From the NCBI RefSeq assembly GCF_020179605.1, contig NZ_JAINZO010000002.1, positions 1,240,001-1,304,000 of the forward strand: a DNA stretch of 64,000 bases, given 5' to 3'. Numbering within the stretch: position 1 is the stretch's first letter; the number at the start of each line of letters is the position of its first letter. The notes under the pieces are model-generated. The model saw only the letters and a program-made list of their open reading frames with translations. It had not been told where the DNA came from and searched no databases. Positions 1-64,000 of the stretch are shown here, piece after piece. Source of the stretch: Geomonas agri. GTDB taxonomy: Bacteria; Desulfobacterota; Desulfuromonadia; Geobacterales; Geobacteraceae. The position numbers and the translations under genes are program-made.

Positions 1-236
1 ACCGGGATGTCGCGCAAGTGCGGGTCCAGTTTCAGTTGCCGGCACACCTCGTAGCCGTCCATTTCCGGCATCATGATGTCCAGAAGGATCAGGTCCGGCG
101 CTGCGGAGTGCACCAGCCGCAGTGCCTCGATGCCGCTGTTGGCGCCGATGACTGCGTACTCTGTGCGCAGCAGCTTATAGAGGATGATGAGATTGTCGAC
201 GGTATCGTCTACGACAAGAAGGGTTTTTTTTGCCAC
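1..236 (-). CDS. Response regulator receiver domain protein (3' part beyond window)
   Basis: The first 79 codons of a response regulator whose remainder lies outside the window. The translation starts MAKKTLLVVDDTVDN and has the acidic pair of a receiver domain, the phospho-acceptor Asp in DLILLDIMMPEMDGYEV, and a typical alpha/beta pattern. I chose the GTG at 234-236, which follows a GAGGGA-type ribosome site; no better in-frame ATG is seen. It lies 30 bases downstream of the hybrid kinase on the same strand, so it is probably co-transcribed with it and may receive its phosphoryl group. The output domain is not visible; it could be a stand-alone receiver, a GGDEF protein or another kinase. 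Confidence 0.85.
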   Translation of the reverse strand, partial: MAKKTLLVVDDTVDNLIILYKLLRTEYAVIGANSGIEALRLVHSAAPDLILLDIMMPEMDGYEVCRQLKLDPHLRDIP

Positions 237-265
237 CTGTCCCTCAGTGCGACCAGGCAATCTGA

Positions 266-2164
266 TTACAGACGCTGGTCAATCCGGATGTTCAGCTCTT
301 CGCACAGCCTTTGCACTGTCTGTAGGGCTGCGGTGCAATCAAACTGCCTGATTTGCTGGTTCAACTGAGACAGCGCGGGGAGTTCGGGAGCGGCATTGGC
401 AAGGTCGCTAACCTTGTCCAGCACCATCATGTTTCTTTGCTGTAACAGTGGGACCACGGAGCTAAGTATGTCGGCAAGTTTGGCGATGTCAACAGAATCT
501 GCCGCTGAGGGGGGAACTGCCTGCGAGGGAAGGTCCTGCCTGACTTCGGACACCTGAAGGCAGCGCTTCAGTTCCTGCAGCAACGAGGCGATTTCGACCG
601 GTTTTGCGACGTAACCGTCGTAGCCCAACTGCAGGAACATCTCCTGCTGGTTCTTGAGCGCGTGGGCGGTGATGGCGATGATAGCGGTACGGTTGCCCGA
701 AGCCTGTTCGAGGTCTCTGATGCGGCGCATGGCTTCGGTGCCGTCCATGGTAGGCATTTCCACGTCCATCAGGATGACGTCGAAGCGTTGCTCGTGCCAT
801 TTGCGCAACACCTCTTCCCCGTGGGCGGCGGTATGTAGCGTGTGCCCGAAGCGTTCCAAAAGCCGTGACATGACGCTCCGGTTGGTTTCCTGGTCGTCGG
901 CCAGCAGGATGTGCAGCTTCTTGCCTTCCCACAGTGGCCGTGCCTCGCTCCTGGAGGGGGTTTGGGACCCCAGCAATTCGCTGGAGCGCCGGAACGGGAT
1001 TACCATGCGGAAGCTGCTCCCTGCGTTTTTGCGGCTTTCGGCCCAGAGAGTTCCCCCCATGAGCTCGACTAGCTTGCTGCTTATGGAGAGCCCAAGCCCG
1101 GTGCCGCCGTACTTGCGCGTGGTGGAGCTGTCCTCCTGGCCGAACGGGGAGAAGATGCGGTCGATCGCTTCGGCGGTTATGCCGACGCCGCTGTCGATGA
1201 CGCTGATCTGGAGATCGATGACGTCGGCGCGCTGCTCCTTGATCGTGACCGAGACAGTGACGCCCCCTTCTTTGGTGAACTTGATGGCGTTGCCGACGAT
1301 GTTGAGCAGCACCTGCTTCAGCCTCAGCTGGTCACCCACTAGGGTGTCGGGCACATCCTCGGCGACGTTGGCGCGCAAGAAGAGCGCTTTTGCCACCACC
1401 GCGCTCATCTGAGTCTTGAGGACCTCGTTGATGCTGCGCCTGATGCTGAAGCTGTGCAGCTCCAAGTCGATCTTGCCGGCCTCCACCTTGGACAGGTCGA
1501 GGATGTCGTTGATGATGGCCAAAAGCCCCTCGGACGAGGCCAGGATACCGTCCACGTACTCCTTCTGCTCGGCAGTGAGCTCGGTGAAGGCAAGCAGCTG
1601 CGACATCCCCATGATGCTGTTCATCGGGGTGCGGATCTCGTGGCTCATGTTGGCGAGGAAGTCGCTCTTGGCCTTGTTGGCCGCCTCAGCGCTCTCCCGT
1701 GCCAGCACCAGCTCCATTTCCGCCCTTTTCCGATCGGTGATGTCGAAGCAGTAGCCGATGTAGCCTGCGAAGCTGTCGTCTACCGCTTGCATCGGGCGGC
1801 CGATGTCCAGGATCCAGCGGAACTCACCGTCGTGACGGCGCAGGCGGTACTCCATCTCGAAACTTTCCCGCTTCTCGAAAGCCCCCAGCCAGATATCTAC
1901 GCAACGCTGCAGGTCCTCCGGGTGTACCCCTTCGGCCCAGCCACTGCCGTATTCCTGTTCCATAGTCCGGCCGGTGAACGAGAGCCAGGTGTCGTTAAAC
2001 CAGTCGCACTCCGCCTTGGTGTTGGCGCGCCAGATGAGTACCGGTGCTTGAGCCAGGATTTTCAGGTAGTGGTCGGCCAGCATCTGCTCAAGGGGGGGGC
2101 GCCCGGTCGAGCCTTTGCCCGAGGGTGGGGGCGTGCTGGGAGGGGTACTGTCGTTCGTTGCCAT
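266..2164 (-). CDS. PAS-domain hybrid sensor histidine kinase
   Basis: A 632-residue sensor kinase. After a proline/serine-rich N terminus there is a PAS/PAC sensor domain (about 30-150, ending DITDRKRAE), a HisKA dimerisation domain with phospho-accepting His175 in ANMSHEIRTP, a HATPase domain with N box (NIVGNAIKFT), G1 (DSGVGI) and G2 (GGTGLGLS) motifs, and a receiver domain with ADD near 422 and phospho-Asp467 (ILMDVEMP). About 100 further residues form an alpha-helical tail. No membrane segment or signal peptide is visible, so the sensor is probably cytoplasmic; the ligand is unknown. The receiver gene just downstream is the likely partner. The tail could be a phosphotransfer domain, but I see no clear HPt histidine motif. 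Confidence 0.93.
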   Translation of the reverse strand: MATNDSTPPSTPPPSGKGSTGRPPLEQMLADHYLKILAQAPVLIWRANTKAECDWFNDTWLSFTGRTMEQEYGSGWAEGVHPEDLQRCVDIWLGAFEKRESFEMEYRLRRHDGEFRWILDIGRPMQAVDDSFAGYIGYCFDITDRKRAEMELVLARESAEAANKAKSDFLANMSHEIRTPMNSIMGMSQLLAFTELTAEQKEYVDGILASSEGLLAIINDILDLSKVEAGKIDLELHSFSIRRSINEVLKTQMSAVVAKALFLRANVAEDVPDTLVGDQLRLKQVLLNIVGNAIKFTKEGGVTVSVTIKEQRADVIDLQISVIDSGVGITAEAIDRIFSPFGQEDSSTTRKYGGTGLGLSISSKLVELMGGTLWAESRKNAGSSFRMVIPFRRSSELLGSQTPSRSEARPLWEGKKLHILLADDQETNRSVMSRLLERFGHTLHTAAHGEEVLRKWHEQRFDVILMDVEMPTMDGTEAMRRIRDLEQASGNRTAIIAITAHALKNQQEMFLQLGYDGYVAKPVEIASLLQELKRCLQVSEVRQDLPSQAVPPSAADSVDIAKLADILSSVVPLLQQRNMMVLDKVSDLANAAPELPALSQLNQQIRQFDCTAALQTVQRLCEELNIRIDQRL

Positions 2165-2360
2165 TCTGGCCCTCTTCTTGTTGCGCTCGAATCTGATGAA
2201 CTGTTTAAGCTCGGGAACATTATTATCAGATAATTTGATTCTCTCAAATATATTTTTTTCTGAAGCTATTTATTGCCATAGTTGCAGAAAATTAGGGGTT
2301 TATAGTGCCCAAGATAATACTGGTAGTGTTTGCCTCAACGTCAGTTCTTCAGCCAGTCGG

Positions 2361-3101
2361 CTAGAATGAGAAGCCGTATTTCTTTAATACCGAGACTGTC
2401 TCGGGCTGTTTCAGATAATGAAAGAAGGCAGCAGCCTCGCCCTTGCCGGCCGCTGACGAGGTGAGCGCCATCGGGTAGGTCACGCGCGGGTAGAGCTTTT
2501 GCGGCACGGTGAACAGGATGCGCGCCCGCTTCCCCAGCAGTGCGTCGCTGCGGTAGACGAAGGCCCCCTCCACCTCGCCGCGCTCGGCGTACATCATGCT
2601 CTCCCGGACGTCTTTGGCGAAGACCAGTTTCCCCCCCAGTTGCCGTGTCAGGCCCGCCTTGCTGATGGCCTCGGCGGCGTACTCGCCGGCAGGGACGCTC
2701 TTGGGGCTACCTAACGCGATCCTGTCCAGGGCGACGAGGTCGTGCATGCCGCTGACCCTCTTGGTCGTGCTGCCGGCAAAGACCAGGGTGTTGCAGGCCA
2801 GAATCTCGACGGAGGAAACCAGCCTCCGCTCTTGGAGGTAGCTCATCCATTGTTCGTTGGCCGAGATGAAGATGTCGGCGGGGGCGCCACTTTCGATCTG
2901 CTTGGCGAGGGTACCGGAAGCGCCGTAGTTCCTGACGATCCTGGTGTCGGGGTGTTTGCGGGTAAAACTGTCGGCGAGTTCGTTGATCGCTTCCTTGAGG
3001 CTGGCGGCGGCGGAGATGGTGATTTCCCCGGCGAGAACCGGTGTGGCGAGCAGCAGCAGGACCAAGAAGGACGATGCTGCCTGGGTCAGTACTTTCTTCA
3101 T
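2361..3101 (-). CDS. modA: Molybdate ABC transporter substrate-binding protein
   Basis: Periplasmic oxyanion-binding protein of 246 residues, the usual ModA length. An N-terminal signal peptide (MKKVLTQAASSFLVLLLL..VLAGE) is followed by the family pattern ISAAASLKEAINELADSF, the GASGTLAKQIESGAPADIF block that lines the molybdate/tungstate pocket, and a C-terminal lobe. The start has a strong AGGAG site 6 bases upstream. The permease and ATPase genes modB and modC are not adjacent, so they must be elsewhere or the binding protein works alone. A molybdenum-storage-protein homologue lies about 19 kb away at 21969-22772. A 10-bp palindrome upstream (3171-3180) is a possible regulator site. Tungstate is an alternative substrate. 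Confidence 0.93.
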   Translation of the reverse strand: MKKVLTQAASSFLVLLLLATPVLAGEITISAAASLKEAINELADSFTRKHPDTRIVRNYGASGTLAKQIESGAPADIFISANEQWMSYLQERRLVSSVEILACNTLVFAGSTTKRVSGMHDLVALDRIALGSPKSVPAGEYAAEAISKAGLTRQLGGKLVFAKDVRESMMYAERGEVEGAFVYRSDALLGKRARILFTVPQKLYPRVTYPMALTSSAAGKGEAAAFFHYLKQPETVSVLKKYGFSF

Positions 3102-3404
3102 GGCGGGCTCCTTTGTGTACCGCGAAATGGACGGTTCGGCACCTGCGCGGTGCCTGCCGCAGTTCCCTCAGTTACATAACGCGTGCCATGTTTGCTGGGA
3201 GTGTTAGATCCATCGATGCGATGGTTCTTAGAAGGGAGAAGTTGGTGGGGGCACCTCCCACCTCCCGCAAGGGGAGGGAGCGCAACGTTGGCCAATGTCC
3301 CGCGCGCTTCGATCAACCAGGATCGGGGGGATATACAAGGGGAACAAGAGAAGGGAAGGCCGGGCGAGTGCCGGGAAAAGGGGCAGCTGCCACAGGATGC
3401 GGCA
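3102..3404. other. Intergenic region upstream of modA
   Basis: About 300 bases without a convincing gene. Contains the palindrome GTTACATAAC (3171-3180), about 70 bases upstream of the modA start, which could be an operator half-site for a ModE-like regulator, and a GC-rich inverted motif (3250-3285) related to the interspersed repeats seen elsewhere in the window. Regulatory roles are inference only. Confidence 0.4.
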
Positions 3405-3821
3405 CTAGTAGGTCATGCAGGCGGCGTTCACGATGCCGGCGGCAAGTGAGAGGGCACCCAGCAGGATGGCCGGGGCCAGTACGTCGCCCGCTATGGCGCG
3501 GCTCAGGTCGGCGAAGATTATACGCAGCACCAGGAACACCAGCAACTGGACCAGCAGGGCGACCGCCGCCCAGACCAGCATGTCCAGCAACGATACGCTA
3601 TGGGCGATAGCGCTGGCCAGGGAGATGGCAAAGCCGAGCAGGGCCCCGGCGAAGCTCACTGCGGGGGCCACCTTGCCTTGGGCGATCAGCTTGAACTCCG
3701 GGTAGGGTGTGATGCGCACGTAGACGACGCAGAACAGGGCCACCAGTAGCGCCGCGGCCAGAAAATGCAGGAAGTAACCGTTCACTCCTCCCAGGGACTC
3801 CACCACCGTTACCGAATTCAT
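3405..3821 (-). CDS. DUF350 (YjfL-like) integral membrane protein
   Basis: A 138-residue, very hydrophobic protein with about four membrane helices (roughly 17-35, 50-70, 77-97 and 112-135), matching the DUF350/YjfL family, whose role is unknown. The start ATG at 3821 is preceded by GGAGGG that lies within the end of the upstream gene; that gene stops 2 bases before this start, so the two are translationally coupled. In E. coli the same three families (yjfL, yjfM/ygiB, yjfC/ygiC) are encoded together, and the order here on the minus strand is YgiB-like, synthase-like, DUF350. This supports a joint function at the membrane. Confidence 0.85.
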   Translation of the reverse strand: MNSVTVVESLGGVNGYFLHFLAAALLVALFCVVYVRITPYPEFKLIAQGKVAPAVSFAGALLGFAISLASAIAHSVSLLDMLVWAAVALLVQLLVFLVLRIIFADLSRAIAGDVLAPAILLGALSLAAGIVNAACMTY

Positions 3822-3822
3822 C

Positions 3823-4956
3823 TCATCCCTCCACGAAAAAGTGCGGCAGGAACCTGCTGCCGTTGGTCGTGATCTCCGTCGCATCCTCCCGGATGCCGAT
3901 CCCGGCGGGGTCGCCGTCGATCACCCAGGAGCCGATCACCGGGTAGTTGCCGCCGAAATCGGGCAGCGGCTGGTAGCGCTGCATGATGTAGCCGTCGCCG
4001 CCGTAGCTGCCGGGGGTCCTGGTCACGCTCCCCGCCCGGTGGATCTCGATGTTGCTCCCCTCCCGGGAGAAGAGGGGCTTGCGGACGAACTCCCCCAGCA
4101 GGGGCTGATCCTCGAAGCTGGCCGGCAGGAGGTTCGGGTGCCCCTCGAACAGGTCCCACAGGATGGGGAGGATCCCCTTGTTGCTGAGCACCATCTTCCA
4201 AGGGGGCTCCAAAAGGCGGATCCTGGCCCGGGTCAGGTGGCGACCGAACTCCTCCCGGATCATCCACTCCCACGGGTAGAGCTTGAACAGCACCCGGATG
4301 GGCGCGTCGTCGAGGTCGACGAAATCCAACCTGGCGCTGTCCCAGCCGATCTCCTCGATGAAGAGCCGGCGCGTGCGCGCGCCTCCCTGCAGGGCGGTGT
4401 CGCGCAGGTATTCCAGGTTGCCCAGGTCTTCCATGGCATCGCCGGCGCAGGCGAAGTGGATCGGAGTCGTGTGCAGGTTGGGCCAGCGCTGCCAGAAGCG
4501 GATCAGCTTCTCATGGATGGAGTTGAACTGGTCGTAGTCGGGGCGGGTCTCCCGAAGCCAGAACCACTGCACCACGCTCGCTTCCAGCAGGGAGGTGGGG
4601 GTGTCGGCATTGTACTCGTACATCTTGGGATGTCCGTTGCCGTCCCAGACCAGGTCGAAGCGCCCGTACAGGGTGGGCTCGTCGTTCTCCCAGGAATCGA
4701 TCACCAGCGCTGCGAACTCTTTGGGAATGCGGAGCCGGGTGAACAGGTCGCGCCGGATCACCTCCTCGACGGCCTGCAGGCAGAGCGAGTGTAGTTCGGC
4801 GGTAGCAGTGTCGAGCATGTCGATCTCGCTGCGCGTGAAGCGGTAGCAGGCGGATTCGTCCCAGTATGGGACGCCGTCGATAGTGTGGTAGAGCATCCCC
4901 ACCGACTCGACCCGCTCGCGCCAGTTGTCGCGCGGCGTTACCGCGATGCGCTGCAC
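3823..4956 (-). CDS. Glutathionylspermidine synthase-like ATP-grasp protein (YgiC/YjfC family)
   Basis: A 377-residue protein of the glutathionylspermidine synthase C-terminal domain family (ATP-grasp ligases). Recognisable blocks are GVPYWDESACYRFT, LYGRFDLVWDG, MYEYNADTPTSLLEASVVQWFW, the central IRVLFKLYPWEWM, and the C-terminal EGSNIEI with SWVIDGDPAGIGIRED. These correspond to E. coli YgiC and YjfC, which carry the synthetase but not the amidase domain and do not make glutathionylspermidine in tests I know of; the real amine or peptide substrate is unknown. Two bases separate it from the YgiB-like gene upstream, and it runs straight into the DUF350 gene. Confidence 0.9.
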   Translation of the reverse strand: MQRIAVTPRDNWRERVESVGMLYHTIDGVPYWDESACYRFTRSEIDMLDTATAELHSLCLQAVEEVIRRDLFTRLRIPKEFAALVIDSWENDEPTLYGRFDLVWDGNGHPKMYEYNADTPTSLLEASVVQWFWLRETRPDYDQFNSIHEKLIRFWQRWPNLHTTPIHFACAGDAMEDLGNLEYLRDTALQGGARTRRLFIEEIGWDSARLDFVDLDDAPIRVLFKLYPWEWMIREEFGRHLTRARIRLLEPPWKMVLSNKGILPILWDLFEGHPNLLPASFEDQPLLGEFVRKPLFSREGSNIEIHRAGSVTRTPGSYGGDGYIMQRYQPLPDFGGNYPVIGSWVIDGDPAGIGIREDATEITTNGSRFLPHFFVEG

Positions 4957-4958
4957 GG

Positions 4959-6278
4959 CTATCCTCCGAAGCCGGCGTGGAAGCCGCCTAGCGAGCCGAA
5001 GCCCCCGCGGCTCACGCTGGTCACGCCCACGGCGCGGGTGGCCCTGCCGGAGCCGATGCCATAACGGGGGCCGTAGTAGTGAGCGCTGCCGCCATAGCTG
5101 CCACCGGATCCTCCCTCGCCGGGGACCTCCCGGCAGGAGGAGTCACCCCAGTCGTCCTGGCAGTCCTTCTTGTTGGCGTAGAGGTAGTGGTTTTCCTCGC
5201 CGTAGCTCATCACCGCCAGGGTTCCCATGAGTACCAGCGAAATCTGCAGGGAGCGCCGCGGCAGCAGTTGGGTGGGGGCGAGGGACGACTCCGGTGCCGG
5301 CTTGCTCGCGGAAAGGCGCTCCCAGGTGGAAAGGCGTGGATAGCCGTCCCGGAAATAAAACCAGGCGACGATCATGAAGAGGTACAGGTCGAGGGCGTTG
5401 CCGAACAGGATGAAGAGCACCAGGCCCACTCCGGCGACGAGTACGGCGACCGTGGCGCAGTAGAAGGCGTTCAGGTCGGCGCGCTCCAGCCGGTCCATGA
5501 CCGGGGCGGAGCCCCCCTCGCTGCTGCGGCGCGAGGTGGAGCTCCAGTGCCGGATCAGGAAGAAGCCGGCGATGGCGAGTGCGATGCCGGAGACCCGGAC
5601 GGGATAGGCGGGGAGTGAAAGCGCCATGCCCATGAAGACATCGGAGAGCCCGACGGTGAATATGGCGATGAGGGCGAACAGCAGGAAAAAGCCGGCCATG
5701 AGGCGGTAGCTTCCCGCCGACTTCAGGAACTGGTCCAGGGCGATCTTACTGCAGTGGGATTCGGTGGCGCCGGTGGTCTTGTCGGTGAAGCTGACGTGGT
5801 AGACGTCCTGCAGGTACCCCAAAGTATCAGCGAAATCGTCGTCGTTGATCAGGTAGCGGTACACGGTGATGGATTCGCGCAGGTTCTTGTCGGAGCCGTG
5901 GTAGAACTTCAGGTTTTCCTGCTTGTTGACCTGCAGCTTCAGGTCATAAACCGGGAGTTCCTGGATGCCGAGCAGGCCGTTTTTGAAGATCCGGTCCGGC
6001 GTGAGCATGATCTCCTGGGTGAAGAGGCAGTCGGCGCCGATCTGGCAGCAGGCCACCAGGGCCACCACGCAGAGGATCTGAAACACGAAGAAGCCGTCCT
6101 CCAGGAAAAGCCGGAAGAAGGGGAGCAGGATGATGGGGGTGATCAGCGTGCTCAACTTGGGCCAGAGCCGGTACCGGATGGTGAGCGTCTCTCCCTCCTG
6201 CCAATTGCGCAGGGAGCGCTCCGGTTGGTCCGGCTGGTTATCCATCTGGTCGAACGCGATCTTTTCGAAAAGGGCCAT
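4959..6278 (-). CDS. Multi-spanning membrane protein with YgiB-like (DUF1190) C-terminal tail
   Basis: A 439-residue protein. I chose the ATG at 6278 because GGGGAG lies just upstream; the frame remains open further 5' but that extension lacks a ribosome site. Predicted membrane helices are near 42-58, 66-84, 190-212, 222-243, 270-310 and 344-357, with a soluble domain at about 90-185 that looks PH-like. The last 95 residues resemble the lipoprotein YgiB/YjfM: YANKKDCQDDWGDSSC parallels the YgiB pattern of Asp-Cys...Gly-x-x-x-Cys, YYGPRYG parallels its Tyr/Gly stretch, and VTSVSRGGFGSLGG parallels TTVTRGGFG. So here the YgiB module appears fused to a membrane domain rather than carried by a separate lipoprotein. 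First gene of the cassette. Confidence 0.78.
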   Translation of the reverse strand: MALFEKIAFDQMDNQPDQPERSLRNWQEGETLTIRYRLWPKLSTLITPIILLPFFRLFLEDGFFVFQILCVVALVACCQIGADCLFTQEIMLTPDRIFKNGLLGIQELPVYDLKLQVNKQENLKFYHGSDKNLRESITVYRYLINDDDFADTLGYLQDVYHVSFTDKTTGATESHCSKIALDQFLKSAGSYRLMAGFFLLFALIAIFTVGLSDVFMGMALSLPAYPVRVSGIALAIAGFFLIRHWSSTSRRSSEGGSAPVMDRLERADLNAFYCATVAVLVAGVGLVLFILFGNALDLYLFMIVAWFYFRDGYPRLSTWERLSASKPAPESSLAPTQLLPRRSLQISLVLMGTLAVMSYGEENHYLYANKKDCQDDWGDSSCREVPGEGGSGGSYGGSAHYYGPRYGIGSGRATRAVGVTSVSRGGFGSLGGFHAGFGG

Positions 6279-6440
6279 GGTACTCCCCGCTGTAGTAATG
6301 GCGGTCGGAATATATGCCACAGTCCGCATAAAGTAAACAAGCAAAAACGAGGAGCCTCTAATCGTTGGGAGGGAGAGGGGGCGTGGATGAAGGAAGGTCA
6401 CCCTTGTGGTTATGGGCGGAGTCGGTAGCGCCGCTGGAAC

Positions 6441-6758
6441 TCAGCGGTAGGTGGCGAGAATGTACTCGGCTATGAGGTGGGCGTCGGTGTCGGGGATGGT
6501 GGCCGGGTCGAAACTGGTCATGCCCGGGCCCGGCTTGCGCATCCTGGCCACGATCCCGGCGGGCGTGGTGATGCCGTTATCGGCTAGCACGCCGCCGTGC
6601 AAGGTTTTCTTCGGGTTGATGACGTTGCCGCCGTCGGGGTGGCAGGGGGCGCAGCGCTCCTTGAAGAGTTGGGCGCCCCGCGTGCTGGCCGTGGGTGGAG
6701 GCTCCGGGGACTTGGCGCATCCGCTTAAGAGCATGGCGAGGGCGACGCAGACACTCAT
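6441..6758 (-). CDS. Small monoheme c-type cytochrome lipoprotein
   Basis: A 105-residue exported cytochrome. With the ATG at 6758 the protein begins MSVCVALAMLLSGCAKSPEPP, a lipoprotein signal with lipobox LSGC (Cys14). A single heme-binding CAPCH follows (Cys36, Cys39, His40), and MTSF near residue 79 offers a possible axial methionine. This is a class I-like fold with a C-terminal helix (DAHLIAEYILATYR). Upstream ATGs at 6848 and 6896 would extend the protein through a GC-rich repeat (6772-6814) and give a low-complexity Pro/Arg/Gly leader, so I rejected them. It is the last gene after the hydrogenase set and may take electrons from it, which is inference. Confidence 0.82.
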   Translation of the reverse strand: MSVCVALAMLLSGCAKSPEPPPTASTRGAQLFKERCAPCHPDGGNVINPKKTLHGGVLADNGITTPAGIVARMRKPGPGMTSFDPATIPDTDAHLIAEYILATYR

Positions 6759-6771
6759 CCCAAATCCCGCC

Positions 6772-6814
6772 AGCTCCCCTCCCGGCCTCCCCCTTCCGGG
6801 GGGAGGAGTTTGGG
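6772..6814. repeat. GC-rich palindromic interspersed repeat, family A
   Basis: Contains CTCCCCTCCCGGCCTCCCCC followed by TTCCGGGGGGAGGAG. The same arrangement recurs at 11238-11275. The right half forms a hairpin (CTCCCCC/GGGGGAG). It lies directly upstream of the cytochrome start and may affect translation. Confidence 0.7.
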
Positions 6815-6853
6815 GATGAGTTTTAGGAGCGGCGTGACGCGAGGGCATGGCGG

Positions 6854-7384
6854 CTAGTCCCGGCACTCGTTGACGGCGCGGGAGACGGGGCGGCACTGGA
6901 CGCCGAACGCGGTGAGTTCCTTGAGCACCGCCCCCTTCATGGTCTCCACCTGCAGCGACACCTCGTGGGTAAGCTCGGTCCCCATTTCGATGCTTCCCGG
7001 CTGTACGCCGATCAGCACCATCTTGCCCGGGGCCTGTCCCATGAGCCTGGCTACCGAGAGGAGGTCCTTGAGCCCCATTTGGTGGGGAGACACCTTGGTC
7101 TCCAGGGCGATGGGGAGTTCCTCGCCGGCAAGCCGCACGCAGGTCCCTGGCTCCTTCCCTGTTTCCACGGCATCGACCATGATCAGGTGGCTGCGCCCCT
7201 CGAGCACCGGGAGGAGGTCGAGCCCCAGCGTCCCCCCGTCCACGATCTCGACATCCTTGGGGAACCGGTACTCCCGCTGCAGCTGCTGCACTACGCGGAT
7301 GCCGACACCGTCGTCCCCCATCACTACGTTTCCTACGCCAAGCACCAGGACCTTCGGTGCGTTCTTCACGGAATGAGCCGCCAC
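6854..7384 (-). CDS. hyaD: [NiFe] hydrogenase maturation protease
   Basis: A 176-residue endopeptidase of the HyaD/HybD family that removes the C-terminal tail of the hydrogenase large subunit after nickel insertion. The N terminus KVLVLGVGNVVMGDDGVGIRV carries the conserved GxGNxxxxDDGxG pattern with nickel-sensing acidic residues, followed by VDGGTLGLDLLP and a mid-chain VDAVETG motif. His in SPHQMGLKDLL matches the third nickel ligand of HybD. I chose the GTG at 7384, with AGGAG 9 bases upstream; an ATG at 7435 would extend the protein by 17 residues out of the repeat at 7437. The target is the large subunit encoded at 8159-9856, whose tail begins after DPCLACAVH. Confidence 0.93.
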   Translation of the reverse strand: MAAHSVKNAPKVLVLGVGNVVMGDDGVGIRVVQQLQREYRFPKDVEIVDGGTLGLDLLPVLEGRSHLIMVDAVETGKEPGTCVRLAGEELPIALETKVSPHQMGLKDLLSVARLMGQAPGKMVLIGVQPGSIEMGTELTHEVSLQVETMKGAVLKELTAFGVQCRPVSRAVNECRD

Positions 7385-7436
7385 GTGTTCATTCTCCTTG
7401 TTGGTTAAGTGTGATCTTTCGCCCCTGGTATCCAAC

Positions 7437-7480
7437 GTTCCCTCTCCTTTCGGGAGAGGGCCAGGGTGAGGTGGCGGGGG
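7437..7480. repeat. Interspersed palindromic repeat, family B
   Basis: Core CCCTCTCCTTTCGGGAGAGG followed by GCCAGGGTGAGG. Near-identical copies lie at 21921-21957 and, inverted and truncated, at 38109-38137. It separates the cytochrome b gene from the maturation protease gene and could attenuate expression through the strong CCTCTCC/GGAGAGG hairpin. Confidence 0.75.
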
Positions 7481-8146
7481 TTATTCCCCTTTTTTCACCG
7501 TGAACTTGTATCCGCTGAACATGCTCGAAATCTCCCCGCCGTGCTCCTTGATGTCCATGAGCCAGGCGCTGTAGATGTGGTTGATGACGAAACCGGCGAT
7601 GAGCCAAATGCCCAGGTGGTGGGCCAGCCTCATCCCCTGCAGGCTGAAGTGAGAGTACATAAAGCCAAGCGACTTGAACATGATGCCGCCCGGCGCGTGG
7701 GTGGCGTACATGGCGAAGCCGGTGAGGATCATGCCCAGGTAGATCAGGAACAGCACGAAGTATGCGGTGGTGGCCAGCGGGTTGTGCCCGACGATCTCCG
7801 GTACCTCGTGCGTCTGCAGCGTGTAGTAGCGTATCATGTGCCGCAGCTTTTCCCTCCCCGCGGCGGTGTACATGGGGAAGAAGGCGCGCCAGCTGGCGTG
7901 CTCGTTGCCGATGAAGGCCCAGACCACGCGCGAGGCGACGCTCACGGTGAAGGCGTAGGCCGCCACGAAATGGACCAGGCGGATCCACCCCATGGCGTAG
8001 TCGCTGGCACTGGCTCCGAGGGAGACCGGATGCCCAATCAGGAAACCGGTGCCCGACAGGATGACGATGGCGAGCACGTTGATCCAGTGGAACCAGCGCA
8101 GCGGCAGTTCCCAGACGTATTGCTTGACCTTGCAAACACCCGACAT
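7481..8146 (-). CDS. hyaC: [NiFe] hydrogenase b-type cytochrome subunit
   Basis: A 221-residue integral membrane diheme cytochrome b of the HyaC/HupC family, which anchors the periplasmic hydrogenase and passes electrons to quinone. The N terminus YVWELPLRWFHWINVLAIV carries the first heme-ligand histidine pair, and FVAAYAF..SRVVWAFIGN is the second characteristic block. Four membrane helices are predicted near 18-40, 58-80, 125-150 and 178-200; histidines in helices 1, 2 and 4 (LAHHLGIWLIAGFVINHIY) are candidate heme ligands. It follows the large subunit gene by 12 bases. Confidence 0.94.
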   Translation of the reverse strand: MSGVCKVKQYVWELPLRWFHWINVLAIVILSGTGFLIGHPVSLGASASDYAMGWIRLVHFVAAYAFTVSVASRVVWAFIGNEHASWRAFFPMYTAAGREKLRHMIRYYTLQTHEVPEIVGHNPLATTAYFVLFLIYLGMILTGFAMYATHAPGGIMFKSLGFMYSHFSLQGMRLAHHLGIWLIAGFVINHIYSAWLMDIKEHGGEISSMFSGYKFTVKKGE

Positions 8147-8158
8147 GGCCCACCTCCT

Positions 8159-9856
8159 CTAGGATGCCTTCACCCTGACCATTTCCCTGCCGGTGGCGTC
8201 GAGGACGTGCACGGCGCACGCCAGGCAGGGGTCGAAGGAGTGGATGGTGCGCAGGATCTCCAGCGGCTTTTCAGGGTCCGCGACCGGCGTTCCGAGAAGG
8301 GCCGCCTCGTAGGGGCCGGCCTGCCCCTTGGCGTCGCGCGGTGAGGCGTTCCAGGTCGAAGGGACCACCGCCTGGTAGTTGAGGATCTTCTGGTCCTTGA
8401 TCTTGATCCAGTGCCCCAGTCCCCCGCGGGGCGCCTCGTGCCAGCCGTAGCCGTGGGCTTCGGCTGGCCAGGTGGCGGGATCCCAGAGCTCGTTGGAGTG
8501 AATCCTCAGGTCACCCTTGGCGATGTTGCCGATCAGCTCGTCCAGCCACTTGGGGGCCTGCTGCGCTATCACCAGGCAGTCGATGCCGCGGGCGCCGGTC
8601 CTCCCCAGGGTGGAAAAGAGTGCCTCCGGCCCGACCCCGAGCTTCTTGAGCACCAGGTCCACCGCCGCCTTGGTCTCCTTGTGCCCGGAGACGTAGGCGA
8701 CCAGGACGCGGGAGAGCGGCCCCACCTCCATCGGTTTCTCCTCGTAGCGCGGCGCCTTGACCCAGGAGTACTTCTTGTCGGTGTCGAGGTACTGGTAGGG
8801 GGGCTTGGGCCCGGTGTAGTTGGGCTCGCTGGAGCCTTCCCACGGGTGCAGCCCCTTTCCCTCGCTGCCGGCATCCTGGTACCAGGAATGCTCCACGTGC
8901 TCGGTGATCTTCTTCTGGTCGAGCGGCACCACCTTGGAGATGTCGCGGTTCAGTATGGCACCGCCCGGGAGCCACGGTTTCCCGTTAGCGTCGGGGAACT
9001 CGGGGTAGCACATGTAGTTGCCGACCCCGGCGCCGATGCCCGCCCAATCCTTGTAGAAGGAGGCCACCGCCAAGAGGTCCGGGATGTAGACCTTCTCCAC
9101 GAATTCCTGGGCCTTGTGCAACAGGCGCTTAATCTCGATCAGCTTGTCGGCGTTCAACGCGTTCTGCGAGTCGGGATCAATGGGGATCGACATCCCTCCC
9201 ACCAGGAAGGTCTGCGGGTGCGGGTTCTTGCTCCCCAATATCGCGTGGATCTTGATGATGTCCTTTTGCCACTCCAGCGCCTCCAGGTAATGGGCGGTGG
9301 CCATCAGGTTCGCCTCGGGCGGGAGCTTATAGGCGGGGTGCCCCCAGTAGGCGTTGGCGAAGGGGCCCAGTCGCCCGGAACCGACAAAGGCCTTCACCTT
9401 GTCCTGCACCGCCTTGAAGTAGGTGGGCGAGTTGTTGGGCCAGTCCGAGATGGAGGCGGCCAGCTGCGCGGTCTTGACCGGGTCGGCCTTGAGGCCCGAG
9501 GTGATGTCCACCCAGTCCAGAGCGTGCAGGTGGTAGAAGTGGATCACGTGGTCCTGGGTGTTCTGGATGGCGATGATGATGTTGCGGATCAGCTGCGCGT
9601 TGGGCGGCACCGGGATCTTCAGTGCGTCCTCGACGGCGCGGATGGAGGCGATCGAGTGCACCGTGGTACAGACACCGCAGAAGCGCTGGGTCCAGTACCA
9701 GGCGTCGCGCGGGTCGCGCCCCTTGAGGATGGTCTCTATGCCGCGGAACATGGTGCCGGAAACCCAGGCGTTGCTGATCTTGCCGCCGGAGACTTCCGCC
9801 TCGACGCGTAGGTGCCCTTCGATCCTGGTGATCGGGTCGACAACGATCTTGCTCAT
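8159..9856 (-). CDS. hyaB: [NiFe] hydrogenase large (catalytic) subunit
   Basis: A 565-residue large subunit of a group 1 membrane-bound uptake-type [NiFe] hydrogenase. The N-terminal L1 motif RFCGVC (Cys60, Cys63) and the C-terminal L2 motif DPCLACAVH (Cys544, Cys547, His550) supply the four cysteine ligands of the Ni-Fe(CN)2CO site. Fifteen residues after His550 (VLDATGREM...) form the tail removed by the maturation protease. RIEGH at 11-15 and PRGGLGHW near the C terminus are further conserved blocks. It has no signal peptide of its own, as expected for export together with the Tat-bearing small subunit. It starts 1 base after the small subunit stop, so the two are coupled. Confidence 0.96.
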   Translation of the reverse strand: MSKIVVDPITRIEGHLRVEAEVSGGKISNAWVSGTMFRGIETILKGRDPRDAWYWTQRFCGVCTTVHSIASIRAVEDALKIPVPPNAQLIRNIIIAIQNTQDHVIHFYHLHALDWVDITSGLKADPVKTAQLAASISDWPNNSPTYFKAVQDKVKAFVGSGRLGPFANAYWGHPAYKLPPEANLMATAHYLEALEWQKDIIKIHAILGSKNPHPQTFLVGGMSIPIDPDSQNALNADKLIEIKRLLHKAQEFVEKVYIPDLLAVASFYKDWAGIGAGVGNYMCYPEFPDANGKPWLPGGAILNRDISKVVPLDQKKITEHVEHSWYQDAGSEGKGLHPWEGSSEPNYTGPKPPYQYLDTDKKYSWVKAPRYEEKPMEVGPLSRVLVAYVSGHKETKAAVDLVLKKLGVGPEALFSTLGRTGARGIDCLVIAQQAPKWLDELIGNIAKGDLRIHSNELWDPATWPAEAHGYGWHEAPRGGLGHWIKIKDQKILNYQAVVPSTWNASPRDAKGQAGPYEAALLGTPVADPEKPLEILRTIHSFDPCLACAVHVLDATGREMVRVKAS

Positions 9857-9857
9857 C

Positions 9858-10973
9858 TTAGTCCTCCTTGGTGTCCTCGCCCGGTTCCTTGTCCTTTCTC
9901 ATGGCGGAAAGCGCGCCGTGCACCACGAAGGCGCCAGCGGCGCCCGCGGCCAGCCCGAGGCCGATGGCGTCGGCGGTATGCTCGATGCCGAAGCCCGGCA
10001 CGTTGGGGAGCCGCTTGTACATGGGGGACATGACGTCCCAGAACTGGGGTTCGGCGCAGCCGACGCAGGGGTGACCCGAGCCGATGGGCCAGGCGGTCTT
10101 CTCGTTGTAGCGCTGGGTGGGGCAGTTGTGGAAGGTGGCGGGGCCCTTGCACCCCATCTTGTAGAGGCAGTACCCCTTGCGGTGGCCGTCGTCGCCCCAG
10201 TGTTCCACGTACTGGCCGGCGTCGAAGTGCGGGCGCCGCTCGCAGTTGTCATGGATGCGCTTGCCGTAGGCAAAGAGCGGCCGGCCGTGGCCGTCGAGAG
10301 CCGGGATCTTGTTGAAGACCAGGTAGTGCACAATGGTGGCGGTCAGGTTGTCGGCGTTGCAAGGGCAGCCGGGGAGGTTGATCACCGTTGCGCCGGGGAC
10401 CGCCTCCTTGACCCCCACCGCGCCGGTCGGGTTGGGGGCGGCCGCGGGGATGCCACCGTAGGAGGCACAGTTGCCGATGGCGATGGTGGCCGCCGCACCG
10501 CCGCAGACCTGTCGTGCGCGCTCCAGGTTCGACTTGCCCCCGACGCAGCCGAAGACCCCGCCGTCCTTCATCGGGATGGACCCCTCGATGACCGCGAAGT
10601 ACTTCCCCTTGTAGTCGGTGATGGTTTTGTCGAGCGCGGCCTCGGCCTGGTGCCCGGCGGCCGCCATGATGGTCTCGTGGTAGTCGACCGAGAGGATGTC
10701 GAGGATGATCTCCGCGACGGTGGGGTTGGCCGAGCGCAGCAGCGCCTCGCTGTCGCCGGTACAGCCTTGGAATTCGAGCCAGACCAGAGGGGGACGTTTC
10801 ACCTCGTCGAGCGCCTGGGCCACGGACGGGGCGAAGGAAGGTGGCAGCGCCAGGGCCGCCGTGACCGTTGAGCAGAACTTGAGGAAGTCGCGTCGGGAGA
10901 CGCCGCGCTCCTTCAGTATCTGGCTGATGGAAAGTTCCGTGTCATCCCGTGCTTCCGTTCTCGTCTTGCTCAT
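9858..10973 (-). CDS. hyaA: [NiFe] hydrogenase small subunit with Tat signal
   Basis: A 371-residue small subunit carrying the iron-sulfur relay. The twin-arginine signal SRRDFLKF (26-33) precedes a hydrophobic stretch ending near residue 55. The mature part starts with LVWLEFQGCTGDSE, which holds the first ligands of the proximal cluster. Further Cys/His motifs (GGCVG-like CVGGKS, LPGCPCNADN, HDNCERRPHF, KGPATFHNCPTQR, GHPCVGCAEP) bind the medial and distal clusters. A C-terminal membrane helix (about 335-355) ends in a charged tail and docks on the cytochrome b. I chose the ATG at 10973, 5 bases after GGGGAGG; the GTG 21 bases upstream overlaps that site. Confidence 0.96.
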   Translation of the reverse strand: MSKTRTEARDDTELSISQILKERGVSRRDFLKFCSTVTAALALPPSFAPSVAQALDEVKRPPLVWLEFQGCTGDSEALLRSANPTVAEIILDILSVDYHETIMAAAGHQAEAALDKTITDYKGKYFAVIEGSIPMKDGGVFGCVGGKSNLERARQVCGGAAATIAIGNCASYGGIPAAAPNPTGAVGVKEAVPGATVINLPGCPCNADNLTATIVHYLVFNKIPALDGHGRPLFAYGKRIHDNCERRPHFDAGQYVEHWGDDGHRKGYCLYKMGCKGPATFHNCPTQRYNEKTAWPIGSGHPCVGCAEPQFWDVMSPMYKRLPNVPGFGIEHTADAIGLGLAAGAAGAFVVHGALSAMRKDKEPGEDTKED

Positions 10974-11294
10974 CCCGGCCTCCCCTTTGCTCACAGCGAA
11001 ACGATAGGACTCTTTGGAGCGCGAACCTGAACTGACTGAATTGTTATTTTAGTAGAAAGATGTTTTATTGCAAGAGGGAAATGCGTATCAGGTGGGAAAA
11101 AAATTCACAAATTTGCGGATGTTGACAGTAAAACGAGAATTGTACGGGTGGTGTGGGCGATGATCCGAGATGCTCTGGATAGAGTGTTCCCGCCCCCGGG
11201 GGGGGGAGGGACAGGGAGGGGGATTTCCTTTGCGCCTGCTCCCCCCTCCCGACCTCCCCCTCCGGGGGGAGGAGCATGAAAACCGGCAATGCCG
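10974..11294. other. Hydrogenase upstream region
   Basis: About 320 bases between the two-component pair and the hydrogenase operon. The half next to hyaA is AT-rich (11035-11150) and probably contains the hydrogenase promoter, though I could not identify a confident -24/-12 or -35/-10 pair. The other half holds GC-rich repeats. Confidence 0.5.
11192..11275. repeat. GC-rich palindromic repeats, family A and a relative
   Basis: Two adjacent units: CGCCCCCGGGGGGGGGAGGG near 11192-11210, and CTCCCCCCTCCCGACCTCCC followed by CCTCCGGGGGGAGGAGC at 11238-11275, which matches the copy at 6772-6814. They lie between the response regulator stop and the hydrogenase promoter region and could act as a bidirectional barrier to transcription. 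Confidence 0.65.
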
Positions 11295-11930
11295 CTATAC
11301 GAGCCCTTTCTCCTGGGCGTAGCGCAACAGCGCCACCCTGCCGTCGACGTTGATCTTCTGGTAGATGTTGTGCAAGTGCACCTTCACCGTCCCCTCGCTG
11401 ATGCAGAGCTTGTCGGCAATCTCCTTGTTACGCAGCCCGTCGGCCACCATCCGTACCAGTTCGACCTCGCGCTGGGTAAGGAGGTTGGCCACTTCGCGCC
11501 CCCCTGCCTCGCGTTTCAGGAGCTTTTCCAGGGCCTGCTTGGCGGAGCGGCGCTCCAGCCACTGCTCGCCGGCGTGCACTTTGCGGATGCACTGCACCAG
11601 GAACTGCGGTGCCATCTCCTTCAAGACCACCCCCTGGATACCGAGCATGACAGCGTCCAGCATGTCCTCGTCCTCCAGGGCCGCGGTGAGCAGGACCAGC
11701 CGTGCGCCGAGCTGTTCCTCGGTAGCCCGGCGCGCCACCTCGATGCCGTTCAGTCCGGGCATGCGGATATCGAGTACCGCGACGTCGGGGCGCTGCCGGC
11801 GGATCTCTGCCAGCGCATCGGAGCCGTTGCTGCAACTGGCGAGCACCTCGAAATCCTCCTCGAAGTTGAACAGGCCAGTCAGTCCGTTGAGGATCAGCGG
11901 ATGGTCGTCGGCGATGACCAATCGTATCAT
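11295..11930 (-). CDS. NarL/FixJ-family response regulator
   Basis: A 211-residue transcription regulator. The receiver domain (1-120) has the acidic pair ADD (8-9) and phospho-Asp54 in VAVLDIRMPG. The C-terminal LuxR-type helix-turn-helix starts LLTQREVELVRMVADGLRNK with EIADKLCISEGTVKVHLHNI as the recognition region. The gene begins 1 base from the stop of the sensor kinase upstream and is clearly its partner. Genes controlled are not evident; the hydrogenase operon immediately downstream on the same strand is a candidate from position only. Confidence 0.93.
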   Translation of the reverse strand: MIRLVIADDHPLILNGLTGLFNFEEDFEVLASCSNGSDALAEIRRQRPDVAVLDIRMPGLNGIEVARRATEEQLGARLVLLTAALEDEDMLDAVMLGIQGVVLKEMAPQFLVQCIRKVHAGEQWLERRSAKQALEKLLKREAGGREVANLLTQREVELVRMVADGLRNKEIADKLCISEGTVKVHLHNIYQKINVDGRVALLRYAQEKGLV

Positions 11931-11931
11931 T

Positions 11932-13644
11932 TCAACCTCCTTGTTCGATGAGGGGCAGGGTGATGTCGAGGCGGGCGCCGCGCTCGCTGGAGTCGATCAC
12001 CAGTCTCCCGTTCAGCGCGTCGATGCGCTCCCTGAGCGTTACCGGGCCACGCTTCAGGTCGCTGAGCTGGTCCTGGTCGTAGCACCCCTGGAAGCCGAAG
12101 CCACGTCCGTCGTCGATCACGGTGATGCGCGCCCACTGCGCGTCGAAGCATATCTCAGCGCGCAGGGTAGTCGCCTCCGCGTGGCGCACCGCGTTGATGA
12201 GCGCCTCGTGCACCACGAAGTAGATCTCGCGCGCCATGCTGCGCTGGAGCCGGGGCGTAGGCGAGTGACAGGTGACGGAGCAGGCGACCTCCCACTGCCG
12301 CTTGATCCGTCCGGCCAGTTCCTCCAGCCGCTTGGCAAGGCCGAACTCCTCGGTTTTGCGTCGTGAGAACAGCGGCTTCATATCGTTGATCTGCATCCGC
12401 AGGTCCCGCTGCTCCGCGGCAAGCAGTTGCTGCACCTGCATGATGCTGTCGCGGGAGCCGGCAGGGTCGCTCTCGATGAGGCGGCTCGCCGCCACCAGTT
12501 GCAGCCCCGCCCCCGCCAGCGACTGGAGTAGGCCGTCGTGCAGGTCGTGGGCAAGCCGCAGGCGCTCATCCGCCGCCGCCCCCTGCTGCAACTGCTTCAA
12601 GAGCAGGGCGTGGTCAAGCCGGGCCGCGATCTCGTGCGCCACGATGCCTCCCAACACCAGGTCGTCGGGGGTCAACTGGCCGCGGTCCAGGGCAAGCAGG
12701 TAGCCGGAGATCTTCTCGCCGTCCAGAGGAGAGACGCAGGCGGAGCAGATGTCAAAACGCCGCACCAACTCCGCGTTGAGCGGGGCACCGTAACGCTGTT
12801 GCAGCCCTGCGACGGTGTTGCAGACTACGGGTATGTGGCTGGAGCCGGCATCCCGGGTGAAGAAACTGGCCTGTTCCAGCCCGTCCGCCACGATCTCGCC
12901 GAACACGTCGGGCTCCTTCCACTCGTAATGGCACCCTTCCGCGGTCCAGCAGAGCAGGTGCAGCCAAGGCTCCTCTTCCTCCTCCCACAAAAGCACCACC
13001 CGCGGCGCTCTCAGTATCGCCGCCGCATGCCCCAGCATCCCCTGGCCGTCCGCCCCAGGCTCCTGGGGAAGTGTTTCCCGGGGCCACTGGGACAGCATGG
13101 CGAGGATCTCGCGCATCGACTCCTCGTAGGCGCCAAAGTAGCCCAGCAGCCCGGCAACTACCGCGAGGTAGGCGATGCGGATGATGAAGCGGTTCAGCTC
13201 GAAATTCTGGTTCAGGAGCAGGTTGGAAGGATACCAGGCCAGCAGCAACGTGATGCACATGGCCGCGACGGCGGTCCAGAGGGTGCCGCGCCACTGCCAG
13301 CGGAAGGTGGCACAAACCAGGATGAAGATGAAATAGACGAAGAACGGGCTGTTGGGGCCGGTGGTGAGAAACATGAGGCAGGCAAAAACCAGGAGGTCGA
13401 TGCTGTGGGTGAACAGGTGCAGCTTGGTCCAGCCAAAGGCCTGGCGCCAGGTGAGGACGCCGATGACGAGGGAGTAGCCGAGGTAGCCGGAGAGGATGCC
13501 GTAGGTGGTGGCCGCGTAGCGGGTGGGCTCGGACGGGTCGAGCCAGACGGCGAACAGGAAGAAAGTCGACAGGATGACGCGCCCGGTGGCAATCAGGTGT
13601 TCCGTCCGGGTTTTCGAGTGATATCTCGGTTGCATCATTGCCAT
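11932..13644 (-). CDS. Membrane sensor histidine kinase (HisKA_3 type)
   Basis: A 570-residue kinase. Five or six membrane helices occupy about 20-175, followed by a GAF-like region (about 190-345) with several cysteines. The HisKA_3 dimerisation block RLRLAHDLHDGLLQSLAGAG has the probable phospho-acceptor His369. A HATPase domain follows with N box (VHEALINAVRHAEA) and DDGRGFG. It is the cognate partner of the NarL-type regulator that follows. The first ATG has AGGAG only 4 bases upstream, so the third residue, also Met, may be the true start. The signal sensed is unknown; the cysteines in the GAF-like region (Cys275, Cys300, Cys303) could respond to redox. Confidence 0.9.
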   Translation of the reverse strand: MAMMQPRYHSKTRTEHLIATGRVILSTFFLFAVWLDPSEPTRYAATTYGILSGYLGYSLVIGVLTWRQAFGWTKLHLFTHSIDLLVFACLMFLTTGPNSPFFVYFIFILVCATFRWQWRGTLWTAVAAMCITLLLAWYPSNLLLNQNFELNRFIIRIAYLAVVAGLLGYFGAYEESMREILAMLSQWPRETLPQEPGADGQGMLGHAAAILRAPRVVLLWEEEEEPWLHLLCWTAEGCHYEWKEPDVFGEIVADGLEQASFFTRDAGSSHIPVVCNTVAGLQQRYGAPLNAELVRRFDICSACVSPLDGEKISGYLLALDRGQLTPDDLVLGGIVAHEIAARLDHALLLKQLQQGAAADERLRLAHDLHDGLLQSLAGAGLQLVAASRLIESDPAGSRDSIMQVQQLLAAEQRDLRMQINDMKPLFSRRKTEEFGLAKRLEELAGRIKRQWEVACSVTCHSPTPRLQRSMAREIYFVVHEALINAVRHAEATTLRAEICFDAQWARITVIDDGRGFGFQGCYDQDQLSDLKRGPVTLRERIDALNGRLVIDSSERGARLDITLPLIEQGG

Positions 13645-13807
13645 CGTGCTCCTGCTGTAGAAGGGCGCCGCCGAAGGTGAGGCCCGCGGCCGTCCTACGT
13701 GGTGTAGGAGCGATTTCGGTGCGGCATTCTATACACTGCCTACATCTTGCGTCAATGGATTAGATGAGTTGTGGCGGATTAAAGGTAGGAAATGTTTACC
13801 GCAGACT

Positions 13808-13835
13808 GAAACGGTGGGTTATCGACCACCGTTTC
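13808..13835. terminator. Hairpin downstream of the efflux operon
   Basis: A perfect 10-bp stem (GAAACGGTGG / CCACCGTTTC) with an 8-base loop, about 40 bases beyond the last permease gene of the minus-strand efflux operon. No clear T-run follows on either strand, so termination is likely but not certain. Confidence 0.5.
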
Positions 13836-13872
13836 GTGGGCTGGCGGTGCTCGAGGCGACGGGGCGGCGGAA

Positions 13873-15003
13873 TTACTCCAGGGATTTGCGGAAGCGGAGC
13901 ACGCTCACGGTGAGCATGATCGCGGCGATGAGCGCCATGGCCACCATCTGGGGCCAGAGCACGTCAAGACCGACCCCTTTCAGGTAGACGCTTCTCAGCA
14001 CCACCTCCTGGTAGCGGAGCGGGTTCAGGTAGGTGAGCCGCTGCAGCAATACCGGCATGCTGGAGATGGGTGAGCCGAAGCCGGAAAAGATGACGGCGGG
14101 CATGATGAAGAAGAAGCTGGTCACCATGGCCTGCTGCTGGGTCGCCGAGACGGTGGAGATAAAGAGGCCGACGCCGAGCATGCACAGGATAAAGCAGACC
14201 GTCCCTGCGGCGAGCACCAGGAAGCTCCCGGTGAGCGGCACGTGGAACCAGAGCGTCCCGGCCAGGCTGATCAGGGCAGTGTCCAAAAGCCCGATCAGGA
14301 AGAAAGGGATGGTCTTGCCCAGGATGAACTCGGTGCGCCGTATCGGCGTCACCATGATCTGCTCCAGGGTGCCGATCTCGCGCTCGCGCACCACGGCGAA
14401 GGCGGTCAGCGTCACCACGATGACGAGGACCAGGTTGCCGATCACGCCCGGTACGAAGAACCACTGGCTGGTCAGGTCGGGGTTGTACCAGGGACGGCGC
14501 TCGACCACGATCTCGGGGAGCGAGGCCGCCATGGCAGGGGCCTGCCGCTGTAGCGCGGTTATGCGGAAGTCGCGGGCGAAACCCTGTGCCACCTGGTTCA
14601 CGTAGCCCAGGCCGACCAGGGCCGTGTTGGAGTTGCTGGCGTCGACGATGACCTGCAGGTGGGCGGTCTGCCCCCTGGCGAGGTCGCGAGCGAAGCCGGA
14701 ATTGACCTGCAGCGCCATGGTCACCTGGGCGCGGTCGATCAGATCAGCGATCTCGCGCCGGTCGGCGATGCGACGCACCTCGAAGTAGCGGCTCGCCTGG
14801 AAGCGGGCGACGAGGTCGCGGCTGGCCTGGCTGTTGTCGTAGTCCACGATGGCCATCGGCACGTGTTTGATCTCCAGCGTGGCGGCGTAGCCGAAGACCA
14901 GCGTCTGGATGATGGGCGGTCCGAACAGCAGGGCCCTCGCCCTCTTGTCGCGGATGACGTGCAGGAACTCCTTGATCAGCATCTGGCGCAGGCGGCCCAG
15001 CAT
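13873..15003 (-). CDS. ABC-2 type transporter permease (YhhJ/YbhR-like)
   Basis: A 376-residue permease with one N-terminal membrane helix (about 25-45), a large extracytoplasmic domain with EIKHVPMAIVDYDNSQASRD, and five C-terminal helices (about 180-370) including the ABC-2 signature EREIGTLEQIMVTPIRRTEF. The ATG at 15003 follows GAGGGGGG; upstream in-frame codons overlap the preceding permease gene. It is a paralogue of the permease at 15014-16147, and the pair probably forms a heterodimer with the two ATPases encoded upstream. Last gene of the operon. Substrate unknown; by family, drugs or lipophilic compounds. Confidence 0.92.
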   Translation of the reverse strand: MLGRLRQMLIKEFLHVIRDKRARALLFGPPIIQTLVFGYAATLEIKHVPMAIVDYDNSQASRDLVARFQASRYFEVRRIADRREIADLIDRAQVTMALQVNSGFARDLARGQTAHLQVIVDASNSNTALVGLGYVNQVAQGFARDFRITALQRQAPAMAASLPEIVVERRPWYNPDLTSQWFFVPGVIGNLVLVIVVTLTAFAVVREREIGTLEQIMVTPIRRTEFILGKTIPFFLIGLLDTALISLAGTLWFHVPLTGSFLVLAAGTVCFILCMLGVGLFISTVSATQQQAMVTSFFFIMPAVIFSGFGSPISSMPVLLQRLTYLNPLRYQEVVLRSVYLKGVGLDVLWPQMVAMALIAAIMLTVSVLRFRKSLE

Positions 15004-15013
15004 ATTCCCCCCC

Positions 15014-16147
15014 TCAGGTGAGTTTCTTGCGGAAGACCCGCGTCGCCGCCAGCCCGAGCACGGTGGCGAAGATGGCAAGTCCCACGAAATCCTGCCACAT
15101 GGTCAGGGCCGGCGATCCCTTCAGGAAAACGTTGCGCAGGATGGCCATGTAGTAGCGGGCGGGCACCACATGGGTGATGCCCCGCACCACGGCCGGCATC
15201 TGGTCGATCGGGTACATAAAGCCGGAGAGCAGAAAGGCCGGGAGGAAGGTGGCGATCAGCGAGACCTGGCTGGCGGCGAGTTGCGTCTTGGCCACTACCG
15301 AAAAGAAGTACCCCAGCGACAGCACCACGATCAGGAACAGGAGCGTGCTCAGCAGAAAGACCCAGATGTGCCCCCGGAACGGGACGCCGAACCACCACAC
15401 CCCCATCACAGCGCAGAGGCTCGTGTCGGCGAGTCCGATCACCACGTAGGGGGCGAGCTTACCCAGCATGATCTCCAGCGGCGTCACCGGCGTCGAGATG
15501 AGCTGTTCCATGGTGCCGCGCTCCCACTCCCGCGCCACGGTGAGCGAGGTTAGGAAAGTCCCCACCACGGCCATGACCATGGCCACGACGCCGGGGACGA
15601 TGGTTACCATGCTTTCCAGGTTCTCATTGAACCAGGTCCGGGCGTCGACACTCAGCGGAAGCCGGGCCTCCCCCTGGCCGCGACTCCGCAGCCATTCCAG
15701 CTGGAGCTGCTGCGAGTGCGCCTGCGCCACCGCCTCGGTGTAGCTCATGCCTACGCTGGCGCTGTTGCTGTCGGTGCCGTCGAAGATAGCCTGCACGCTC
15801 ACCTTCTGCCCGGAGCGGAGCTTTTTGGAGAAATCGGGGGGGACCACGATGCCGATCTGGCACTTCCCGGCGTCGATGGCCCGCACCAGTTCCGGGTAGC
15901 TCGGCACCGTCCTGACGACGTCGAAGTAGGCCGAGGCCTGGAAGCGCTTCAGGAAGTCCTGGCTCTGCTGGCTCTTCTCTTGATCGTAGACGTAGACCGG
16001 GATGTGCTTCATGTCGAAGCTCACGCCGTAGCCGAAGGCGAACATCATCACGATGGGCATGGCGATGACGATGCCTATGCTGCGGGCGTCGCGCCGGATC
16101 TGGATCATTTCCTTGCGCGCCATGGCGCAGAGCCGGTTCCAGTTCAT
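15014..16147 (-). CDS. ABC-2 type transporter permease (YhhJ/YbhS-like)
   Basis: A 377-residue permease of the same family as its downstream neighbour: N-terminal helix (IGIVIAMPIVMMFAFGYGVS), extracytoplasmic domain starting DMKHIPVYVYDQEKSQQSQD, then the signature VAREWERGTMEQLISTPVTP and five more helices. It overlaps the ATPase gene upstream by 4 bases, so translation is coupled. Together with the HlyD-like adaptor and the TolC-like channel it forms a three-component efflux pump across both membranes. Confidence 0.93.
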   Translation of the reverse strand: MNWNRLCAMARKEMIQIRRDARSIGIVIAMPIVMMFAFGYGVSFDMKHIPVYVYDQEKSQQSQDFLKRFQASAYFDVVRTVPSYPELVRAIDAGKCQIGIVVPPDFSKKLRSGQKVSVQAIFDGTDSNSASVGMSYTEAVAQAHSQQLQLEWLRSRGQGEARLPLSVDARTWFNENLESMVTIVPGVVAMVMAVVGTFLTSLTVAREWERGTMEQLISTPVTPLEIMLGKLAPYVVIGLADTSLCAVMGVWWFGVPFRGHIWVFLLSTLLFLIVVLSLGYFFSVVAKTQLAASQVSLIATFLPAFLLSGFMYPIDQMPAVVRGITHVVPARYYMAILRNVFLKGSPALTMWQDFVGLAIFATVLGLAATRVFRKKLT

Positions 16148-17154
16148 GGTTGCCCCTTCTCCTGGTCGCCCCTTACGGTCGCCTTGGTTTTATCGCCTTT
16201 ATCCCTTTCATCCCCTTCATCCCTGTTCAGGCTGGTGAGCGACACGAAGACGTCCTCCAACGAGGGACGGATGCGTTCGATGCGGGTGGCCCCGATGCCG
16301 CGCGCGGCGAGAAACTCTTTCACCTCGGGGATCGCGCGCTCGGCGGAGCCGACCACCAGGTGCAGCGCGTTGCCGAAGATGGCGGCGTCGGTGACGCCCG
16401 GCGCCCCCTGCAGTTCCTCCAGCGCCTTGCCCACCTGGTCGCACTCGACCAGCAGGAGATCCCCAGCCATGCTCTTTTCCTTGAGCTCCAGCGGTGAGCC
16501 GGATGCGACGATGTTGCCACGGTCGATGAGCACCAAGCGGTTGCAGTATTCCGCCTCGTCCATGTAGTGGGTGGTCACGAAGACCGTCACGCCGTCGTCG
16601 GCCATACGGTGGATCAGCTCCCAGAACAGCCGCCGGGAGATGGGATCGACCCCCGAGGTGGGTTCATCGAGGAAGACGATGGGGGGGCGGTGCAGCACGG
16701 CGCAGCCAAGGGCCAGGCGCTGCTTCCACCCGGCGGCGAGCGTGCCGGTGAGCAGTTGCTCCCGGCCGGCAAGCCCGGCCATGTCGATGGCCCAGTCGAT
16801 ACGCTCCTTGAGGTCGGCTGCGCGAACGCTGTACATCCCGGCGAAAAAGCGCAGGTTCTCGATCACTTTCAGGTCGTTGTAGAGGGAGAATTTTTGCGAC
16901 ATGTAGCCGATGTTCTGCCGCACCCGCTCCGGTTCGCGCGCGACGTCCAGGCCGGCCACCAGCGCCTGGCCCGAGGTCGGCAGCAACAGGCCGCACAGCA
17001 TCCTGATGGTGGTTGACTTGCCGGCGCCGTTGGGGCCCAGGAACCCGAAGATCTCGCCAGGGCGTGCCTCCAGGGAAATGTTATCCACCGCGACGAAATC
17101 GCCGAAGCGCTTCACCAGGTCCCGCACCACGACTGCCGGGGCTGCGCCGTTCAT
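16144..17154 (-). CDS. ABC transporter ATPase, second of pair
   Basis: A 336-residue nucleotide-binding protein with Walker A GPNGAGKS (about 39-46), Walker B and D loop IVFLDEPTSGVDP, and H loop VTTHYMDEAEYC. The signature is LAAGWKQRL rather than LSGGQ, a visible departure also known in some members of this efflux group. The C-terminal region includes a regulatory-like domain and then an odd hydrophilic tail (RDEGDERDKGDKTKAT) that is encoded by a copy of the ATCCCTTT-type interspersed repeat at 16183-16229. The gene overlaps both neighbours by 4 bases. Confidence 0.93.
   Translation of the reverse strand: MNGAAPAVVVRDLVKRFGDFVAVDNISLEARPGEIFGFLGPNGAGKSTTIRMLCGLLLPTSGQALVAGLDVAREPERVRQNIGYMSQKFSLYNDLKVIENLRFFAGMYSVRAADLKERIDWAIDMAGLAGREQLLTGTLAAGWKQRLALGCAVLHRPPIVFLDEPTSGVDPISRRLFWELIHRMADDGVTVFVTTHYMDEAEYCNRLVLIDRGNIVASGSPLELKEKSMAGDLLLVECDQVGKALEELQGAPGVTDAAIFGNALHLVVGSAERAIPEVKEFLAARGIGATRIERIRPSLEDVFVSLTSLNRDEGDERDKGDKTKATVRGDQEKGQP
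16183..16229. repeat. Interspersed repeat, family C, inside coding sequence
   Basis: Pattern TTTATCCCTTTCATCCCCTT followed by CATCCCTGTTCAGG. A palindromic copy lies at 33900-33980 between gcvT and gcvH. Here the repeat is translated in frame and forms the C-terminal tail of the ABC ATPase. Confidence 0.65.
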
Positions 17155-18137
17155 CGTTCGCCCCCCTGGTCGCTGTGGTTGCCTTCGCCCTGGCTGTCCC
17201 GCTCTTTCTGTCCACCCTGCACCGCCTCGACGAACAGGTCCTCGATGGACGGGGCCACCTGCTCGATGGCGTCACAGGGGAGCCCGGCCGCGGCGATCCG
17301 GCTGCGCAGTTCCGGGATCATGCGCTGCGGGTCGCGCACCACCAGGTGCAGGCCGTCGCCGACGATCATCACGGTTGAAATCCCCTCCATCCCGGCCAGC
17401 AGGTCCCGGACCGGGCGCGGATCGGCGCAGACGATCGAGAGGACGGCGCCGGGCAGGGACGCCTTGAGATTCGCGGGGGTGTCGCAAAAGAGCATGCGCC
17501 CCTCGTGCAAAAGGGCCACGCGGTGGCAGCGTTCGGCCTCGTCCAGGTAGGCAGTGGTGGTGAGGATGGTCACCCCCTGGTTGAGGAGGGTGTAGAGGAT
17601 GCGCCAGAAATCGCGCCGGGAGACCGGGTCGACGCCGTTGGTTGGCTCGTCCAGGAGGATCACTTCAGGGGTGTGGATGAGCGCGCAGACCAGCCCCAGC
17701 TTCTGCTTCATGCCGCCGGAGAGCTTGCCGGCGAGGCGCGAGCGAAACTCCGCCATCCCTGCCGCCTTGAGCAGTTCTGCCGAACGCTCCTCCCGCTCCC
17801 GGCGCGGTACCCCGAAAAGGTCCGCATAGAAGCGGATGTTCTCGTCCACGGTGAGCTCCTCGTAGAGCCCGAAACGCTGCGGCATGTAGCTGAGGTGGTG
17901 CTTGGCCCGCTCGGCATCGCGGCCGAGGTCAAAGCCGGCCACCGTGGCGCTCCCCTGGTCCGGGGCGAGCACGCCGGCTAGCATACGCATGGTCGTGGTC
18001 TTGCCGGCGCCGTCCGGGCCGACCAGCCCGAAGATCTCGCCGCGCTGGACGGCAAAGGTCAGCCCGTCCACTGCGCGCACGCCGGGAAATGACTTAGTGA
18101 GCCCGTTTAGCTCTATGGCGTTCTCGGAGCCGTTCAT
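17151..18137 (-). CDS. ABC transporter ATPase, first of pair
   Basis: A 328-residue ATPase with Walker A GPDGAGKT (about 38-45), signature LSGGMKQKL, Walker B ILLDEPTNGVDP and H loop TTTAYLDEAERC, in which Tyr replaces the usual His. It pairs with the ATPase encoded downstream; in E. coli RbbA/YhiH both are fused in one polypeptide. The start lies 1 base from the stop of the HlyD-like gene. It probably powers the two ABC-2 permeases of this operon. Confidence 0.93.
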   Translation of the reverse strand: MNGSENAIELNGLTKSFPGVRAVDGLTFAVQRGEIFGLVGPDGAGKTTTMRMLAGVLAPDQGSATVAGFDLGRDAERAKHHLSYMPQRFGLYEELTVDENIRFYADLFGVPRREREERSAELLKAAGMAEFRSRLAGKLSGGMKQKLGLVCALIHTPEVILLDEPTNGVDPVSRRDFWRILYTLLNQGVTILTTTAYLDEAERCHRVALLHEGRMLFCDTPANLKASLPGAVLSIVCADPRPVRDLLAGMEGISTVMIVGDGLHLVVRDPQRMIPELRSRIAAAGLPCDAIEQVAPSIEDLFVEAVQGGQKERDSQGEGNHSDQGGER

Positions 18138-18138
18138 G

Positions 18139-19137
18139 TCACTTGGCCGGCGCCACGGCGAGGGTCGCGTCCGCCGGCATCCCCGGCTTCAACTCGTGAC
18201 CGGGGTTCTCCAGCTCGATCTTGATGCGGTACACCAGGGTGACCCGCTCCTTGTGGGTCTCCACCGACTTCGGGGTGAACTCGGCCTCGGAGGAGATGAA
18301 GGAGACCCGCCCCCGGTAGCTCTTGCCCGGGTAGGTGTCGGTCTTCACCGTGGCGACCTGACCCAGCTTGACCCGGCCCAGGTCGGTCTCGCTCAGGTAG
18401 CCGCGCATCCAGAGATGGTCCAGATCGGCGATGGTCGCCACCGGGGTCCCGGCAGTCAGCACCTCGCCCAGCTCGGCCTGGCGCACCAGCACCACGCCGG
18501 TGATGGGGGATGGGAGCGTGGTGTAAGAGAGCTTGATCTTGGAGAGTTCCAGCGCCTGGCGCGCCGAGCGGACCGTGGCACGGTTGATATCTACCTGCTC
18601 CTTGCGCACCCCCTCCAGCACCTGGTCGTAGTTCTGCCTGGCCCGCTCCAGCACGGCCTGGCTCCGCTTCAGGGCGGCCGCGGCGGTGTCACGCACCTGT
18701 GCCGAGACCTCGTCCTTCTCGTAGAGTGTCTGGTAGCGCTGCAGGTCGTGCTTTTTCAGCTCGTAATCCGCCTGGGCGTCGAGCACTGACTGGTGCGCAG
18801 CATTCTTCTCCTGCGGCCGGCTGCCAGCGGTGGCGAGGCCCAACTCCGCCTGGCGTGCGCCGACGGCAGCCTCGTCGATCTGCACCTGCTGCCGGTAGTC
18901 GGCCTGGTCCAGCCTGGCCAGGACGTCTCCCGCCTTGACCAGCTGCCCTTCCTCGACGGGGAGTTCCGCCAGTCTCCCCGGCACCTTGAAGCCGACCACG
19001 CTTTCGTGTGCCTCGATGTTGCCCGAGAGGGTGATAGAGGTGGCTTCGGCCTGCTCCCTGTTGCGGAAGCCCAGGAAATATACGGCGCCGGCGGTCGCGG
19101 CGACCAGCAGTACGATCGGGATCAGTTTTCTTTTCAT
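18139..19137 (-). CDS. HlyD-family periplasmic adaptor of efflux pump (YhiI-like)
   Basis: A 332-residue membrane fusion protein. The N-terminal anchor (MKRKLIPIVLLVAATAGAVYF) is followed by a biotinyl-lipoyl-like half (GNIEAHESVVGFKVPGRL), a long coiled-coil hairpin (about 85-195), a second lipoyl half (SPITGVVLVRQAELGEVL) and a beta-barrel domain (MRGYLSETDLGRVKLGQ). I chose the ATG at 19137, 9 bases after GAGGT; another ATG lies 9 bases upstream. It links the inner-membrane ABC complex to the TolC-like channel encoded immediately upstream. Confidence 0.93.
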   Translation of the reverse strand: MKRKLIPIVLLVAATAGAVYFLGFRNREQAEATSITLSGNIEAHESVVGFKVPGRLAELPVEEGQLVKAGDVLARLDQADYRQQVQIDEAAVGARQAELGLATAGSRPQEKNAAHQSVLDAQADYELKKHDLQRYQTLYEKDEVSAQVRDTAAAALKRSQAVLERARQNYDQVLEGVRKEQVDINRATVRSARQALELSKIKLSYTTLPSPITGVVLVRQAELGEVLTAGTPVATIADLDHLWMRGYLSETDLGRVKLGQVATVKTDTYPGKSYRGRVSFISSEAEFTPKSVETHKERVTLVYRIKIELENPGHELKPGMPADATLAVAPAK

Positions 19138-19156
19138 GGCGTGCATGACCTCGCAG

Positions 19157-20500
19157 TTATTCGATGCCCAGGAACAGCCGGTACACCTTCTCGGTATCGC
19201 CCAAGGCGCGGGCGAGCGCTATCTTCGCCTCGGCGTGCTGCGCCAGCGCGTTCAGTTCGTTGTCGCGGGCCCGCGCCAGCGCGTCCTGGGCGGTGACCAC
19301 CTCGATGTTGTTGGCGATCCCGTTTTTGAAGCGATCGCCCGCGTACTGTAGTTCCTTTTCGGCCAGCTGTGCCCCCTCGCGCGCGGTGGCCACCTGGTCG
19401 GTCGCAGAAGTAAGGTTCAACAGCGCGGCGCGAATATCTTGCTCCACCCCAAGCTTCAGGTCGGCGAGCTGTCGAGCGTTGCGCTCCAGCCGGCTTTCCA
19501 GCTCCAGGCGCTCCCCTTTCCGGTCGTAGTCGAACAGGTTCAGCACCATGTTCACCTGGAGCATCCCGGTCGGGTCGAGGTGGTTCATCTCCTGGCCGCT
19601 GGTGCCGTAGTTGCCGCTCACTACGATCTTGGGCAGGTAGCGCGAGCGCGACGCCTTGACCTGCTCCTCCAGGGACGTGCGCTGGGCAAAGAGCGAGCGG
19701 TAGTCGGGGCGGCTCTCCAGCGCGGCCTGGACCCCCTGCTCGATCCGCGGCGGCTCCAGGGGCTTGAAGGAGAGCTTGTCGGTGAGGGTGATGGGGGTGC
19801 CAAGATCGACGCCGACGCTGCGCGCGAGGGCAAGCAGGGTGAGTTCGGCATTGTTCCTGGTCACCAGGAGGTTCTGGCGGTCGTTGGCAAGCTGCACCTG
19901 GGCGCGCAGCACGTCCAGGCCGTCCGCCACCCCGGCTGCGCGCTGGTCGCGGGCCAGCTTTTCCAGCACCTCGGAGGTCTGCACCCGGCTTTGCGCCGTC
20001 GTCACCCGGGCCTCGGCGTAGGCGGCGTCCAGGTAGCGCACCGTAACCAGCCGGATCACCTCGCCCCGTGCGTCCGTGTAGTCGGCAAGCCGCGCCTTTT
20101 TCTCCTGCTCGGCTGCCTTGATGGCGTGGTAGCTCTGCAGGTCGAGGATGCTCTGTTCGCCGAAGATGCGGAAGTCGTAGCTGGTGAAGGGGCCGACCAC
20201 GGCAGGGGAGTTGGGGAGGCTGATCCCCTGGGCGCGCAGGTTGCGGGTCTGCCATGCGAAGGGGGTCTCGATGCGCAGGTGCGGCAGGTAGCCGGCCAGC
20301 CTGCGCTCCCGTGTCCCTTCCGCCTCGTCGATCCTGGTCCTCGCCAGTACCGCGTTGAGGTTCGTCTCCAGCCCGCGGGTTATGGCCTGGTCCAGCGACA
20401 GCGACAGCGCCAGGGGAGGGGAGTCCTGGGCGGAAGCCTGCCTCGCCGCCAGAGCCACCAGGAGGGATACCGTCAACACTTTCAAGGTCTTTACGATCAT
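19157..20500 (-). CDS. TolC-family outer membrane efflux channel
   Basis: A 447-residue outer membrane protein with a signal peptide cleaved near ARQASAQ|DSPP. Two repeated halves each contain the long helices of the periplasmic tunnel, with typical motifs SLDQAITRGLETNLN and ALESRPDYRSLFAQRTSLEEQ. It is the outer-membrane exit duct for the pump encoded downstream. The gene lies 23 bases after the TetR regulator gene, so the operon order is regulator, channel, adaptor, ATPases, permeases. Confidence 0.92.
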   Translation of the reverse strand: MIVKTLKVLTVSLLVALAARQASAQDSPPLALSLSLDQAITRGLETNLNAVLARTRIDEAEGTRERRLAGYLPHLRIETPFAWQTRNLRAQGISLPNSPAVVGPFTSYDFRIFGEQSILDLQSYHAIKAAEQEKKARLADYTDARGEVIRLVTVRYLDAAYAEARVTTAQSRVQTSEVLEKLARDQRAAGVADGLDVLRAQVQLANDRQNLLVTRNNAELTLLALARSVGVDLGTPITLTDKLSFKPLEPPRIEQGVQAALESRPDYRSLFAQRTSLEEQVKASRSRYLPKIVVSGNYGTSGQEMNHLDPTGMLQVNMVLNLFDYDRKGERLELESRLERNARQLADLKLGVEQDIRAALLNLTSATDQVATAREGAQLAEKELQYAGDRFKNGIANNIEVVTAQDALARARDNELNALAQHAEAKIALARALGDTEKVYRLFLGIE

Positions 20501-20523
20501 GGCGTGTCCTTTGTTGCCTGTTG

Positions 20524-21159
20524 CTATTTGGAGCGGGCCCCGTCTACGAACACCTGGATGCTCTTCTTCAGGTTCTCCTCCAGGGAATCGACCGGGTTGA
20601 GCGACCAGGTGATCATGGTGCCGAAGATGATCCTCTGAAAGGATTGGGCGATGGTGAAGGAGTCGAGGTCGCAGCGAATCTCCCCCGATTGCTGGCGCCG
20701 CGCCATGAGGGTGGCAAGCTGCCGGATGTTTCCCTCCATCGCCTCCGCCATCCGTTTCTGGACCGTCTCGTTGGCAAACACGGCGGTCATCAGGCTCTGG
20801 ATCAGGCCCGGACTCTTTTCCTGCTCCATGGTCAGCGTCAGCGCCAGGTGCAGGAAGAGGGGCACCAGGGGACGCTCCGATTCCCGGTTGACCCCGACGA
20901 ACTCAGCGACCCGCGCCATCTGCAGTTCCCGGTATTCCAGCAGGACGCTTTCCTTGTTGTCGAAGTAGTTGAAGAAGGTGCCCTTGCCCACGTCCGCCGC
21001 CGCGGTGATCGCTTCTATTGTGGTGGCGTTGAAGCCCTTTTCCGCGAAGAGGTTGAGGGCGGCGCGGAAGATCCGCTCCCTGGTTTCCTCGCTCCTTTTC
21101 GCCCTGCGCCCGGAGGGGCGGGTGCCAGCGGAGGGACTCTGCTCGGTGACATTGCTCAT
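20524..21159 (-). CDS. TetR/AcrR-family transcriptional repressor
   Basis: A 211-residue regulator. The N-terminal TetR helix-turn-helix spans about 23-70 (RIFRAALNLFAEKGFNATTI ... VGKGTFFNYF). The C-terminal ligand domain is helical and unspecific in sequence. The start is the ATG at 21159, 7 bases after GGAG; a GTG immediately before it is less likely. As first gene of the efflux operon it is expected to repress itself and the pump, probably through the palindrome at 21185-21198, and to release DNA when a pump substrate binds. This is family-based inference. Confidence 0.92.
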   Translation of the reverse strand: MSNVTEQSPSAGTRPSGRRAKRSEETRERIFRAALNLFAEKGFNATTIEAITAAADVGKGTFFNYFDNKESVLLEYRELQMARVAEFVGVNRESERPLVPLFLHLALTLTMEQEKSPGLIQSLMTAVFANETVQKRMAEAMEGNIRQLATLMARRQQSGEIRCDLDSFTIAQSFQRIIFGTMITWSLNPVDSLEENLKKSIQVFVDGARSK

Positions 21160-21184
21160 CACGGTTCTCCTTAAGTTGACCGTC

Positions 21185-21198
21185 AGTCATTTATGACT
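21185..21198. promoter_or_regulatory. Candidate TetR operator
   Basis: Perfect inverted repeat AGTCAT-TT-ATGACT, 26 bases upstream of the tetR start and embedded in a longer GTCAGTCAT context. The position is ideal for autorepression of the efflux operon. No experimental evidence. Confidence 0.6.
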
Positions 21199-21346
21199 AT
21201 AGGTCGTGTTGTGCGACGTGTCAAGAGTCGGAGAGGAGAAGTGGATAGTGCGTCAGAAGAGTGCGGGCGGTGCGAAGTTATTAAATATGCGAGCTTTGGT
21301 CTACAATGGAGGTGGCAGATGGTGCCGAAGTGAAGGAGAAATAATC

Positions 21347-21502
21347 ATGAAAAAGATCAGGATGTCCGTCGGGCTGCTGCTCCTTGCCACGGTGCTGTCA
21401 GGGTGTTGTCCGTGCTGGTGGCACGATCATGATGATGGCGGTTACTATCGTCAGGACCGGCATTATGACGACCGCGGCGGGTACGGCGAGCGCAGGTACT
21501 AA
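21347..21502 (+). CDS. Small tyrosine/aspartate-rich lipoprotein
   Basis: A 51-residue hypothetical protein. MKKIRMSVGLLLLATVLSGC is a complete lipoprotein signal with lipobox LSGC (Cys20). The mature part is only about 32 residues, rich in Cys, Trp, His, Asp, Tyr and Arg (CCPCWWHDHDDGGYY). The start has AAGGAG 7 bases upstream, and a terminator-like hairpin follows at 21536. The Cys/His/Asp content could bind metal, but no family was recognised. The longer upstream frame is without a ribosome site. Confidence 0.7.
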   Translation: MKKIRMSVGLLLLATVLSGCCPCWWHDHDDGGYYRQDRHYDDRGGYGERRY

Positions 21503-21535
21503 TGACATTTCACCAAATTGAAGTCACCAAAAGCA

Positions 21536-21563
21536 AAGGGGGCTGTCGTCAGACAGCCCCCTT
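21536..21563. terminator. Bidirectional terminator hairpin
   Basis: A 12-bp stem AAGGGGGCTGTC / GACAGCCCCCTT with a 4-base loop between the small lipoprotein gene and the convergent 70-residue protein gene. It can serve both. Confidence 0.7.
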
Positions 21564-21586
21564 CCTACGTCCGTTACCCTGGTCCT

Positions 21587-21799
21587 CTAGTCTTCCTCTT
21601 CATCCTGGTGCTTCGGTCCGCGCGGCAGTTCGAGCAGTTCCGCACCGAGCGACTCGGCGATGAACTTCAGCTCGCACATGCGCATGTGCTGCCCGTACAC
21701 CTTGAGATCGAGGTCGGCCACCGCCACCAGCACGTGCCGCGGCTGATGGGCCCCATCCTGCATCTTCGTCCTGTGCCGATAAAAGATTTTGCCTGCCAT
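21587..21799 (-). CDS. Conserved-looking small hypothetical protein
   Basis: A 70-residue soluble protein starting MAGKIFYRHRTKMQDG, with AGGAGG 9 bases before the ATG at 21799. It appears to alternate beta strands (HVLVAVADLDLKVYG) and an alpha helix (MRMCELKFIAESLGAELLEL) and ends in an acidic tail. No family was recognised. An upstream ATG at 21853 would add 18 charged residues and lacks a ribosome site. It stands alone between a terminator and a 100-base spacer. Confidence 0.65.
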   Translation of the reverse strand: MAGKIFYRHRTKMQDGAHQPRHVLVAVADLDLKVYGQHMRMCELKFIAESLGAELLELPRGPKHQDEEED

Positions 21800-21914
21800 G
21801 AAAGGGTGCCTCCTTTCCTTTTTTTCCTCCCTGTGGAGGGGGTACACTTTCATTATACAGTTTCATCATGTGCACGGCCAGTCGAAGCGTCACATTAGTT
21901 TCGTGACCAATACG

Positions 21915-21957
21915 TCCACATCCCCTCTCCCTCCGGGAGAGGGCTAGGGTGAGGGGG
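21915..21957. repeat. Interspersed palindromic repeat, family B
   Basis: TCCACATCCCCTCTCCCTCC followed by GGGAGAGGGCTAGGGTGAGG. It shares its left 24 bases, inverted, with 38109-38137, and its core with 7437-7480. It lies 12 bases beyond the stop codon of the Mo-storage-like gene. Confidence 0.75.
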
Positions 21958-21968
21958 CCTAATCTCCC

Positions 21969-22772
21969 TTAAACGCGGATCAACGTCCCCACCTTCTCCT
22001 TGCGGATCGCCATCCCCACGGTGCCGCGCTTGTGGCCGTTGACGATGCGAATCTCCTTCACGTTGGCCATGTCGCGCAACAGATAGAGCATCTTGCGCTC
22101 CAGTACCATGTCCTCCATGTCCAGCTTGATCAACTCGTCTACCGTGATCTCCTCGATGAGCTCCGCATTGGGGTTGATGCGGGGGTCCTCGGTGAAGAGG
22201 CCGTCGACGTTTTTGACCAGGATGCAGCTCTTCGCTCCCAGCACCTCGGCCATGAGCAGGGCGCCGGTATCGGTGCGGTGCGGAGGGATCAGCCCGGTCT
22301 CGGGCGGGTGCTCGTAGAGGCCGTAAGGCGGGGTGCCGTGGATCACCGGCAGCAGCTTCAGGTGCAGCATGGTGGGGAGGTCGAGAAGGTCGCCGGTCTT
22401 CACCCGGCTGCCTCCCCATTTGGATAAGAGCAGGGTCACGATCTCGGCGTTTTGTTCGCTGATCTTTCCAGCCAGCTCGGCGAGGACGCCGGTCGGCATG
22501 CCGAGGTCGATGCCGATGTCGAGGATGTGACGCACCCGCACGCCGCCGCCGGTGACCACCATGACCTGGTTTTCCCGGGACAGCTCGCCGATCTCATCCA
22601 GAAGCGGCAGCACCACCTCGCGTCCGTAGTCGATGATGCCATGCCCGCCGATCTTCACCACGTTCAGCTCCGGGACCAGGCGCAGTGTGGCTGCACCGGC
22701 GCCGCGTTTGAGTCCTTTGCGAACCAGAGTCTCCCCCTTGAGGTGAGATTCGATTTCGTGCCGTGAATTCAT
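21969..22772 (-). CDS. Molybdenum storage protein-like amino acid kinase family protein
   Basis: A 267-residue member of the amino acid kinase (UMP kinase-like) fold. The pattern LNVVKIGGHGIIDYG, VVTGGGVRVRHILDIGIDLGMPTG, LIPPHRTDTGALLMAEVLGA, VKNVDGLFTEDP and the C-terminal EKVGTLIR closely follows the alpha and beta subunits of Azotobacter molybdenum storage protein (MosA/MosB), which binds ATP and packs polyoxomolybdate clusters in a hexamer. True UMP kinases differ in these blocks. Only one subunit gene is present here, so the complex would be homomeric. Together with modA this suggests molybdenum or tungsten buffering, though the gene is not in the modA operon. A strong GGAGGG site precedes the start. 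Confidence 0.8.
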   Translation of the reverse strand: MNSRHEIESHLKGETLVRKGLKRGAGAATLRLVPELNVVKIGGHGIIDYGREVVLPLLDEIGELSRENQVMVVTGGGVRVRHILDIGIDLGMPTGVLAELAGKISEQNAEIVTLLLSKWGGSRVKTGDLLDLPTMLHLKLLPVIHGTPPYGLYEHPPETGLIPPHRTDTGALLMAEVLGAKSCILVKNVDGLFTEDPRINPNAELIEEITVDELIKLDMEDMVLERKMLYLLRDMANVKEIRIVNGHKRGTVGMAIRKEKVGTLIRV

Positions 22773-22848
22773 GAGTAACCCTCCCAGTGGTCGTGACTGC
22801 TAATGAATAACATACGTGCCTACCCCGTGAACCGCGGCAATAAGCGCA

Positions 22849-23592
22849 TCAATAATCCCGCAACATCCTGCGGGGCAGCGACTCCCAGGCGGCTCCGCAG
22901 GTTGACTCTTCCGCGGGATGCACCAGCAACACCGAGCCCCCGTCGCGCATGACCGTCTTCGGCTTCTCACCGATCCGGACCAACGTGGCCGGGTCCACGC
23001 TGCTCCCATCAAGAGAGCGCACGGCATCCACGTCCGGCTGTTCCAAAAGCTCGCGCACGGTCAGCACCTGTCCCGGGCGCACGGCGGCGAGGCTCCCCCG
23101 CATGCGTCCATCGTTGCCCCACAGTCTGAGGCCCACGCCGGCGAGGGCGCCGATCACGCCGTGGCCGGTGCCGCCATGCTCCGAGAGATGTACGCCGAGC
23201 GCTCGGGCCAGTTCCAGGGCCTCCCCCTTCTGGATCACCTCCTGCTTGGCCCGTCGACCGAAATTCACCAGTGCCTCGGCCGAGTCGAGGCTGCCGGGGA
23301 CGGCGACGCACAGGCCCGGATCGGAGCCGTCGGCACATTCGCGCTCCAGAAAGTCGCAGGCAAAGGCGATCATCCGCTCCAGGCATTCTTCCGGCATTTC
23401 GACCGGTAAGCACATGGCGCTGTTGTGCGACGTGTAGGGTATATCGGGATGTACCAGCAACTGGTGCCGCGTGATGAAGCCCGGCTTTCCCCATCCATTG
23501 GCCTCAATCGCGTCGGCAATCAGCGCGGCAATTTCTCCTGTACCCCTGCTGACAGAATTATCCGTGTCGTCGATGGCAATCAGTATTTTCAT
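22849..23592 (-). CDS. TiaS-like protein (tRNA-Ile agmatidine synthetase family, TCKD domain)
   Basis: A 247-residue protein. The N-terminal MKILIAIDDTDNSVSRGTGE carries the DDTDN motif of the kinase-like domain of TiaS, the archaeal enzyme that adds agmatine to C34 of tRNA-Ile2. Further blocks are HPDIPYTSHNSAMCLPV, DPGLCVAVPGSL and EHGGTGHGVIGALAGVGLRL. The OB-fold and zinc-ribbon parts of archaeal TiaS (about 420 residues) are absent. Bacteria use TilS lysidine instead, so the function here is probably different. The frame extends 115 codons upstream through the tRNA-Asn gene; the ATG at 23592 with GGAGAG upstream is the sensible start. Confidence 0.72.
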   Translation of the reverse strand: MKILIAIDDTDNSVSRGTGEIAALIADAIEANGWGKPGFITRHQLLVHPDIPYTSHNSAMCLPVEMPEECLERMIAFACDFLERECADGSDPGLCVAVPGSLDSAEALVNFGRRAKQEVIQKGEALELARALGVHLSEHGGTGHGVIGALAGVGLRLWGNDGRMRGSLAAVRPGQVLTVRELLEQPDVDAVRSLDGSSVDPATLVRIGEKPKTVMRDGGSVLLVHPAEESTCGAAWESLPRRMLRDY

Positions 23593-23733
23593 GACAGTCA
23601 CTCTCTCAGGAGAAGTGAAATGCAAGGAGATTACTATAACAGGAAATTTCGAGTGTTCACTTTGTGGGATGCGGGCGATACAGTAAGGAGCTTCATTCTG
23701 GGGGCGGGGGGGAGGACCTAGACGGGAGAAACG

Positions 23734-23764
23734 AAAAAGGGTCACAGCTTGTGCTGTGACCCTT
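23734..23764 (-). terminator. Rho-independent terminator of tRNA-Asn
   Basis: A 12-bp stem AAGGGTCACAGC / GCTGTGACCCTT followed, read on the minus strand, by a T-run. It starts 8 bases beyond the tRNA-Asn CCA end. Confidence 0.85.
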
Positions 23765-23771
23765 GAAATTT

Positions 23772-23847
23772 TGGCTCCCGAGGTAGGACTCGAACCTACG
23801 ACACACGGATTAACAGTCCGCTGATCTACCGACTGATCTACTCGGGA
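23772..23847 (-). tRNA. tRNA-Asn (GTT)
   Basis: A 76-base tRNA on the minus strand with 5' TCCCGAG pairing with 3' CTCGGGA, discriminator G and encoded CCA. The anticodon loop CTGTTAA gives anticodon GTT for Asn. The T loop GGTTCGAGTCC is canonical. A sigma-70 promoter lies upstream and a terminator downstream, so it forms its own unit. Confidence 0.97.
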
Positions 23848-23886
23848 ATACTGGCTTCTTCGCCCCTGTGCCGCGAAGAGATTACG

Positions 23887-23915
23887 TGTATAGCATAGCG
23901 GTTTTTGGCTGTCAA
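23887..23915 (-). promoter_or_regulatory. Sigma-70 promoter of tRNA-Asn
   Basis: On the minus strand TTGACA (23910-23915), a 17-base spacer and TATACA (23887-23892), 40 bases before the tRNA 5' end. Confidence 0.8.
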
Positions 23916-24060
23916 TATTATTTCTGCAGGGTCTCACGCCGAGTTTGCCATTTTTTCAAGGGCAATAGTTCTCACTTTTCAGAGCGGCGCAGAATCCATT
24001 ACTTGCAGGAGGCGCGGTCTGCACCGTCGATAAAGAGAAACCGGGAGCAGTCCCGGCCGT

Positions 24061-24090
24061 TGACTTTCGCAGCGGCCTCGCGATATATTC
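24061..24090 (+). promoter_or_regulatory. Candidate promoter for CDF-like gene
   Basis: TTGACT (24061-24066), an 18-base spacer, then TATATT (24085-24090), 42 bases before the ATG at 24133. Confidence 0.5.
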
Positions 24091-24132
24091 AAAACTTCCG
24101 ATACATCCAGTCGCAGCGCACAAGGACGCAAA

Positions 24133-24762
24133 ATGAACAGGCAACTCGACAAGTTCTACCGCACAGCGGCGCTCCTGGCGCTGATTACCATCCTGTACAA
24201 CATCCTCGAAGGCGTGGTCTCCGCCTGGTTCGGCTTCGAGGACGAATCCCTGGCCCTGTTCGGTTTCGGTCTGGACTCCTTCGTCGAGGTCATCTCGGGG
24301 GCCGGCATCTGGCACATGGTGCGGCGCCAGCGGGAGAATCCGGAGCAGGCCCCGGACCAGTTCGAGCGCGGGGCGCTCAGGATAACTGGCGGCGGCTTTT
24401 ACCTGCTCGCGGCCGGCCTCCTGCTCACCGCAGGCTACGACGCCTTTCACCGCCATGCTCCCACTACCACCTTCTGGGGCATCGTGGTTTCCCTGGTCTC
24501 CATACTGTCGATGTGGTTGTTGATCCAGCAAAAGGTCAAGGTGGGAACGGCGCTTAACTCGCAAGCCATCCTCGCCGATGCCGCCTGCACCCGCGTCTGC
24601 CTCTACCTTTCCGTCATTTTGCTTGTTTCCAGTGCCGGCTATTATCTCACCGGCATCGGGTGGCTCGACTCGGCCGGAGCCCTCGGCATCGGCTGGTTCA
24701 GCTTCAAGGAGGGGAGGGAGGCCTTCGACAAGGCGAGAGGCATCCCCTGTTCCTGCAGTTGA
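24133..24762 (+). CDS. CDF-like (cation efflux family) membrane protein without cytoplasmic domain
   Basis: A 209-residue integral membrane protein with about five or six helices. The pattern ILYNILEGVVSAWFGFEDESLALFGFGLDSFVEVISG resembles helices 1-2 of cation diffusion facilitators, where Asn/Asp residues bind Zn or Fe, and SQAILADAACTRVCLYLSV resembles helix 5. The C-terminal cytoplasmic dimerisation domain of typical CDF proteins (about 300 residues) is missing; instead the protein ends in GIPCSCS. The ribosome site AAGGA precedes the start. Transport of a divalent metal is likely but not proven by sequence. Confidence 0.75.
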   Translation: MNRQLDKFYRTAALLALITILYNILEGVVSAWFGFEDESLALFGFGLDSFVEVISGAGIWHMVRRQRENPEQAPDQFERGALRITGGGFYLLAAGLLLTAGYDAFHRHAPTTTFWGIVVSLVSILSMWLLIQQKVKVGTALNSQAILADAACTRVCLYLSVILLVSSAGYYLTGIGWLDSAGALGIGWFSFKEGREAFDKARGIPCSCS

Positions 24763-25004
24763 AGCTCTCCTGGTTAGCCGGTGGCTAACTCCGCTTCTTC
24801 TCCTCCTTCCACAGCAGCAGATCACCCGCTGCATGCTGAAATACCGTGAGCGTCGCCACAGGGGGCCCTGCGCGAATAAAGCGCCAGCCTTTGTTGCCGT
24901 TGACAAAAAGGAAGGTGCTTTGTTGCGCAGGGCGCTAACGGGTGGTAGTGTTTTTAATGTGTACTGCTGGGATATGATTTTAATTGGAAGGAGGGAACGC
25001 CGAA

Positions 25005-25433
25005 ATGCTTGAGGAATTCAAGAAGTTCGCCGTCAAGGGGAATGTGCTCGATCTCGCCGTCGCCGTCGTGCTCGGGGCCGCCTTCGGCAAGATAGTCACT
25101 TCTTTCGTCGCCGACATCATTACCCCGCCCATCGGGAAACTGCTTGGCAACATCGATTTCGCCTCCCTGTTCATCAACCTCTCCGCCACACCGGTCCGCT
25201 CCGTAGCCGAGGCCAAGGCGGCCGGCGTGCCGGTTATCGCTTACGGTCTCTTCCTGAACGCAGTCTTCGATTTTCTTATCGTAGCCTTCGCCCTGTTCCT
25301 CGTGGTGCGCCAGATCAACAGGCTGATGCCGGCGCCTCCTCCCCCGGTCACCACCAAGGAATGCCCGCGCTGCTGCACGATGATCCCCATCAAGGCGACA
25401 CGCTGCCCCAATTGCACATCCGAGCAGGGATAA
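25005..25433 (+). CDS. mscL: Large-conductance mechanosensitive channel with C-terminal zinc ribbon
   Basis: A 142-residue MscL. The N-terminal amphipathic helix [20 protein letters not shown] and first membrane helix [20 protein letters not shown] are canonical and form the pore gate; helix 2 spans about 78-101. The usual C-terminal bundle is replaced after a proline stretch (APPPPV) by [18 protein letters not shown], with Cys120/123 and Cys134/137 forming a rubredoxin-like zinc ribbon. The ATG at 25005 follows GGAGGG; a TTG 21 bases upstream overlaps that site. It releases solutes on hypo-osmotic shock; the ribbon may sense or bind partners. Confidence 0.95.
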
Positions 25434-25487
25434 TCTGAAATTAACACTAAGCAGGAACAAACCTGAAATACACAGGAGGTAATCAGA

Positions 25488-26762
25488 ATGAACAAAAAAG
25501 TGCTGTTTCTTCTCGCTCCGGCCTTGCTGCTGGGCGTCCACACCGCGGCCCACGCCGAGGTAAAGGCGGAGACCTTCTCGCTGTCCCCCTACATCGGGGG
25601 GTACACCTTCTTCGGTAAGGACCGTCTGGAGACCATGCCGGTCTATGGTCTGCGCGCCGGCTACAACTTCACCAAGCAGTTAGGGGTGGAGGCTGTCTTC
25701 GACTACGTCAACACGGAAGGGAGGGAGAACAGCGGCATCGGGCATGGCGTGGATGTCTATAACTACCATCTGGACGCCCTTTATCACTTCATGCCGGAAT
25801 CCCGGCTGGTGCCTTACCTCGCGGCCGGCTTTGGTGGGCAATCGAGGAAGTATCCGGGAGGTGACGGCGTCGATCACTCGACCTTCAACTACGGCCTCGG
25901 CGCCAAATATTTCCTCCAAGATGCTCTCGCCTTGAGGGCAGATGTGCGGCACCTTATGCCGGTGTCTGACAACGAGAGGCTCCACAACCTCGAATACACC
26001 GTCGGCATGGACTTCATCTTCGGCGGCGTGAAGGAAGCGCCTGTCGCAGCCGCCGCCCCGGCTCCCGCACCCGTAGTGGTGCCGCCGCCTCCCGCACTTC
26101 CGACCGACCAGCTGACGGTCGCACCTGCCTCGGTCACCAAGGGTGACATGGTGACCTTGACCTGGACTTCCAGCAACGCGACCTCGTGCGCGATCGAGCC
26201 GGGCATAGGGACGGTGCCGACTTCCGGTTCCATGACGGTCACTCCCACTCAAAGCGCCGACTACACGCTCGTCTGCGTCGGTGCCGGCGGGACGGCAAAG
26301 AGCCTGGCCAAGGTCGCCGTAGTTGCCCCGCCCCCGCCTGCTCCCGCCCCGGCTCCTGTCGTGGCCCCGGTTCCGCCTCCGCCTGTCGTGGCCCCGGTCG
26401 CCGAGCCGGCCAAGCTGTGCAAGCCTGCGGTAATCAACATCAAGTTCGACACCAACAAGTCTGACATCAAGCCGCAGTACCACGATGAACTCAAGGCCGT
26501 GGGCGCATTCCTCAAGGAGTTCCCCCAGGCCAAAGGGACCATCGAAGGACACACCGACAACGTCGGCAACAAGGCGGCCAACATGAAGCTGTCCCAGCGT
26601 CGCGCCGAGAGCGTGCGCAACTACCTGATCAAGAATTTCGACATTGCGCCTGACCGTATCAAGGCAGTCGGTTATGGTCCCACCAAGCCCGTGGCCAGCA
26701 ACAAGACCGCTGTCGGCAAACAGCAAAACCGCCGTATCGAGTCCAACTTCAGCTGCGAGTAA
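25488..26762 (+). CDS. OmpA-family outer membrane protein with Ig-like linker
   Basis: A 424-residue outer membrane protein. Signal peptide ends near AAHAEVK. An eight-stranded barrel (about 25-185, starting AETFSLSPYIGGYTFFGKD) is followed by a proline-rich linker, a small Ig-like domain (about 205-275, TVAPASVTKGDMVTLTW), a second Ala/Pro linker and an OmpA C-terminal peptidoglycan-binding domain (about 310-424) with NIKFDTNKSDIKPQY and EGHTDNVGNKAANMKLSQRR. It links the outer membrane to the cell wall. Its barrel is a close paralogue of that in the next gene. A ribosome site AGGAGG and a terminator at 26785 frame it as a single-gene unit. Confidence 0.93.
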   Translation: MNKKVLFLLAPALLLGVHTAAHAEVKAETFSLSPYIGGYTFFGKDRLETMPVYGLRAGYNFTKQLGVEAVFDYVNTEGRENSGIGHGVDVYNYHLDALYHFMPESRLVPYLAAGFGGQSRKYPGGDGVDHSTFNYGLGAKYFLQDALALRADVRHLMPVSDNERLHNLEYTVGMDFIFGGVKEAPVAAAAPAPAPVVVPPPPALPTDQLTVAPASVTKGDMVTLTWTSSNATSCAIEPGIGTVPTSGSMTVTPTQSADYTLVCVGAGGTAKSLAKVAVVAPPPPAPAPAPVVAPVPPPPVVAPVAEPAKLCKPAVINIKFDTNKSDIKPQYHDELKAVGAFLKEFPQAKGTIEGHTDNVGNKAANMKLSQRRAESVRNYLIKNFDIAPDRIKAVGYGPTKPVASNKTAVGKQQNRRIESNFSCE

Positions 26763-26784
26763 AAGCAGACTGAGTAGCAACAGA

Positions 26785-26817
26785 AAAAGGCGCTCCTGTT
26801 CGGCAGGAGCGCCTTTT
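26785..26817 (+). terminator. Rho-independent terminator
   Basis: Stem AAAAGGCGCTCCTG / CAGGAGCGCCTTTT with a 5-base loop, 22 bases after the first OmpA-family stop codon. Confidence 0.9.
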
Positions 26818-27057
26818 CACATTTCCCTTCTGTCAGTTTCACCGCATCATGTTCTTGCACCCCGGTAAATGAGTGGTAGCCTTTGCGATGTGTTTTCCCC
26901 GGGCTGCCACAATACCAGCGTGGCGCGAGCACCTGCTCATAACAAAGCCCTCTCTGTCTTGCCTCGCCTTCAGTTGCATCAGTATTTCCGCGCCGCTGCC
27001 GGGCGCTCCCCCAATGCATTCATTACCGTGAAGCCCTAACAACATAGGAGGTGTCAG

Positions 27058-28440
27058 ATGAAAAAGTACCTGCTGTTGCTTGTTCTGGTTCCCGCATTGT
27101 TGTTCACGCTGCTCCCGCAGGCCCACGCCGAGATCAAGGCAGAAAGCTTCTCCCTATCGCCATTCATAGGCGGCTACACCTTCATCGGCAAGGAGCACCT
27201 GGAAACCGCTCCTGACTTTGGCTTGCGCGCCGGCTACAACTTCACCCGGCACTTCGGCGTCGAGGCGGTATTCGACTACGTTCCCACCGAAGGCAAGAAG
27301 AACAGTAACATAGGTCACGTCAACGCGTACAACTACCATCTGGACATGCTCTACCACTTCATGCCGGAGGGCCAGTTGGTCCCTTATCTCGCCGCCGGCT
27401 ACGGCGGGCAGTCGCGTGAAGCCGCCGCGCCGTACGAGACCAGCCGTCCCGCCTTCAATTACGGGGGGGGCATCAAGTACTTCATCACTGACACTGTGGC
27501 GCTCAGGGGCGACCTGCGGCACCTTATCCTGCGGGAAGACGGCGAGTCCTTCCACAACCTCGAGTACAGCGTCGGCGTCGATTTCGTCTTTGGCGGCGTC
27601 AAGGAAGCCCCCGCGGCCGTGGCCCAACCGGTGCCCCCGGTGGCGCAGCCGGCTCCCGCCGAGGAACCTCCCCTGGAGCAGGTTCCCGCTGCTGAGCCGG
27701 TGCCGGGTCACTACAAGTACTGCGTCACCCTGCACGGCGAGTTCGACATCGACAAGGCAGCCATCCGCCAGGAGGACAAGGAGCAGATCGGCCCGGTGTG
27801 CGACTTTATGAAGCAATATCCCACCACCACCGCCGTCATCGAAGGGCACACCGACAGCGTCGGCCCCCCCGAGTACAACCTCGAACTCTCCAAGCGCCGC
27901 GCGCAGGCAGTTGTTGACTACATGGTCGCCAACTGCGGCATCGACCGTTCCCGTCTCGAGGCCCGCGGCTTCGGGCTAACCCGCCCGATAGCGTCTAACG
28001 CCACAGATGAGGGACGCCAGGCCAACCGCCGCATCGAGGCGATCATCGACTGTGCCTTCGACGTCAAGGAAGTGAAGCCCCCCGAGCGCCTGTGCATGGC
28101 TCTGGTGGTGGAATTCGACACCGGCAAGTTCGACATCAAGCCGCAGTACAAGGATGAAATGGCGAAGGTCGCCGACTACATGAAGAAGTACCCGACCACC
28201 ACCGCGATCATCGAAGGTCATACCGACAACGTCGGTGGCTACGACTACAACATGAAGCTCTCGCGTGAACGCGCCGAAAGCGCGGTGCGCTACCTCGTAG
28301 ACAACTTCGGCATCGAGAAGAGCCGTCTGACCGCCAAGGGATACGGTTACACCAGGCGCGTCGCGTACAACAGCACCGCCGAGGGGCGGGCCAAGAACCG
28401 CAGGATCAATGCCATCATCGACTGCGTGGTTACAAAGTAG
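27058..28440 (+). CDS. OmpA-family outer membrane protein with two OmpA domains
   Basis: A 460-residue paralogue of the preceding protein. Signal peptide (MKKYLLLLVLVPALLFTLLPQAHA), an eight-stranded barrel (about 25-185), a short Pro/Ala/Glu linker, then two OmpA C-terminal domains in tandem, at about 215-335 (LHGEFDIDKAAIRQEDKEQI, EGHTDSVGPPEYNLELSKRR) and about 343-460 (VVEFDTGKFDIKPQYKDEM, EGHTDNVGGYDYNMKLSRER). Both keep the conserved Asp and Arg that hold meso-diaminopimelate (NRRIEAIID, NRRINAIID). Two domains in one chain would give a double grip on peptidoglycan. Strong AGGAGG site; terminator at 28506. Confidence 0.93.
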   Translation: MKKYLLLLVLVPALLFTLLPQAHAEIKAESFSLSPFIGGYTFIGKEHLETAPDFGLRAGYNFTRHFGVEAVFDYVPTEGKKNSNIGHVNAYNYHLDMLYHFMPEGQLVPYLAAGYGGQSREAAAPYETSRPAFNYGGGIKYFITDTVALRGDLRHLILREDGESFHNLEYSVGVDFVFGGVKEAPAAVAQPVPPVAQPAPAEEPPLEQVPAAEPVPGHYKYCVTLHGEFDIDKAAIRQEDKEQIGPVCDFMKQYPTTTAVIEGHTDSVGPPEYNLELSKRRAQAVVDYMVANCGIDRSRLEARGFGLTRPIASNATDEGRQANRRIEAIIDCAFDVKEVKPPERLCMALVVEFDTGKFDIKPQYKDEMAKVADYMKKYPTTTAIIEGHTDNVGGYDYNMKLSRERAESAVRYLVDNFGIEKSRLTAKGYGYTRRVAYNSTAEGRAKNRRINAIIDCVVTK

Positions 28441-28505
28441 AATGAGATAACGATTAAGATTGAGATTAAGAAGAGGCGCATTTGCTGTCAGGTGATTGCG
28501 TGACT

Positions 28506-28537
28506 AAAAAGGGGAGGCCGTATGGCTTCCCCTTTTT
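28506..28537. terminator. Rho-independent terminator
   Basis: AAAAAGGGGAGGCC-gtat-GGCTTCCCCTTTTT, 66 bases after the second OmpA gene; A- and T-runs on both sides make it usable for the convergent gene at 28579 as well. It is flanked by inverted copies of an ATTAAGATT-type sequence. Confidence 0.88.
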
Positions 28538-28578
28538 GCTGCACGATCTGATCTCACTCTTAATGTTAGTCTTAATTT

Positions 28579-29232
28579 CTACCCGATCTCCTTGGCGATG
28601 AAGCGCTGCACGCCGCGCAGCATCTCGTCCACGTCGGCCGTGCGGTATCGCTCTCCTTGTCCTGCCAGGAAATCTGCCTTCATGTAGCACCAGTCCTTGA
28701 TCCGCTGGTAGGTCCCCACCTGGTAGGCCTTGGCCTGGTAGAGCGCCTCGTTCATCTCGTCGGTGCTGCCAGCCGGGACCCCCTTGTTGGCGCAGACCAG
28801 CATCAGCACCTGCTCCAGTAACACCGATGCCAGGATGCAGGCGGTGTGGTTGTCGCCGCGTTTCAAAAACTCGGAGGTCCTCCCTCCCAGGTACTCCAGC
28901 ACGGCGTGGTCCAGGAACAGGCGGATCTCGGTGAGTCCCCCGGCTTCATACTCCTCGCGGGCGGACTGTACGATGGCGCGGCAGTTGTCGAAGCTTTCCT
29001 TGTAGGTGATGTTGATGATCTTGGAGTAGATGGATTGGAAGTTGCGGTAGTAGGCGCTTTCCTCCCCGAAGATGTGCTGCAGCAGGCTGAGCGCCGAGTT
29101 GGCCCAGTCCTGGAAGAGCTTGGAATCGACGGTGGCCGCGATGTCGTTGATTAGCTGCGAAGAACTGACCTTTTTCGCCTTCTCGGCGAGTTCTTCGAAC
29201 TTGCGGGTGACGGTGTAGTCCAGTTTCAGCAT
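28579..29232 (-). CDS. Hypothetical helical protein
   Basis: A 217-residue, all-helical looking cytoplasmic protein without signal or membrane segments. The central stretch RGDNHTACILASVLLEQVLMLVCANKG followed by ALYQAKAYQVGTYQRIKDWCYMKADF resembles in outline the helix pairs of HEPN or DUF4145-like domains, but the RxxxxH motif of active HEPN nucleases is not present. A good GGGGGT ribosome site precedes the start. It stands alone between a terminator and the metallopeptidase-like gene. No function proposed. Confidence 0.75.
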   Translation of the reverse strand: MLKLDYTVTRKFEELAEKAKKVSSSQLINDIAATVDSKLFQDWANSALSLLQHIFGEESAYYRNFQSIYSKIINITYKESFDNCRAIVQSAREEYEAGGLTEIRLFLDHAVLEYLGGRTSEFLKRGDNHTACILASVLLEQVLMLVCANKGVPAGSTDEMNEALYQAKAYQVGTYQRIKDWCYMKADFLAGQGERYRTADVDEMLRGVQRFIAKEIG

Positions 29233-29318
29233 GATGTCTTACCCCCTTTGGGGTCTGCGGATCTGTGGATATCGCCAAGTTAGAGTTTTTACAATGAAAA
29301 GTCAAGGCAGGCTTATCA

Positions 29319-29900
29319 TTAAGCCGGCGTGATGCTGATACGGGGGGCCTGGAGGCGTCGGGCCACGATGGCGCTGTGCCGGGAGCGCAGCGCTGCTAGG
29401 TTCCCCTCCAGAAAGTCCAGTGTCGACCGGTCCGGGATGGCCTCCAGATAGCGGTCCACCATTTGTCCCATCAACAGGTTGTAGGCCTTGGTGGATGAGC
29501 CGTGGGCGTAGTTACGGCCGGGGAAGCGGCGGATGTCGCCGTCGCAGGCAGGAGAGATGTGGTACAGCTCGTGGAAGATGGTGATCAGCTTCTCGCGAAA
29601 GGAGAGTTCCAGGAAGCGGGGGACCAGGAAATAGATGACGTAGAGCATCTCCTCTCCGCGGTGGGTGATGCTGGGCATGGTGCACAGGACACTACGCCGG
29701 CCGCGCCGGGCCTTGACCGACCGCTCGCCGCCGGCGAAGCGCAGCGGGTGGATCTTGGCGAGGCTGCCGCCGCGGCTGGCCCTGCCGGTGGAGACGCAGA
29801 CCAGCAGCTTTTCAGGGATGATGTGGTGCAGTTCCGGGGAGCGGAGGGTGATGTCGTAGATCAGCCGCTCCAGCTCCCCGGTCAGGTTCAGCGTGGTCAT
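29319..29900 (-). CDS. Putative zinc metallopeptidase-like protein (HELYH)
   Basis: A 193-residue protein. The motif FREKLITIFHELYHISPACD contains HExxH, the zinc-binding and catalytic signature of zincins, with a possible third ligand among the later Asp/His residues. The N-terminal part (LYDITLRSPELHHIIPEKLL-like region) and SGRASRGGSLAKIHPLRFAGG are unrecognised. No signal peptide. The start overlaps the stop of the diheme cytochrome gene (TAATG at 29898-29902), and GGAG lies just upstream, so the two are translationally coupled. Function could be peptidase or a non-catalytic relative such as SprT-like proteins. Confidence 0.75.
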   Translation of the reverse strand: MTTLNLTGELERLIYDITLRSPELHHIIPEKLLVCVSTGRASRGGSLAKIHPLRFAGGERSVKARRGRRSVLCTMPSITHRGEEMLYVIYFLVPRFLELSFREKLITIFHELYHISPACDGDIRRFPGRNYAHGSSTKAYNLLMGQMVDRYLEAIPDRSTLDFLEGNLAALRSRHSAIVARRLQAPRISITPA

Positions 29901-30196
29901 TACACTCCGGCGAGTTTCAGTTTGTGGCAGAACAGGCAGCGCATCGGCCCGTCCTTGGGTTTCACAGGGTGTTTTGCGGGGAAGGGGACGCCGCCGGGTG
30001 CGGTGTTGTGGCAGACGGGGCATCCTTTGTCCGCCTCCATCTTGCTGCCGGTCTTCTTGAACAGCTCGTAGGAAGGCTTGTGGGTGTCGTCCAGTGGGAC
30101 GCGCTTGGTCTTTTCCTCGCCGGAAATGACGTAGAAGGCGATAAAAACGGCAGCGATGATGCCGATGAAGATCCAGTCTTTCTTGCCGATTTTCAT
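29900..30196 (-). CDS. Membrane-anchored diheme c-type cytochrome
   Basis: A 98-residue protein with an N-terminal anchor helix (WIFIGIIAAVFIAFYVI, about 8-24), then a periplasmic domain with two heme-binding motifs, CPVCH and CLFCH, separated by about 28 residues. The spacing and PxxHPVKP pattern resemble small multiheme electron carriers of Geobacter. The start ATG at 30196 has GGAGGG upstream. It is co-transcribed and overlaps by 1 base with the metallopeptidase-like gene. Partner enzymes are unknown. Confidence 0.85.
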   Translation of the reverse strand: MKIGKKDWIFIGIIAAVFIAFYVISGEEKTKRVPLDDTHKPSYELFKKTGSKMEADKGCPVCHNTAPGGVPFPAKHPVKPKDGPMRCLFCHKLKLAGV

Positions 30197-30277
30197 GTAC
30201 CCTCCAGGGATCAAATCTAAGCGGCGAGGTTAAACGCGCCGCAGGGAAAATTCAAGCGAAATTGTGAGAAAAGCTCT

Positions 30278-30316
30278 TAACGCAAAGACGCAAAGACGCC
30301 GAGGCGCAAAGATAAA
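30278..30316. repeat. GCAAAGACGC-type interspersed repeat
   Basis: Tandem short units AACGCAAAGACGCAAAGACG then CCGAGGCGCAAAG; an inverted fragment (GCGTCTTTGTGTTG) lies at 30382-30400. A relative is at 52298-52320. Known as a common intergenic repeat type in many bacteria. Confidence 0.65.
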
Positions 30317-30409
30317 GATCCAATACGGGGAACGGCAAAAGCGTTATGAGAATTCCCTCGCGTTTCCCAGCGCCTTTTCGGCTCCGCGTCTTTGTGTTGA
30401 AATTAGTTT

Positions 30410-31207
30410 TTAAGGGTTCGAGGCGCAGCCGATGGCGCCGTTGTGCTGCGGATGCTTGGGGATCACGATCTCCATGCCGCACTGCGCCCGTAACAGGTCA
30501 ACCATGGCACCGTTCAGCGCGACCCCGCCCGTGATCACCAGTGTGTCGGAGGGAAACCGCTTCAGCATCGGCATCACCCGCTTCACCAGGGTGAGGTTCA
30601 CGCCGGCGCAGAGCCTGGAGACCGGGTAGCCGCGCAGGATCTGGCCGATCAGCTCGCTCTCGCCGAAGATGCCGCAGGTCGCGTCCAGCGCCACCGGCTC
30701 CTCCGAGTGCGAGGAGAGTTCGTCCAGGCTGACCTCGAGGACGGCGGCCATGTTTTCCAGGTAGCGCCCGCTGGAGGCGGCGCACTTGTCGTTCATGACG
30801 AAGTCGGTGAGTCGGCTCGCCACTACCTGGGCCACCTTGGTGTCCTGCCCCCCCATGTCCAGGAGGGTGAAGTTGGCGAGCCCGGTCTGGGTGCGCGCGC
30901 CGGCGACGTGCGCCTTGATCTCGGAAATCACGCGTGCGCCGTGCAGGTTGATGCTGTTGCGGCCGTAGCCGGTCACCGTTATCTGCGCCTGCGCCAGCTC
31001 ATCGGCGCTGAAGATGCCGCTTCCCAAGAGGTCGAGCGAGAGCTCGTCGTTCACGATGCTGCCGTACTTCTTGTAGAAGGCTATGGTATCCAGGTCCGCC
31101 AGTCTGACGATCTCGTCGCCGCGCATCAGTGCGAACTTGGCTTTCCTGCTCCCCAGGTCGATTCCTATTTTCAACGTGTCTGACACCTGAATTTCTTCTC
31201 CTGTCAT
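30410..31207 (-). CDS. 2-hydroxyacyl-CoA dehydratase activator (BadF/BadG/HgdC ATPase family)
   Basis: A 265-residue ASKHA-fold ATPase that reduces a partner dehydratase or reductase by ATP-driven electron transfer. Seen are IGIDLGSRKAKFALM (phosphate 1), TGYGRNSI, LLDMGGQDTKV (phosphate 2), the cluster-binding cysteines in MNDKCAASSGRYLE and DATCGIFGESE, which bridge the dimer with one [4Fe-4S], and VITGGVALNGAM (adenosine motif). These identify the family securely. Its client is almost certainly the protein encoded just upstream (31327-32310). A GTG at 31186 preceded by AGGAG is an alternative start. Confidence 0.93.
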   Translation of the reverse strand: MTGEEIQVSDTLKIGIDLGSRKAKFALMRGDEIVRLADLDTIAFYKKYGSIVNDELSLDLLGSGIFSADELAQAQITVTGYGRNSINLHGARVISEIKAHVAGARTQTGLANFTLLDMGGQDTKVAQVVASRLTDFVMNDKCAASSGRYLENMAAVLEVSLDELSSHSEEPVALDATCGIFGESELIGQILRGYPVSRLCAGVNLTLVKRVMPMLKRFPSDTLVITGGVALNGAMVDLLRAQCGMEIVIPKHPQHNGAIGCASNP

Positions 31208-31326
31208 TACCGGCCGCTCTGAAGCTTTTTAAGGTACTGACGGTGCGGTTTTATCTTGTTGCCCTGCTTGCCAATCGCAGAGGTCATTGTATATTTTGTC
31301 ACGGGTTTGGCACAGCCAAGGGATTT

Positions 31327-32310
31327 TCAGTTACGCTCTTCGAGCAATTCCAGAAACCCTTCCAACCTGATCTTCGTTCTGGCATCGAGGTCACCCGGCT
31401 TGTCACCTTCGAGTGTGAGAATCGGGAGCTTGATGCTCTTTCTGAGTACCATATCCTCGATCTGCCTGAAGCAGAAGGATTGTACATAGTGGATCACCCC
31501 GTCCACCTTGCGTTTTTCCAGTTCGCGGCCGATATCGCCGAGTCGGTGGAAGATGTCGTAGGGGTAGCTGTAAGCGCGGTACTGCTCCACCAGGTCCTGG
31601 ATGCCGTACGGCATGGAGAACTGTCGCTGGGTTTCGTTGAAGACGACGCGGGCGCCCACCTCCTCCACGAAATCGTACAGCCCGGAGACGATAGGGGGGA
31701 CGCCCAGGTAGGCCAGCCTGATGCGCTCCTTGCGCTCAGGCCTTTGCGCTGCCTGCGCCAGGAAAGCGTCCACCTCGGACTCGAAGGCATCGAGGTCGCC
31801 GTTCATGTCGGAGGTGCAGACCTGGAAGTAGTGGTTCTCCTCACCGGTGACCCGGTTCTCCTGCCAGGTGAGGCGGTCGATCTCGTGCACCTTGGTCCTG
31901 ATCCGGTCCAGGCGTCTTTTCGCCTCATCCACCTGGGGCCAGTCGACGCCGAACACCGACATGAGTTTCTCGATCTCGGCCTTGAGCGGAGCGGCTTCAC
32001 GGCCCGCCGGGTACGCGAACGGATAGACCCGCACCCCGTTCAGCGACAGGACCTCCATCAGGGCCTTGGTGTAGCTGCAGTCCCCTTCGGTGACGGCGAT
32101 CATCTCCTGCACGCCGCTGGCGACGACGGCGCCGTAGATCCCCTTGATCCAGGCGCAGACGTTGCGGGGGAAGCCGGTGAGTTCGGCATCTTCTATCAGT
32201 GAGGCCTTTTCGGGATGGGTGATGAAGACGTTGTTGAGATCGATTGGAACCACGCCCGCCGCGACCAGCACTTCCAGCGGGATGGTGGTGGTAAAGCCTA
32301 CTCTACGCAA
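31327..32310 (-). CDS. 2-hydroxyacyl-CoA dehydratase subunit D (HgdB/BcrB-like) protein
   Basis: A 327-residue protein of the family that includes HgdB, BcrB/BcrC and double-cubane cluster proteins. The blocks IPLEVLVAAGVVPIDLNNVF, PRNVCAWIKGIYGA, VTEGDCSYTKAL, QSFCFRQIED and LTLEGDKPGDLDARTKIRLE are typical. Cys52, Cys78 and Cys280 are likely [4Fe-4S] ligands; the only other cysteine is Cys165. I chose TTG at 32310 because GGAG overlaps the upstream stop 8 bases before it, whereas longer frames run into the membrane protein gene. Only one such subunit is encoded, whereas classical dehydratases need two, so the protein may be homodimeric with an unknown substrate. Confidence 0.85.
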   Translation of the reverse strand: MRRVGFTTTIPLEVLVAAGVVPIDLNNVFITHPEKASLIEDAELTGFPRNVCAWIKGIYGAVVASGVQEMIAVTEGDCSYTKALMEVLSLNGVRVYPFAYPAGREAAPLKAEIEKLMSVFGVDWPQVDEAKRRLDRIRTKVHEIDRLTWQENRVTGEENHYFQVCTSDMNGDLDAFESEVDAFLAQAAQRPERKERIRLAYLGVPPIVSGLYDFVEEVGARVVFNETQRQFSMPYGIQDLVEQYRAYSYPYDIFHRLGDIGRELEKRKVDGVIHYVQSFCFRQIEDMVLRKSIKLPILTLEGDKPGDLDARTKIRLEGFLELLEERN

Positions 32311-32315
32311 AAGGT

Positions 32316-32654
32316 CTACTCCGTCTTGATGAAAAATAAATAGATGAGGAACGCGCCGATGGCGAGACCGCCGAAGGCGAAGGGGAGGGTCGAGGAAAGG
32401 TTCAGCGAATCGCCTTCCGCCGGCATGGTGTAGCGGATCAGGAGCAGTAGCGAAATGGTGGTGAAGAGGGCAGCCAGCACGAATTTCGACCGCACGATGA
32501 CGGCGTAGAAAGCGAGAATGAGGAAGCCGCAGACGATCCAAGGGTTCGAGAGCGCGCTCTTCACAGTCAGGTGCTGGGCGAAACCCACAATGTTTGCCGT
32601 TTCGAATGGCGAAAGCTTCTCTGCCGTTTTTTGTAAAAGCTCAGTCTTGTCCAT
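32316..32654 (-). CDS. Small integral membrane protein linked to dehydratase-like pair
   Basis: A 112-residue protein with a hydrophilic N terminus (MDKTELLQKTAEKLSPFETA) and three membrane helices (about 45-60, 62-78 and 92-109). The ATG at 32654 follows AGGAG. It stops 5 bases before the TTG start of the dehydratase-like gene, so the three genes form an operon. No family was recognised. A role in anchoring or supplying the redox pair is speculative. Confidence 0.75.
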   Translation of the reverse strand: MDKTELLQKTAEKLSPFETANIVGFAQHLTVKSALSNPWIVCGFLILAFYAVIVRSKFVLAALFTTISLLLLIRYTMPAEGDSLNLSSTLPFAFGGLAIGAFLIYLFFIKTE

Positions 32655-32802
32655 GAATTCTCCTAACAACGGCTAGATTATATTCATATCGGTGAATTTG
32701 GCAAGAAGTTAAACAGATAGAGCGGTTGAGGCAGTTTCGAAATGTATCCTCTCATCTTTTGTTAAGTCGATGCTAATTTCGGTTGAGGGAAAGGAGTCAG
32801 TT

Positions 32803-33894
32803 ATGGAAGAGCTCAAGGCAACACCGTTGTGTGCCGATCACGAGAACCTGAAAGCGCTCATGGCCCCCTTCGGCGGGTGGCTCATGCCGATCCAGTACTC
32901 CGGCATCATCGCCGAGCACAAGTGGTGCCGCGAGCAGGCCGCCCTCTTCGACATCTGCCACATGGGGGAATTCCTCTGCAAGGGCGACCCGGTTGCCAAC
33001 GGGCTGGAGGATGTTTTCACCTTCTCGGTCAAATCCATCCCGGTCGGGCGTTCGCGCTACGGCTTTCTCCTGAACGATGCCGGCGGAGTCATCGACGATC
33101 TCATCGTGTTCCGGTTGGGCGAAGACGAGGCGATGATCGTGGTCAACGCCGCCACCTCCGACAACGACTTCGCCGTGATCCGCTCGCGGCTCAAGGACCC
33201 CGCCGCCCTGACCGACATCTCTGCACGCACCGGCAAGGTCGACGTGCAAGGGCCGCTCTCCCGGGAGATCATGGTGCAGCATTTCGGACCGGCGATCCGG
33301 GACATCCCCTTCTTCAAGTTCATCAGGACCAGCATCCTGGGAATTGACGCCATCGTCAGCCGGACCGGCTACACCGGGGAACTCGGCTACGAGATCTTCA
33401 TTTCTGCCGACAAGGTGGTCGAGTTGTGGCGCCTGCTGCTCGAGGACCCGCGCGTGGCGCCGGCCGGGCTGGGTGCACGCGACCTGCTGCGGCTGGAGAT
33501 GGGATATTCCCTCTACGGCAACGACCTCGACGAGACCATCACACCTTTGACCGCCGGGCTCTCCACCTTCGTCAACATGAACAAGGAGTTCGTCGGCAAA
33601 CCTGCCCTGGAGCGGGAGATGGGGCAGGGCTCGCCGCGGATGAAGGTTGCCTTCAAGGTCGACTCGCGGCGCGCGCCGCGCCACTTCTACCAGATCCTGC
33701 ACGATGGGGAGGAGGTGGGCCTGGTAACCAGCGGTGCTTTCTCCCCCATGCTCTCCTGTGGCATCGGCTTGGGGCTGGTTAGGCCAGAGGCTGCGGCGCT
33801 TGGGACGCGGCTCACCATCAGGCACGAAAAGGTGGAGATGGAGGCGCAGGTGGTCGAGCTTCCCTTCTACGCCGGCGGGTCGCTCAGAAGCTGA
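32803..33894 (+). CDS. gcvT: Glycine cleavage system T protein (aminomethyltransferase)
   Basis: A 363-residue tetrahydrofolate-dependent aminomethyltransferase, which releases ammonia from the aminomethyl group on lipoylated H protein and forms 5,10-methylene-THF. Typical blocks: MPIQYSGIIAEHKWCREQAALFD, HMGEF, RYGFLLNDAGGVIDDLIVFR, the folate-site SRTGYTGELGYEIF and GLGARDLLRLEMGYSLYGNDLD. The ATG at 32803 has AAGGAG 6 bases upstream. First gene of the gcv-lip cluster. The 148 bases upstream contain no glycine riboswitch that I can recognise. Confidence 0.96.
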   Translation: MEELKATPLCADHENLKALMAPFGGWLMPIQYSGIIAEHKWCREQAALFDICHMGEFLCKGDPVANGLEDVFTFSVKSIPVGRSRYGFLLNDAGGVIDDLIVFRLGEDEAMIVVNAATSDNDFAVIRSRLKDPAALTDISARTGKVDVQGPLSREIMVQHFGPAIRDIPFFKFIRTSILGIDAIVSRTGYTGELGYEIFISADKVVELWRLLLEDPRVAPAGLGARDLLRLEMGYSLYGNDLDETITPLTAGLSTFVNMNKEFVGKPALEREMGQGSPRMKVAFKVDSRRAPRHFYQILHDGEEVGLVTSGAFSPMLSCGIGLGLVRPEAAALGTRLTIRHEKVEMEAQVVELPFYAGGSLRS

Positions 33895-33899
33895 CAACC

Positions 33900-33980
33900 C
33901 TTTGACAGGGATAAAAGGGATACAGGGGATGAAAACACAGATCCTGCAGTTATCCCTTTTATCCCCTTTATCCCTGTTCG
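33900..33980. repeat. Palindromic interspersed repeat, family C
   Basis: ACAGGGATAAAAGGGATACA near 33905 and its inverted arm TTATCCCTTTTATCCCCTTT ATCCCTGT near 33948-33977 can fold into a long hairpin between gcvT and gcvH. Related to the ATCCCTTT repeat at 16183-16229. It may modulate gcvT/gcvH expression ratio. Confidence 0.7.
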
Positions 33981-34014
33981 TATTGCTTTTCATCCTTAAA
34001 ACGGAGGTCGCACC

Positions 34015-34386
34015 ATGGCAAAGTTCTACACCAAGGAGCACGAGTGGGTCGAGATGGCGGGGGCGCAGGCGACGGTGGGCATCAGCGAGCACGCGGCCCA
34101 CGAACTGGGGGACATCACCTTCGTCGAGCTTCCCAAGATCGGCAAGAGTGTCAAACAGTTCGAGGCCTTGGCGGCTATCGAGTCGGTGAAAGCGGCAAGC
34201 GACATCTACGCGCCGGTCTCGGGGAAGGTGGCGGAGGTGAACCAGGCGCTGGACGAAGCCCCGGAACTGGTGAACCAGGGGGCAGAGTTGCAGGGATGGA
34301 TCTGCAAGCTCGAGGGCGTCAACGAGGCCGAACTGGGCGCGCTCATGGACGCCGCTGCTTATGACGAGTACCTGAAAGGACTGTGA
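34015..34386 (+). CDS. gcvH: Glycine cleavage system H protein
   Basis: A 123-residue lipoyl carrier protein. The start [14 protein letters not shown], the strand pattern [20 protein letters not shown] and the lipoylation site [15 protein letters not shown] with Lys59 are canonical. It shuttles the aminomethyl group from P to T protein and electrons to lipoamide dehydrogenase. It ends 1 base before gcvPA. The octanoyltransferase and lipoyl synthase that modify Lys59 are encoded just downstream. Confidence 0.97.
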
Positions 34387-34387
34387 C

Positions 34388-35725
34388 ATGGGATACTGCC
34401 CGAACACGCCGGATGACATCCGGGACATGCTGGCGGTAATCGGCGCGGCCAGCGTGGAGGAGCTTTTCGCCCCTATTCCCGCGGAGCTGCGCGCCAAATC
34501 CTTCGACCTCCCGCCCGGCATGTCCGAGCTTGAGCTCATGCGGTTGATGAGGGAGAAGGCTGCCTCCTGCGGCGCCGATATCACCCCCTTCATCGGCGGT
34601 GGCATTTATGACCACTTCATTCCTGCCGCCATCGATCACCTCGCCTCCCGCGCCGAGTTCTACACAGCCTATACACCGTACCAGCCCGAGTGCGCGCAGG
34701 GGACGCTCCAGGCGCTCTACGAGTACCAGACCACCATCTGCCGGCTGACCGGAATGGAAGCGTCCAACGCCTCGCTCTACGACGGCGGCACCGCCGTGGC
34801 CGAGGCGGCGCTCATGTCGCTGCGCATCACCGACCGGCACAAGGTGATCCTGGACGGCTCCGTCAACCCGCTGCACCGGGAGATCGTTACCGGCTACCTG
34901 CACGGCCTCTCCGCCGAAGCCGTGGACGTGGCTCCGGATGGCTGCGCCTCCGACCTCGCCCGCCTCATGGCCTCCATCGACGACGAGACCGCCGCGGTGG
35001 TCGTACAGAGCCCGAACTTCTTCGGCTCAGTACAGGACTTCCGGGAGCTGGCGCAGAAGGCGCACGACCACGAGGCGCTTCTGATCGTCTCCTGCTACCC
35101 CATCGCCATGGGGCTGGTCGCCAGCCCCGGCGAGATGGGAGCGGACATCGCGGTGGGGGAGGGGCAGAGCCTCGGCAATCACGTATCGTTCGGGGGGCCC
35201 TACTTCGGCTTCATCGCCACCCGCAAGCGCTTCATCAGAAACCTCCCGGGGCGCATCGTCGGCGAGACCATCGACCACCAGGGGCGGCGCGGCTTCGTGC
35301 TCACCCTGCAGGCACGCGAGCAGCACATCAAGCGACACAAGGCTACCTCCAATATCTGCAGCAACCAGAGCCTGTGTGCCCTGCGCGGCCTCATCTTCTG
35401 CACCTCCCTGGGGAGGAAGGGATTCGAGGACCTCGCCCAGTTGAACTACGACAAGGCCCAGTACGCGAAATCGGTGCTCGGCGCGGTGCGGGGAGTGAAT
35501 CTCCTTAACCGCGGTGCCACCTTCAACGAGTTCACCTTGGCCCTTCCCAAGGATGCGGGCGAAGTGGTACAACGGCTGCTCGACAAGGGAGTAGCGGCGG
35601 GAGTGCCACTGGGTCAGTACTATCCGGACATGGAGCAGGCGCTGGTGGTGACCGTGACCGAAAAGCGGACCAAGGACGAGATCGACCGCCTGGCGGGGCT
35701 GTTTGAGGAGGTGTTATGGAGCTGA
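34388..35725 (+). CDS. gcvPA: Glycine dehydrogenase (decarboxylating) subunit 1
   Basis: A 445-residue N-terminal half of P protein, encoded separately as in many anaerobes and Gram-positives. It begins [15 protein letters not shown] and contains [41 protein letters not shown] and [15 protein letters not shown], all characteristic. It forms the alpha2beta2 enzyme with gcvPB but lacks the PLP lysine. It starts 1 base after gcvH and overlaps gcvPB by 10 bases, so all three are coupled. Confidence 0.96.
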
Positions 35726-37155
35726 TCTTTGAGAAATCCGTCTCCGGACGCACCGGCGTCAGGGTCCCCTTGAGCGACGTTCCCAAGGCCGCATCTCTTC
35801 CCGACGCGGTGAGACGCGGTGAACCGGTGCGACTGCCCGAGGTAGGCGAACTGGACCTGGTGCGGCACTACACCAACCTTTCCCGCAGGAACTTTTCGGT
35901 TGATACCAACTTCTATCCGCTTGGTTCCTGCACCATGAAGTACAACACCAAGGTGACCGAGAATGCCGGCGGGCTGTTCGCTTCCTGCCACCCGATGCTG
36001 GCGCTGCTTCCCGGCGGCGACAAGCTGGTGCAGGGGCCGCTGGCCATCGTCTATGAGCTGGAACGCCAGTTGGCCGAAATCACCGGCATGGAAGAGGTGA
36101 CCACCCAGCCGCTGGCCGGCGCCCACGGCGAGATGACCGGCATCATGGTGATCGCCGCCTATCACAAAGCGCGCGGTGACCAGAAGCGGAAGTACGTCAT
36201 CGTTCCCGACTCCTCGCACGGCACCAACCCGGCCAGTGCCGCCATGGCCGGCTACGAAATCGTCACCGTTCCGACCGCCCCCTATGGCGACATGGACCTC
36301 GACCTGTTCCGGCAGGCGATGAACGACGAGGTGGCGGCGGTGATGCTGACCTGCCCCAACACGCTGGGGCTGTTCAACCCACACATAGCCGAGATCTGCG
36401 CCATCGCCCACGAAGGGGGCGCGCTCACCTACTACGACGGCGCCAACCTGAACGCGATCCTCGGCAAGGTGCGACCTGGCGACGTCGGCTTCGACGTCAT
36501 CCACGTCAATCTGCACAAGACCTTCGGTACTCCGCACGGCGGAGGCGGTCCCGGCAGCGGCCCCATCGGCGTGAGGGGGGACCTGGTCCGCTTCCTCCCC
36601 ACCCCGCGCGTGGTGCGCAGGGAGGACGGCAGCTATGCCGTGGAAGACCATCCTGAAGGGATCGGGCGGGTTTCCGACTTCTTCGGCAACTTCGCCATCA
36701 TGGCGCGGGCGTATGCCTACATCACGCTCTTGGGGCGCGAGGGGCTGATCGAGGTGAGCGAACAGGCGGTGCTGAACGCGAACTACATGATGGCGCGGTT
36801 GAAGGAAGAGTATGACCTTCCCTTCGACCAGACCTGCATGCATGAGTGCGTGTTTTCCGCGAGCCGGCAGGTGCAAAACGGCGTGCATGCCATTGACGTC
36901 GCGAAGTACCTCATCGACCGGGGCTTCCATCCGCCGACCGTGTACTTCCCGCTCAACGTCAAGGAGGCGATCATGATCGAGCCGACCGAGACCGAGAGCA
37001 AGCAGACCATGGATGCCTTTATCGAGGTGATGCTGGAGGCAGCCAGGATGGCCAAGGACGATCCGGAGCGTCTGCACGAGGCGCCGGTCACCACCCCCGT
37101 GGGGCGGCTCGACGAAACCCGCGCCGCAAGAATGCAGCAGGTGTGCTGCGAATAA
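35716..37155 (+). CDS. gcvPB: Glycine dehydrogenase (decarboxylating) subunit 2
   Basis: A 479-residue PLP-dependent half of P protein, which decarboxylates glycine and transfers aminomethyl to H protein. [31 protein letters not shown] and the PLP lysine motif [17 protein letters not shown] (Lys268) are canonical. GGAGGTG precedes the ATG inside the end of gcvPA. The C terminus [13 protein letters not shown] is family-typical for the extended form. Confidence 0.96.
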
Positions 37156-37289
37156 AAAAAAGAGGGAAAACAATTAGCAGGGAGGAAATCTGAGGACATT
37201 TGAGGAAAGACAAAAGCGGAGAAAGGCAAGGGCCTTTGTTTTCACAGATTTTCTCGAATTTCCTCCTTGTGAACGGTTTAGAGGTTTTG

Positions 37290-38090
37290 ATGTGTAAGTG
37301 GCGTTTGATAGACACCGGTCCGCTCGATGGTCCCCGCAACATGGCGCTGGACGAGGCGCTGCTCAACTGTTTCCAGAAGGATCCCACCCGGCCGGTTCTG
37401 CGCCTGTACGGGTGGAATCCTCCCACCCTTTCCGTAGGACGCTACCAGGATGCGGCGGCCGCACTGAAGCTCGATCTCTGTCGCGAAGAGGGCGTGCCGG
37501 TGGTGCGCCGCATGACTGGCGGCGGCATCATCTACCACGCCGCTGAGGTGACCTACAGCGTGGTCTGCGCTCCGGAACACCTGGGCGATCGCACCGGGGT
37601 AAAGGACGGCTTCCGCAAACTGTGCGGATTCCTTCTCGGTACCTACCAGCGCCTGGGCCTCGACGCACGCTTCGCCGTCGACTGCAACCCCGGCGAGGAG
37701 CGTCTCGGCGAGCGGACCTCGTACTGCTTCGCCGGCAAAGAAGAATTCGATGTGATCATCAACGACCGCAAGATTGGTGGCAACGCGCAGCGCCGCCTCT
37801 CCGGCGCCATCCTGCAGCACGGGTCGATCCCGCTGGAGAACCGGGTGCAGCAGGGAATGCGTTACCTGAAGGAACCTGCGCCTGGTGCGACGCGCTCGGT
37901 AAGTCTTGCGGACCTGGGGCACATGCCGGAGCCGGATGAGCTGAAACGGCTTCTGGTCGAGTCGTTTCAGGAGCGGATGGGCGTCGAGTTGGTGTCCGAA
38001 TCGCCGACGGACCAGGAGATGGTGACGACGGGGAAGCTTGAGGAGCATAAGTACCTCTGCCCGAGTTGGACCTTTGAGGGACGGAGCTAA
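37290..38090 (+). CDS. lipM: Octanoyltransferase LipM-type (BPL/LplA family)
   Basis: A 266-residue acyltransferase of the BPL/LplA/LipB superfamily. MALDEALLNCF, RPVLRLYGWNPPTLSVGRYQ and VVRRMTGGGIIYHAAEVTYS are shared by the family. The block SYCFAGKEEFDVIINDRKIG with Cys146, and Lys161 in RKIGGNAQRR followed by GAILQHGSI, matches LipM of Bacillus, where the cysteine is the acyl-thioester nucleophile. It would transfer octanoate from ACP to H protein, which LipA then converts to lipoate. Lipoate-protein ligase activity is an alternative. The ATG at 37290 has only a weak GAGGT site. Confidence 0.82.
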   Translation: MCKWRLIDTGPLDGPRNMALDEALLNCFQKDPTRPVLRLYGWNPPTLSVGRYQDAAAALKLDLCREEGVPVVRRMTGGGIIYHAAEVTYSVVCAPEHLGDRTGVKDGFRKLCGFLLGTYQRLGLDARFAVDCNPGEERLGERTSYCFAGKEEFDVIINDRKIGGNAQRRLSGAILQHGSIPLENRVQQGMRYLKEPAPGATRSVSLADLGHMPEPDELKRLLVESFQERMGVELVSESPTDQEMVTTGKLEEHKYLCPSWTFEGRS

Positions 38091-38108
38091 AACGAAAATT
38101 ATGTTAGT

Positions 38109-38137
38109 CCCTTTCCCGGAGGGAGAGGGGATGTGGA
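38109..38137. repeat. Interspersed repeat, family B, truncated inverted copy
   Basis: CCCTTTCCCGGAGGGAGAGG then GGATGTGGA: the inverse of the 21915-21938 segment. It lies between lipM and lipA; its right end is 15 bases before the lipA start. Confidence 0.65.
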
Positions 38138-38151
38138 TGCTTGGGGGTGAG

Positions 38152-39003
38152 ATGGAAGTTTTACGCAAGCCGGAATGGCTGCAAAAGAAGGTAAACCCGG
38201 CCGCGCACGCGGAGATGGAAGGGCTGTTGAAAGAGCTCAACCTGAACACCGTCTGCCAGCAGGCCCGTTGCCCCAACATCACCGAGTGTTTTCGGCAAAG
38301 GCAGGCGACCTTCCTGATCCTTGGACGCGCCTGCACGCGGCTGTGCTCATTCTGTTCCGTTGCCAAGGAGGTGCCGCAGCCCCCTGAGCAGGGCGAACCG
38401 GTCGCGGTGGCCGAGGCTGTCTGCCGTTTGAAGCTCTCGCACGTGGTGATCACGAGCCCCACCCGTGATGACCTAACCGACGGCGGCGCAGGGCAGTACG
38501 CAGAGACTGTCGCCGCCATTCGCAGTGCCTCTCCTGCAACGAAGATTGAACTGCTGATCCCGGATTTCCAGGGGGACCTTGAGGCGCTCAAGACGGTGCT
38601 GGCGAGCGAGCCGGACATCCTGGGGCACAACCTGGAGACGGTGCCGAGGCTCTATGCCATTAGGTCCGGTGCCGATTACCAACGGTCTTTGCGGCTACTG
38701 GCCGACGCGCATCGGCTGGCACCGGAGTTAAAGACGAAATCGGGATTGATGCTCGGGCTGGGTGAGGAGGAGGAGGAACTTCTCGCGGCATTCAAGGATT
38801 TGGTTGCAGCGGGGTGCAGCTACCTGAGTCTGGGCCAATACCTCGCTCCCAGCCGTCAGCACTATCCGGTGCAGCAGTTTATCGAGCCGGAGCGCTTTGA
38901 CAGGTTGAAGCAACAGGCCCTAGCCGCCGGCCTCCTCCACGTCGAGAGCGCCCCATACGTGCGCAGCTCATATATGGCTGACCGATATAGTGATATGGCC
39001 TGA
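38152..39003 (+). CDS. lipA: Lipoyl synthase
   Basis: A 283-residue radical SAM enzyme that inserts two sulfurs into octanoyl-H protein. The auxiliary cluster motif CQQARCPNITEC (Cys35, Cys40, Cys46) and the radical SAM motif CTRLCSFC (Cys61, Cys65, Cys68) are both present, as is the C-terminal RSSY, whose Ser ligates the auxiliary cluster. GHNLETVPRLY and KSGLMLGLGEEEEE are family blocks. I chose the ATG at 38152 after GGGGGTGAG; a more upstream ATG at 38131 falls in the repeat. Last gene of the gcv-lip cluster. Confidence 0.96.
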   Translation: MEVLRKPEWLQKKVNPAAHAEMEGLLKELNLNTVCQQARCPNITECFRQRQATFLILGRACTRLCSFCSVAKEVPQPPEQGEPVAVAEAVCRLKLSHVVITSPTRDDLTDGGAGQYAETVAAIRSASPATKIELLIPDFQGDLEALKTVLASEPDILGHNLETVPRLYAIRSGADYQRSLRLLADAHRLAPELKTKSGLMLGLGEEEEELLAAFKDLVAAGCSYLSLGQYLAPSRQHYPVQQFIEPERFDRLKQQALAAGLLHVESAPYVRSSYMADRYSDMA

Positions 39004-39036
39004 TATGTAGTGGGCGCTAGAGGTGTGCGTGCCCTA

Positions 39037-39073
39037 ACGTTCCCCCCTTTGCAAAGGGGAGACAGGGGGATTT
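39037..39073. repeat. Interspersed repeat, family D
   Basis: ACGTTCCCCCCTTTGCAAAG then GGGAGACAGGGGGATTT. A related copy occurs at 51293-51330. CCCCTTTGCAAAGGGG is a perfect palindrome. Confidence 0.7.
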
Positions 39074-39195
39074 GCTCTTTGCTGTACACCCGCAACATTT
39101 CTTCCTAATTCGAAGCATCTCCAGATCTGTCTCTGCGGTGTTTCCTGCCGTCTCATGCTGCCGCGTTTCCTCGCAGGCCCTCGTCACAAAAGCCT

Positions 39196-39227
39196 CCAAA
39201 AGAAAAAGCTGCCAGTTGGGGCAGCTT
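39196..39227 (-). terminator. Rho-independent terminator for the dehydrogenase/reductase operon
   Basis: An 8-bp stem AAGCTGCC / GGCAGCTT with 6-base loop; on the minus strand it is followed by TTTTTCTTTT. It lies about 115 bases beyond the alcohol dehydrogenase stop. Confidence 0.75.
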
Positions 39228-39343
39228 ATGCCACGGAGAAATATCTGAGGTGTCCTTGCTGTAAAGCCTTTCTGCTTCTCTCTGGTTTTGTCTTTTTTCA
39301 GAGTCCCTCAGATTTTCTCCGTGGCCAATGGTTATGCTTGTGC

Positions 39344-40402
39344 TTATTCAGCCTTCAGTGATGCCATGTCGATGGAGAAGCGGTACTTCACGTCCGACTT
39401 GACCAGTCTTTCGTACGCCTCGTTCACTCTCTGGATCGGGATCACTTCCACGTCGGAGGTGATGTTGTGTTTGCCGCAGAAGTCGAGCATCTCCTGCGTT
39501 TCGGCGAGGCCACCGATGAGCGAGCCGGAAACGCTGCGCCTGCCGAAGAGAAGCGCGAAGGAGGAGAGGGCGAGCGGCTTGTCCGGCGCGCCGACCAGGG
39601 TGATGTTTCCTTCCAGCCCCAGCATGTGGATGTACGCGTTGAGGTCGTGATCAGCGGCAATGGTGTCGAGGATGAAGTTGAAAGTGCCGGCATGTTGCTT
39701 CATCTGCTCGGCGTCCTTGGAGATGATGACCTCGTCGGCGCCCAGGCGCAGGGCATCTTCTTTCTTGCCGGGCGAGGTGGTGAAGACCACGACGTGGGCG
39801 CCAAACGCCTTGGCGAACTTGACCCCCATGTGTCCGAGGCCACCCAGGCCGACGATGCCGACCTTTTTACCCTTGATGTCGCCCCAGCGGTGGATGGGGG
39901 AGTAGGTGGTGATCCCGGCGCAAAGCAGCGGTGCGACCCCGGCCAGGTCAAGGTTGGTGGGCACGCGCAACACGAAGTGCTCGTCGACCACGATGCTGTC
40001 CGAGTAGCCGCCGTAGGTGACGCCGCCCAGGTGCTTGTCGGGCGAGTTATAGGTGAAGGTCGCATTGGTGCAGAACTGCTCCAGGTTGGCTTCGCAGCTG
40101 GGGCAGCTGTGGTCGGAATCGACCAGGCAGCCGACACCGGCCAAGTCGCCCGGCTTGAACTTGGTTACCGCCGAGCCGACCTTGGTGACCCGTCCCACGA
40201 TCTCGTGTCCGGGCACGCATGGGTAGATAGTCGGCATCACGCTGTTCCACTCATCGCGCACGGTGTGCAGATCGGAGTGGCAGATGCCGCAGAATAGAAT
40301 TTCGATCTGGACGTCACGGTCGGTCGGCTCGCGGCGCTGGATGGTGGTCGATGCCAGCGGTGCGGTCGCGCTGGCGGCGGAATATGCTTTCGCTTTATAC
40401 AT
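39344..40402 (-). CDS. Zinc-dependent NAD(P)-alcohol dehydrogenase (YahK/cinnamyl-type)
   Basis: A 352-residue medium-chain dehydrogenase. Catalytic zinc ligands are seen in FCGICHSDLH (Cys and adjacent His), the GHE block VPGHEIVGRV and a later Cys near 163; structural zinc cysteines lie in CPSCEANLEQFC. The Rossmann motif GLGGLGHMGVKFAKAFG binds NAD(P). The sequence follows the YahK/YjgB aldehyde reductase group, which reduces many aldehydes with NADPH. It is downstream of an aldo/keto reductase gene by 21 bases, and both are divergent from an AraC regulator, an arrangement like yqhC-yqhD in aldehyde stress. Confidence 0.93.
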   Translation of the reverse strand: MYKAKAYSAASATAPLASTTIQRREPTDRDVQIEILFCGICHSDLHTVRDEWNSVMPTIYPCVPGHEIVGRVTKVGSAVTKFKPGDLAGVGCLVDSDHSCPSCEANLEQFCTNATFTYNSPDKHLGGVTYGGYSDSIVVDEHFVLRVPTNLDLAGVAPLLCAGITTYSPIHRWGDIKGKKVGIVGLGGLGHMGVKFAKAFGAHVVVFTTSPGKKEDALRLGADEVIISKDAEQMKQHAGTFNFILDTIAADHDLNAYIHMLGLEGNITLVGAPDKPLALSSFALLFGRRSVSGSLIGGLAETQEMLDFCGKHNITSDVEVIPIQRVNEAYERLVKSDVKYRFSIDMASLKAE

Positions 40403-40423
40403 GGTTGATCCTCCTGTTCCTTG

Positions 40424-41742
<1,319 letters not shown>

Positions 41743-42660
41743 ATGGAAAAAGCCATTGGAAGTTTGAGGCGGAGCGTTGCCCGATGGACCGAACAGGGCG
41801 AGATGTTCACAACGCCGGTCCCTGGGTTGTCGCTGTTCAGAAGGGAAGAAGTGACCGAACCGGCGAGCGGCATCTATGAGCCAAGTGTTTGCCTGGTTGC
41901 CCAAGGAGCCAAGCGCATTCAGCTCGGTGATGAGACCTTGATTTACGACGCCAATCACTTCCTGATCACGTCGGTGCATCTACCTACGGTGGTGCAGATC
42001 ATCGAGGCCAGCCCGGAGAAGCCGTACCTTGGTCTGCGGCTGATGCTTGACCTGCGCGAGGTCTCCCAACTCATGCTGGACAGCAACCTCCCCCAGCCTC
42101 GCACCCAGCAGTCCAGCCGCGGCATGGCGGTTGGCGAGGTGAGCTTACCGCTCATAAGCGCCTTCCAGCGTTTGCTCGACCTGCTTGACGAGGAGAAGGA
42201 CGTCCCGATTCTCGCGCCGATGATCCAGCGCGAGATCATCTACCGGCTATTGGTTGGCGACCAGGGGGCACGCCTGCGGCAGATTGCTTCGGCGGGAAGC
42301 CAGAGCCAGCAGATCGCCCGGGCGATCGACTGGCTCAAGGGGAACTTCGCCAACCCGTTGCGCATCGACGAGCTGGCGACCAAGGTCAACATGAGCACTT
42401 CCACCTTTCACCACCACTTCCGGAGTCTGACAGCGATGAGCCCGTTGCAGTACCAGAAGATGCTGCGCCTGAACGAGGCCCGGCGCCTGATGCTGACAGA
42501 ACGCCTCGACGCGACCACGGCCGCCTTCAACGTCGGCTATGAGAGCGCCTCGCAGTTCAGCCGGGAGTACAGCCGTCTCTTCGGTACGCCGCCGCTTAGG
42601 GACATCACCCATTTGCGCCGCATGGCCACCGGTGATCTGCCAAGCTCGGTTTCCGCGTGA
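41743..42660 (+). CDS. AraC-family transcriptional regulator (YqhC-like)
   Basis: A 305-residue regulator. The N-terminal AraC_N domain (about 20-165) includes VPGLSLFRREEVTEPASGIYEPSVCLVAQG, typical of the YqhC subgroup that controls aldehyde reductases. The C-terminal domain has two helix-turn-helix motifs (FANPLRIDELATKVNMSTST and ATTAAFNVGYESASQFSREY). The ATG at 41743 follows GGAGG. Divergent from the aldo/keto reductase and alcohol dehydrogenase genes, which it probably activates under aldehyde stress. The downstream region is the 21-bp tandem repeat array. Confidence 0.93.
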   Translation: MEKAIGSLRRSVARWTEQGEMFTTPVPGLSLFRREEVTEPASGIYEPSVCLVAQGAKRIQLGDETLIYDANHFLITSVHLPTVVQIIEASPEKPYLGLRLMLDLREVSQLMLDSNLPQPRTQQSSRGMAVGEVSLPLISAFQRLLDLLDEEKDVPILAPMIQREIIYRLLVGDQGARLRQIASAGSQSQQIARAIDWLKGNFANPLRIDELATKVNMSTSTFHHHFRSLTAMSPLQYQKMLRLNEARRLMLTERLDATTAAFNVGYESASQFSREYSRLFGTPPLRDITHLRRMATGDLPSSVSA

Positions 42661-42686
42661 ACTAAGCTACTGCTGAGGAGAGGTAT

Positions 42687-42938
42687 GCTAATCTCAGGCC
42701 GGATTAGGCCAACTCCGATTTGAAGTATGCTAACCCGGGTCTGAATTAGGTTAAATCGAACCTGAAGTATGCTAACTCGGACTCGAATTAGGCCAAAACG
42801 AACCTGAAGTATGCTAACTCCGATCCGGATTAGCATACTTCGGCCCTGAGTTAAGCTAATTCATCTTCGAGTTAGGCTAATTCGCTCCCGACTTATGCTA
42901 ATTCCATCCCGAATTAGGCTCCTTCTGCTCCGAATTGC
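42687..42938. repeat. Tandem array of twelve exact 21-bp units
   Basis: Twelve consecutive degenerate units of exactly 21 bases with no insertion or deletion. The common pattern is GCTAA(T/C)TC, six variable bases, then GAATTAG or GAAGTAT; each unit is an imperfect dyad (CTAATTC...GAATTAG). In the first half, units ending in ATTAG alternate with units ending in AAGTAT, giving a 42-bp higher-order period; the last four units are mostly of the GAATTAG type. Starts just after the AraC stop. Because 21 is a multiple of three, open frames appear, but I do not think it is coding. Confidence 0.9.
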
Positions 42939-42994
42939 CATGTTTGCCCATGTCGGCAGGTAATGGCCCGTCCGACCTGGAAAACGCCTAATGA

Positions 42995-43234
42995 TTACTG
43001 CTGGTCCTCAACATTCCAATACCCCGGCTTCGCGCACGCGCTGAGCTCGCCGGGGTCCTTTTCCGAAACTGTTGAGTGGCGTGAAGTAACGGCGGGGTCC
43101 TTGGTGACAATGACCAGTTCGACCTCCTCCCCGACGTGGCTCTTGATCGCTGCTACGTCATGGTCTTTCTTGAACTCGAGTACGATGTGGCCGTCGTCGT
43201 CCTGTCCGATCACGCCTGTTGCCCTCAGTTTCAT
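42995..43234 (-). CDS. Small hypothetical protein
   Basis: A 79-residue protein beginning MKLRATGVIGQDDDGHIVLE with GGGGGT 5 bases upstream of the ATG at 43234. The sequence looks like a small beta-barrel fold (alternating hydrophobic strands: GHIVLEFKKD, VGEEVELVIVTKD) with a basic/polar tail ending WNVEDQQ. No family was recognised. It stands alone downstream of the tandem array, convergent with the AraC gene. Confidence 0.65.
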   Translation of the reverse strand: MKLRATGVIGQDDDGHIVLEFKKDHDVAAIKSHVGEEVELVIVTKDPAVTSRHSTVSEKDPGELSACAKPGYWNVEDQQ

Positions 43235-43384
43235 GGGACACCCCCTTGTGTTTGCGTTGTCGAAAAAAGCACCAACGAATCCTGCCATGGGATTAAATAT
43301 TGTCAATGTGTGGGTGCGCTGAGATGAGGGGGGAAGTCCTTGGGAGCTGTCTAGAGTAGGCGAGGGGAGAGTACGGAAATGAAA

Positions 43385-43441
43385 AGAGCGACTGCCCGGC
43401 AGCGATAACCGTTGATGGTATCGCTGCCGAACAGCCGCTCT
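43385..43441. terminator. Long terminator hairpin
   Basis: Near-perfect inverted repeat of about 25 bp per arm (AGAGCGACTGCCCGGCAGCG ... GCTGCCGAACAGCCGCTCT) with a 6-base loop, 28 bases beyond the resA-like stop, with T-runs on both sides. Confidence 0.85.
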
Positions 43442-43468
43442 CGTTTTTCTACGTGTAGCTATCTGCGC

Positions 43469-43993
43469 CTATTCGGCGAGCAGTCTCTTGATAGTATCTT
43501 CCATGGTCTTGGCGGTCTGGTCCGAGAAGCCCTGGAACCTTTCCACGACCACGCCCTTCTTGTTGATGACGAAGACGGTGGGGATGGAGCGCAGTCCGTA
43601 TTCGGTCTGCATGTCCTCGCCTGCTATGGCGACCGGGTAGCTGATCCTGCGCTCGTTGATGAAGTTCTTGACGTCGTGGTCGCTTCCTTCATCGACGCTG
43701 ACACCCAGCACCTGCAGCCCCTGCTTACCGTACTTGGCTTTCAGCGAGTTCAGGTGGGGTATGGATTCTTTACAGGGAATGCACCAAGTGGCGAAGAAGT
43801 CCATCACCAGTACGTACCCCTTGTAATTGTTCAGGGTGATCGGCTGGCCGGAAGTTGTGGTCAGCTTGATCGGGGGAGCGGGGTCACCTTTTTGTAGTAT
43901 GGCGGCGGCGGGTTGCGTGAAGAGCAGCAGGCCTGCCAGTGCCAGGGGAGTGATCCTCGCCAGGTATTTCTTCAACTGCATCTGCTTTTTCAT
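43469..43993 (-). CDS. TlpA/ResA-like periplasmic thioredoxin
   Basis: A 174-residue exported thiol-disulfide oxidoreductase. The signal or anchor (ITPLALAGLLLFTQPAAA, about 14-31) is followed by an AhpC/TSA-type thioredoxin fold with active site ATWCIPCKES and the cis-Pro loop IPTVFVI. TlpA/ResA proteins reduce the CxxCH cysteines of apocytochrome c before heme attachment, in line with the many cytochromes of this organism and the CcsA-type gene at 45219. It starts 1 base after trxA. Peroxidase function is less likely. Confidence 0.9.
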   Translation of the reverse strand: MKKQMQLKKYLARITPLALAGLLLFTQPAAAILQKGDPAPPIKLTTTSGQPITLNNYKGYVLVMDFFATWCIPCKESIPHLNSLKAKYGKQGLQVLGVSVDEGSDHDVKNFINERRISYPVAIAGEDMQTEYGLRSIPTVFVINKKGVVVERFQGFSDQTAKTMEDTIKRLLAE

Positions 43994-43994
43994 T

Positions 43995-44324
43995 TTAGAG
44001 AGCCTTATTGATCAGGGCCTCCAGCTGGGCTTTGGGGATTGCGCCGACCACCTGGTCAAGCACTTTGCCGTCCTTGATCAGGATAACGGTCGGGATGCCG
44101 CGCACGCCGTACTTGCTGGGAGTCCCCGGGTTGTCGTCGACGTTGACTTTGCCTACTTTAACGCGCCCTTCGTACTCGGACGCCACGGTATCGATGAGGG
44201 GGGCGATAGCTTTGCAGGGGGCGCACCAGGTGGCCCAGAAGTCTACCAGCACCGGGATGTCGGACTGCAGGACTTCCTTCTCAAAGTTGTCATCGGTAAA
44301 GGTATGTACGTTTTCGCTGGCCAT
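43995..44324 (-). CDS. trxA: Thioredoxin
   Basis: A 109-residue cytoplasmic thioredoxin with active site [14 protein letters not shown], the buried Asp in VLVDFW and the cis-Pro loop [11 protein letters not shown]. Length and motifs are standard. It supplies electrons for disulfide reduction; possibly paired functionally with the ResA-like protein that follows. The ribosome site GGAGAAGG precedes the ATG, and a promoter-like sequence lies at 44359-44386. Confidence 0.96.
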
Positions 44325-44358
44325 GGAACCTTCTCCTTTAATAAAAAAAGTGAGTTCT

Positions 44359-44386
44359 ACTATAAATGAGCCGATGAAAAAAGCAA
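44359..44386 (-). promoter_or_regulatory. Candidate promoter of trxA
   Basis: On the minus strand TTGCTT (44381-44386), a 16-base spacer and TATAGT (44359-44364), 35 bases before the trxA start. Confidence 0.55.
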
Positions 44387-44456
44387 GGGGTAATTGCCCC
44401 CACGGTGAGAGGTGTTTAAGGCGTCGAACCCCTCTTCATCGTTCACGTATTCAGCA

Positions 44457-44485
44457 TTGACAGGGCGGCACGATAGGGCCATATT
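44457..44485 (+). promoter_or_regulatory. Candidate sigma-70 promoter of the heme operon
   Basis: TTGACA (44457-44462), a 17-base spacer and CATATT (44480-44485), about 60 bases upstream of the first gene. Confidence 0.6.
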
Positions 44486-44547
44486 GGGGCAGCCGCCCCG
44501 CCATAAGCAACGCAATCCGTTGGTAACGGGGGCGCCAGGGAGGGCTC

Positions 44548-45222
44548 GTGCACCACTATCCCATTAACCTGAACCTGAAAGACCGCCTTGCTGTTGTGGT
44601 GGGCGGAGGCAAGGTGGCGGCCCGCAAAACGGCGCGACTGGTCGGTGCGGGGGCGCGCGTTACCGTGGTCGCCCCCATGGTCGAGGAATCAGTTGCCGCT
44701 CTCACAGCGCAGGGGTGCATCGTGCACCTGTGCCGCGACTACCAGCCCGGCGATCTTGCCGGCGCGACCCTCGTCTTTGCAGCCACCAGCGACCCCGCCG
44801 TCAATCGGGAGGTGGCCCGGGAGGCCCGAGAACTCAATGTGCTGGTGGATTGTGTTGATCTACCAGAGGACGGTGACTTTGTGACGCCGGCCGTTCTCGA
44901 ACAGGGAGACCTGCTGATCACGGTCTCGACCGGTGGAGCCAGTCCTTCTCTGTCAAAAAGGATCGTGGATCGGCTCAAGCCCCAGTTCGGTCCTGAATAT
45001 GGGGAGGCTGTAGCGCTTTTAAGTACCGTCCGTGAAAAGCTATTGACTGAAAAGGCTGGGAACGCATACAATGACACGGTTTTTGCCGAGCTTGCCGCGC
45101 TGGACCTCCCCGTGCTAATCAAAAACGGGCAGAGAGATGCCATAGACCAGATACTCCAGAAGCTCTCCGCTGCCGGGGCCGCACCGGGCTCGGTAGGGGC
45201 AGGAAAAGAGGACCCTTCATGA
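44548..45222 (+). CDS. Precorrin-2 dehydrogenase / sirohydrochlorin ferrochelatase (CysG N-terminal type)
   Basis: A 224-residue protein of the Met8p/SirC family, which oxidises precorrin-2 with NAD and may insert iron to make siroheme. The Rossmann motif VVVGGGKVAARK and the block FAATSDPAVNREVAREAREL plus VSTGGASPSLSKRI are characteristic. The methyltransferase half of CysG is absent here; it is fused to HemD later in the operon. The start is GTG at 44548 with AGGG just upstream. It overlaps the ccsA-like gene by 4 bases. Confidence 0.93.
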   Translation: MHHYPINLNLKDRLAVVVGGGKVAARKTARLVGAGARVTVVAPMVEESVAALTAQGCIVHLCRDYQPGDLAGATLVFAATSDPAVNREVAREARELNVLVDCVDLPEDGDFVTPAVLEQGDLLITVSTGGASPSLSKRIVDRLKPQFGPEYGEAVALLSTVREKLLTEKAGNAYNDTVFAELAALDLPVLIKNGQRDAIDQILQKLSAAGAAPGSVGAGKEDPS

Positions 45223-46034
45223 ACGCCTTGCTCTTCAACAGCACCCTGGTCATCTACGCGGTCGTCACCGCCGTCTACCTGATCTACTTGCTCAAGCCAA
45301 AGGAATCCCTGGGTAAAACCGGGCTATGGCTCACGCTGGCCGGCTTCCTCGTTCATTGCGGCTTCACCCTGAACCGCTTCCTCGAGGCGGGGCACACCCC
45401 GATCACCAACCTGCACGAATCGCTTTCCTTCTTCAGCCTCTCCGTGGTCGGGATCTTCCTGCTGCTGGAAAGGCGCTACAAGATCAGCATCCTCGGCTCT
45501 TTCATGATGCCGCTGGCGCTGTTGATCATGGCCATCTCGGCCTCCTTCTCGACGGTGATTCCGCCCCTGAACCCGGCTCTCAAGAGCAAGTGGCTCGCGG
45601 TGCACACCATCATGGCTTTCCTCGGCTACGCCGCCTTCGCCATTTCCTTCGGCGTCAGCATCATGTACCTGATCCAGTCGCACTTCCTGAAGACGCGCAA
45701 GCTGGGCGCCATGTTCCAGAAGCTCCCCTCGCTGGACATCCTGGACGACATCAGCTACCGCTGCCTCACCTTCGGTTTCCCGCTACTCACCTTCGCCATC
45801 ATCTCCGGGGCCATCTGGGCCGAGACCGCGTGGGGGACCTACTGGAGCTGGGATCCCAAGGAAACCTGGTCGCTGATCACCTGGTTCATCTATGCCGCCT
45901 TGCTGCACGGCAGGCTCACCACCGGCTGGCGCGGCAGGAAGGCCGCAATGCTCTCCATCTTCGGCTTCGTCATCATGCTCTTCACCTTCCTCGGCGTTAA
46001 CCTGTTGTTGCCGGGACTGCACAGCTATAAGTAA
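45219..46034 (+). CDS. Cytochrome c biogenesis protein CcsA/ResC-like (HemX-type)
   Basis: A 271-residue integral membrane protein with about eight helices. The tryptophan-rich [18 protein letters not shown] motif is the heme-handling WWD domain of CcsA/CcsB-type cytochrome c synthases, and flanking histidines ([30 protein letters not shown]) are candidate heme ligands. In many bacteria a short form adjoins hemA and is annotated HemX, with effect on glutamyl-tRNA reductase. Its place in the heme operon fits either role; supply of heme to cytochrome assembly is my preference. Confidence 0.88.
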
Positions 46035-46066
46035 GAGGGATTACCCCAGAAGGGGCAGGGATTGTT

Positions 46067-47368
46067 ATGAACATTATTGTGGTTGGGCTTTCGCATAAAA
46101 CTGCCGCAGTTGAAATCCGGGAAAAGGTTGCATTCTCCCCCACCCAGATGGAGAAGCCTCTCAACGCCCTCGTGGCGCTCCCCGACATCACCGAGGCCGT
46201 CATCGTTTCCACCTGCAACCGCGTGGAGATCTACGCCACCACCCGCGACGTCGCCGGCGGCATGGCCCGCCTGAAGCGTTTCCTTGCCGACTACCACAAC
46301 TTCCCGCTGGAGACGCTGGAGAAGCACCTGTACAGCTACCACGGCGAGGAGGCCACCCGTCACGTCTTCCGTGTAGCGTCGAGCCTCGACTCCATGGTGG
46401 TCGGCGAGCCGCAGATCCTCGGGCAGATCAAGACCTCCTACGGCTACGCAGCCGAGTTCAAGAGCTCCGGCATCATCCTGAACCGGTTCCTGCACAAGGC
46501 GTTCTCCGTCGCCAAGAGGGTGAGGACCGAGACCAAGATCGCCTCTTCGGCTGTCTCCGTTGCCTTTGCCGCGGTGGAACTGGCCAAGAAGATCTTCGGC
46601 GAGCTCTCCGACAAGACCGTCCTGCTGATCGGTGCCGGCGAGATGTGCGAACTGGCTGCCAAGCACTTCATCAACGTTGGCGTGCGTGGCGTCATGGTCA
46701 CCAACCGTACCTACGAGCGCGCCGAGAAGCTGGCCGAGGAGTTCGACGCCAAGCCGGTGCACTTCGAGGCCCTGATGGACCACCTTCCCAAGGCGGACAT
46801 CATCCTTTCCTCCACCGGAGCACCCCACTTCATCATCCACGAGAAGGACATGGAAGAGGTGCTGCGCCGCCGCAAGCTGAAGCCGATGTTCTTCATCGAC
46901 ATCGCCGTGCCGCGCGACATCGACCCCAAGGTCAACGACGTGGAGAACTGTTATCTCTACACCGTCGACGACCTTAACGGCGTGGTGGCCACCAACCTGG
47001 AGCAGCGTAAGGTTGAAGCGGCCAAGGCCGAGGCGATCGTTGAGCAGGAGATCGGGCAGTTCTTCAAGTGGCTCTCCTCGCTGGACGTGACCCCGACCAT
47101 CGTGGCGCTCAGGAGCCATTTCGACGAGATCAGGAAGGCGGAACTGGCCAAGACCCTCTCCAACTGGAAGGATCTCCCTCCCGGTGCCGACAAGAAGATG
47201 GACGCACTGACCAACGCCATCATGAACAAGCTGCTGCATCATCCCACCAGCCTCCTGAAGAGGACCGACCAGGGGAGCCGCAACGACCTCTACGTCGACG
47301 CCCTGCGCCACCTCTTCGACCTGGAGACTCCTGAGCAGCAGGAAAGCATGATGGAACTGGAAGACTGA
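46067..47368 (+). CDS. hemA: Glutamyl-tRNA reductase
   Basis: A 433-residue enzyme that reduces glutamyl-tRNA(Glu) to glutamate-1-semialdehyde, the first committed step of C5 tetrapyrrole synthesis. [20 protein letters not shown], the nucleophile Cys50 in [27 protein letters not shown], and the NADPH site [14 protein letters not shown] are canonical. A C-terminal helical dimerisation domain follows. hemL is not in this window. Confidence 0.97.
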
Positions 47369-47406
47369 TTACTTTAAAGATAGATCAACAGATAAAGGAG
47401 AAGTGC

Positions 47407-48363
47407 ATGGCGCTGAAAGAGCTGAGAATAGGAACCCGCGCGAGCCAGCTCGCACTGTGGCAGGCAAACTGGGTCAAATCCGAGCTGGAAAAACGCTACC
47501 CTGACATGACCGTCACCTTGAAGAAGATCAAGACCATAGGTGACAAGATCCTCGACGTGCCGCTGGCGCAGGTAGGCGGCAAAGGTCTGTTCGTGAAGGA
47601 AATCGAGGAAGCGATGCTGCGCGGCGAGATCGACATCGCGGTGCACAGCATGAAGGACGTGCCGACCGAGTTCCCGGAAGGCTTGGGCCTGTACTGCATC
47701 ACCGAGCGCGAAGATCCGCGTGACGCGGTGATCTCCAAAGGTGTCAAGTTCCTCGACCTGCCGCAGGGCGCCCGCATCGGCACCTCGGCGCTTCGCCGCC
47801 AGGCACAGCTGCTCAAGGTCCGTCCCGACCTGGAGATGGTTATCATCCGCGGCAACGTGCAGACCCGCATGGACAAGCTTGAGACCGAAGGGCTCGACGC
47901 CGTCATCCTGGCAGCCGCAGGCCTTAACCGTCTCGGTTTCGCCGACCAGATCACCGAACTGCTCCCGACCGACCTGTCGCTTCCGGCCATCGGCCAGGGC
48001 GCATTGGGCATCGAGTGCAACCTCTCCAACGAGGACGTGAAAGACGCGATCTCCTTCTTCAACCACCTGGACACCAGCCGTGCGGTACGCGCGGAGCGCG
48101 CCCTGCTCTGGCGCTGCGAGGGCGGCTGCCAGGTGCCCATCGCCGCATTCGGCGAAGTCACCGGCGACGAGCTGAAGCTGACCGGCTTCATCGCCTCCGT
48201 GGACGGCAAAGTTTCCGTGAAGGGTGTCGTCAGCGGTCCGGCCGACGACTGCGAGAAGCTGGGCGTGAAGCTCGCCGAGCAGCTCCTCTCCGAAGGTGGC
48301 CATGCCATCCTCGCCGAGGTCTACCAGCGTGAAGTCTCCCGGGAGAAGGAAATCCCGGTATAG
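47407..48363 (+). CDS. hemC: Porphobilinogen deaminase (hydroxymethylbilane synthase)
   Basis: A 318-residue enzyme that joins four porphobilinogens into hydroxymethylbilane. LRIGTRASQLALWQAN, HSMKDVPTEFPEGL, GTSALRRQAQL and IRGNVQTRMDKL are canonical; Cys241 in EGGCQVPIAAF carries the dipyrromethane cofactor. AGGAG precedes the ATG by 6 bases. A structured repeat element follows before the next gene. Confidence 0.97.
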   Translation: MALKELRIGTRASQLALWQANWVKSELEKRYPDMTVTLKKIKTIGDKILDVPLAQVGGKGLFVKEIEEAMLRGEIDIAVHSMKDVPTEFPEGLGLYCITEREDPRDAVISKGVKFLDLPQGARIGTSALRRQAQLLKVRPDLEMVIIRGNVQTRMDKLETEGLDAVILAAAGLNRLGFADQITELLPTDLSLPAIGQGALGIECNLSNEDVKDAISFFNHLDTSRAVRAERALLWRCEGGCQVPIAAFGEVTGDELKLTGFIASVDGKVSVKGVVSGPADDCEKLGVKLAEQLLSEGGHAILAEVYQREVSREKEIPV

Positions 48364-48376
48364 AACCTAAAGCATT

Positions 48377-48505
48377 ACCATCCACCTTCGCCAAGGCTTC
48401 GGCGGACAGGCCCCGGCAACGGGGCCTCCGCCGAAGCAGGTGCTTGAAACCATGCGCATTGGCGGAGTTTGTCCACCGAAGCGCGTCAGTGCGAAGGTGG
48501 ATGGT
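48377..48505. repeat. Structured element between hemC and hemD, with alternative hairpins
   Basis: A 129-base unit closed by a perfect 15-bp inverted repeat (ACCATCCACCTTCGC at 48377-48391, GCGAAGGTGGATGGT at 48491-48505). Inside, CTTCGGCGGA / TCCGCCGAAG with GGCCCC / GGGGCC forms one long hairpin (about 48397-48436). The same left arm CTTCGGCGGACA can instead pair with TGTCCACCGAAG (48470-48481). So two exclusive folds exist. It looks like a mobile MITE-like or RNA-type repeat; a role in operon expression is inference. Confidence 0.75.
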
Positions 48506-48592
48506 TAAAGCTTGTTTTTTGGATTTAAAGGCTAACGGTTCTACCTTAGCCTTTTGCCTTTTGCGCACGATACTCTCTTTTCCTGGTGCGAG

Positions 48593-50131
48593 ATGACTGC
48601 TGAAACGACAAAGAAAGGCTACGTCTACCTGATTGGCGCTGGCCCTGGCGATCCGGGCCTGATCACCGTGAAGGGACGGGACTGCCTGGCCAACGCGCAG
48701 GTGGTTATGTACGACTACCTGGCCAACGACGAACTGCTGCGGCTGGCTCCCAAGGGCGCGGAACTGATCTACGCCGGCAAGGTCGGCGGCGAGCACAACC
48801 GCGAGCAGAGCCAGATCAACGAACTGCTGGTGCAAAAGGCGCTCTCCGGCAAGGTGGTGGCACGGCTCAAGGGGGGAGACTCCTTCATCTTCGGCCGCGG
48901 CGGCGAAGAATGCGAGGCGCTGGTCGAGGCGGGGATTCCCTTCGAGATCGTTCCGGGCATCACCGCGGCGGTAGGCGCCACCAGTTACGCCGGGATCCCG
49001 CTCACCCATCGCGGCGTGACCACGTCGGTCGCTTTCGTGACCGGACACGAGAAAAAAGGTAAGGCGTCCTCCGAGATCGACTGGGAGGGGCTTTCACTGG
49101 GCAGCGGCACCGTGGTCTTCTACATGGGCGTCACCAACCTGCCGCACATCGCGCAAAGCCTCATGGATCACGGACGCGCGCAGGAAACCCCGGTGGCACT
49201 GATACGCTGGGGCACCCGCCCCGAGCAGGAGGTGCTGGTCGGCACGCTGGCGGATATCGCGGACAAGGCGCGCGCCGCCGGTTTCAAGGCCCCCGCCATC
49301 ACCGTGGTCGGCGAAGTGGTGAGTCTCCGGGAGACGCTGCGCTGGTTCGACAACCGCCCGCTCTTTGGGCGTTCGGTGCTGGTGACCCGCGGTGCCGACC
49401 AGGCAGGCGAGTTCACCTCGATGCTGGAGCAACTCGGTGCCCGCGCCTACTGCTGCCCGACCATCGAGATCGCCGCGCCGGAGAGCTACGCTGCCCTGGA
49501 CGAGGCGATTGACGCACTGGACAGCTTCCACTGGATCGTTTTCACCTCGTACAATGCGGTCAAATACTTTTTCGCAAGACTTGCCGAGCATGGTCTCGAC
49601 AGCCGTGCCCTCGGGCGCTGCCATGTCTGCGCGGTCGGCCCCAAGACCGCCGCGGCGCTCGCGCCTTACGGTATCCGTCCCGACCTCATCCCCACCGACT
49701 ATAAGGCGGAGGGTGTCGTGGCCGCTTTCTCCGAACTGGACATGAACGGGAAATGGGTTCTCTTCCCCAAAGGTGATCGGGCCCGTGAAGTGATCCCGGA
49801 AGAACTGGGACGCCTGGGCGCGCAGGTAATCGCACCGGTGGCCTACGCCAACCATACCCCGTCGAGCATTCCGGAGGAGGCGTTGCTGGCGCTCGAGGAG
49901 AAGCGTATCGATTGCGCTACCTTCACCTCATCGTCCACGGTGCAGAACCTGGCCGGCATCCTCGGGGAAAACCGTTTCCTGCACCTGATGCAAGGGGTCA
50001 CCGTCGCCTCGATCGGTCCGATTACCTCCAAGACTTGCCGCGACCTCGGTCTCGACGTGCACATGGAGCCGGCCGAGTTCACCCTGGAGGCCCTGTCGCG
50101 GGAGATGATCAGCTTTTTCGGCGGGAAATAA
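48593..50131 (+). CDS. Fused uroporphyrinogen-III C-methyltransferase / uroporphyrinogen-III synthase
   Basis: A 512-residue bifunctional protein (CobA-HemD). The N-terminal half (about 8-250) is an SAM-dependent methyltransferase with YLIGAGPGDPGLITVKG, VVARLKGGDSFIFGRGGEE and the GITAAVGATSYAGIPLTHRG block. The C-terminal half (about 260-510) is HemD (SVLVTRGADQAGEFTSMLE, IVFTSYNAVKYFF, FTSSSTVQNL). It cyclises hydroxymethylbilane to uroporphyrinogen III and sends part to precorrin-2 for siroheme or cobalamin. The ATG at 48593 is supported by the domain start; its ribosome site is weak, so translation may depend on the upstream structure. Confidence 0.95.
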   Translation: MTAETTKKGYVYLIGAGPGDPGLITVKGRDCLANAQVVMYDYLANDELLRLAPKGAELIYAGKVGGEHNREQSQINELLVQKALSGKVVARLKGGDSFIFGRGGEECEALVEAGIPFEIVPGITAAVGATSYAGIPLTHRGVTTSVAFVTGHEKKGKASSEIDWEGLSLGSGTVVFYMGVTNLPHIAQSLMDHGRAQETPVALIRWGTRPEQEVLVGTLADIADKARAAGFKAPAITVVGEVVSLRETLRWFDNRPLFGRSVLVTRGADQAGEFTSMLEQLGARAYCCPTIEIAAPESYAALDEAIDALDSFHWIVFTSYNAVKYFFARLAEHGLDSRALGRCHVCAVGPKTAAALAPYGIRPDLIPTDYKAEGVVAAFSELDMNGKWVLFPKGDRAREVIPEELGRLGAQVIAPVAYANHTPSSIPEEALLALEEKRIDCATFTSSSTVQNLAGILGENRFLHLMQGVTVASIGPITSKTCRDLGLDVHMEPAEFTLEALSREMISFFGGK

Positions 50132-50182
50132 TAAAGAGAAGTCTTTTTCAAGAACCAACGCATAAAGCAAAAGGAGAAATCT

Positions 50183-51202
50183 ATGTTCTACCCGGTGTAC
50201 AGAGCGAGACGAATTCGGGGCAAGGAAGTCTTCAGAAACATGGTGAGAGAGACCTCCGTCTCCGCCAACGACCTGATCTACCCGATGTTTTCCGCCTTCG
50301 GCAAGGGGATCAAAAAAGAGATCTCGTCCATGCCGGGCATCTACCAGCAGTCCATCGAGAACATCGTCGAGGAGGCCCAGGAGGTTTACGAGCTGGGCGT
50401 TCCGGCGGTGATCCTTTTCGGTATCCCGGAGCAGAAGGACGCAATGGGTAGCGACGCCTACTCCGAGACCGGCATCATCCAGGAGACCATCCGCGCCATC
50501 AAGAAGCAGGTGCCCAAGCTGGCGGTCATCACCGACGTCTGCATGTGCGAGTACACTGACCACGGCCACTGCGGCGTGATCAAAAACGGCGATGTGGACA
50601 ACGACGAGACCCTGGAACTGCTGGCACGCGAGGCTCTTTCCCATGCCAGGGCCGGTGCCGACATGGTTGCCCCTTCCGACATGATGGACGGTCGCGTCGC
50701 AGCGATCCGCGAGTCGCTGGACAACAACGGCTTCAACCACATCCCGCTGATGAGCTACGCGGTGAAATACGCTTCCGGCTACTATGGCCCGTTCCGCGAG
50801 GCCGCCGAGTCCACCCCGCAGTTCGGTGACCGCCGCTCCTACCAGATGGATCCGGGCAACAGGCTCGAGGCGATCCGCGAGGCGAGGATGGACGTCGAGG
50901 AGGGAGCCGACATCCTGATGGTCAAACCGGGCCTGCCGTATCTCGACATCGTGCGCGAGGTGAGGAATGAGTTCAACCTCCCCACCGCCGTGTACAACGT
51001 CTCTGGCGAGTACAGCATGGTGAAGGCCGCCGCCAAGATGGGGTGGATCGACGAGGACCGCGTCGTCATGGAGACCATGATGTCGTTCAAGCGCGCCGGC
51101 GCCGACCTGATCCTGACCTACCACTCCAAGGAAGTGGCCAAGCTGCTGCGCAAGGGGTACGAGGCCGAGCTGAACGGCCGTTGCGGCTGCGGCTGCAGGT
51201 AG
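50183..51202 (+). CDS. hemB: Porphobilinogen synthase (delta-aminolevulinic acid dehydratase)
   Basis: A 339-residue TIM-barrel enzyme condensing two 5-aminolevulinates. Schiff-base lysines are Lys195 in [14 protein letters not shown] and Lys248 in [18 protein letters not shown] (Cys120, Cys122, Cys130) forms the catalytic zinc site, so this is the zinc-dependent type. It ends in NGRCGCGCR, a Cys-rich tail I do not recognise. AAGGAG precedes the ATG. Last gene of the operon, with a terminator at 51221. Confidence 0.97.
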
Positions 51203-51220
51203 CCAGTAGCACCGATATAA

Positions 51221-51256
51221 AATGTAAAGCCCCTGTCGACTCCGTCGGCAGGGGCT
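51221..51256 (+). terminator. Rho-independent terminator of the heme operon
   Basis: AAGCCCCTG / CAGGGGCTT stem with inner CGAC/GTCG pairing and a following run of T, 19 bases after the hemB stop. Confidence 0.92.
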
Positions 51257-51292
51257 TTTTTAGTTCAATCGGGGGGCGACGGAATGGAGATG

Positions 51293-51330
51293 TGTTCCTC
51301 CCTCTGGTGAAGGGGGGGGCAGGGGGGATT
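51293..51330. repeat. Interspersed repeat, family D
   Basis: TTCCTCCCTCTGGTGAAGGG then GGGGCAGGGGGGATTT, related to 39037-39073. It ends 8 bases before the stop codon of the MreB-like gene. Confidence 0.6.
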
Positions 51331-51337
51331 TGATCCG

Positions 51338-52207
51338 TTATTTCCACCTGTTCAGCATCACGACCACCGGTAGGATGGCGCGCGCCCCTTCGACCACGGC
51401 GCTGCGTGGGTTGGACACGGTGAAGACGTTGATGCCGGTGCGCTCCTCAAGCAGGTGCCGCAGTCCCGGTATCAACGCGCCGCCGCCGGTGAGGCAGATG
51501 CCGCTGTAGATGATGTCACACCCTATGTCGTTGGGCAGATCCCTGATGAAGGAGTCGATGCTGTCGGCGATCTCGTCGAGAATCGGGACCAGGGCTGTAG
51601 CGGCCGTTGCACCCGCGGCATGCTCTGCAGGTCCATTGGTACCGCAATGACGCAGCAATAAGTCAGCCTCCTCTTCATGCAGCACAGTCCTTTGCACCGC
51701 TTCAAAGGCGGTCACAACGGCGTTGCGCATCCGGCAGCAGCCGCCCCTGAGGGCGTAGCTGGCGACGACTTTGCCGGAACGCAGCACCGCACAATCGGTG
51801 ACGCCGTCACCGATATCCACCACCATCTGTGCGTAAGGGGAGGAAACATCGAGGTTGGCGCCGACGGCAGCGGCCAGCGGTTCCGGGATGATGGACACCG
51901 CGGCGGCCCCCGCCTTCATGATGGCATCGGTGAGTAACTGGCGCTCGCTGTGACTGGCATCGCTGGGGGCGCAGCCGAGAATGCTTGGCTTCACCATGCC
52001 GAAGACGCGGCGCCGTTCGAGCACGGGTTGCAGAATCCGCAACGCCGCCTCCGGGTCGACGATGACACCGTCGTGCAGCGCTTTACGAGATCCGATCCGC
52101 GAAGGAATTTCAACAATGCCGCAGTTCCCGGTGGCAATGCGAGTGGTTGCAGTCCCGACATCGAGTGCGACGTGCTGTCGCCACTGGTCCATGTTGAATA
52201 TAGTCAT
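51338..52207 (-). CDS. Divergent MreB-like actin-family ATPase
   Basis: A 289-residue protein with actin-ATPase motifs: phosphate 1 VALDVGTATTRIATG, phosphate 2 MVVDIGDGVTDCAVL and adenosine motif CLTGGGALIPGLRHLLEE. The block VSIIPEPLAAAVGANLD matches MreB (EEPMAAAIG), but it is shorter than MreB (about 340) and the region before phosphate 2 is reduced. It stands alone, without mreC/mreD. It may be a paralogous cytoskeletal protein rather than the main MreB; FtsA/PilM are less likely. Confidence 0.8.
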   Translation of the reverse strand: MTIFNMDQWRQHVALDVGTATTRIATGNCGIVEIPSRIGSRKALHDGVIVDPEAALRILQPVLERRRVFGMVKPSILGCAPSDASHSERQLLTDAIMKAGAAAVSIIPEPLAAAVGANLDVSSPYAQMVVDIGDGVTDCAVLRSGKVVASYALRGGCCRMRNAVVTAFEAVQRTVLHEEEADLLLRHCGTNGPAEHAAGATAATALVPILDEIADSIDSFIRDLPNDIGCDIIYSGICLTGGGALIPGLRHLLEERTGINVFTVSNPRSAVVEGARAILPVVVMLNRWK

Positions 52208-52297
52208 GACCCTGCCCCGACAAGTTGCTGTTCTTGCTGGAGGCGAGCATAGCCCAAGGGAGAATCAGGGTCAAACAAAAGCGTTACTTCAGAGCCC

Positions 52298-52411
52298 GTT
52301 ACGCAAAGGACGCAAAGAATCCGCAAGGTACGGAAAGAGCGCGATTTTGGTTCAACCAAAACCATTCTTAGCGTACTTCGCGGGTGCTTTGTTTTTTATG
52401 CTTTGCGTAAC
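52298..52411. repeat. Structured interspersed repeat with inverted ends
   Basis: Ends GTTACGCAAAG (52298-52308) and CTTTGCGTAAC (52401-52411) are perfect inverted repeats. The inner TTTTGGTT-C-AACCAAAA (52345-52361) is another. The left part is related to the GCAAAGACGC repeat at 30278. Probably a MITE-like element. Confidence 0.7.
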
Positions 52412-52424
52412 TGCTTTAGTTCTT

Positions 52425-52757
52425 TCAAGCCCTGATCATGACCAGTAGCATCTTGAAACGCTTGACCGCGCGAAGGGAATGAGGAATGTTCGCCGGCATG
52501 ATGATGATCTCGCCTGCGGCCACGTTGTGCGCCACCCCGTTTATGTTGACCTCGGCCTCACCGTCCAAAACCTGCACGAAGGCATCATAGGGCGCCGTGT
52601 GCTCGCTCAGTCCCTCGCCAGCGTCAAAAGAGAAAGCCGTGACGGTGCCAACCGGCTTGTCGATAACGGTCCTGCTGACCACCGCGCCGTCCGCATATCC
52701 TGCCAAGTTCACAAGATTAATTGCTTCACCCAGTGCCACCCCTTTTTTCTCTGCCAT
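52425..52757 (-). CDS. Cupin-domain protein
   Basis: A 110-residue single-domain cupin. SEHTAPYDAFVQVLDGEAEV is cupin motif 1 (His and Asp/Glu ligands; His55 or so) and IIIMPANIPHSLRAV is motif 2 with the final His. It likely binds a transition metal. The ATG at 52757 is 7 bases after AGGAG; another ATG 6 bases upstream is too close to that site. Such small cupins often appear in anaerobes near redox genes; the substrate is unknown. Confidence 0.88.
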   Translation of the reverse strand: MAEKKGVALGEAINLVNLAGYADGAVVSRTVIDKPVGTVTAFSFDAGEGLSEHTAPYDAFVQVLDGEAEVNINGVAHNVAAGEIIIMPANIPHSLRAVKRFKMLLVMIRA

Positions 52758-52860
52758 ATCCATTCTCCTTTGCCGGTTGATTGCTCTCGATGTCTGAACT
52801 TTAGCGCGTTCAGAGAGTGATTCAATTGATGCAGGTCAATCTAATGGTAAAATTCTGCGC

Positions 52861-53940
52861 ATGCCCAAGCCTTTTCGCTACCTCGAACCCACCTTCTTCG
52901 CAGGACTGTTCGACGACCCGCTGCTCCTGGTGCGAGTGCGTCCAACCGGCCGCGCTCTCCTTTTCGACTGCGGCAAGATGCACCACCTCGCCAAAAGGGT
53001 CTACACCTCCATCGACGCCATCTTCATCAGCCACGCCCATATGGACCACTTCATGGGGATGGACAGCGTAATCCGCCACAGCCACGCCTCGCCGCGCACT
53101 ATCGACGTCTTCGGTCCGCCGGGACTCTCCAAGCGCATGGCGAGCAAGTTCGCCTGCTACGACTGGAATCTTGCTGATACGTTCTGGGGTAACTTCAGAG
53201 TCAACGAAATCAGGCCAAACGGGAGGGTGGCGAGCATGCTCTACAGTGGCCCGGAAGCCTTTGCGGCCAGTTGCGAGGGGGAGCGTAACGGCGTCCTCTA
53301 CGGCAACCGGCACCTGACCGTGAGCGGGACACAGTGTGAGCACCACATTCCGGTGATGGCCTATCGCATAGACGAGGGCGCGACGTTTGTGCTCGATGAT
53401 GAGCGCATGGCGGCGGAAGGAGTTAAGAAGGGGGAGTGGCTCAAGGACATGGAGAAGCTCTTCCACGACGGCGTCATGGAAGGGAGCCCGGTCAAGTATC
53501 CGCACGACCGCGGCGGGATAGTGGAAGAGAGAGTAGCGCCAGATGCCGCAGAGTTGTACCAGCGCATCAGGAAGTTCGAAGAGCCGGCCAGCATCGGCTA
53601 CGTGACTGACATCGGCTATTCCGAGGAGAACGTGGAGAAGCTGGGGGGGCTGGTGCAGGGGGTGACGCTGTTGGTGTGCGAGTGCGCCTTCCTGGCGTCG
53701 GAGAGCAACAAGGCCGGGTTGTCCCGCCACCTCTGCACGACACAGTTCAACGAGTTATTGGACCGGTTGCGTCCGAGGTACGTGCTGCCGATGCATTTCT
53801 CCAAGACCTACCAGAGGGGGAGCGATCCCTTGTACCAGGAGATCGAGCCCCCACCCGGCGTCACCGTGCTGAAGATCCCGGATCGCCTCACCCCCCGCCC
53901 CATCATGGAGAGCGAAGTGCCGAGGCCAGTCGAGATATAA
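52861..53940 (+). CDS. Metallo-beta-lactamase fold hydrolase (RNase Z-like)
   Basis: A 359-residue MBL-fold protein. The metal site motif FISHAHMDHFMGMD (HxHxDH), a later His in QCEHHIPVMAYR, GYVTDIGYSEEN with a ligand Asp, and LPMHFSKTY are visible. It resembles the ElaC/RNase Z branch in its N-terminal half, but the tRNA-binding exosite arm is not evident. Substrate could be a nucleic acid or a phosphodiester. The upstream ribosome site is weak. Confidence 0.85.
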   Translation: MPKPFRYLEPTFFAGLFDDPLLLVRVRPTGRALLFDCGKMHHLAKRVYTSIDAIFISHAHMDHFMGMDSVIRHSHASPRTIDVFGPPGLSKRMASKFACYDWNLADTFWGNFRVNEIRPNGRVASMLYSGPEAFAASCEGERNGVLYGNRHLTVSGTQCEHHIPVMAYRIDEGATFVLDDERMAAEGVKKGEWLKDMEKLFHDGVMEGSPVKYPHDRGGIVEERVAPDAAELYQRIRKFEEPASIGYVTDIGYSEENVEKLGGLVQGVTLLVCECAFLASESNKAGLSRHLCTTQFNELLDRLRPRYVLPMHFSKTYQRGSDPLYQEIEPPPGVTVLKIPDRLTPRPIMESEVPRPVEI

Positions 53941-54003
53941 CCTGAAAAGCTGGCCCTTTTCTTGTCTTGAATCTCTCACAGCTTTTCTGCTACAAAGGCA
54001 GCC

Positions 54004-54369
54004 ATGAAAAAGACCAGCTCCAACAGTGATGCCCCGGTAGTCTACTCCTCCGAATTCGGTCGCATGTGCCCCGGTTGCGGCAAGCCGGCCAACGCCTGCC
54101 TCTGCAAGAAGTCGGCAGCGCCCGCAGGCGACGGTGTGGTCCGCCTGAGACGCGAAACGAAAGGGCGCGGGGGCAAGACGGTCATCGTCATCACCGGCCT
54201 CCCCCTCGATGCCACGGCGCTCACCGCGCTGGCCGGCGAACTGAAGAAGCGCTGCGGTTGCGGCGGGACCGCCAAGGACGGCGTGATCGAGATCCAGGGC
54301 GACCATGCCGACACCCTTCTCGCCGAACTCGCCAAGCGCGGCTACAAGGCAAAAAGGGCCGGAGGGTAA
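54004..54369 (+). CDS. yciH: SUI1/eIF1-like protein YciH
   Basis: A 121-residue bacterial homologue of translation factor eIF1. The N-terminal zinc-finger-like CPGCGKPANACLCKK is followed by the SUI1 domain: VRLRRETKGRGGKTVIVITGL, ELKKRCGCGGTAKDG and IEIQGDHADTLLAELAKRGY. In E. coli YciH discriminates against non-canonical starts. It is convergent with the S4-domain gene. Confidence 0.94.
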   Translation: MKKTSSNSDAPVVYSSEFGRMCPGCGKPANACLCKKSAAPAGDGVVRLRRETKGRGGKTVIVITGLPLDATALTALAGELKKRCGCGGTAKDGVIEIQGDHADTLLAELAKRGYKAKRAGG

Positions 54370-54376
54370 GCTCCGG

Positions 54377-54574
54377 TTACTCCACCGAGAAGGTCTGCCC
54401 CCCCAGTCCCACCTTGTCGCCGGGACGCAGTTTCCTGCCGCGGCGCAGTTCCACCTCGCCGTTCACCGACACCATCCCCTCAGAGATGATGATCTTGGCT
54501 TCCCCACCCGAGGAGACGGCATCCACCGCCTTAAGAAAACTGTCCAGCTTAATAAACTCCGTGTCGATCTTCAC
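54377..54574 (-). CDS. S4-domain RNA-binding protein (YbcJ/YaaA family)
   Basis: A 65-residue stand-alone S4 domain: FIKLDSFLKAVDAVSSGGEA, IISEGMVSVNGEVELRRGRK and LRPGDKVGL. It binds structured RNA, probably rRNA or tRNA. I chose GTG at 54574 because GGAGG lies 4 bases upstream and it starts like relatives (KIDTEFIKL); another GTG at 54601 is an alternative adding nine residues. Confidence 0.88.
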   Translation of the reverse strand: MKIDTEFIKLDSFLKAVDAVSSGGEAKIIISEGMVSVNGEVELRRGRKLRPGDKVGLGGQTFSVE

Positions 54575-54669
54575 ATTTCCTCCGATATCTATGACTGCCA
54601 CCGTTATGGCGCGGTTGAACTTATCATACTTTTCTGCTAAAAAGGGGCATTTCGCAAAGGAGATTGTGC

Positions 54670-55233
54670 ATGTATACCACTAACGATTTCAAAAAGGGGC
54701 TCGTCATAAAGCTGGACGGCGCTCCCTGTGTCATCATGGACGTAGCCTTCCAGTCCCCCTCCGCTCGCGGCGCCAACACCATGGTCAAGACCAAGTACCG
54801 CAACCTGCTCACTGCCCAGGTCCTCGAGAAGACCTTCCGCTCCGGCGACAAGGTGGACGAGGCGGATTTCGAGCGCCACAAGGGGCAGTTCCTTTACGCC
54901 GACGGCGGCCGCGGCATTTTCATGGACCTCGAAAACTACGAGCAGTTCGAGATGGAAGAGGAAAATTTCGAAGCTATGGCCCCTTTCCTGCTAGACGGCA
55001 CCGAGGTTCAGCTCGGCATCTTCCAGGAGCGCATGGTCAGCGTCGACCTTCCCATGGTCGTCGAGCTGGTGGTGACGGAAACCGCTCCGGCGCTGAAGAA
55101 CGCCACCGCGACTGCACAGACCAAGGAAGCGGTACTTGAGACCGGTCATCGCCTGCAGGTTCCGCCGTATCTCGAGACCGGCGAGAAGATCAAGGTCGAC
55201 ACCCGCGACGGTCGTTTTATCTCCCGCGCTTAG
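54670..55233 (+). CDS. efpL: Elongation factor P-like protein (YeiP/EfpL)
   Basis: A 187-residue three-domain EF-P family protein: KOW-like N domain (FKKGLVIKLDGAPCVIMDVA), OB domain with ENYEQFEMEEENFE, and C-terminal OB domain ending EKIKVDTRDGRFISRA. The loop that contacts the P-site tRNA reads SPSARGANTM, with Arg where classical EF-P has the modified Lys; this matches YeiP/EfpL rather than the main EF-P. It would relieve ribosome stalling at proline-containing motifs. The ATG at 54670 follows AAAGGAG. Confidence 0.9.
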   Translation: MYTTNDFKKGLVIKLDGAPCVIMDVAFQSPSARGANTMVKTKYRNLLTAQVLEKTFRSGDKVDEADFERHKGQFLYADGGRGIFMDLENYEQFEMEEENFEAMAPFLLDGTEVQLGIFQERMVSVDLPMVVELVVTETAPALKNATATAQTKEAVLETGHRLQVPPYLETGEKIKVDTRDGRFISRA

Positions 55234-55260
55234 TCAGTCATAAAAATTAGAAGAAAAGGG

Positions 55261-55289
55261 TTGACACCGTCGGCGATTCAAAGTATAAA
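55261..55289 (+). promoter_or_regulatory. Sigma-70 promoter of tRNA-Phe
   Basis: TTGACA (55261-55266), a 17-base spacer and TATAAA (55284-55289), 11 bases upstream of the tRNA 5' end. Confidence 0.88.
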
Positions 55290-55300
55290 GTTGGTCTCTT

Positions 55301-55376
55301 GCCCAGATAGCTCAGTCGGTAGAGCAGAGGATTGAAAATCCTCGTGTCGGCGGTTCGATTCCGTCTCTGGGCACCA
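55301..55376 (+). tRNA. tRNA-Phe (GAA)
   Basis: A 76-base tRNA with acceptor GCCCAGA / TCTGGGC, discriminator A and encoded CCA; the anticodon loop ATTGAAAAT gives GAA. Its 3' end coincides with the change to AT-rich foreign-looking DNA, making it the likely attachment site of the element that follows. Confidence 0.98.
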
Positions 55377-55386
55377 CTAGAAATCA

Positions 55387-55421
55387 GGCACTTACGTTAA
55401 TTCGTAAGTGCCTTTTCTTTT
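55387..55421 (+). terminator. Rho-independent terminator of tRNA-Phe
   Basis: A 10-bp stem GGCACTTACG / CGTAAGTGCC with a 6-base loop, followed by TTTTCTTTT, 10 bases past the tRNA. Confidence 0.9.
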
Positions 55422-55425
55422 GCTG

Positions 55426-55445
55426 TTGACGCAGATGTTGACGCA
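55426..55445 (+). repeat. Paired TTGACGCA direct repeats, left copy
   Basis: TTGACGCA at 55426-55433 and 55438-55445, spaced 12 bases. An inverted pair with the same 12-base spacing lies at 56174-56193. Such arrays near a tRNA end resemble arm-type binding sites of tyrosine recombinases. Confidence 0.6.
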
Positions 55446-56291
55446 GGTTAAATGCACCGCCTACATCTAAAGCCTCTGCTCTCTTCGACACTGGTGCTTT
55501 TGTCCTATTGCCATAGGACAAAGTACACCAGACACATCCTCCTTTGCTCACATACTCGCAAACTCGGTTGAGTAAGCTATCAGGGCAACTAGACCAGACC
55601 ACTCCTCGCAAGTACCCATTCACACTACCAATACTCATGATACTGTACCCCTCATTAATGCCCTAACCACTAGGAGCAACAAGTGAATTGCTGGTATCGT
55701 GTGTAGGGCGGGTTTGTAAAGGGACATCGGGTTATCTACAAGCACAAAAGCTTTAGGAGGAGTACCACCTATGATCCTGACACCTAACGCCCGCCAACTC
55801 CCGCAGGGTGTTCTCCAAACTTGCATTGTGGGGTGCCAGGTAATGTGAGACTTGTCAGCAGATAAGCTGATAAGCAGAAAAGCAAACTCCGAAGCAGATT
55901 TCATTTTTTATATATACAGTGAGTAGAGTGATTGAGATGTGAGGTCTGAATTAGCGTTATCGCCTACCCCGGGGTCGATTCTGCTAAACGTATAGGTAGG
56001 TATAGGTTGACAAGGGATCTCCGGTTAGAAACGGAATGCGTCCGCTTGCTATAGGAAACCAGTGTCGGCTCTCAAGAGTTATTTGCTACGCAAACATCCC
56101 TTTCGATCCGAGCCTAAAAAACCTCAAGTGGCTGTTGTTTCGACTACTTTGATGTGGTAAAAAGAGCAGTAGTTGCGTCAATACTTGCGTCAAGTGCCAA
56201 TGTGTAGCCGCAAGTGCCTGTAATCCTGTGAGATTTATATTCAAGCAGAGGATACCAAATCCGCTGTGCGCCTCTTGAGTGAAGGAAAGTT
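55446..56291. other. Gene-poor left end of the island
   Basis: About 850 bases with no convincing gene. Two short minus-strand frames (near 55384-55638 and 55635-55904) lack ribosome sites and recognisable domains. Visible structure: the palindrome TTTGTCCTA-ttgcca-TAGGACAAA (about 55498-55521), TATAGGTAGGTATAGG direct repeats near 55993-56008, and the right TGCGTCAA pair. Probably attachment-site DNA and decayed sequence. Confidence 0.5.
56174..56193 (-). repeat. Paired TTGACGCA repeats, right inverted copy
   Basis: TGCGTCAA at 56174-56181 and 56186-56193, i.e. TTGACGCA on the minus strand, again spaced 12 bases. Faces the pair at 55426-55445 across 728 bases. Confidence 0.6.
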
Positions 56292-57077
56292 ATGGAAATG
56301 ATTGATGTAGTGCTAGGGCAAATAGAGAGCAGTAGCAAAAGCAAGATCACTGTCAGAAATATGGCTGAAAGGATCAAAGCTGTTCTGGCATCAGCTATGC
56401 CTGAAGACTATGATGAAATTGATCTGACGCCAGACGCCCTGATTGATGTCATCAGGTATGTTAGAGATGAAGTAAATAAACCTAGGGCCTTTGAGCCCAA
56501 CTACCAGCTCCTTCAAGAGATATTAAAATACCAGAGAAAATTTTACTTACAGGGAACCGTTGATGATACAAGCTTACTTCTCACGTATCGGTCCTATATT
56601 ATCAGACATTCGGAAGTGTATGAGACCCTACGTGAGGAGTTGGATAAGCGTGGAGAAGTGACTTTCCATTACGAACTTAATATGGCCTTACCATTACATG
56701 AAAACATTGATAGCATCAAAAGGTATTGCAATGCTTTAGAAATTGCAGTTAGATCGCAATATGGAATTGTATCAACGATGCTAGACGAGTGTAAAGGATT
56801 AGGCCCCTTTTTCATTTTCCATGAAGACGTTATCGGTAATGAAGAGGCTTGGGATAAAAGGCTACTCTACTGGTATGCCTGTTACGAGGCGCACACCCTT
56901 TGCCACGTCAAAGGTCTGAGCAAAGCTGAAACCATCCGTGAGTTGGATGCCTCCCTTCCAAACCTGTACAGATTTAATCTTGACGATATGACTAACGCAA
57001 CCCACAAGCTTGACGGTTACCTTGATGAAGCAAACCGCTTGATTGCCAGTGCAGCGGCAGGCACCTTCCCCTATTAA
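56292..57077 (+). CDS. Unrecognised island protein (261 residues)
   Basis: A soluble, mostly helical protein with an acidic bias. Visible stretches are MIDVVLGQIESSSKSKITVR, LTPDALIDVIRYVRDEVNKP, and a C-terminal part with WDKRLLYWYACYEAHTLCHV followed by LSKAETIRELDASLP. The AHTLCHVKGL segment has Cys and His but no known zinc motif. GAAGGAAAG precedes the ATG. No homologous family comes to mind; DNA-binding or element-maintenance roles are possible but unsupported. It is on the same strand as the following two genes, 162 bases before the next. Confidence 0.7.
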   Translation: MEMIDVVLGQIESSSKSKITVRNMAERIKAVLASAMPEDYDEIDLTPDALIDVIRYVRDEVNKPRAFEPNYQLLQEILKYQRKFYLQGTVDDTSLLLTYRSYIIRHSEVYETLREELDKRGEVTFHYELNMALPLHENIDSIKRYCNALEIAVRSQYGIVSTMLDECKGLGPFFIFHEDVIGNEEAWDKRLLYWYACYEAHTLCHVKGLSKAETIRELDASLPNLYRFNLDDMTNATHKLDGYLDEANRLIASAAAGTFPY

Positions 57078-57239
57078 CCCACTTTAGTCCCTGCCGTAAC
57101 TCTTCCATCCGATCCCTCCATCCCCCCTTCTGTATAAATCAAAAAAAATACCTTCAACATACCAACTGAAGATCCCTCCTGCTAGAGTCCAATCCATCAC
57201 AGGCCACGAGGCCAATTACAAAAGGATGGAGGAATAACA

Positions 57240-57671
57240 ATGGCAGAGAAAGAAGAGATGAACGGGGTAGGTGGCAGTGTAGCGGATGGGGTTAACCTTG
57301 CTGAGTTCAACAGGATTAAGGCAGAGCTGAGAAGGCACACCGTAGCCAATATGGTCAAGGCTGTCGGCAAAAACAAGGTAATCTGGCGGCAGACGATGGT
57401 CTGGAGAAGGGTTGATCCAGCGGTCGTTGTACCTGATGATGACTTGGTAGCTTACAGCATCATTCATGCGCTCAGGAAAACGGGTGATCCGAACCAAAAG
57501 ATCCAGGTTTCGGACAACGAAATAGAAGCCTACAAGGCACTCGATCCTGACTTTAACCAGACTGTCACTCTGGCTGATGTTCAGAAAAAGGTAAAGGAAC
57601 TCAAGTTCTCGGGGACGCTTTCTGTGAAGGGTGATAATGCTGGTAACGATGACGACGGCCACGAGGAGTAG
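57240..57671 (+). CDS. Unrecognised small acidic-tailed island protein
   Basis: A 143-residue protein. It starts MAEKEEMNGVGGSVADGVNL with GGAGG 6 bases upstream; the middle is basic and amphipathic (IKAELRRHTVANMVKAVGKN, VIWRQTMVWRRVDPAVVV), and the end is strongly acidic (NAGNDDDGHEE). Such basic core plus acidic tail resembles single-strand-binding or nucleoid proteins in outline, but no OB-fold motif is evident. An 11-bp terminator-like hairpin separates it from the polymerase-like gene. Confidence 0.7.
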   Translation: MAEKEEMNGVGGSVADGVNLAEFNRIKAELRRHTVANMVKAVGKNKVIWRQTMVWRRVDPAVVVPDDDLVAYSIIHALRKTGDPNQKIQVSDNEIEAYKALDPDFNQTVTLADVQKKVKELKFSGTLSVKGDNAGNDDDGHEE

Positions 57672-57700
57672 GCAGCATAACAACACCAACTAAAGAAGCC

Positions 57701-57729
57701 AACAGGGGAGATCACAAGTCTCCCCTGTT
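57701..57729 (+). terminator. Terminator-like hairpin before polymerase-like gene
   Basis: Perfect 11-bp stem AACAGGGGAGA / TCTCCCCTGTT with a 7-base loop, followed by a short T-run, 19 bases upstream of the next ATG. It could be a partial terminator or attenuator. Confidence 0.65.
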
Positions 57730-57747
57730 TGCATATCAGGAGCCATT

Positions 57748-59415
57748 ATGAAAGGTGAATATACTAAATACGATAATTTCAGGTGGATCAACTGCAACCG
57801 CTGGAGCAATGCCAAAGAGGTAGATTCTCTAGTTGACCACCTAGTGCAAGACATCCCGTCTCGTAAAAAGGACGGGTACCGGATCAACATGAAGATCCTG
57901 ATACTGGATCTCTACCAGTCCCTCCTCTGTGACCCCGAGCAATACCTTGGATACAGCAGGAACGATAACAGTTATACCAAGACCGGTGCTGACCATCCGT
58001 ACATAAAGAACTCCAGAGTTACGTTCGACTACTTGGTGGGGTGCATTGACCACCTGTGGGGCAAGGGGGTTATACGCAATAAGCCAGGTGGACAATTCTT
58101 CAACGGCCCAAAGAAGGTAAGTTCCTTCGCCGCTAAGATGAGACCGTTGCACTCGTTCATTGATTTGGTTAACACGTACCACCTCACCCCTGAGATGATT
58201 GGCTCCTTCATTGAGGACGAAGTGCTGATATTGAGAGATAAGGCTGATGATGATGGCGTCAAACGGAAGTTGCCAGAACCCAAGAATAAAGAAGCCAAGC
58301 GGATGGCAAAGATAATACGCCAGTACAATATTTTGATAGAAAGGACACATGTTGATGTCGATGTCGAGTGCATGACCTACAATGACCGTGACCTTCTGGT
58401 AGCCCAGCTTGCAGACATGGACGTTTCTAAAAAACGGATTGTACTCAGGTTATCAAGGAAGTCCGTCTACAGGGTGTTCAACAACGGTAGCCTTAAGCAA
58501 GGTGGTCGGTTTTACGGTGGCTGGTGGGTTAGTGCTCCGAGTATCGTGAGGAAGTACATCGCCCTCAATGGTAACCCAACGGTTGAACTGGACTTCTCCG
58601 CAATGCACATACACCTTCTGTATGCAAAGGTGGGAGTCAACTATGCTGCCAAAGGGGAGGATGCTTATACCCTTGAGCCAGGGCAATACACCCTCAGCAA
58701 CCTCGATGATGACAGGGATCTCAACAAGCTGATCCTGCTCACAGCATTTAATGCTAAGACCCCTGAAAAGGCGGCTTCTGCTGTGTTTGACGAGCTAAGA
58801 AAGGAGGAGAAGCTTTATCAGTTTCAGGTGCGTGATCACGAACCAATTAAGGCAAAACTTGCTTTACTTAAAAAGAAACATCCTCAGATATCACACTTGC
58901 TGGCGAGCGATCAGGGGCGAGACCTTCAGTATTATGACTCATGTGTTATCGAAAAAGTAATAGCCCATTTTACCAACAAGCAGATACCCGTTCTCACCGT
59001 CCACGATTCCGTTATATGCCAAGTACAACATGCGGAACAAGTTGTAAATGTGATGTATAGAGCATTTTACCAAACAGCAGAAGAGCTTTTGCACATTAAG
59101 GTTTCACCCACACCAAAATTCACGCTTGCAGGGCATACACTTTCGCAACTCAAATATCAATTAAGATATGTTCCGCCAACTGGATGGTTCATGAATATGT
59201 TAAGGTTCACTGGGATCAACAGGACGTATAATGGGAAGGTTAGCGATACAATTCAACCTGTATTGGATGTTAAACAAACGTCTAGGGAGAATGTATGCTC
59301 TGAAAGTTGTCATTGTCACGTTAGATTGACTGGTAAACTTAAGTTCACGCCCAATATAAAACTTGAACTAAAGAAGAGGGTGGAATCCTCTACTAACGTA
59401 CTGGTGATCAGATAG
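57748..59415 (+). CDS. Putative single-subunit (family A-like) polymerase palm protein
   Basis: A 555-residue protein. The central and C-terminal parts carry a set resembling the palm and fingers of family A DNA polymerases and T7-like RNA polymerases: motif A-like NPTVELDFSAMHIHLLYA (Asp282), motif B-like RDLNKLILLTAFNAK (Arg323, Lys327), and motif C-like IPVLTVHDSVICQ (His419-Asp420-Ser421). GGRFYGGWW (252-260) precedes motif A. The N-terminal 240 residues are helical and unassigned, with no exonuclease or primase motif seen. The C terminus has CSESCHCH (about 517-524), possibly a metal knot. AGGAG precedes the ATG. It could replicate the element, act as a primer-independent polymerase, or be a defence enzyme. 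Identification rests on motifs only. Confidence 0.62.
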   Translation: MKGEYTKYDNFRWINCNRWSNAKEVDSLVDHLVQDIPSRKKDGYRINMKILILDLYQSLLCDPEQYLGYSRNDNSYTKTGADHPYIKNSRVTFDYLVGCIDHLWGKGVIRNKPGGQFFNGPKKVSSFAAKMRPLHSFIDLVNTYHLTPEMIGSFIEDEVLILRDKADDDGVKRKLPEPKNKEAKRMAKIIRQYNILIERTHVDVDVECMTYNDRDLLVAQLADMDVSKKRIVLRLSRKSVYRVFNNGSLKQGGRFYGGWWVSAPSIVRKYIALNGNPTVELDFSAMHIHLLYAKVGVNYAAKGEDAYTLEPGQYTLSNLDDDRDLNKLILLTAFNAKTPEKAASAVFDELRKEEKLYQFQVRDHEPIKAKLALLKKKHPQISHLLASDQGRDLQYYDSCVIEKVIAHFTNKQIPVLTVHDSVICQVQHAEQVVNVMYRAFYQTAEELLHIKVSPTPKFTLAGHTLSQLKYQLRYVPPTGWFMNMLRFTGINRTYNGKVSDTIQPVLDVKQTSRENVCSESCHCHVRLTGKLKFTPNIKLELKKRVESSTNVLVIR

Positions 59416-59939
59416 CATCCAAGTGAGGCAGGGGCCTCACGATATGATCCATGGAACTTAGGTAATAGATCATGTGGTATATCGGTGAGCACCCATAGAC
59501 ATAACACTGGCACCGGGGATTCCTCCATAACTCAGGCCGATTCGAGCTAAGCTGTTGAATTTAACTGAAAAGTGCGGGCTGTCGAGTCGTGAGGAGGCCG
59601 CGTCGGTCTAGCCGGAGCAGAGTCGATGCAGCGACTGGAAACTTGTGCTGTCTTGAAGATGATGTAAGTGTGGGGCTGGCAGGAAAGTCTCGTTGTAAGC
59701 TAAACGAAAAGTCTCATGCTGTTTTTATTTTAAACATTTAGCGTCACCTCTCTCAGCACAAGGAACCTTTCTAATTAGCAGAATGGTCAACCCCACCCCT
59801 TTCCTGCATCGAGATACAATGTCTTGTCAGAAACGAAATTTGGAGCCTGTAGATGGTAAAGCTTTAACTAAAGCTAACCTTGTGATATAACGGGTCAGCT
59901 TCCACTGCTAATCCCAAAGCCATATAGGTACGTCCCGTC
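59416..59939. other. Gene-free 524-bp block between polymerase-like gene and hsdR
   Basis: No convincing coding frame on either strand. It begins with a perfect hairpin GTGAGGC-AGGG-GCCTCAC (59423-59440), contains a GC-richer stretch (about 59570-59650, GTGCGGGCTGTCGAGTCGTG...) with short inverted segments such as GTCGATGCAGCGAC, then AT-rich DNA. It could hold a structured RNA or be a decayed insert. The hsdR promoter must lie within or before it. Confidence 0.5.
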
Positions 59940-62261
59940 ATGAGCGAACAAGACGCACGACTTGTCATTAATAAGAAGCTAGAGGATTCAGGCTGGGTAC
60001 TCATTGGCTCCCATAAGAACGTAAAGACTGAGATAGCTTGCGAGTCTGGAGTTGCTGACTATCTTCTGCTAGGACGCAAGGGGCAGAACCTAGCTGTGCT
60101 GGAAGCCAAAGCTGATGATTACGGGGATGTCTACCTCGCTAAGGATCAAGCTCATGGCTATGCTCTGGCTATGGGATGCAGGTGTGTTTTCCTGGCGAAC
60201 TCTGAACAGATATACTTCTGGGACTTGGATGAAGGTGATGCACGACCGATAGAAAGATTCATATCCCCTGAAGACCTCCAAAGACGTTCAGACCTTAAAA
60301 TACTAAAGAAGCCACTAGCTCAAGTCGAGCACCAAGCAGCCATAGCAGACAGACCCTATCAGAAAGAAGCTAGCGATATCATAGCCAGCCTCTATGACAA
60401 GGGTAAACGTGCCTTTCTCCTAGAGATGGCTACCGGCACAGGTAAGACCCGCTTAGCAGCTGCCATCATAGATAGGTTTCTGGCATCCCACCAAGCAGAA
60501 CGCATACTCTTCATAGTAGACAGGATAGAGCTAGCTAAACAGTCCCTAGAATCCTTCCAGCTGGCCTTTATGGATAAGTACAAGAGTGCCAGATACAAGC
60601 CAGGACGTAAGGGCGAATGGGGCGGAGCATCCGTAGTGGTGGCTACGATCCAGAGCCTTAACATCCACTTCAAGGAAGACTTCACCCCTGGCTACTTTGA
60701 CCTCGTTATCAATGACGAGTGCCACAGGTCAATCTATGGTGAGCTACCCAGGCAAGTAGTTGAATACTTCCAAGCAACAAGGATTGGACTCACAGCCACC
60801 CCTAGAGACTTCCTGAAGAATATAGATATTGAGCATCTAAACGAGAATAACCCCAAAGCTCTCGAATACCGCATGATGCGGGATACCTACAGGCACTTTG
60901 GTTGCGAAGCTGGAGAGCCTACTTACAGGTTCACCATACAGGATGCAACCAATGCTACTGATCCAGGCCCTTATCTCGTCCCTGCCAAGATATATAAACT
61001 CTATTCGCTTATCACCAGGGAATCGGTTTCTGACGAAGGCTGGAATGTTGAGATTGATGGCGAGGACTACACCTTTACCATTTCTCAGTTGGAGAAGAAG
61101 GTAAACGTCCCTGAGCGTAATAGGCTCATATGCCAGGAGTTCCTTAAGTATGGTGAGAAGACCCCAGACGGCTCTATAGGGAAGTCTATAGTGTTCGCTG
61201 TGTCACAGGATCATGCTGCTGCACTGGCTAAGGAGCTTAATGCTCTAGTGCCTGAGAGTAATGGTAAGTTTGCTGAGATCATAACCTCTAGGGTCAAGAA
61301 CGCTTCTGACAAAGCCAAGATATTCAGGAAGAGTGAGAACTACTGGCCCAGAGTAGCTTTAACGGTAGATATGCTTTCTACTGGCTACGACTGCCCTGAA
61401 GTCTTGAACATAGTGCTGGCGAGACCTATCGCATCACCCACCACTTATATCCAGATCAAAGGTAGAGGAACACGTAAGCACACCTTCCCAGATGGCACAG
61501 AGAAATCTAAGTTCATCATTCATGACTTCTGTGAAGTGGTCGAATACTTTGAAGAGAAGTATGACTATGAGGCTCCCTTACCCATACCAATAGGTAAGGG
61601 AACTGAACCGCCTGAGCCACCCCAGCCTCCAGAGCCACCTATTCCGCCTGAACCACCACAGCAAACGGGTCCACTTGTGGCAAAATATCTTGATGCTATG
61701 GTGATAACCCAGTTTATAGAAATCGGTCCTGAAGGTGAGAAGGTAGATAGGATGCTCTACCAGACCAAGTGGAAAGAGAAGATACAGGAGGTTGCCGCAC
61801 AGCATCCAGAGATAGTGGAAGCAGCCCAGACCAATAACTTTACTGATGAGATGCTGGACTTTATCAACTCTGAAGTGCTCAACAGACCCAACGACTACTT
61901 TAACGAAACCAACTTAGCTAAGGTCTACAGGATATTTGCAGACATAACGGACTTCATAAAGGATGCCCTAGGGATAGGTAAGCTACCAACTGAGCAGCAA
62001 CAGTTTCAAGACCTTATAGATTTTCTGAGGATAGAGTACAACCTGAATCTACAACAGGTAACCCTTCTCAAGATGTTGACCCAGCAGCTAGTTCAAAGCC
62101 CCAGGTATGCTGAACAGTTCGATAAGGGTGATTATATGTTCCTGAACAATGCACCATTCAGAGGTGCTGGTATCTATCTGGGAGCCTTTGGTGATACGCT
62201 GAAGCCTATCTTCACACAGATCAAGCAAAGCCCATCATTCAAATTAGCGAGGATGCATTAA
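59940..62261 (+). CDS. hsdR: Type I restriction enzyme R subunit
   Basis: A 773-residue nuclease-translocase. N-terminal PD-(D/E)xK nuclease pattern: VADYLLLGRKGQNLAVLEAK (Asp40, Glu55, Lys57). Superfamily 2 helicase motor: Walker A MATGTGKTRLA (Lys169), NDECHRS (DEAH-like box, 259-262), GLTATPRDF and, in the second RecA domain, TVDMLSTGYDCPEV and IQIKGRGTRK. A striking proline/glutamate hinge (PPEPPQPPEPPIPPEPP, about 558-575) joins the C-terminal helical domain. With HsdM and HsdS it cleaves unmethylated DNA after translocation. The codon AGG, ATA and CTA use is unlike the host. One base separates it from hsdM. Confidence 0.94.
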   Translation: MSEQDARLVINKKLEDSGWVLIGSHKNVKTEIACESGVADYLLLGRKGQNLAVLEAKADDYGDVYLAKDQAHGYALAMGCRCVFLANSEQIYFWDLDEGDARPIERFISPEDLQRRSDLKILKKPLAQVEHQAAIADRPYQKEASDIIASLYDKGKRAFLLEMATGTGKTRLAAAIIDRFLASHQAERILFIVDRIELAKQSLESFQLAFMDKYKSARYKPGRKGEWGGASVVVATIQSLNIHFKEDFTPGYFDLVINDECHRSIYGELPRQVVEYFQATRIGLTATPRDFLKNIDIEHLNENNPKALEYRMMRDTYRHFGCEAGEPTYRFTIQDATNATDPGPYLVPAKIYKLYSLITRESVSDEGWNVEIDGEDYTFTISQLEKKVNVPERNRLICQEFLKYGEKTPDGSIGKSIVFAVSQDHAAALAKELNALVPESNGKFAEIITSRVKNASDKAKIFRKSENYWPRVALTVDMLSTGYDCPEVLNIVLARPIASPTTYIQIKGRGTRKHTFPDGTEKSKFIIHDFCEVVEYFEEKYDYEAPLPIPIGKGTEPPEPPQPPEPPIPPEPPQQTGPLVAKYLDAMVITQFIEIGPEGEKVDRMLYQTKWKEKIQEVAAQHPEIVEAAQTNNFTDEMLDFINSEVLNRPNDYFNETNLAKVYRIFADITDFIKDALGIGKLPTEQQQFQDLIDFLRIEYNLNLQQVTLLKMLTQQLVQSPRYAEQFDKGDYMFLNNAPFRGAGIYLGAFGDTLKPIFTQIKQSPSFKLARMH

Positions 62262-62262
62262 C

Positions 62263-63750
62263 ATGGCAGTGAATTTCATAAACTCTGATCTTCAGCAGCA
62301 GGTAGATAGGCTCATGAACGAGCTGTTTGCTGGGGGGGTCAACAACCCTATGACCTCTGTTGAGCAGATAAGTTACCTGATGTTTCTGAAGAGTCTGACT
62401 GAGAAGGATGAAGAACAGGAGCAGCTACAGAAACTCATGGGTGGTAAGCATACCTCCTTATTCTCTGGGGCGTGGTCGCAGTATAGCTGGAGGACTGTAG
62501 CTAGACTCTCAGGCGATCCTCTATACAATACGCTCTCAGAAGCCTTTGAGAAGTTTCATGAGCTGCCTAACTTATCCCCTATAGGCAAGGTGCTATTCAG
62601 GCAAGCACACCTAAAGATATACAACCGCCCTACGTTGAGGTCAGTAGTCACCATCATAGACGAGATGGACTATAATAATTCTCAGAAGTATGACACAGAC
62701 GTTAAGGGTGATCTCTACGAATATCTGCTGAGCAAGATAGCTGTCTCAGGGACTAACGGACAGTTTAGGACGCCGAGGCACATCATCCAGATGATGGTTA
62801 AACTTCTTGATCCTAAGCCTGGACAATACATATTAGACCCAGCCTGCGGCACAGCAGGGTTCTTAGTGGAAGCCTACAAGCACATAGTAGAGCAACATAC
62901 TTCAGATGATCTCAAGCAGCAGGGCCATTTTCACGTAGGAGATAACCTGAGACCAGACCAGCATGAGTTCTTGAAGAACCATGCTCTAACGGGCTACGAT
63001 AATGATAGCGATATGATAAAAGTTGCTATCATGAACCTCTATTTGCATGGTCTGGAGAATGCCAACGTAAGACACCATGACCCTATTACCCTGCCTAATC
63101 CTAACGAGAAGAAATACGACGTCATCCTAGCCAATCCACCTTTTGCAGGTAAGGTCAACAAAGAAGCCATACTAGAGGATTTTGACCTCAAGACAGCCAG
63201 CACAGAACTTCTTTTTGGCGAATATTTCTACAAGCATTTAGTCCTAGGTGGCAAGGCTGCTATCATTGTCCCAGAGGGTGTACTGTTCGGCTCCACCACA
63301 GCACATAAGAAGCTCAGAGGATGGCTACTGGATAACACCAAAGTACACTCTGTGATTAGCCTGCCATCTGGAGTCTTCAAACCCTATGCTGGAGTCAAGA
63401 CATCTATCCTGGTCTTTGAGCGTGGAGGCAAGAGTGAAAAGGTATGGTTCTATGAGGTCACTGGTGATGGTTATAGTCTGGACGATAAGCGTACACCACA
63501 GCCAGATAAGAACGATATACCAGACCTCATAGCTAAGTGGGGTTCTAAGCCTGAGAGCGATAACAGTTGGTTTGCCACCAGAGATGAGATCAAGGAGAAT
63601 GACGATAATCTTACTGCTGGGCGATACAAGCCTCAAGTCCATGAGGCAACTAACCATGCTTCTCCTAAAGAGATAATAGCTGAGGTGTTAGACCTTGAAG
63701 CAAAGATAACTAGCGGACTGAATACTCTGCTGGCTAAGATAGGTGGTTAG
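62263..63750 (+). CDS. hsdM: Type I restriction-modification system M subunit (N6-adenine methyltransferase)
   Basis: A 495-residue methyltransferase. The N-terminal HsdM_N helical domain (about 8-130) is followed by the SAM-binding motif LDPACGTAGFLVEAYKH (191-207) and catalytic NPPF (291-294) in VILANPPFAGKVNK. The block GQFRTPRHIIQMMVKLLDP and the tail AGRYKPQVHE are family-typical. It methylates adenine at the site set by HsdS and protects host DNA. It begins 1 base after hsdR and is followed 1 base later by hsdS. Confidence 0.96.
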   Translation: MAVNFINSDLQQQVDRLMNELFAGGVNNPMTSVEQISYLMFLKSLTEKDEEQEQLQKLMGGKHTSLFSGAWSQYSWRTVARLSGDPLYNTLSEAFEKFHELPNLSPIGKVLFRQAHLKIYNRPTLRSVVTIIDEMDYNNSQKYDTDVKGDLYEYLLSKIAVSGTNGQFRTPRHIIQMMVKLLDPKPGQYILDPACGTAGFLVEAYKHIVEQHTSDDLKQQGHFHVGDNLRPDQHEFLKNHALTGYDNDSDMIKVAIMNLYLHGLENANVRHHDPITLPNPNEKKYDVILANPPFAGKVNKEAILEDFDLKTASTELLFGEYFYKHLVLGGKAAIIVPEGVLFGSTTAHKKLRGWLLDNTKVHSVISLPSGVFKPYAGVKTSILVFERGGKSEKVWFYEVTGDGYSLDDKRTPQPDKNDIPDLIAKWGSKPESDNSWFATRDEIKENDDNLTAGRYKPQVHEATNHASPKEIIAEVLDLEAKITSGLNTLLAKIGG

Positions 63751-63751
63751 C

Positions 63752-64000
63752 ATGACTAAGCAACTGCCAGTAGGCTGGAAGAGAGTAACGCTTAAAAGTG
63801 TCTGTAATACATTTATTGATGGGGACTGGATAGAGTCTAAGGACCAATCAGAAGATGGTATTAGGCTTATTCAAACAGGTAATGTTGGCTTGGGTTACTT
63901 CAAAGATAAGGAATCAAAGAAATATATAACCGAAGAAACTTTCAACCGCCTTAATTGCACTGAAGTGATCCCGGGCGATATTCTTATATCAAGGTTGCCT
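63752..64000 (+). CDS. hsdS: Type I restriction-modification specificity subunit (cut by window end)
   Basis: The first 83 residues of HsdS. It starts MTKQLPVGWKRVTLKSVCNT and contains the target recognition opening DGIRLIQTGNVGLGYF and VIPGDILISR, both typical of the N-terminal recognition domain. The start lies 1 base after the hsdM stop. The rest, including the conserved helical spacers and second recognition domain, is beyond the window. Confidence 0.93.
   Translation, partial: MTKQLPVGWKRVTLKSVCNTFIDGDWIESKDQSEDGIRLIQTGNVGLGYFKDKESKKYITEETFNRLNCTEVIPGDILISRLP

Follow-up and report, generated by a model that had tools for sequence, protein, structure and literature searches.

An element-borne polymerase of the TV-Pol/divPolA2 type, predicted at a tRNA-Phe integration site of Geomonas agri

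Within a 64,000-nucleotide stretch of the Geomonas agri genome (hereafter the window), a gene downstream of tRNA-Phe encodes a 555-residue protein in which a first, sequence-only reading had noticed an ordered triplet of polymerase-like motifs. The locus raises the question of what kind of polymerase this may be and what such an enzyme would do on a genomic island. The relevant features are listed below in window coordinates.

55301..55376, + strand: tRNA-Phe, the integration target
55331..55383, no strand: left attachment repeat, 53 bp; the right copy lies beyond the window at continued coordinate 74935-74987 (G000:C2:1314935-1314987)
56292..57077, + strand: 261-aa protein with no assigned function; relatives in loci L044 and L122
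57240..57671, + strand: 143-aa ORF with no assigned function; no Pfam match above the cut-off
57748..59415, + strand: predicted polymerase of TV-Pol/divPolA2 type, 555 aa; open reading frame, phrog_4756 at E 8.2e-53
57748..58458, + strand: N-terminal region, residues 1-237; modelled alone, pLDDT 82.1
58501..58515, + strand: GGRFY, residues 252-256, with invariant R254; from conservation, and a strand at 252-256 in the AlphaFold model
58591..58608, + strand: motif A, D282 to H287; D282 in 88/88, H287 in 77/88
58714..58752, + strand: motif B, R323 to N335; K327 in 88/88, N335 in 79/88; spacing as in T7 RNAP R627-K631-Y639
58999..59010, + strand: motif C, VHDS, H419-D420; both in 88/88
59940..62261, + strand: type I restriction subunit R, cargo
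62263..63750, + strand: type I modification subunit M, cargo
63743..64000, + strand: start of HsdS (Methylase_S), which ends at continued coordinate 64969

The frame at 57748-59415 (+) is uninterrupted over 555 codons, and the triplet is present in full: LDFSAMH places an aspartate at residue 282, R323-x3-K327-x5-AFNAK is found, and VHDSV supplies H419-D420. A pattern for the triplet, fitted post hoc to the window protein, was matched in 1 of 20,000 shuffles of the same protein; conservation is the better test of the motifs. A MAFFT alignment of 88 members, window protein included, was obtained by removing 15 of 108 rows (copies of rows present, partial or broken ORFs, one mis-framed) plus 5 duplicates. 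R254, R268, D282, Y307, K327, H419 and D420 are each found in 88/88 of its rows, R323 in 87, N335 in 79 and H287 in 77. With two phage members added, R254, D282, K327 and D420 stand in 90 of 90 sequences and R323 and H419 in 89, which includes all of Asp282, Lys327 and Asp420, the residues on whose conservation the sequence-only reading had staked its case. Near-identical rows remain, so the counts over 88 and 90 rows are not counts of independent events. Residue D305 in the fingers is D in 62 of the 90, N in 14 and S in 9, and is a candidate only for the conserved fingers Asp of TV-Pols.

The GGRFYGGWW block had been taken for a misfit with known layouts, but its Gly-Arg-x-Tyr also occurs in T7 RNA polymerase (DWRGRVY) and N4 RNAP1 (DKRGRTY). 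Y307 lies within a DxY motif, for which N4 RNAP2 has DAY and T7 RNAP has DIY. The order GR, motif A, DxY, RxxxK, HD is a likeness to N4 RNAPII and T7 RNAP, accompanied by weak profile matches, although the GR of N4 sits in the separate RNAP1 subunit, and T7-like RNA polymerases differ in their motif-B Tyr, where the window protein has Asn (N335), and in their N-terminal part, that of the window protein having no significant match.

The spacing of motif B equals that of T7 RNAP TRSVTKRSVMTLAYG and T7 DNAP TRDNAKTFIYGFLYG, which puts Asn335 at the motif-B tyrosine position by spacing, not by superposition. An HMM of the core aligns T7 RNAP (-4.6 bits) and T7 DNAP (-2.8 bits) with the same motif-B placement, at scores that are not significant. 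Assigned in this way, the family-A sugar-gate positions of the window protein hold H287 (D+5), L331 (K+4) and N335 (K+8), which is not the DNA polymerase I pattern of Glu at D+5, Phe/Tyr at K+4 and Tyr at K+8; by spacing, His287 would occupy the place that Glu710 has in Pol I and Gly542 in T7 RNAP. Across the 90 sequences, His is found at D+5 in 77, Asn at the motif-B Tyr position (K+8) in 80 and the two combined in 71, and neither Phe nor Tyr occurs at K+4 in any. The sugar gate would appear, again by spacing, to consist of His and Asn in place of Glu/Tyr or Gly/Tyr.

Neither Pfam, NCBIfam nor PADLOC holds a family for the window protein at E<=1, and a PDB sequence search returned no match. 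Against PHROG the protein matches phrog_4756 ("unknown function", E 8.2e-53) and, weakly, phrog_2051 (N4-type RNA polymerase, the N4 RNAP2 family; E 0.0034). In the working alignment of 59 proteins, phrog_4756 is matched by 59/59 at E<=0.01, phrog_2051 by 5 and phrog_2573 (DNA polymerase) by 2. Over the same members Pfam and NCBIfam yielded stray matches in single members only, and no Pfam exonuclease was found at E<=0.01, in agreement with the earlier remark that none is fused. Single-sequence comparisons added little: hhalign of the profile against T7 RNAP and T7 DNA polymerase gave nothing useful, and the match to N4 RNAP2 was local, spanning just 36 columns (E 0.0054, probability 6.7%). 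When the core HMM was run against 6 proteins, N4 RNAP2 scored best (E 4.9e-5 for 6 targets), and a profile built on 58 of 76 loci plus the window (the A4 profile) found no match at E<=10 in the whole records of N4, T7 and Ma-LMM01.

The AlphaFold model, made from a 59-sequence input, has a pLDDT of 84.9 and a pTM of 0.84. Foldseek against the PDB returned 26 matches at E<=1e-3, exclusively family-A DNA polymerases (apicoplast, Aquifex, Taq, T7, Klenow; best E 1.1e-4) or yeast mitochondrial RNA polymerase, with low TM-scores (0.19-0.34 by query length among the 50 matches listed); the top 13 are DNA polymerases. Together with the conserved motifs, this predicted palm upholds the assignment of the protein, as a short polymerase with a single subunit, to the family-A/T7-RNAP superfamily. 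Against viral models the top 11 matches range from E 8.6e-16 to 4.4e-21, each to a protein 400-450 aa long; the three with names come from Aeromonas phages (two) and from Rheinheimera phage Barba31A (one, called "DNA polymerase").

The N-terminal region had been called unusual, and its 237 residues indeed have no Foldseek match in the PDB at E<=1e-3. The best is a GntR-type wHTH at E 0.11, and several MarR/PadR winged helices, none significant, occur among the 50 matches listed. Its core at residues 38-118 is modelled as helix-strand-helix-helix-strand-strand and is possibly a winged helix, for which these matches are suggestive only. Helices 181-198 and 211-222 lie before the hairpin in the model and are candidates only for the two-helix coiled-coil thumb of TV-Pols.

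The family is already in print, as TV-Pol in 2008 and as divPolA2 in 2024; added here are the family placement of the window protein, the anatomy of the element and the pattern at the sugar gate. For TV-Pols, a role as prim-pols of mobile elements was predicted (Iyer, Abhiman, Aravind 2008, PMC2579912), and Geobacter bemidjiensis and Paracoccus denitrificans are among their species. By its sequence, the window protein appears to have most TV-Pol features, namely the hairpin Arg (R254), two palm Asp (D282, D420), the RxxxK of the fingers (R323, K327) and no nuclease, and the integrase/resolvase and RM neighbours are alike as well. Unlike the extra N-terminal domain of TV-Pols, which was predicted to be all-helical (PMC2579912), that of the window protein has strands, and no D5 helicase, which one TV-Pol subset has fused or adjacent, turned up in the scanned element proteins or in the neighbour families listed (25 of 57). 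The A4 profile matches the published divPolA2 representative AUR84708.1 (E 1.1e-47) and Barba28A gp034 (E 2.1e-62), and these two and the window protein all match phrog_4756. Shared with divPolA2 are what looks from sequence like an active-type palm, an odd, unrelated N-terminal domain and the lack of a 3'-5' exonuclease. There are two differences: divPolA2 was described from phages (Yutin 2024, PMC11348598), whereas the window copy lies in a 19.6-kb bacterial integrated element, and AUR84708 has a Glu/Tyr sugar gate and motif C FDE, unlike the window protein. The available text of PMC11348598 names TV-Pol once, for small viruses. In our literature search no activity test or biochemistry of the window's branch was found, the sources as available gave no account of this tRNA-integrating element class beyond TV-Pol itself, and no mention of the family was found in the accessible part of PMC12926913.

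Two proteins deserve separate description. AUR84708 itself (L142:2470-3762) is atypical for the family, with Glu at D+5, Tyr at K+8 and FDE replacing HDS. MAP_030 of Microcystis phage Ma-LMM01 (L132:22746-24266), annotated as hypothetical and adjoining transposases, looks TV-Pol-like and has the His/Asn pair. Its hhalign match to the profile (E 5e-4, probability 30%) is weak, spans the hairpin and motifs A-B and was missed by the whole-record A4 search, a miss that counts against equating the family outright with TV-Pol; we infer that it is probably the Ma-LMM01 TV-Pol of PMC2579912.

Of 50,697 phage records, 227 have homologues, ICP1 and 112 Rheinheimera phages among them, and so do 3 of 72,556 plasmid records. 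Counting the window's own genome, which holds three copies of the gene, homologues occur in 16 of 141 order-level genomes by protein search (18 of 138 by profile) and in 8 of 395 phylum-level genomes. In the tree the window protein groups with L043 (Geomonas) and L005 (same genus) at support 100/99; the phage label requires at least 5 changes, of which well-supported branches force 2. Rearranged copies were also seen: IS21-type transposase pairs interrupt or cut the polymerase genes at L122:8275-12212 and L034:7710-10789, in two unrelated genomes, and genome G039 carries two inverted 2,761-bp copies (L123:6861-9621 and L124:7862-10622), 100% identical, polymerase gene included, about 17 kb apart.

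The suspected tRNA-Phe island could be given both of its ends. From the tRNA-Phe at 55301-55376, 53 bp of the 3' part are repeated 19.6 kb downstream, bounding a 19.6-kb element whose GC content is 43.8% between the repeats versus 60.1% and 63.5% outside. It contains the polymerase, type I RM genes, an ArdC protein, a serine recombinase and a RadC-like protein, with a tyrosine integrase near the right end; eight ORFs of up to 157 aa were left out of this protein scan. No iterons or obvious origin were seen in 55384-57740 or 59380-59960. A query of the joined flanks gave a single match across the junction, that is, an empty site, in 10 of 18 other genomes of the genus (G030, G031, G033-G037, G040, G041, G045), reaching 38-47 bp into the right flank, and a further junction-spanning match lies at a contig end in G044. 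Other congeners break at the junction, and in G028, G038 and G039 the right half is found 7-14 kb off, as if another island occupied the same tRNA-Phe site. In G028, which has no polymerase match, a different island of about 11 kb (G028:C11:648579-659791) seemingly sits there. The other two copies in the window's genome lie between 49-bp and 37-bp direct repeats resembling tRNA ends (ARAGORN finds a tRNA-Arg at the second and no tRNA in the stretch of the first), and all three copies are flanked by direct repeats.

Similar anatomy recurs elsewhere. Among 42 loci with 3 kb or more on either side (window excluded), 16 have the polymerase enclosed by direct repeats of at least 22 bp, compared with 0 of 35 host control windows, a small control whose windows overlap and come from one 55-kb host stretch of the window in a single genome. 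In the other 26 loci no enclosing repeats were found, to which contig ends and 20-kb limits contribute, and the repeats at L033, L035 and L053 are not tRNA-end-like. At 35 of 43 loci a recombinase, either a tyrosine integrase or a serine recombinase, can be seen, at 20 of them within 2.5 kb; the window was scored as a miss in this count because its integrase lies outside the window. The same recombinase queries found none among 316 ORFs of the host flanks, and no integrase was recognised inside the repeats of L033 and L060. Spans between repeats range from 4.3 kb (L089, a MAG), where an integrase, the polymerase, an HTH gene and small ORFs make up the content, to 19.6 kb. Cargo varies and includes type I RM, Cas9 in L053 and, by look, two-component-like proteins in L046, and in L056, L058 and L062 the polymerase has relatives of the window's type I R or M genes nearby. 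Two elements were noted in their own right. At L053:5996-18177, in a Desulfovibrio MAG, 73-bp direct repeats enclose a polymerase element with Cas9 (Pfam), Cas1/Cas2-sized ORFs and a short repeat array. At L060:5694-13353, 7.7 kb between tRNA-like repeats contain the polymerase and, by look, an AAA-type ATPase and a macro-domain-like protein.

Conservation of the upstream genes with the polymerase had also been raised, and was not borne out: in blastp clustering the 261-aa gene recurs in only 2 other loci, and the 143-aa ORF is absent from the clustering because an opposite-strand ORF was kept instead. Same-strand neighbours (143 of 151 ORFs plus the 143-aa ORF, integrases and serine recombinases excluded) gave 57 Pfam families, only 4 of which are found in more than one of the 144 ORFs, and on this heterogeneity a conserved operon partner was rejected. 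PADLOC families of neighbours are likewise scattered (first 25 of 206). No helicase, initiator or SSB-like protein was recognised as a recurring partner of the polymerase; lone neighbours at other loci match DEAD or UvrD helicases, and in the window the next gene is HsdR. An ArdC protein is present in 8 of 13 loci with context in the window's wider clade, some of them cut short and L122 with a broken polymerase, whereas L043 has complete repeats without ArdC. ArdC is linked to conjugative primases, and it is conceivable that it serves as a single-strand-binding partner.

Mobile elements do carry such enzymes, as pipolins (PMC7385651) and CcPol-MP (PMC7581432, PMC10061031) demonstrate in the text available from these sources. 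One enzyme counted as a TV-Pol, CCPol of SCCmec, has DNA polymerase activity and primes together with its partner MP (PMC7581432, accessible part). The CcPol-MP and PolA-SSB primases are also element-borne family-A polymerases without exonuclease activity of their own (PMC7581432, PMC10061031, available sections). CcPol keeps the equivalents of E710 and F762, both named in those sections of PMC7581432, whereas the window protein has His and Leu. No MP-like partner or CcPol-type helicase was recognised, the upstream ORFs have no OB domain in Pfam such as a PolA-SSB-type partner would bring, and no replicative helicase of that type (D5 or DUF927-type) is among the scanned element proteins, the adjacent gene being HsdR. 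Pipolins, as described in the available text of PMC7385651, resemble the window element in their tRNA att repeats and tyrosine recombinases and in that variable cargo accompanies one common gene, a polymerase; their polymerase is the family B piPolB, while that of the window element has a predicted family-A-type fold.

The element is integrated and apparently mobile, and the polymerase gene stays while the cargo changes. Since all three copies in the window's genome lie between repeats and 16 of 42 loci elsewhere are repeat-enclosed, once within only 4.3 kb, the polymerase looks like part of the element core and not like cargo. With modest confidence, we favour the view that a core gene of a tRNA-integrating mobile element encodes a TV-Pol/divPolA2 polymerase of predicted family-A type, whose active-site pattern is intact and which lacks an exonuclease. 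Judged from sequence and model, it most likely replicates or primes the excised element, and this part of the earlier proposals (element replicase or primase-polymerase) fits the element anatomy. The integrase would excise the element as a circle, on which the predicted polymerase would prime and/or extend DNA, its N-terminal module standing in for the thumb/exonuclease part; polymerisation would raise copy number or convert transferred single strands to duplex, and a copy would reintegrate at tRNA-Phe. The His/Asn pair, placed by spacing, suggests a relaxed or unusual dNTP/rNTP choice, as expected for a primase-polymerase.

Some of the same evidence can be read differently. A small DNA-dependent RNA polymerase of the N4 RNAPII/T7 type would transcribe element or phage genes, or make RNA primers only. 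Weak profile matches lean towards N4 (phrog_2051 in 5 of 59 against phrog_2573 in 2 of 59, and N4 RNAP2 as the best of 6 by core HMM at E 4.9e-5), motif C reads HDS as in T7 RNAP and not HDE as in T7 DNA polymerase, F/Y is missing at K+4 in all 90 sequences, and Yutin et al. keep the option in the available text of PMC11348598. Such an enzyme is nevertheless somewhat unlikely, given that Asn replaces the T7 RNAP motif-B Tyr in 80 of 90 sequences and D+5 is His, not Gly, in 77, that the N-terminal part is unrelated to RNAP N-domains (PMC11348598, same text), that the top 13 Foldseek matches are DNA polymerases and that one published member (AUR84708) has a DNAP-like Glu/Tyr pair.

An accessory repair or lesion-bypass polymerase of elements and phages would suit the barbaviruses, which carry divPolA2 beside a regular PolB and in variable neighbourhoods (PMC11348598, available text), so that it is not the main replicase there; the phage regions examined here also differ in their surroundings. 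In the smallest element, however, this is the sole polymerase-type gene recognised beside the integrase, which would be odd for an accessory repair gene, and the idea is improbable. The new defence enzyme also put forward at the outset, an anti-phage polymerase like the defence reverse transcriptases and grouped with type I RM cargo, could appeal to the defence genes that the elements often bear (type I RM, Cas9 in L053, RM relatives in L056, L058 and L062). It is unsupported because homologues occur in 227 phage records and PADLOC gives no match, and with the polymerase gene remaining while cargo changes we regard it as very improbable.

For the replicative or priming polymerase favoured above, a wider proposal is possible, though we would sooner doubt it: TV-Pol/divPolA2 genes may mark a widespread class of tRNA-integrating elements that are small and replicate themselves, the family-A equivalent of pipolins, each with a single exonuclease-free His/Asn polymerase that both primes and copies the excised element with little dNTP/rNTP preference, and ICP1 and other large lytic phages may have acquired the enzyme to gain a second route of replication or priming. 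Positioned between DNA polymerase I and the single-subunit RNA polymerases, the family is found in at least 227 phage records and many bacterial islands. Should the predicted enzyme indeed prime and copy the DNA of its element, family A would have an analogue of primer-independent PolB, and through the sugar-gate residues the choice between DNA and RNA in this superfamily would become directly testable.
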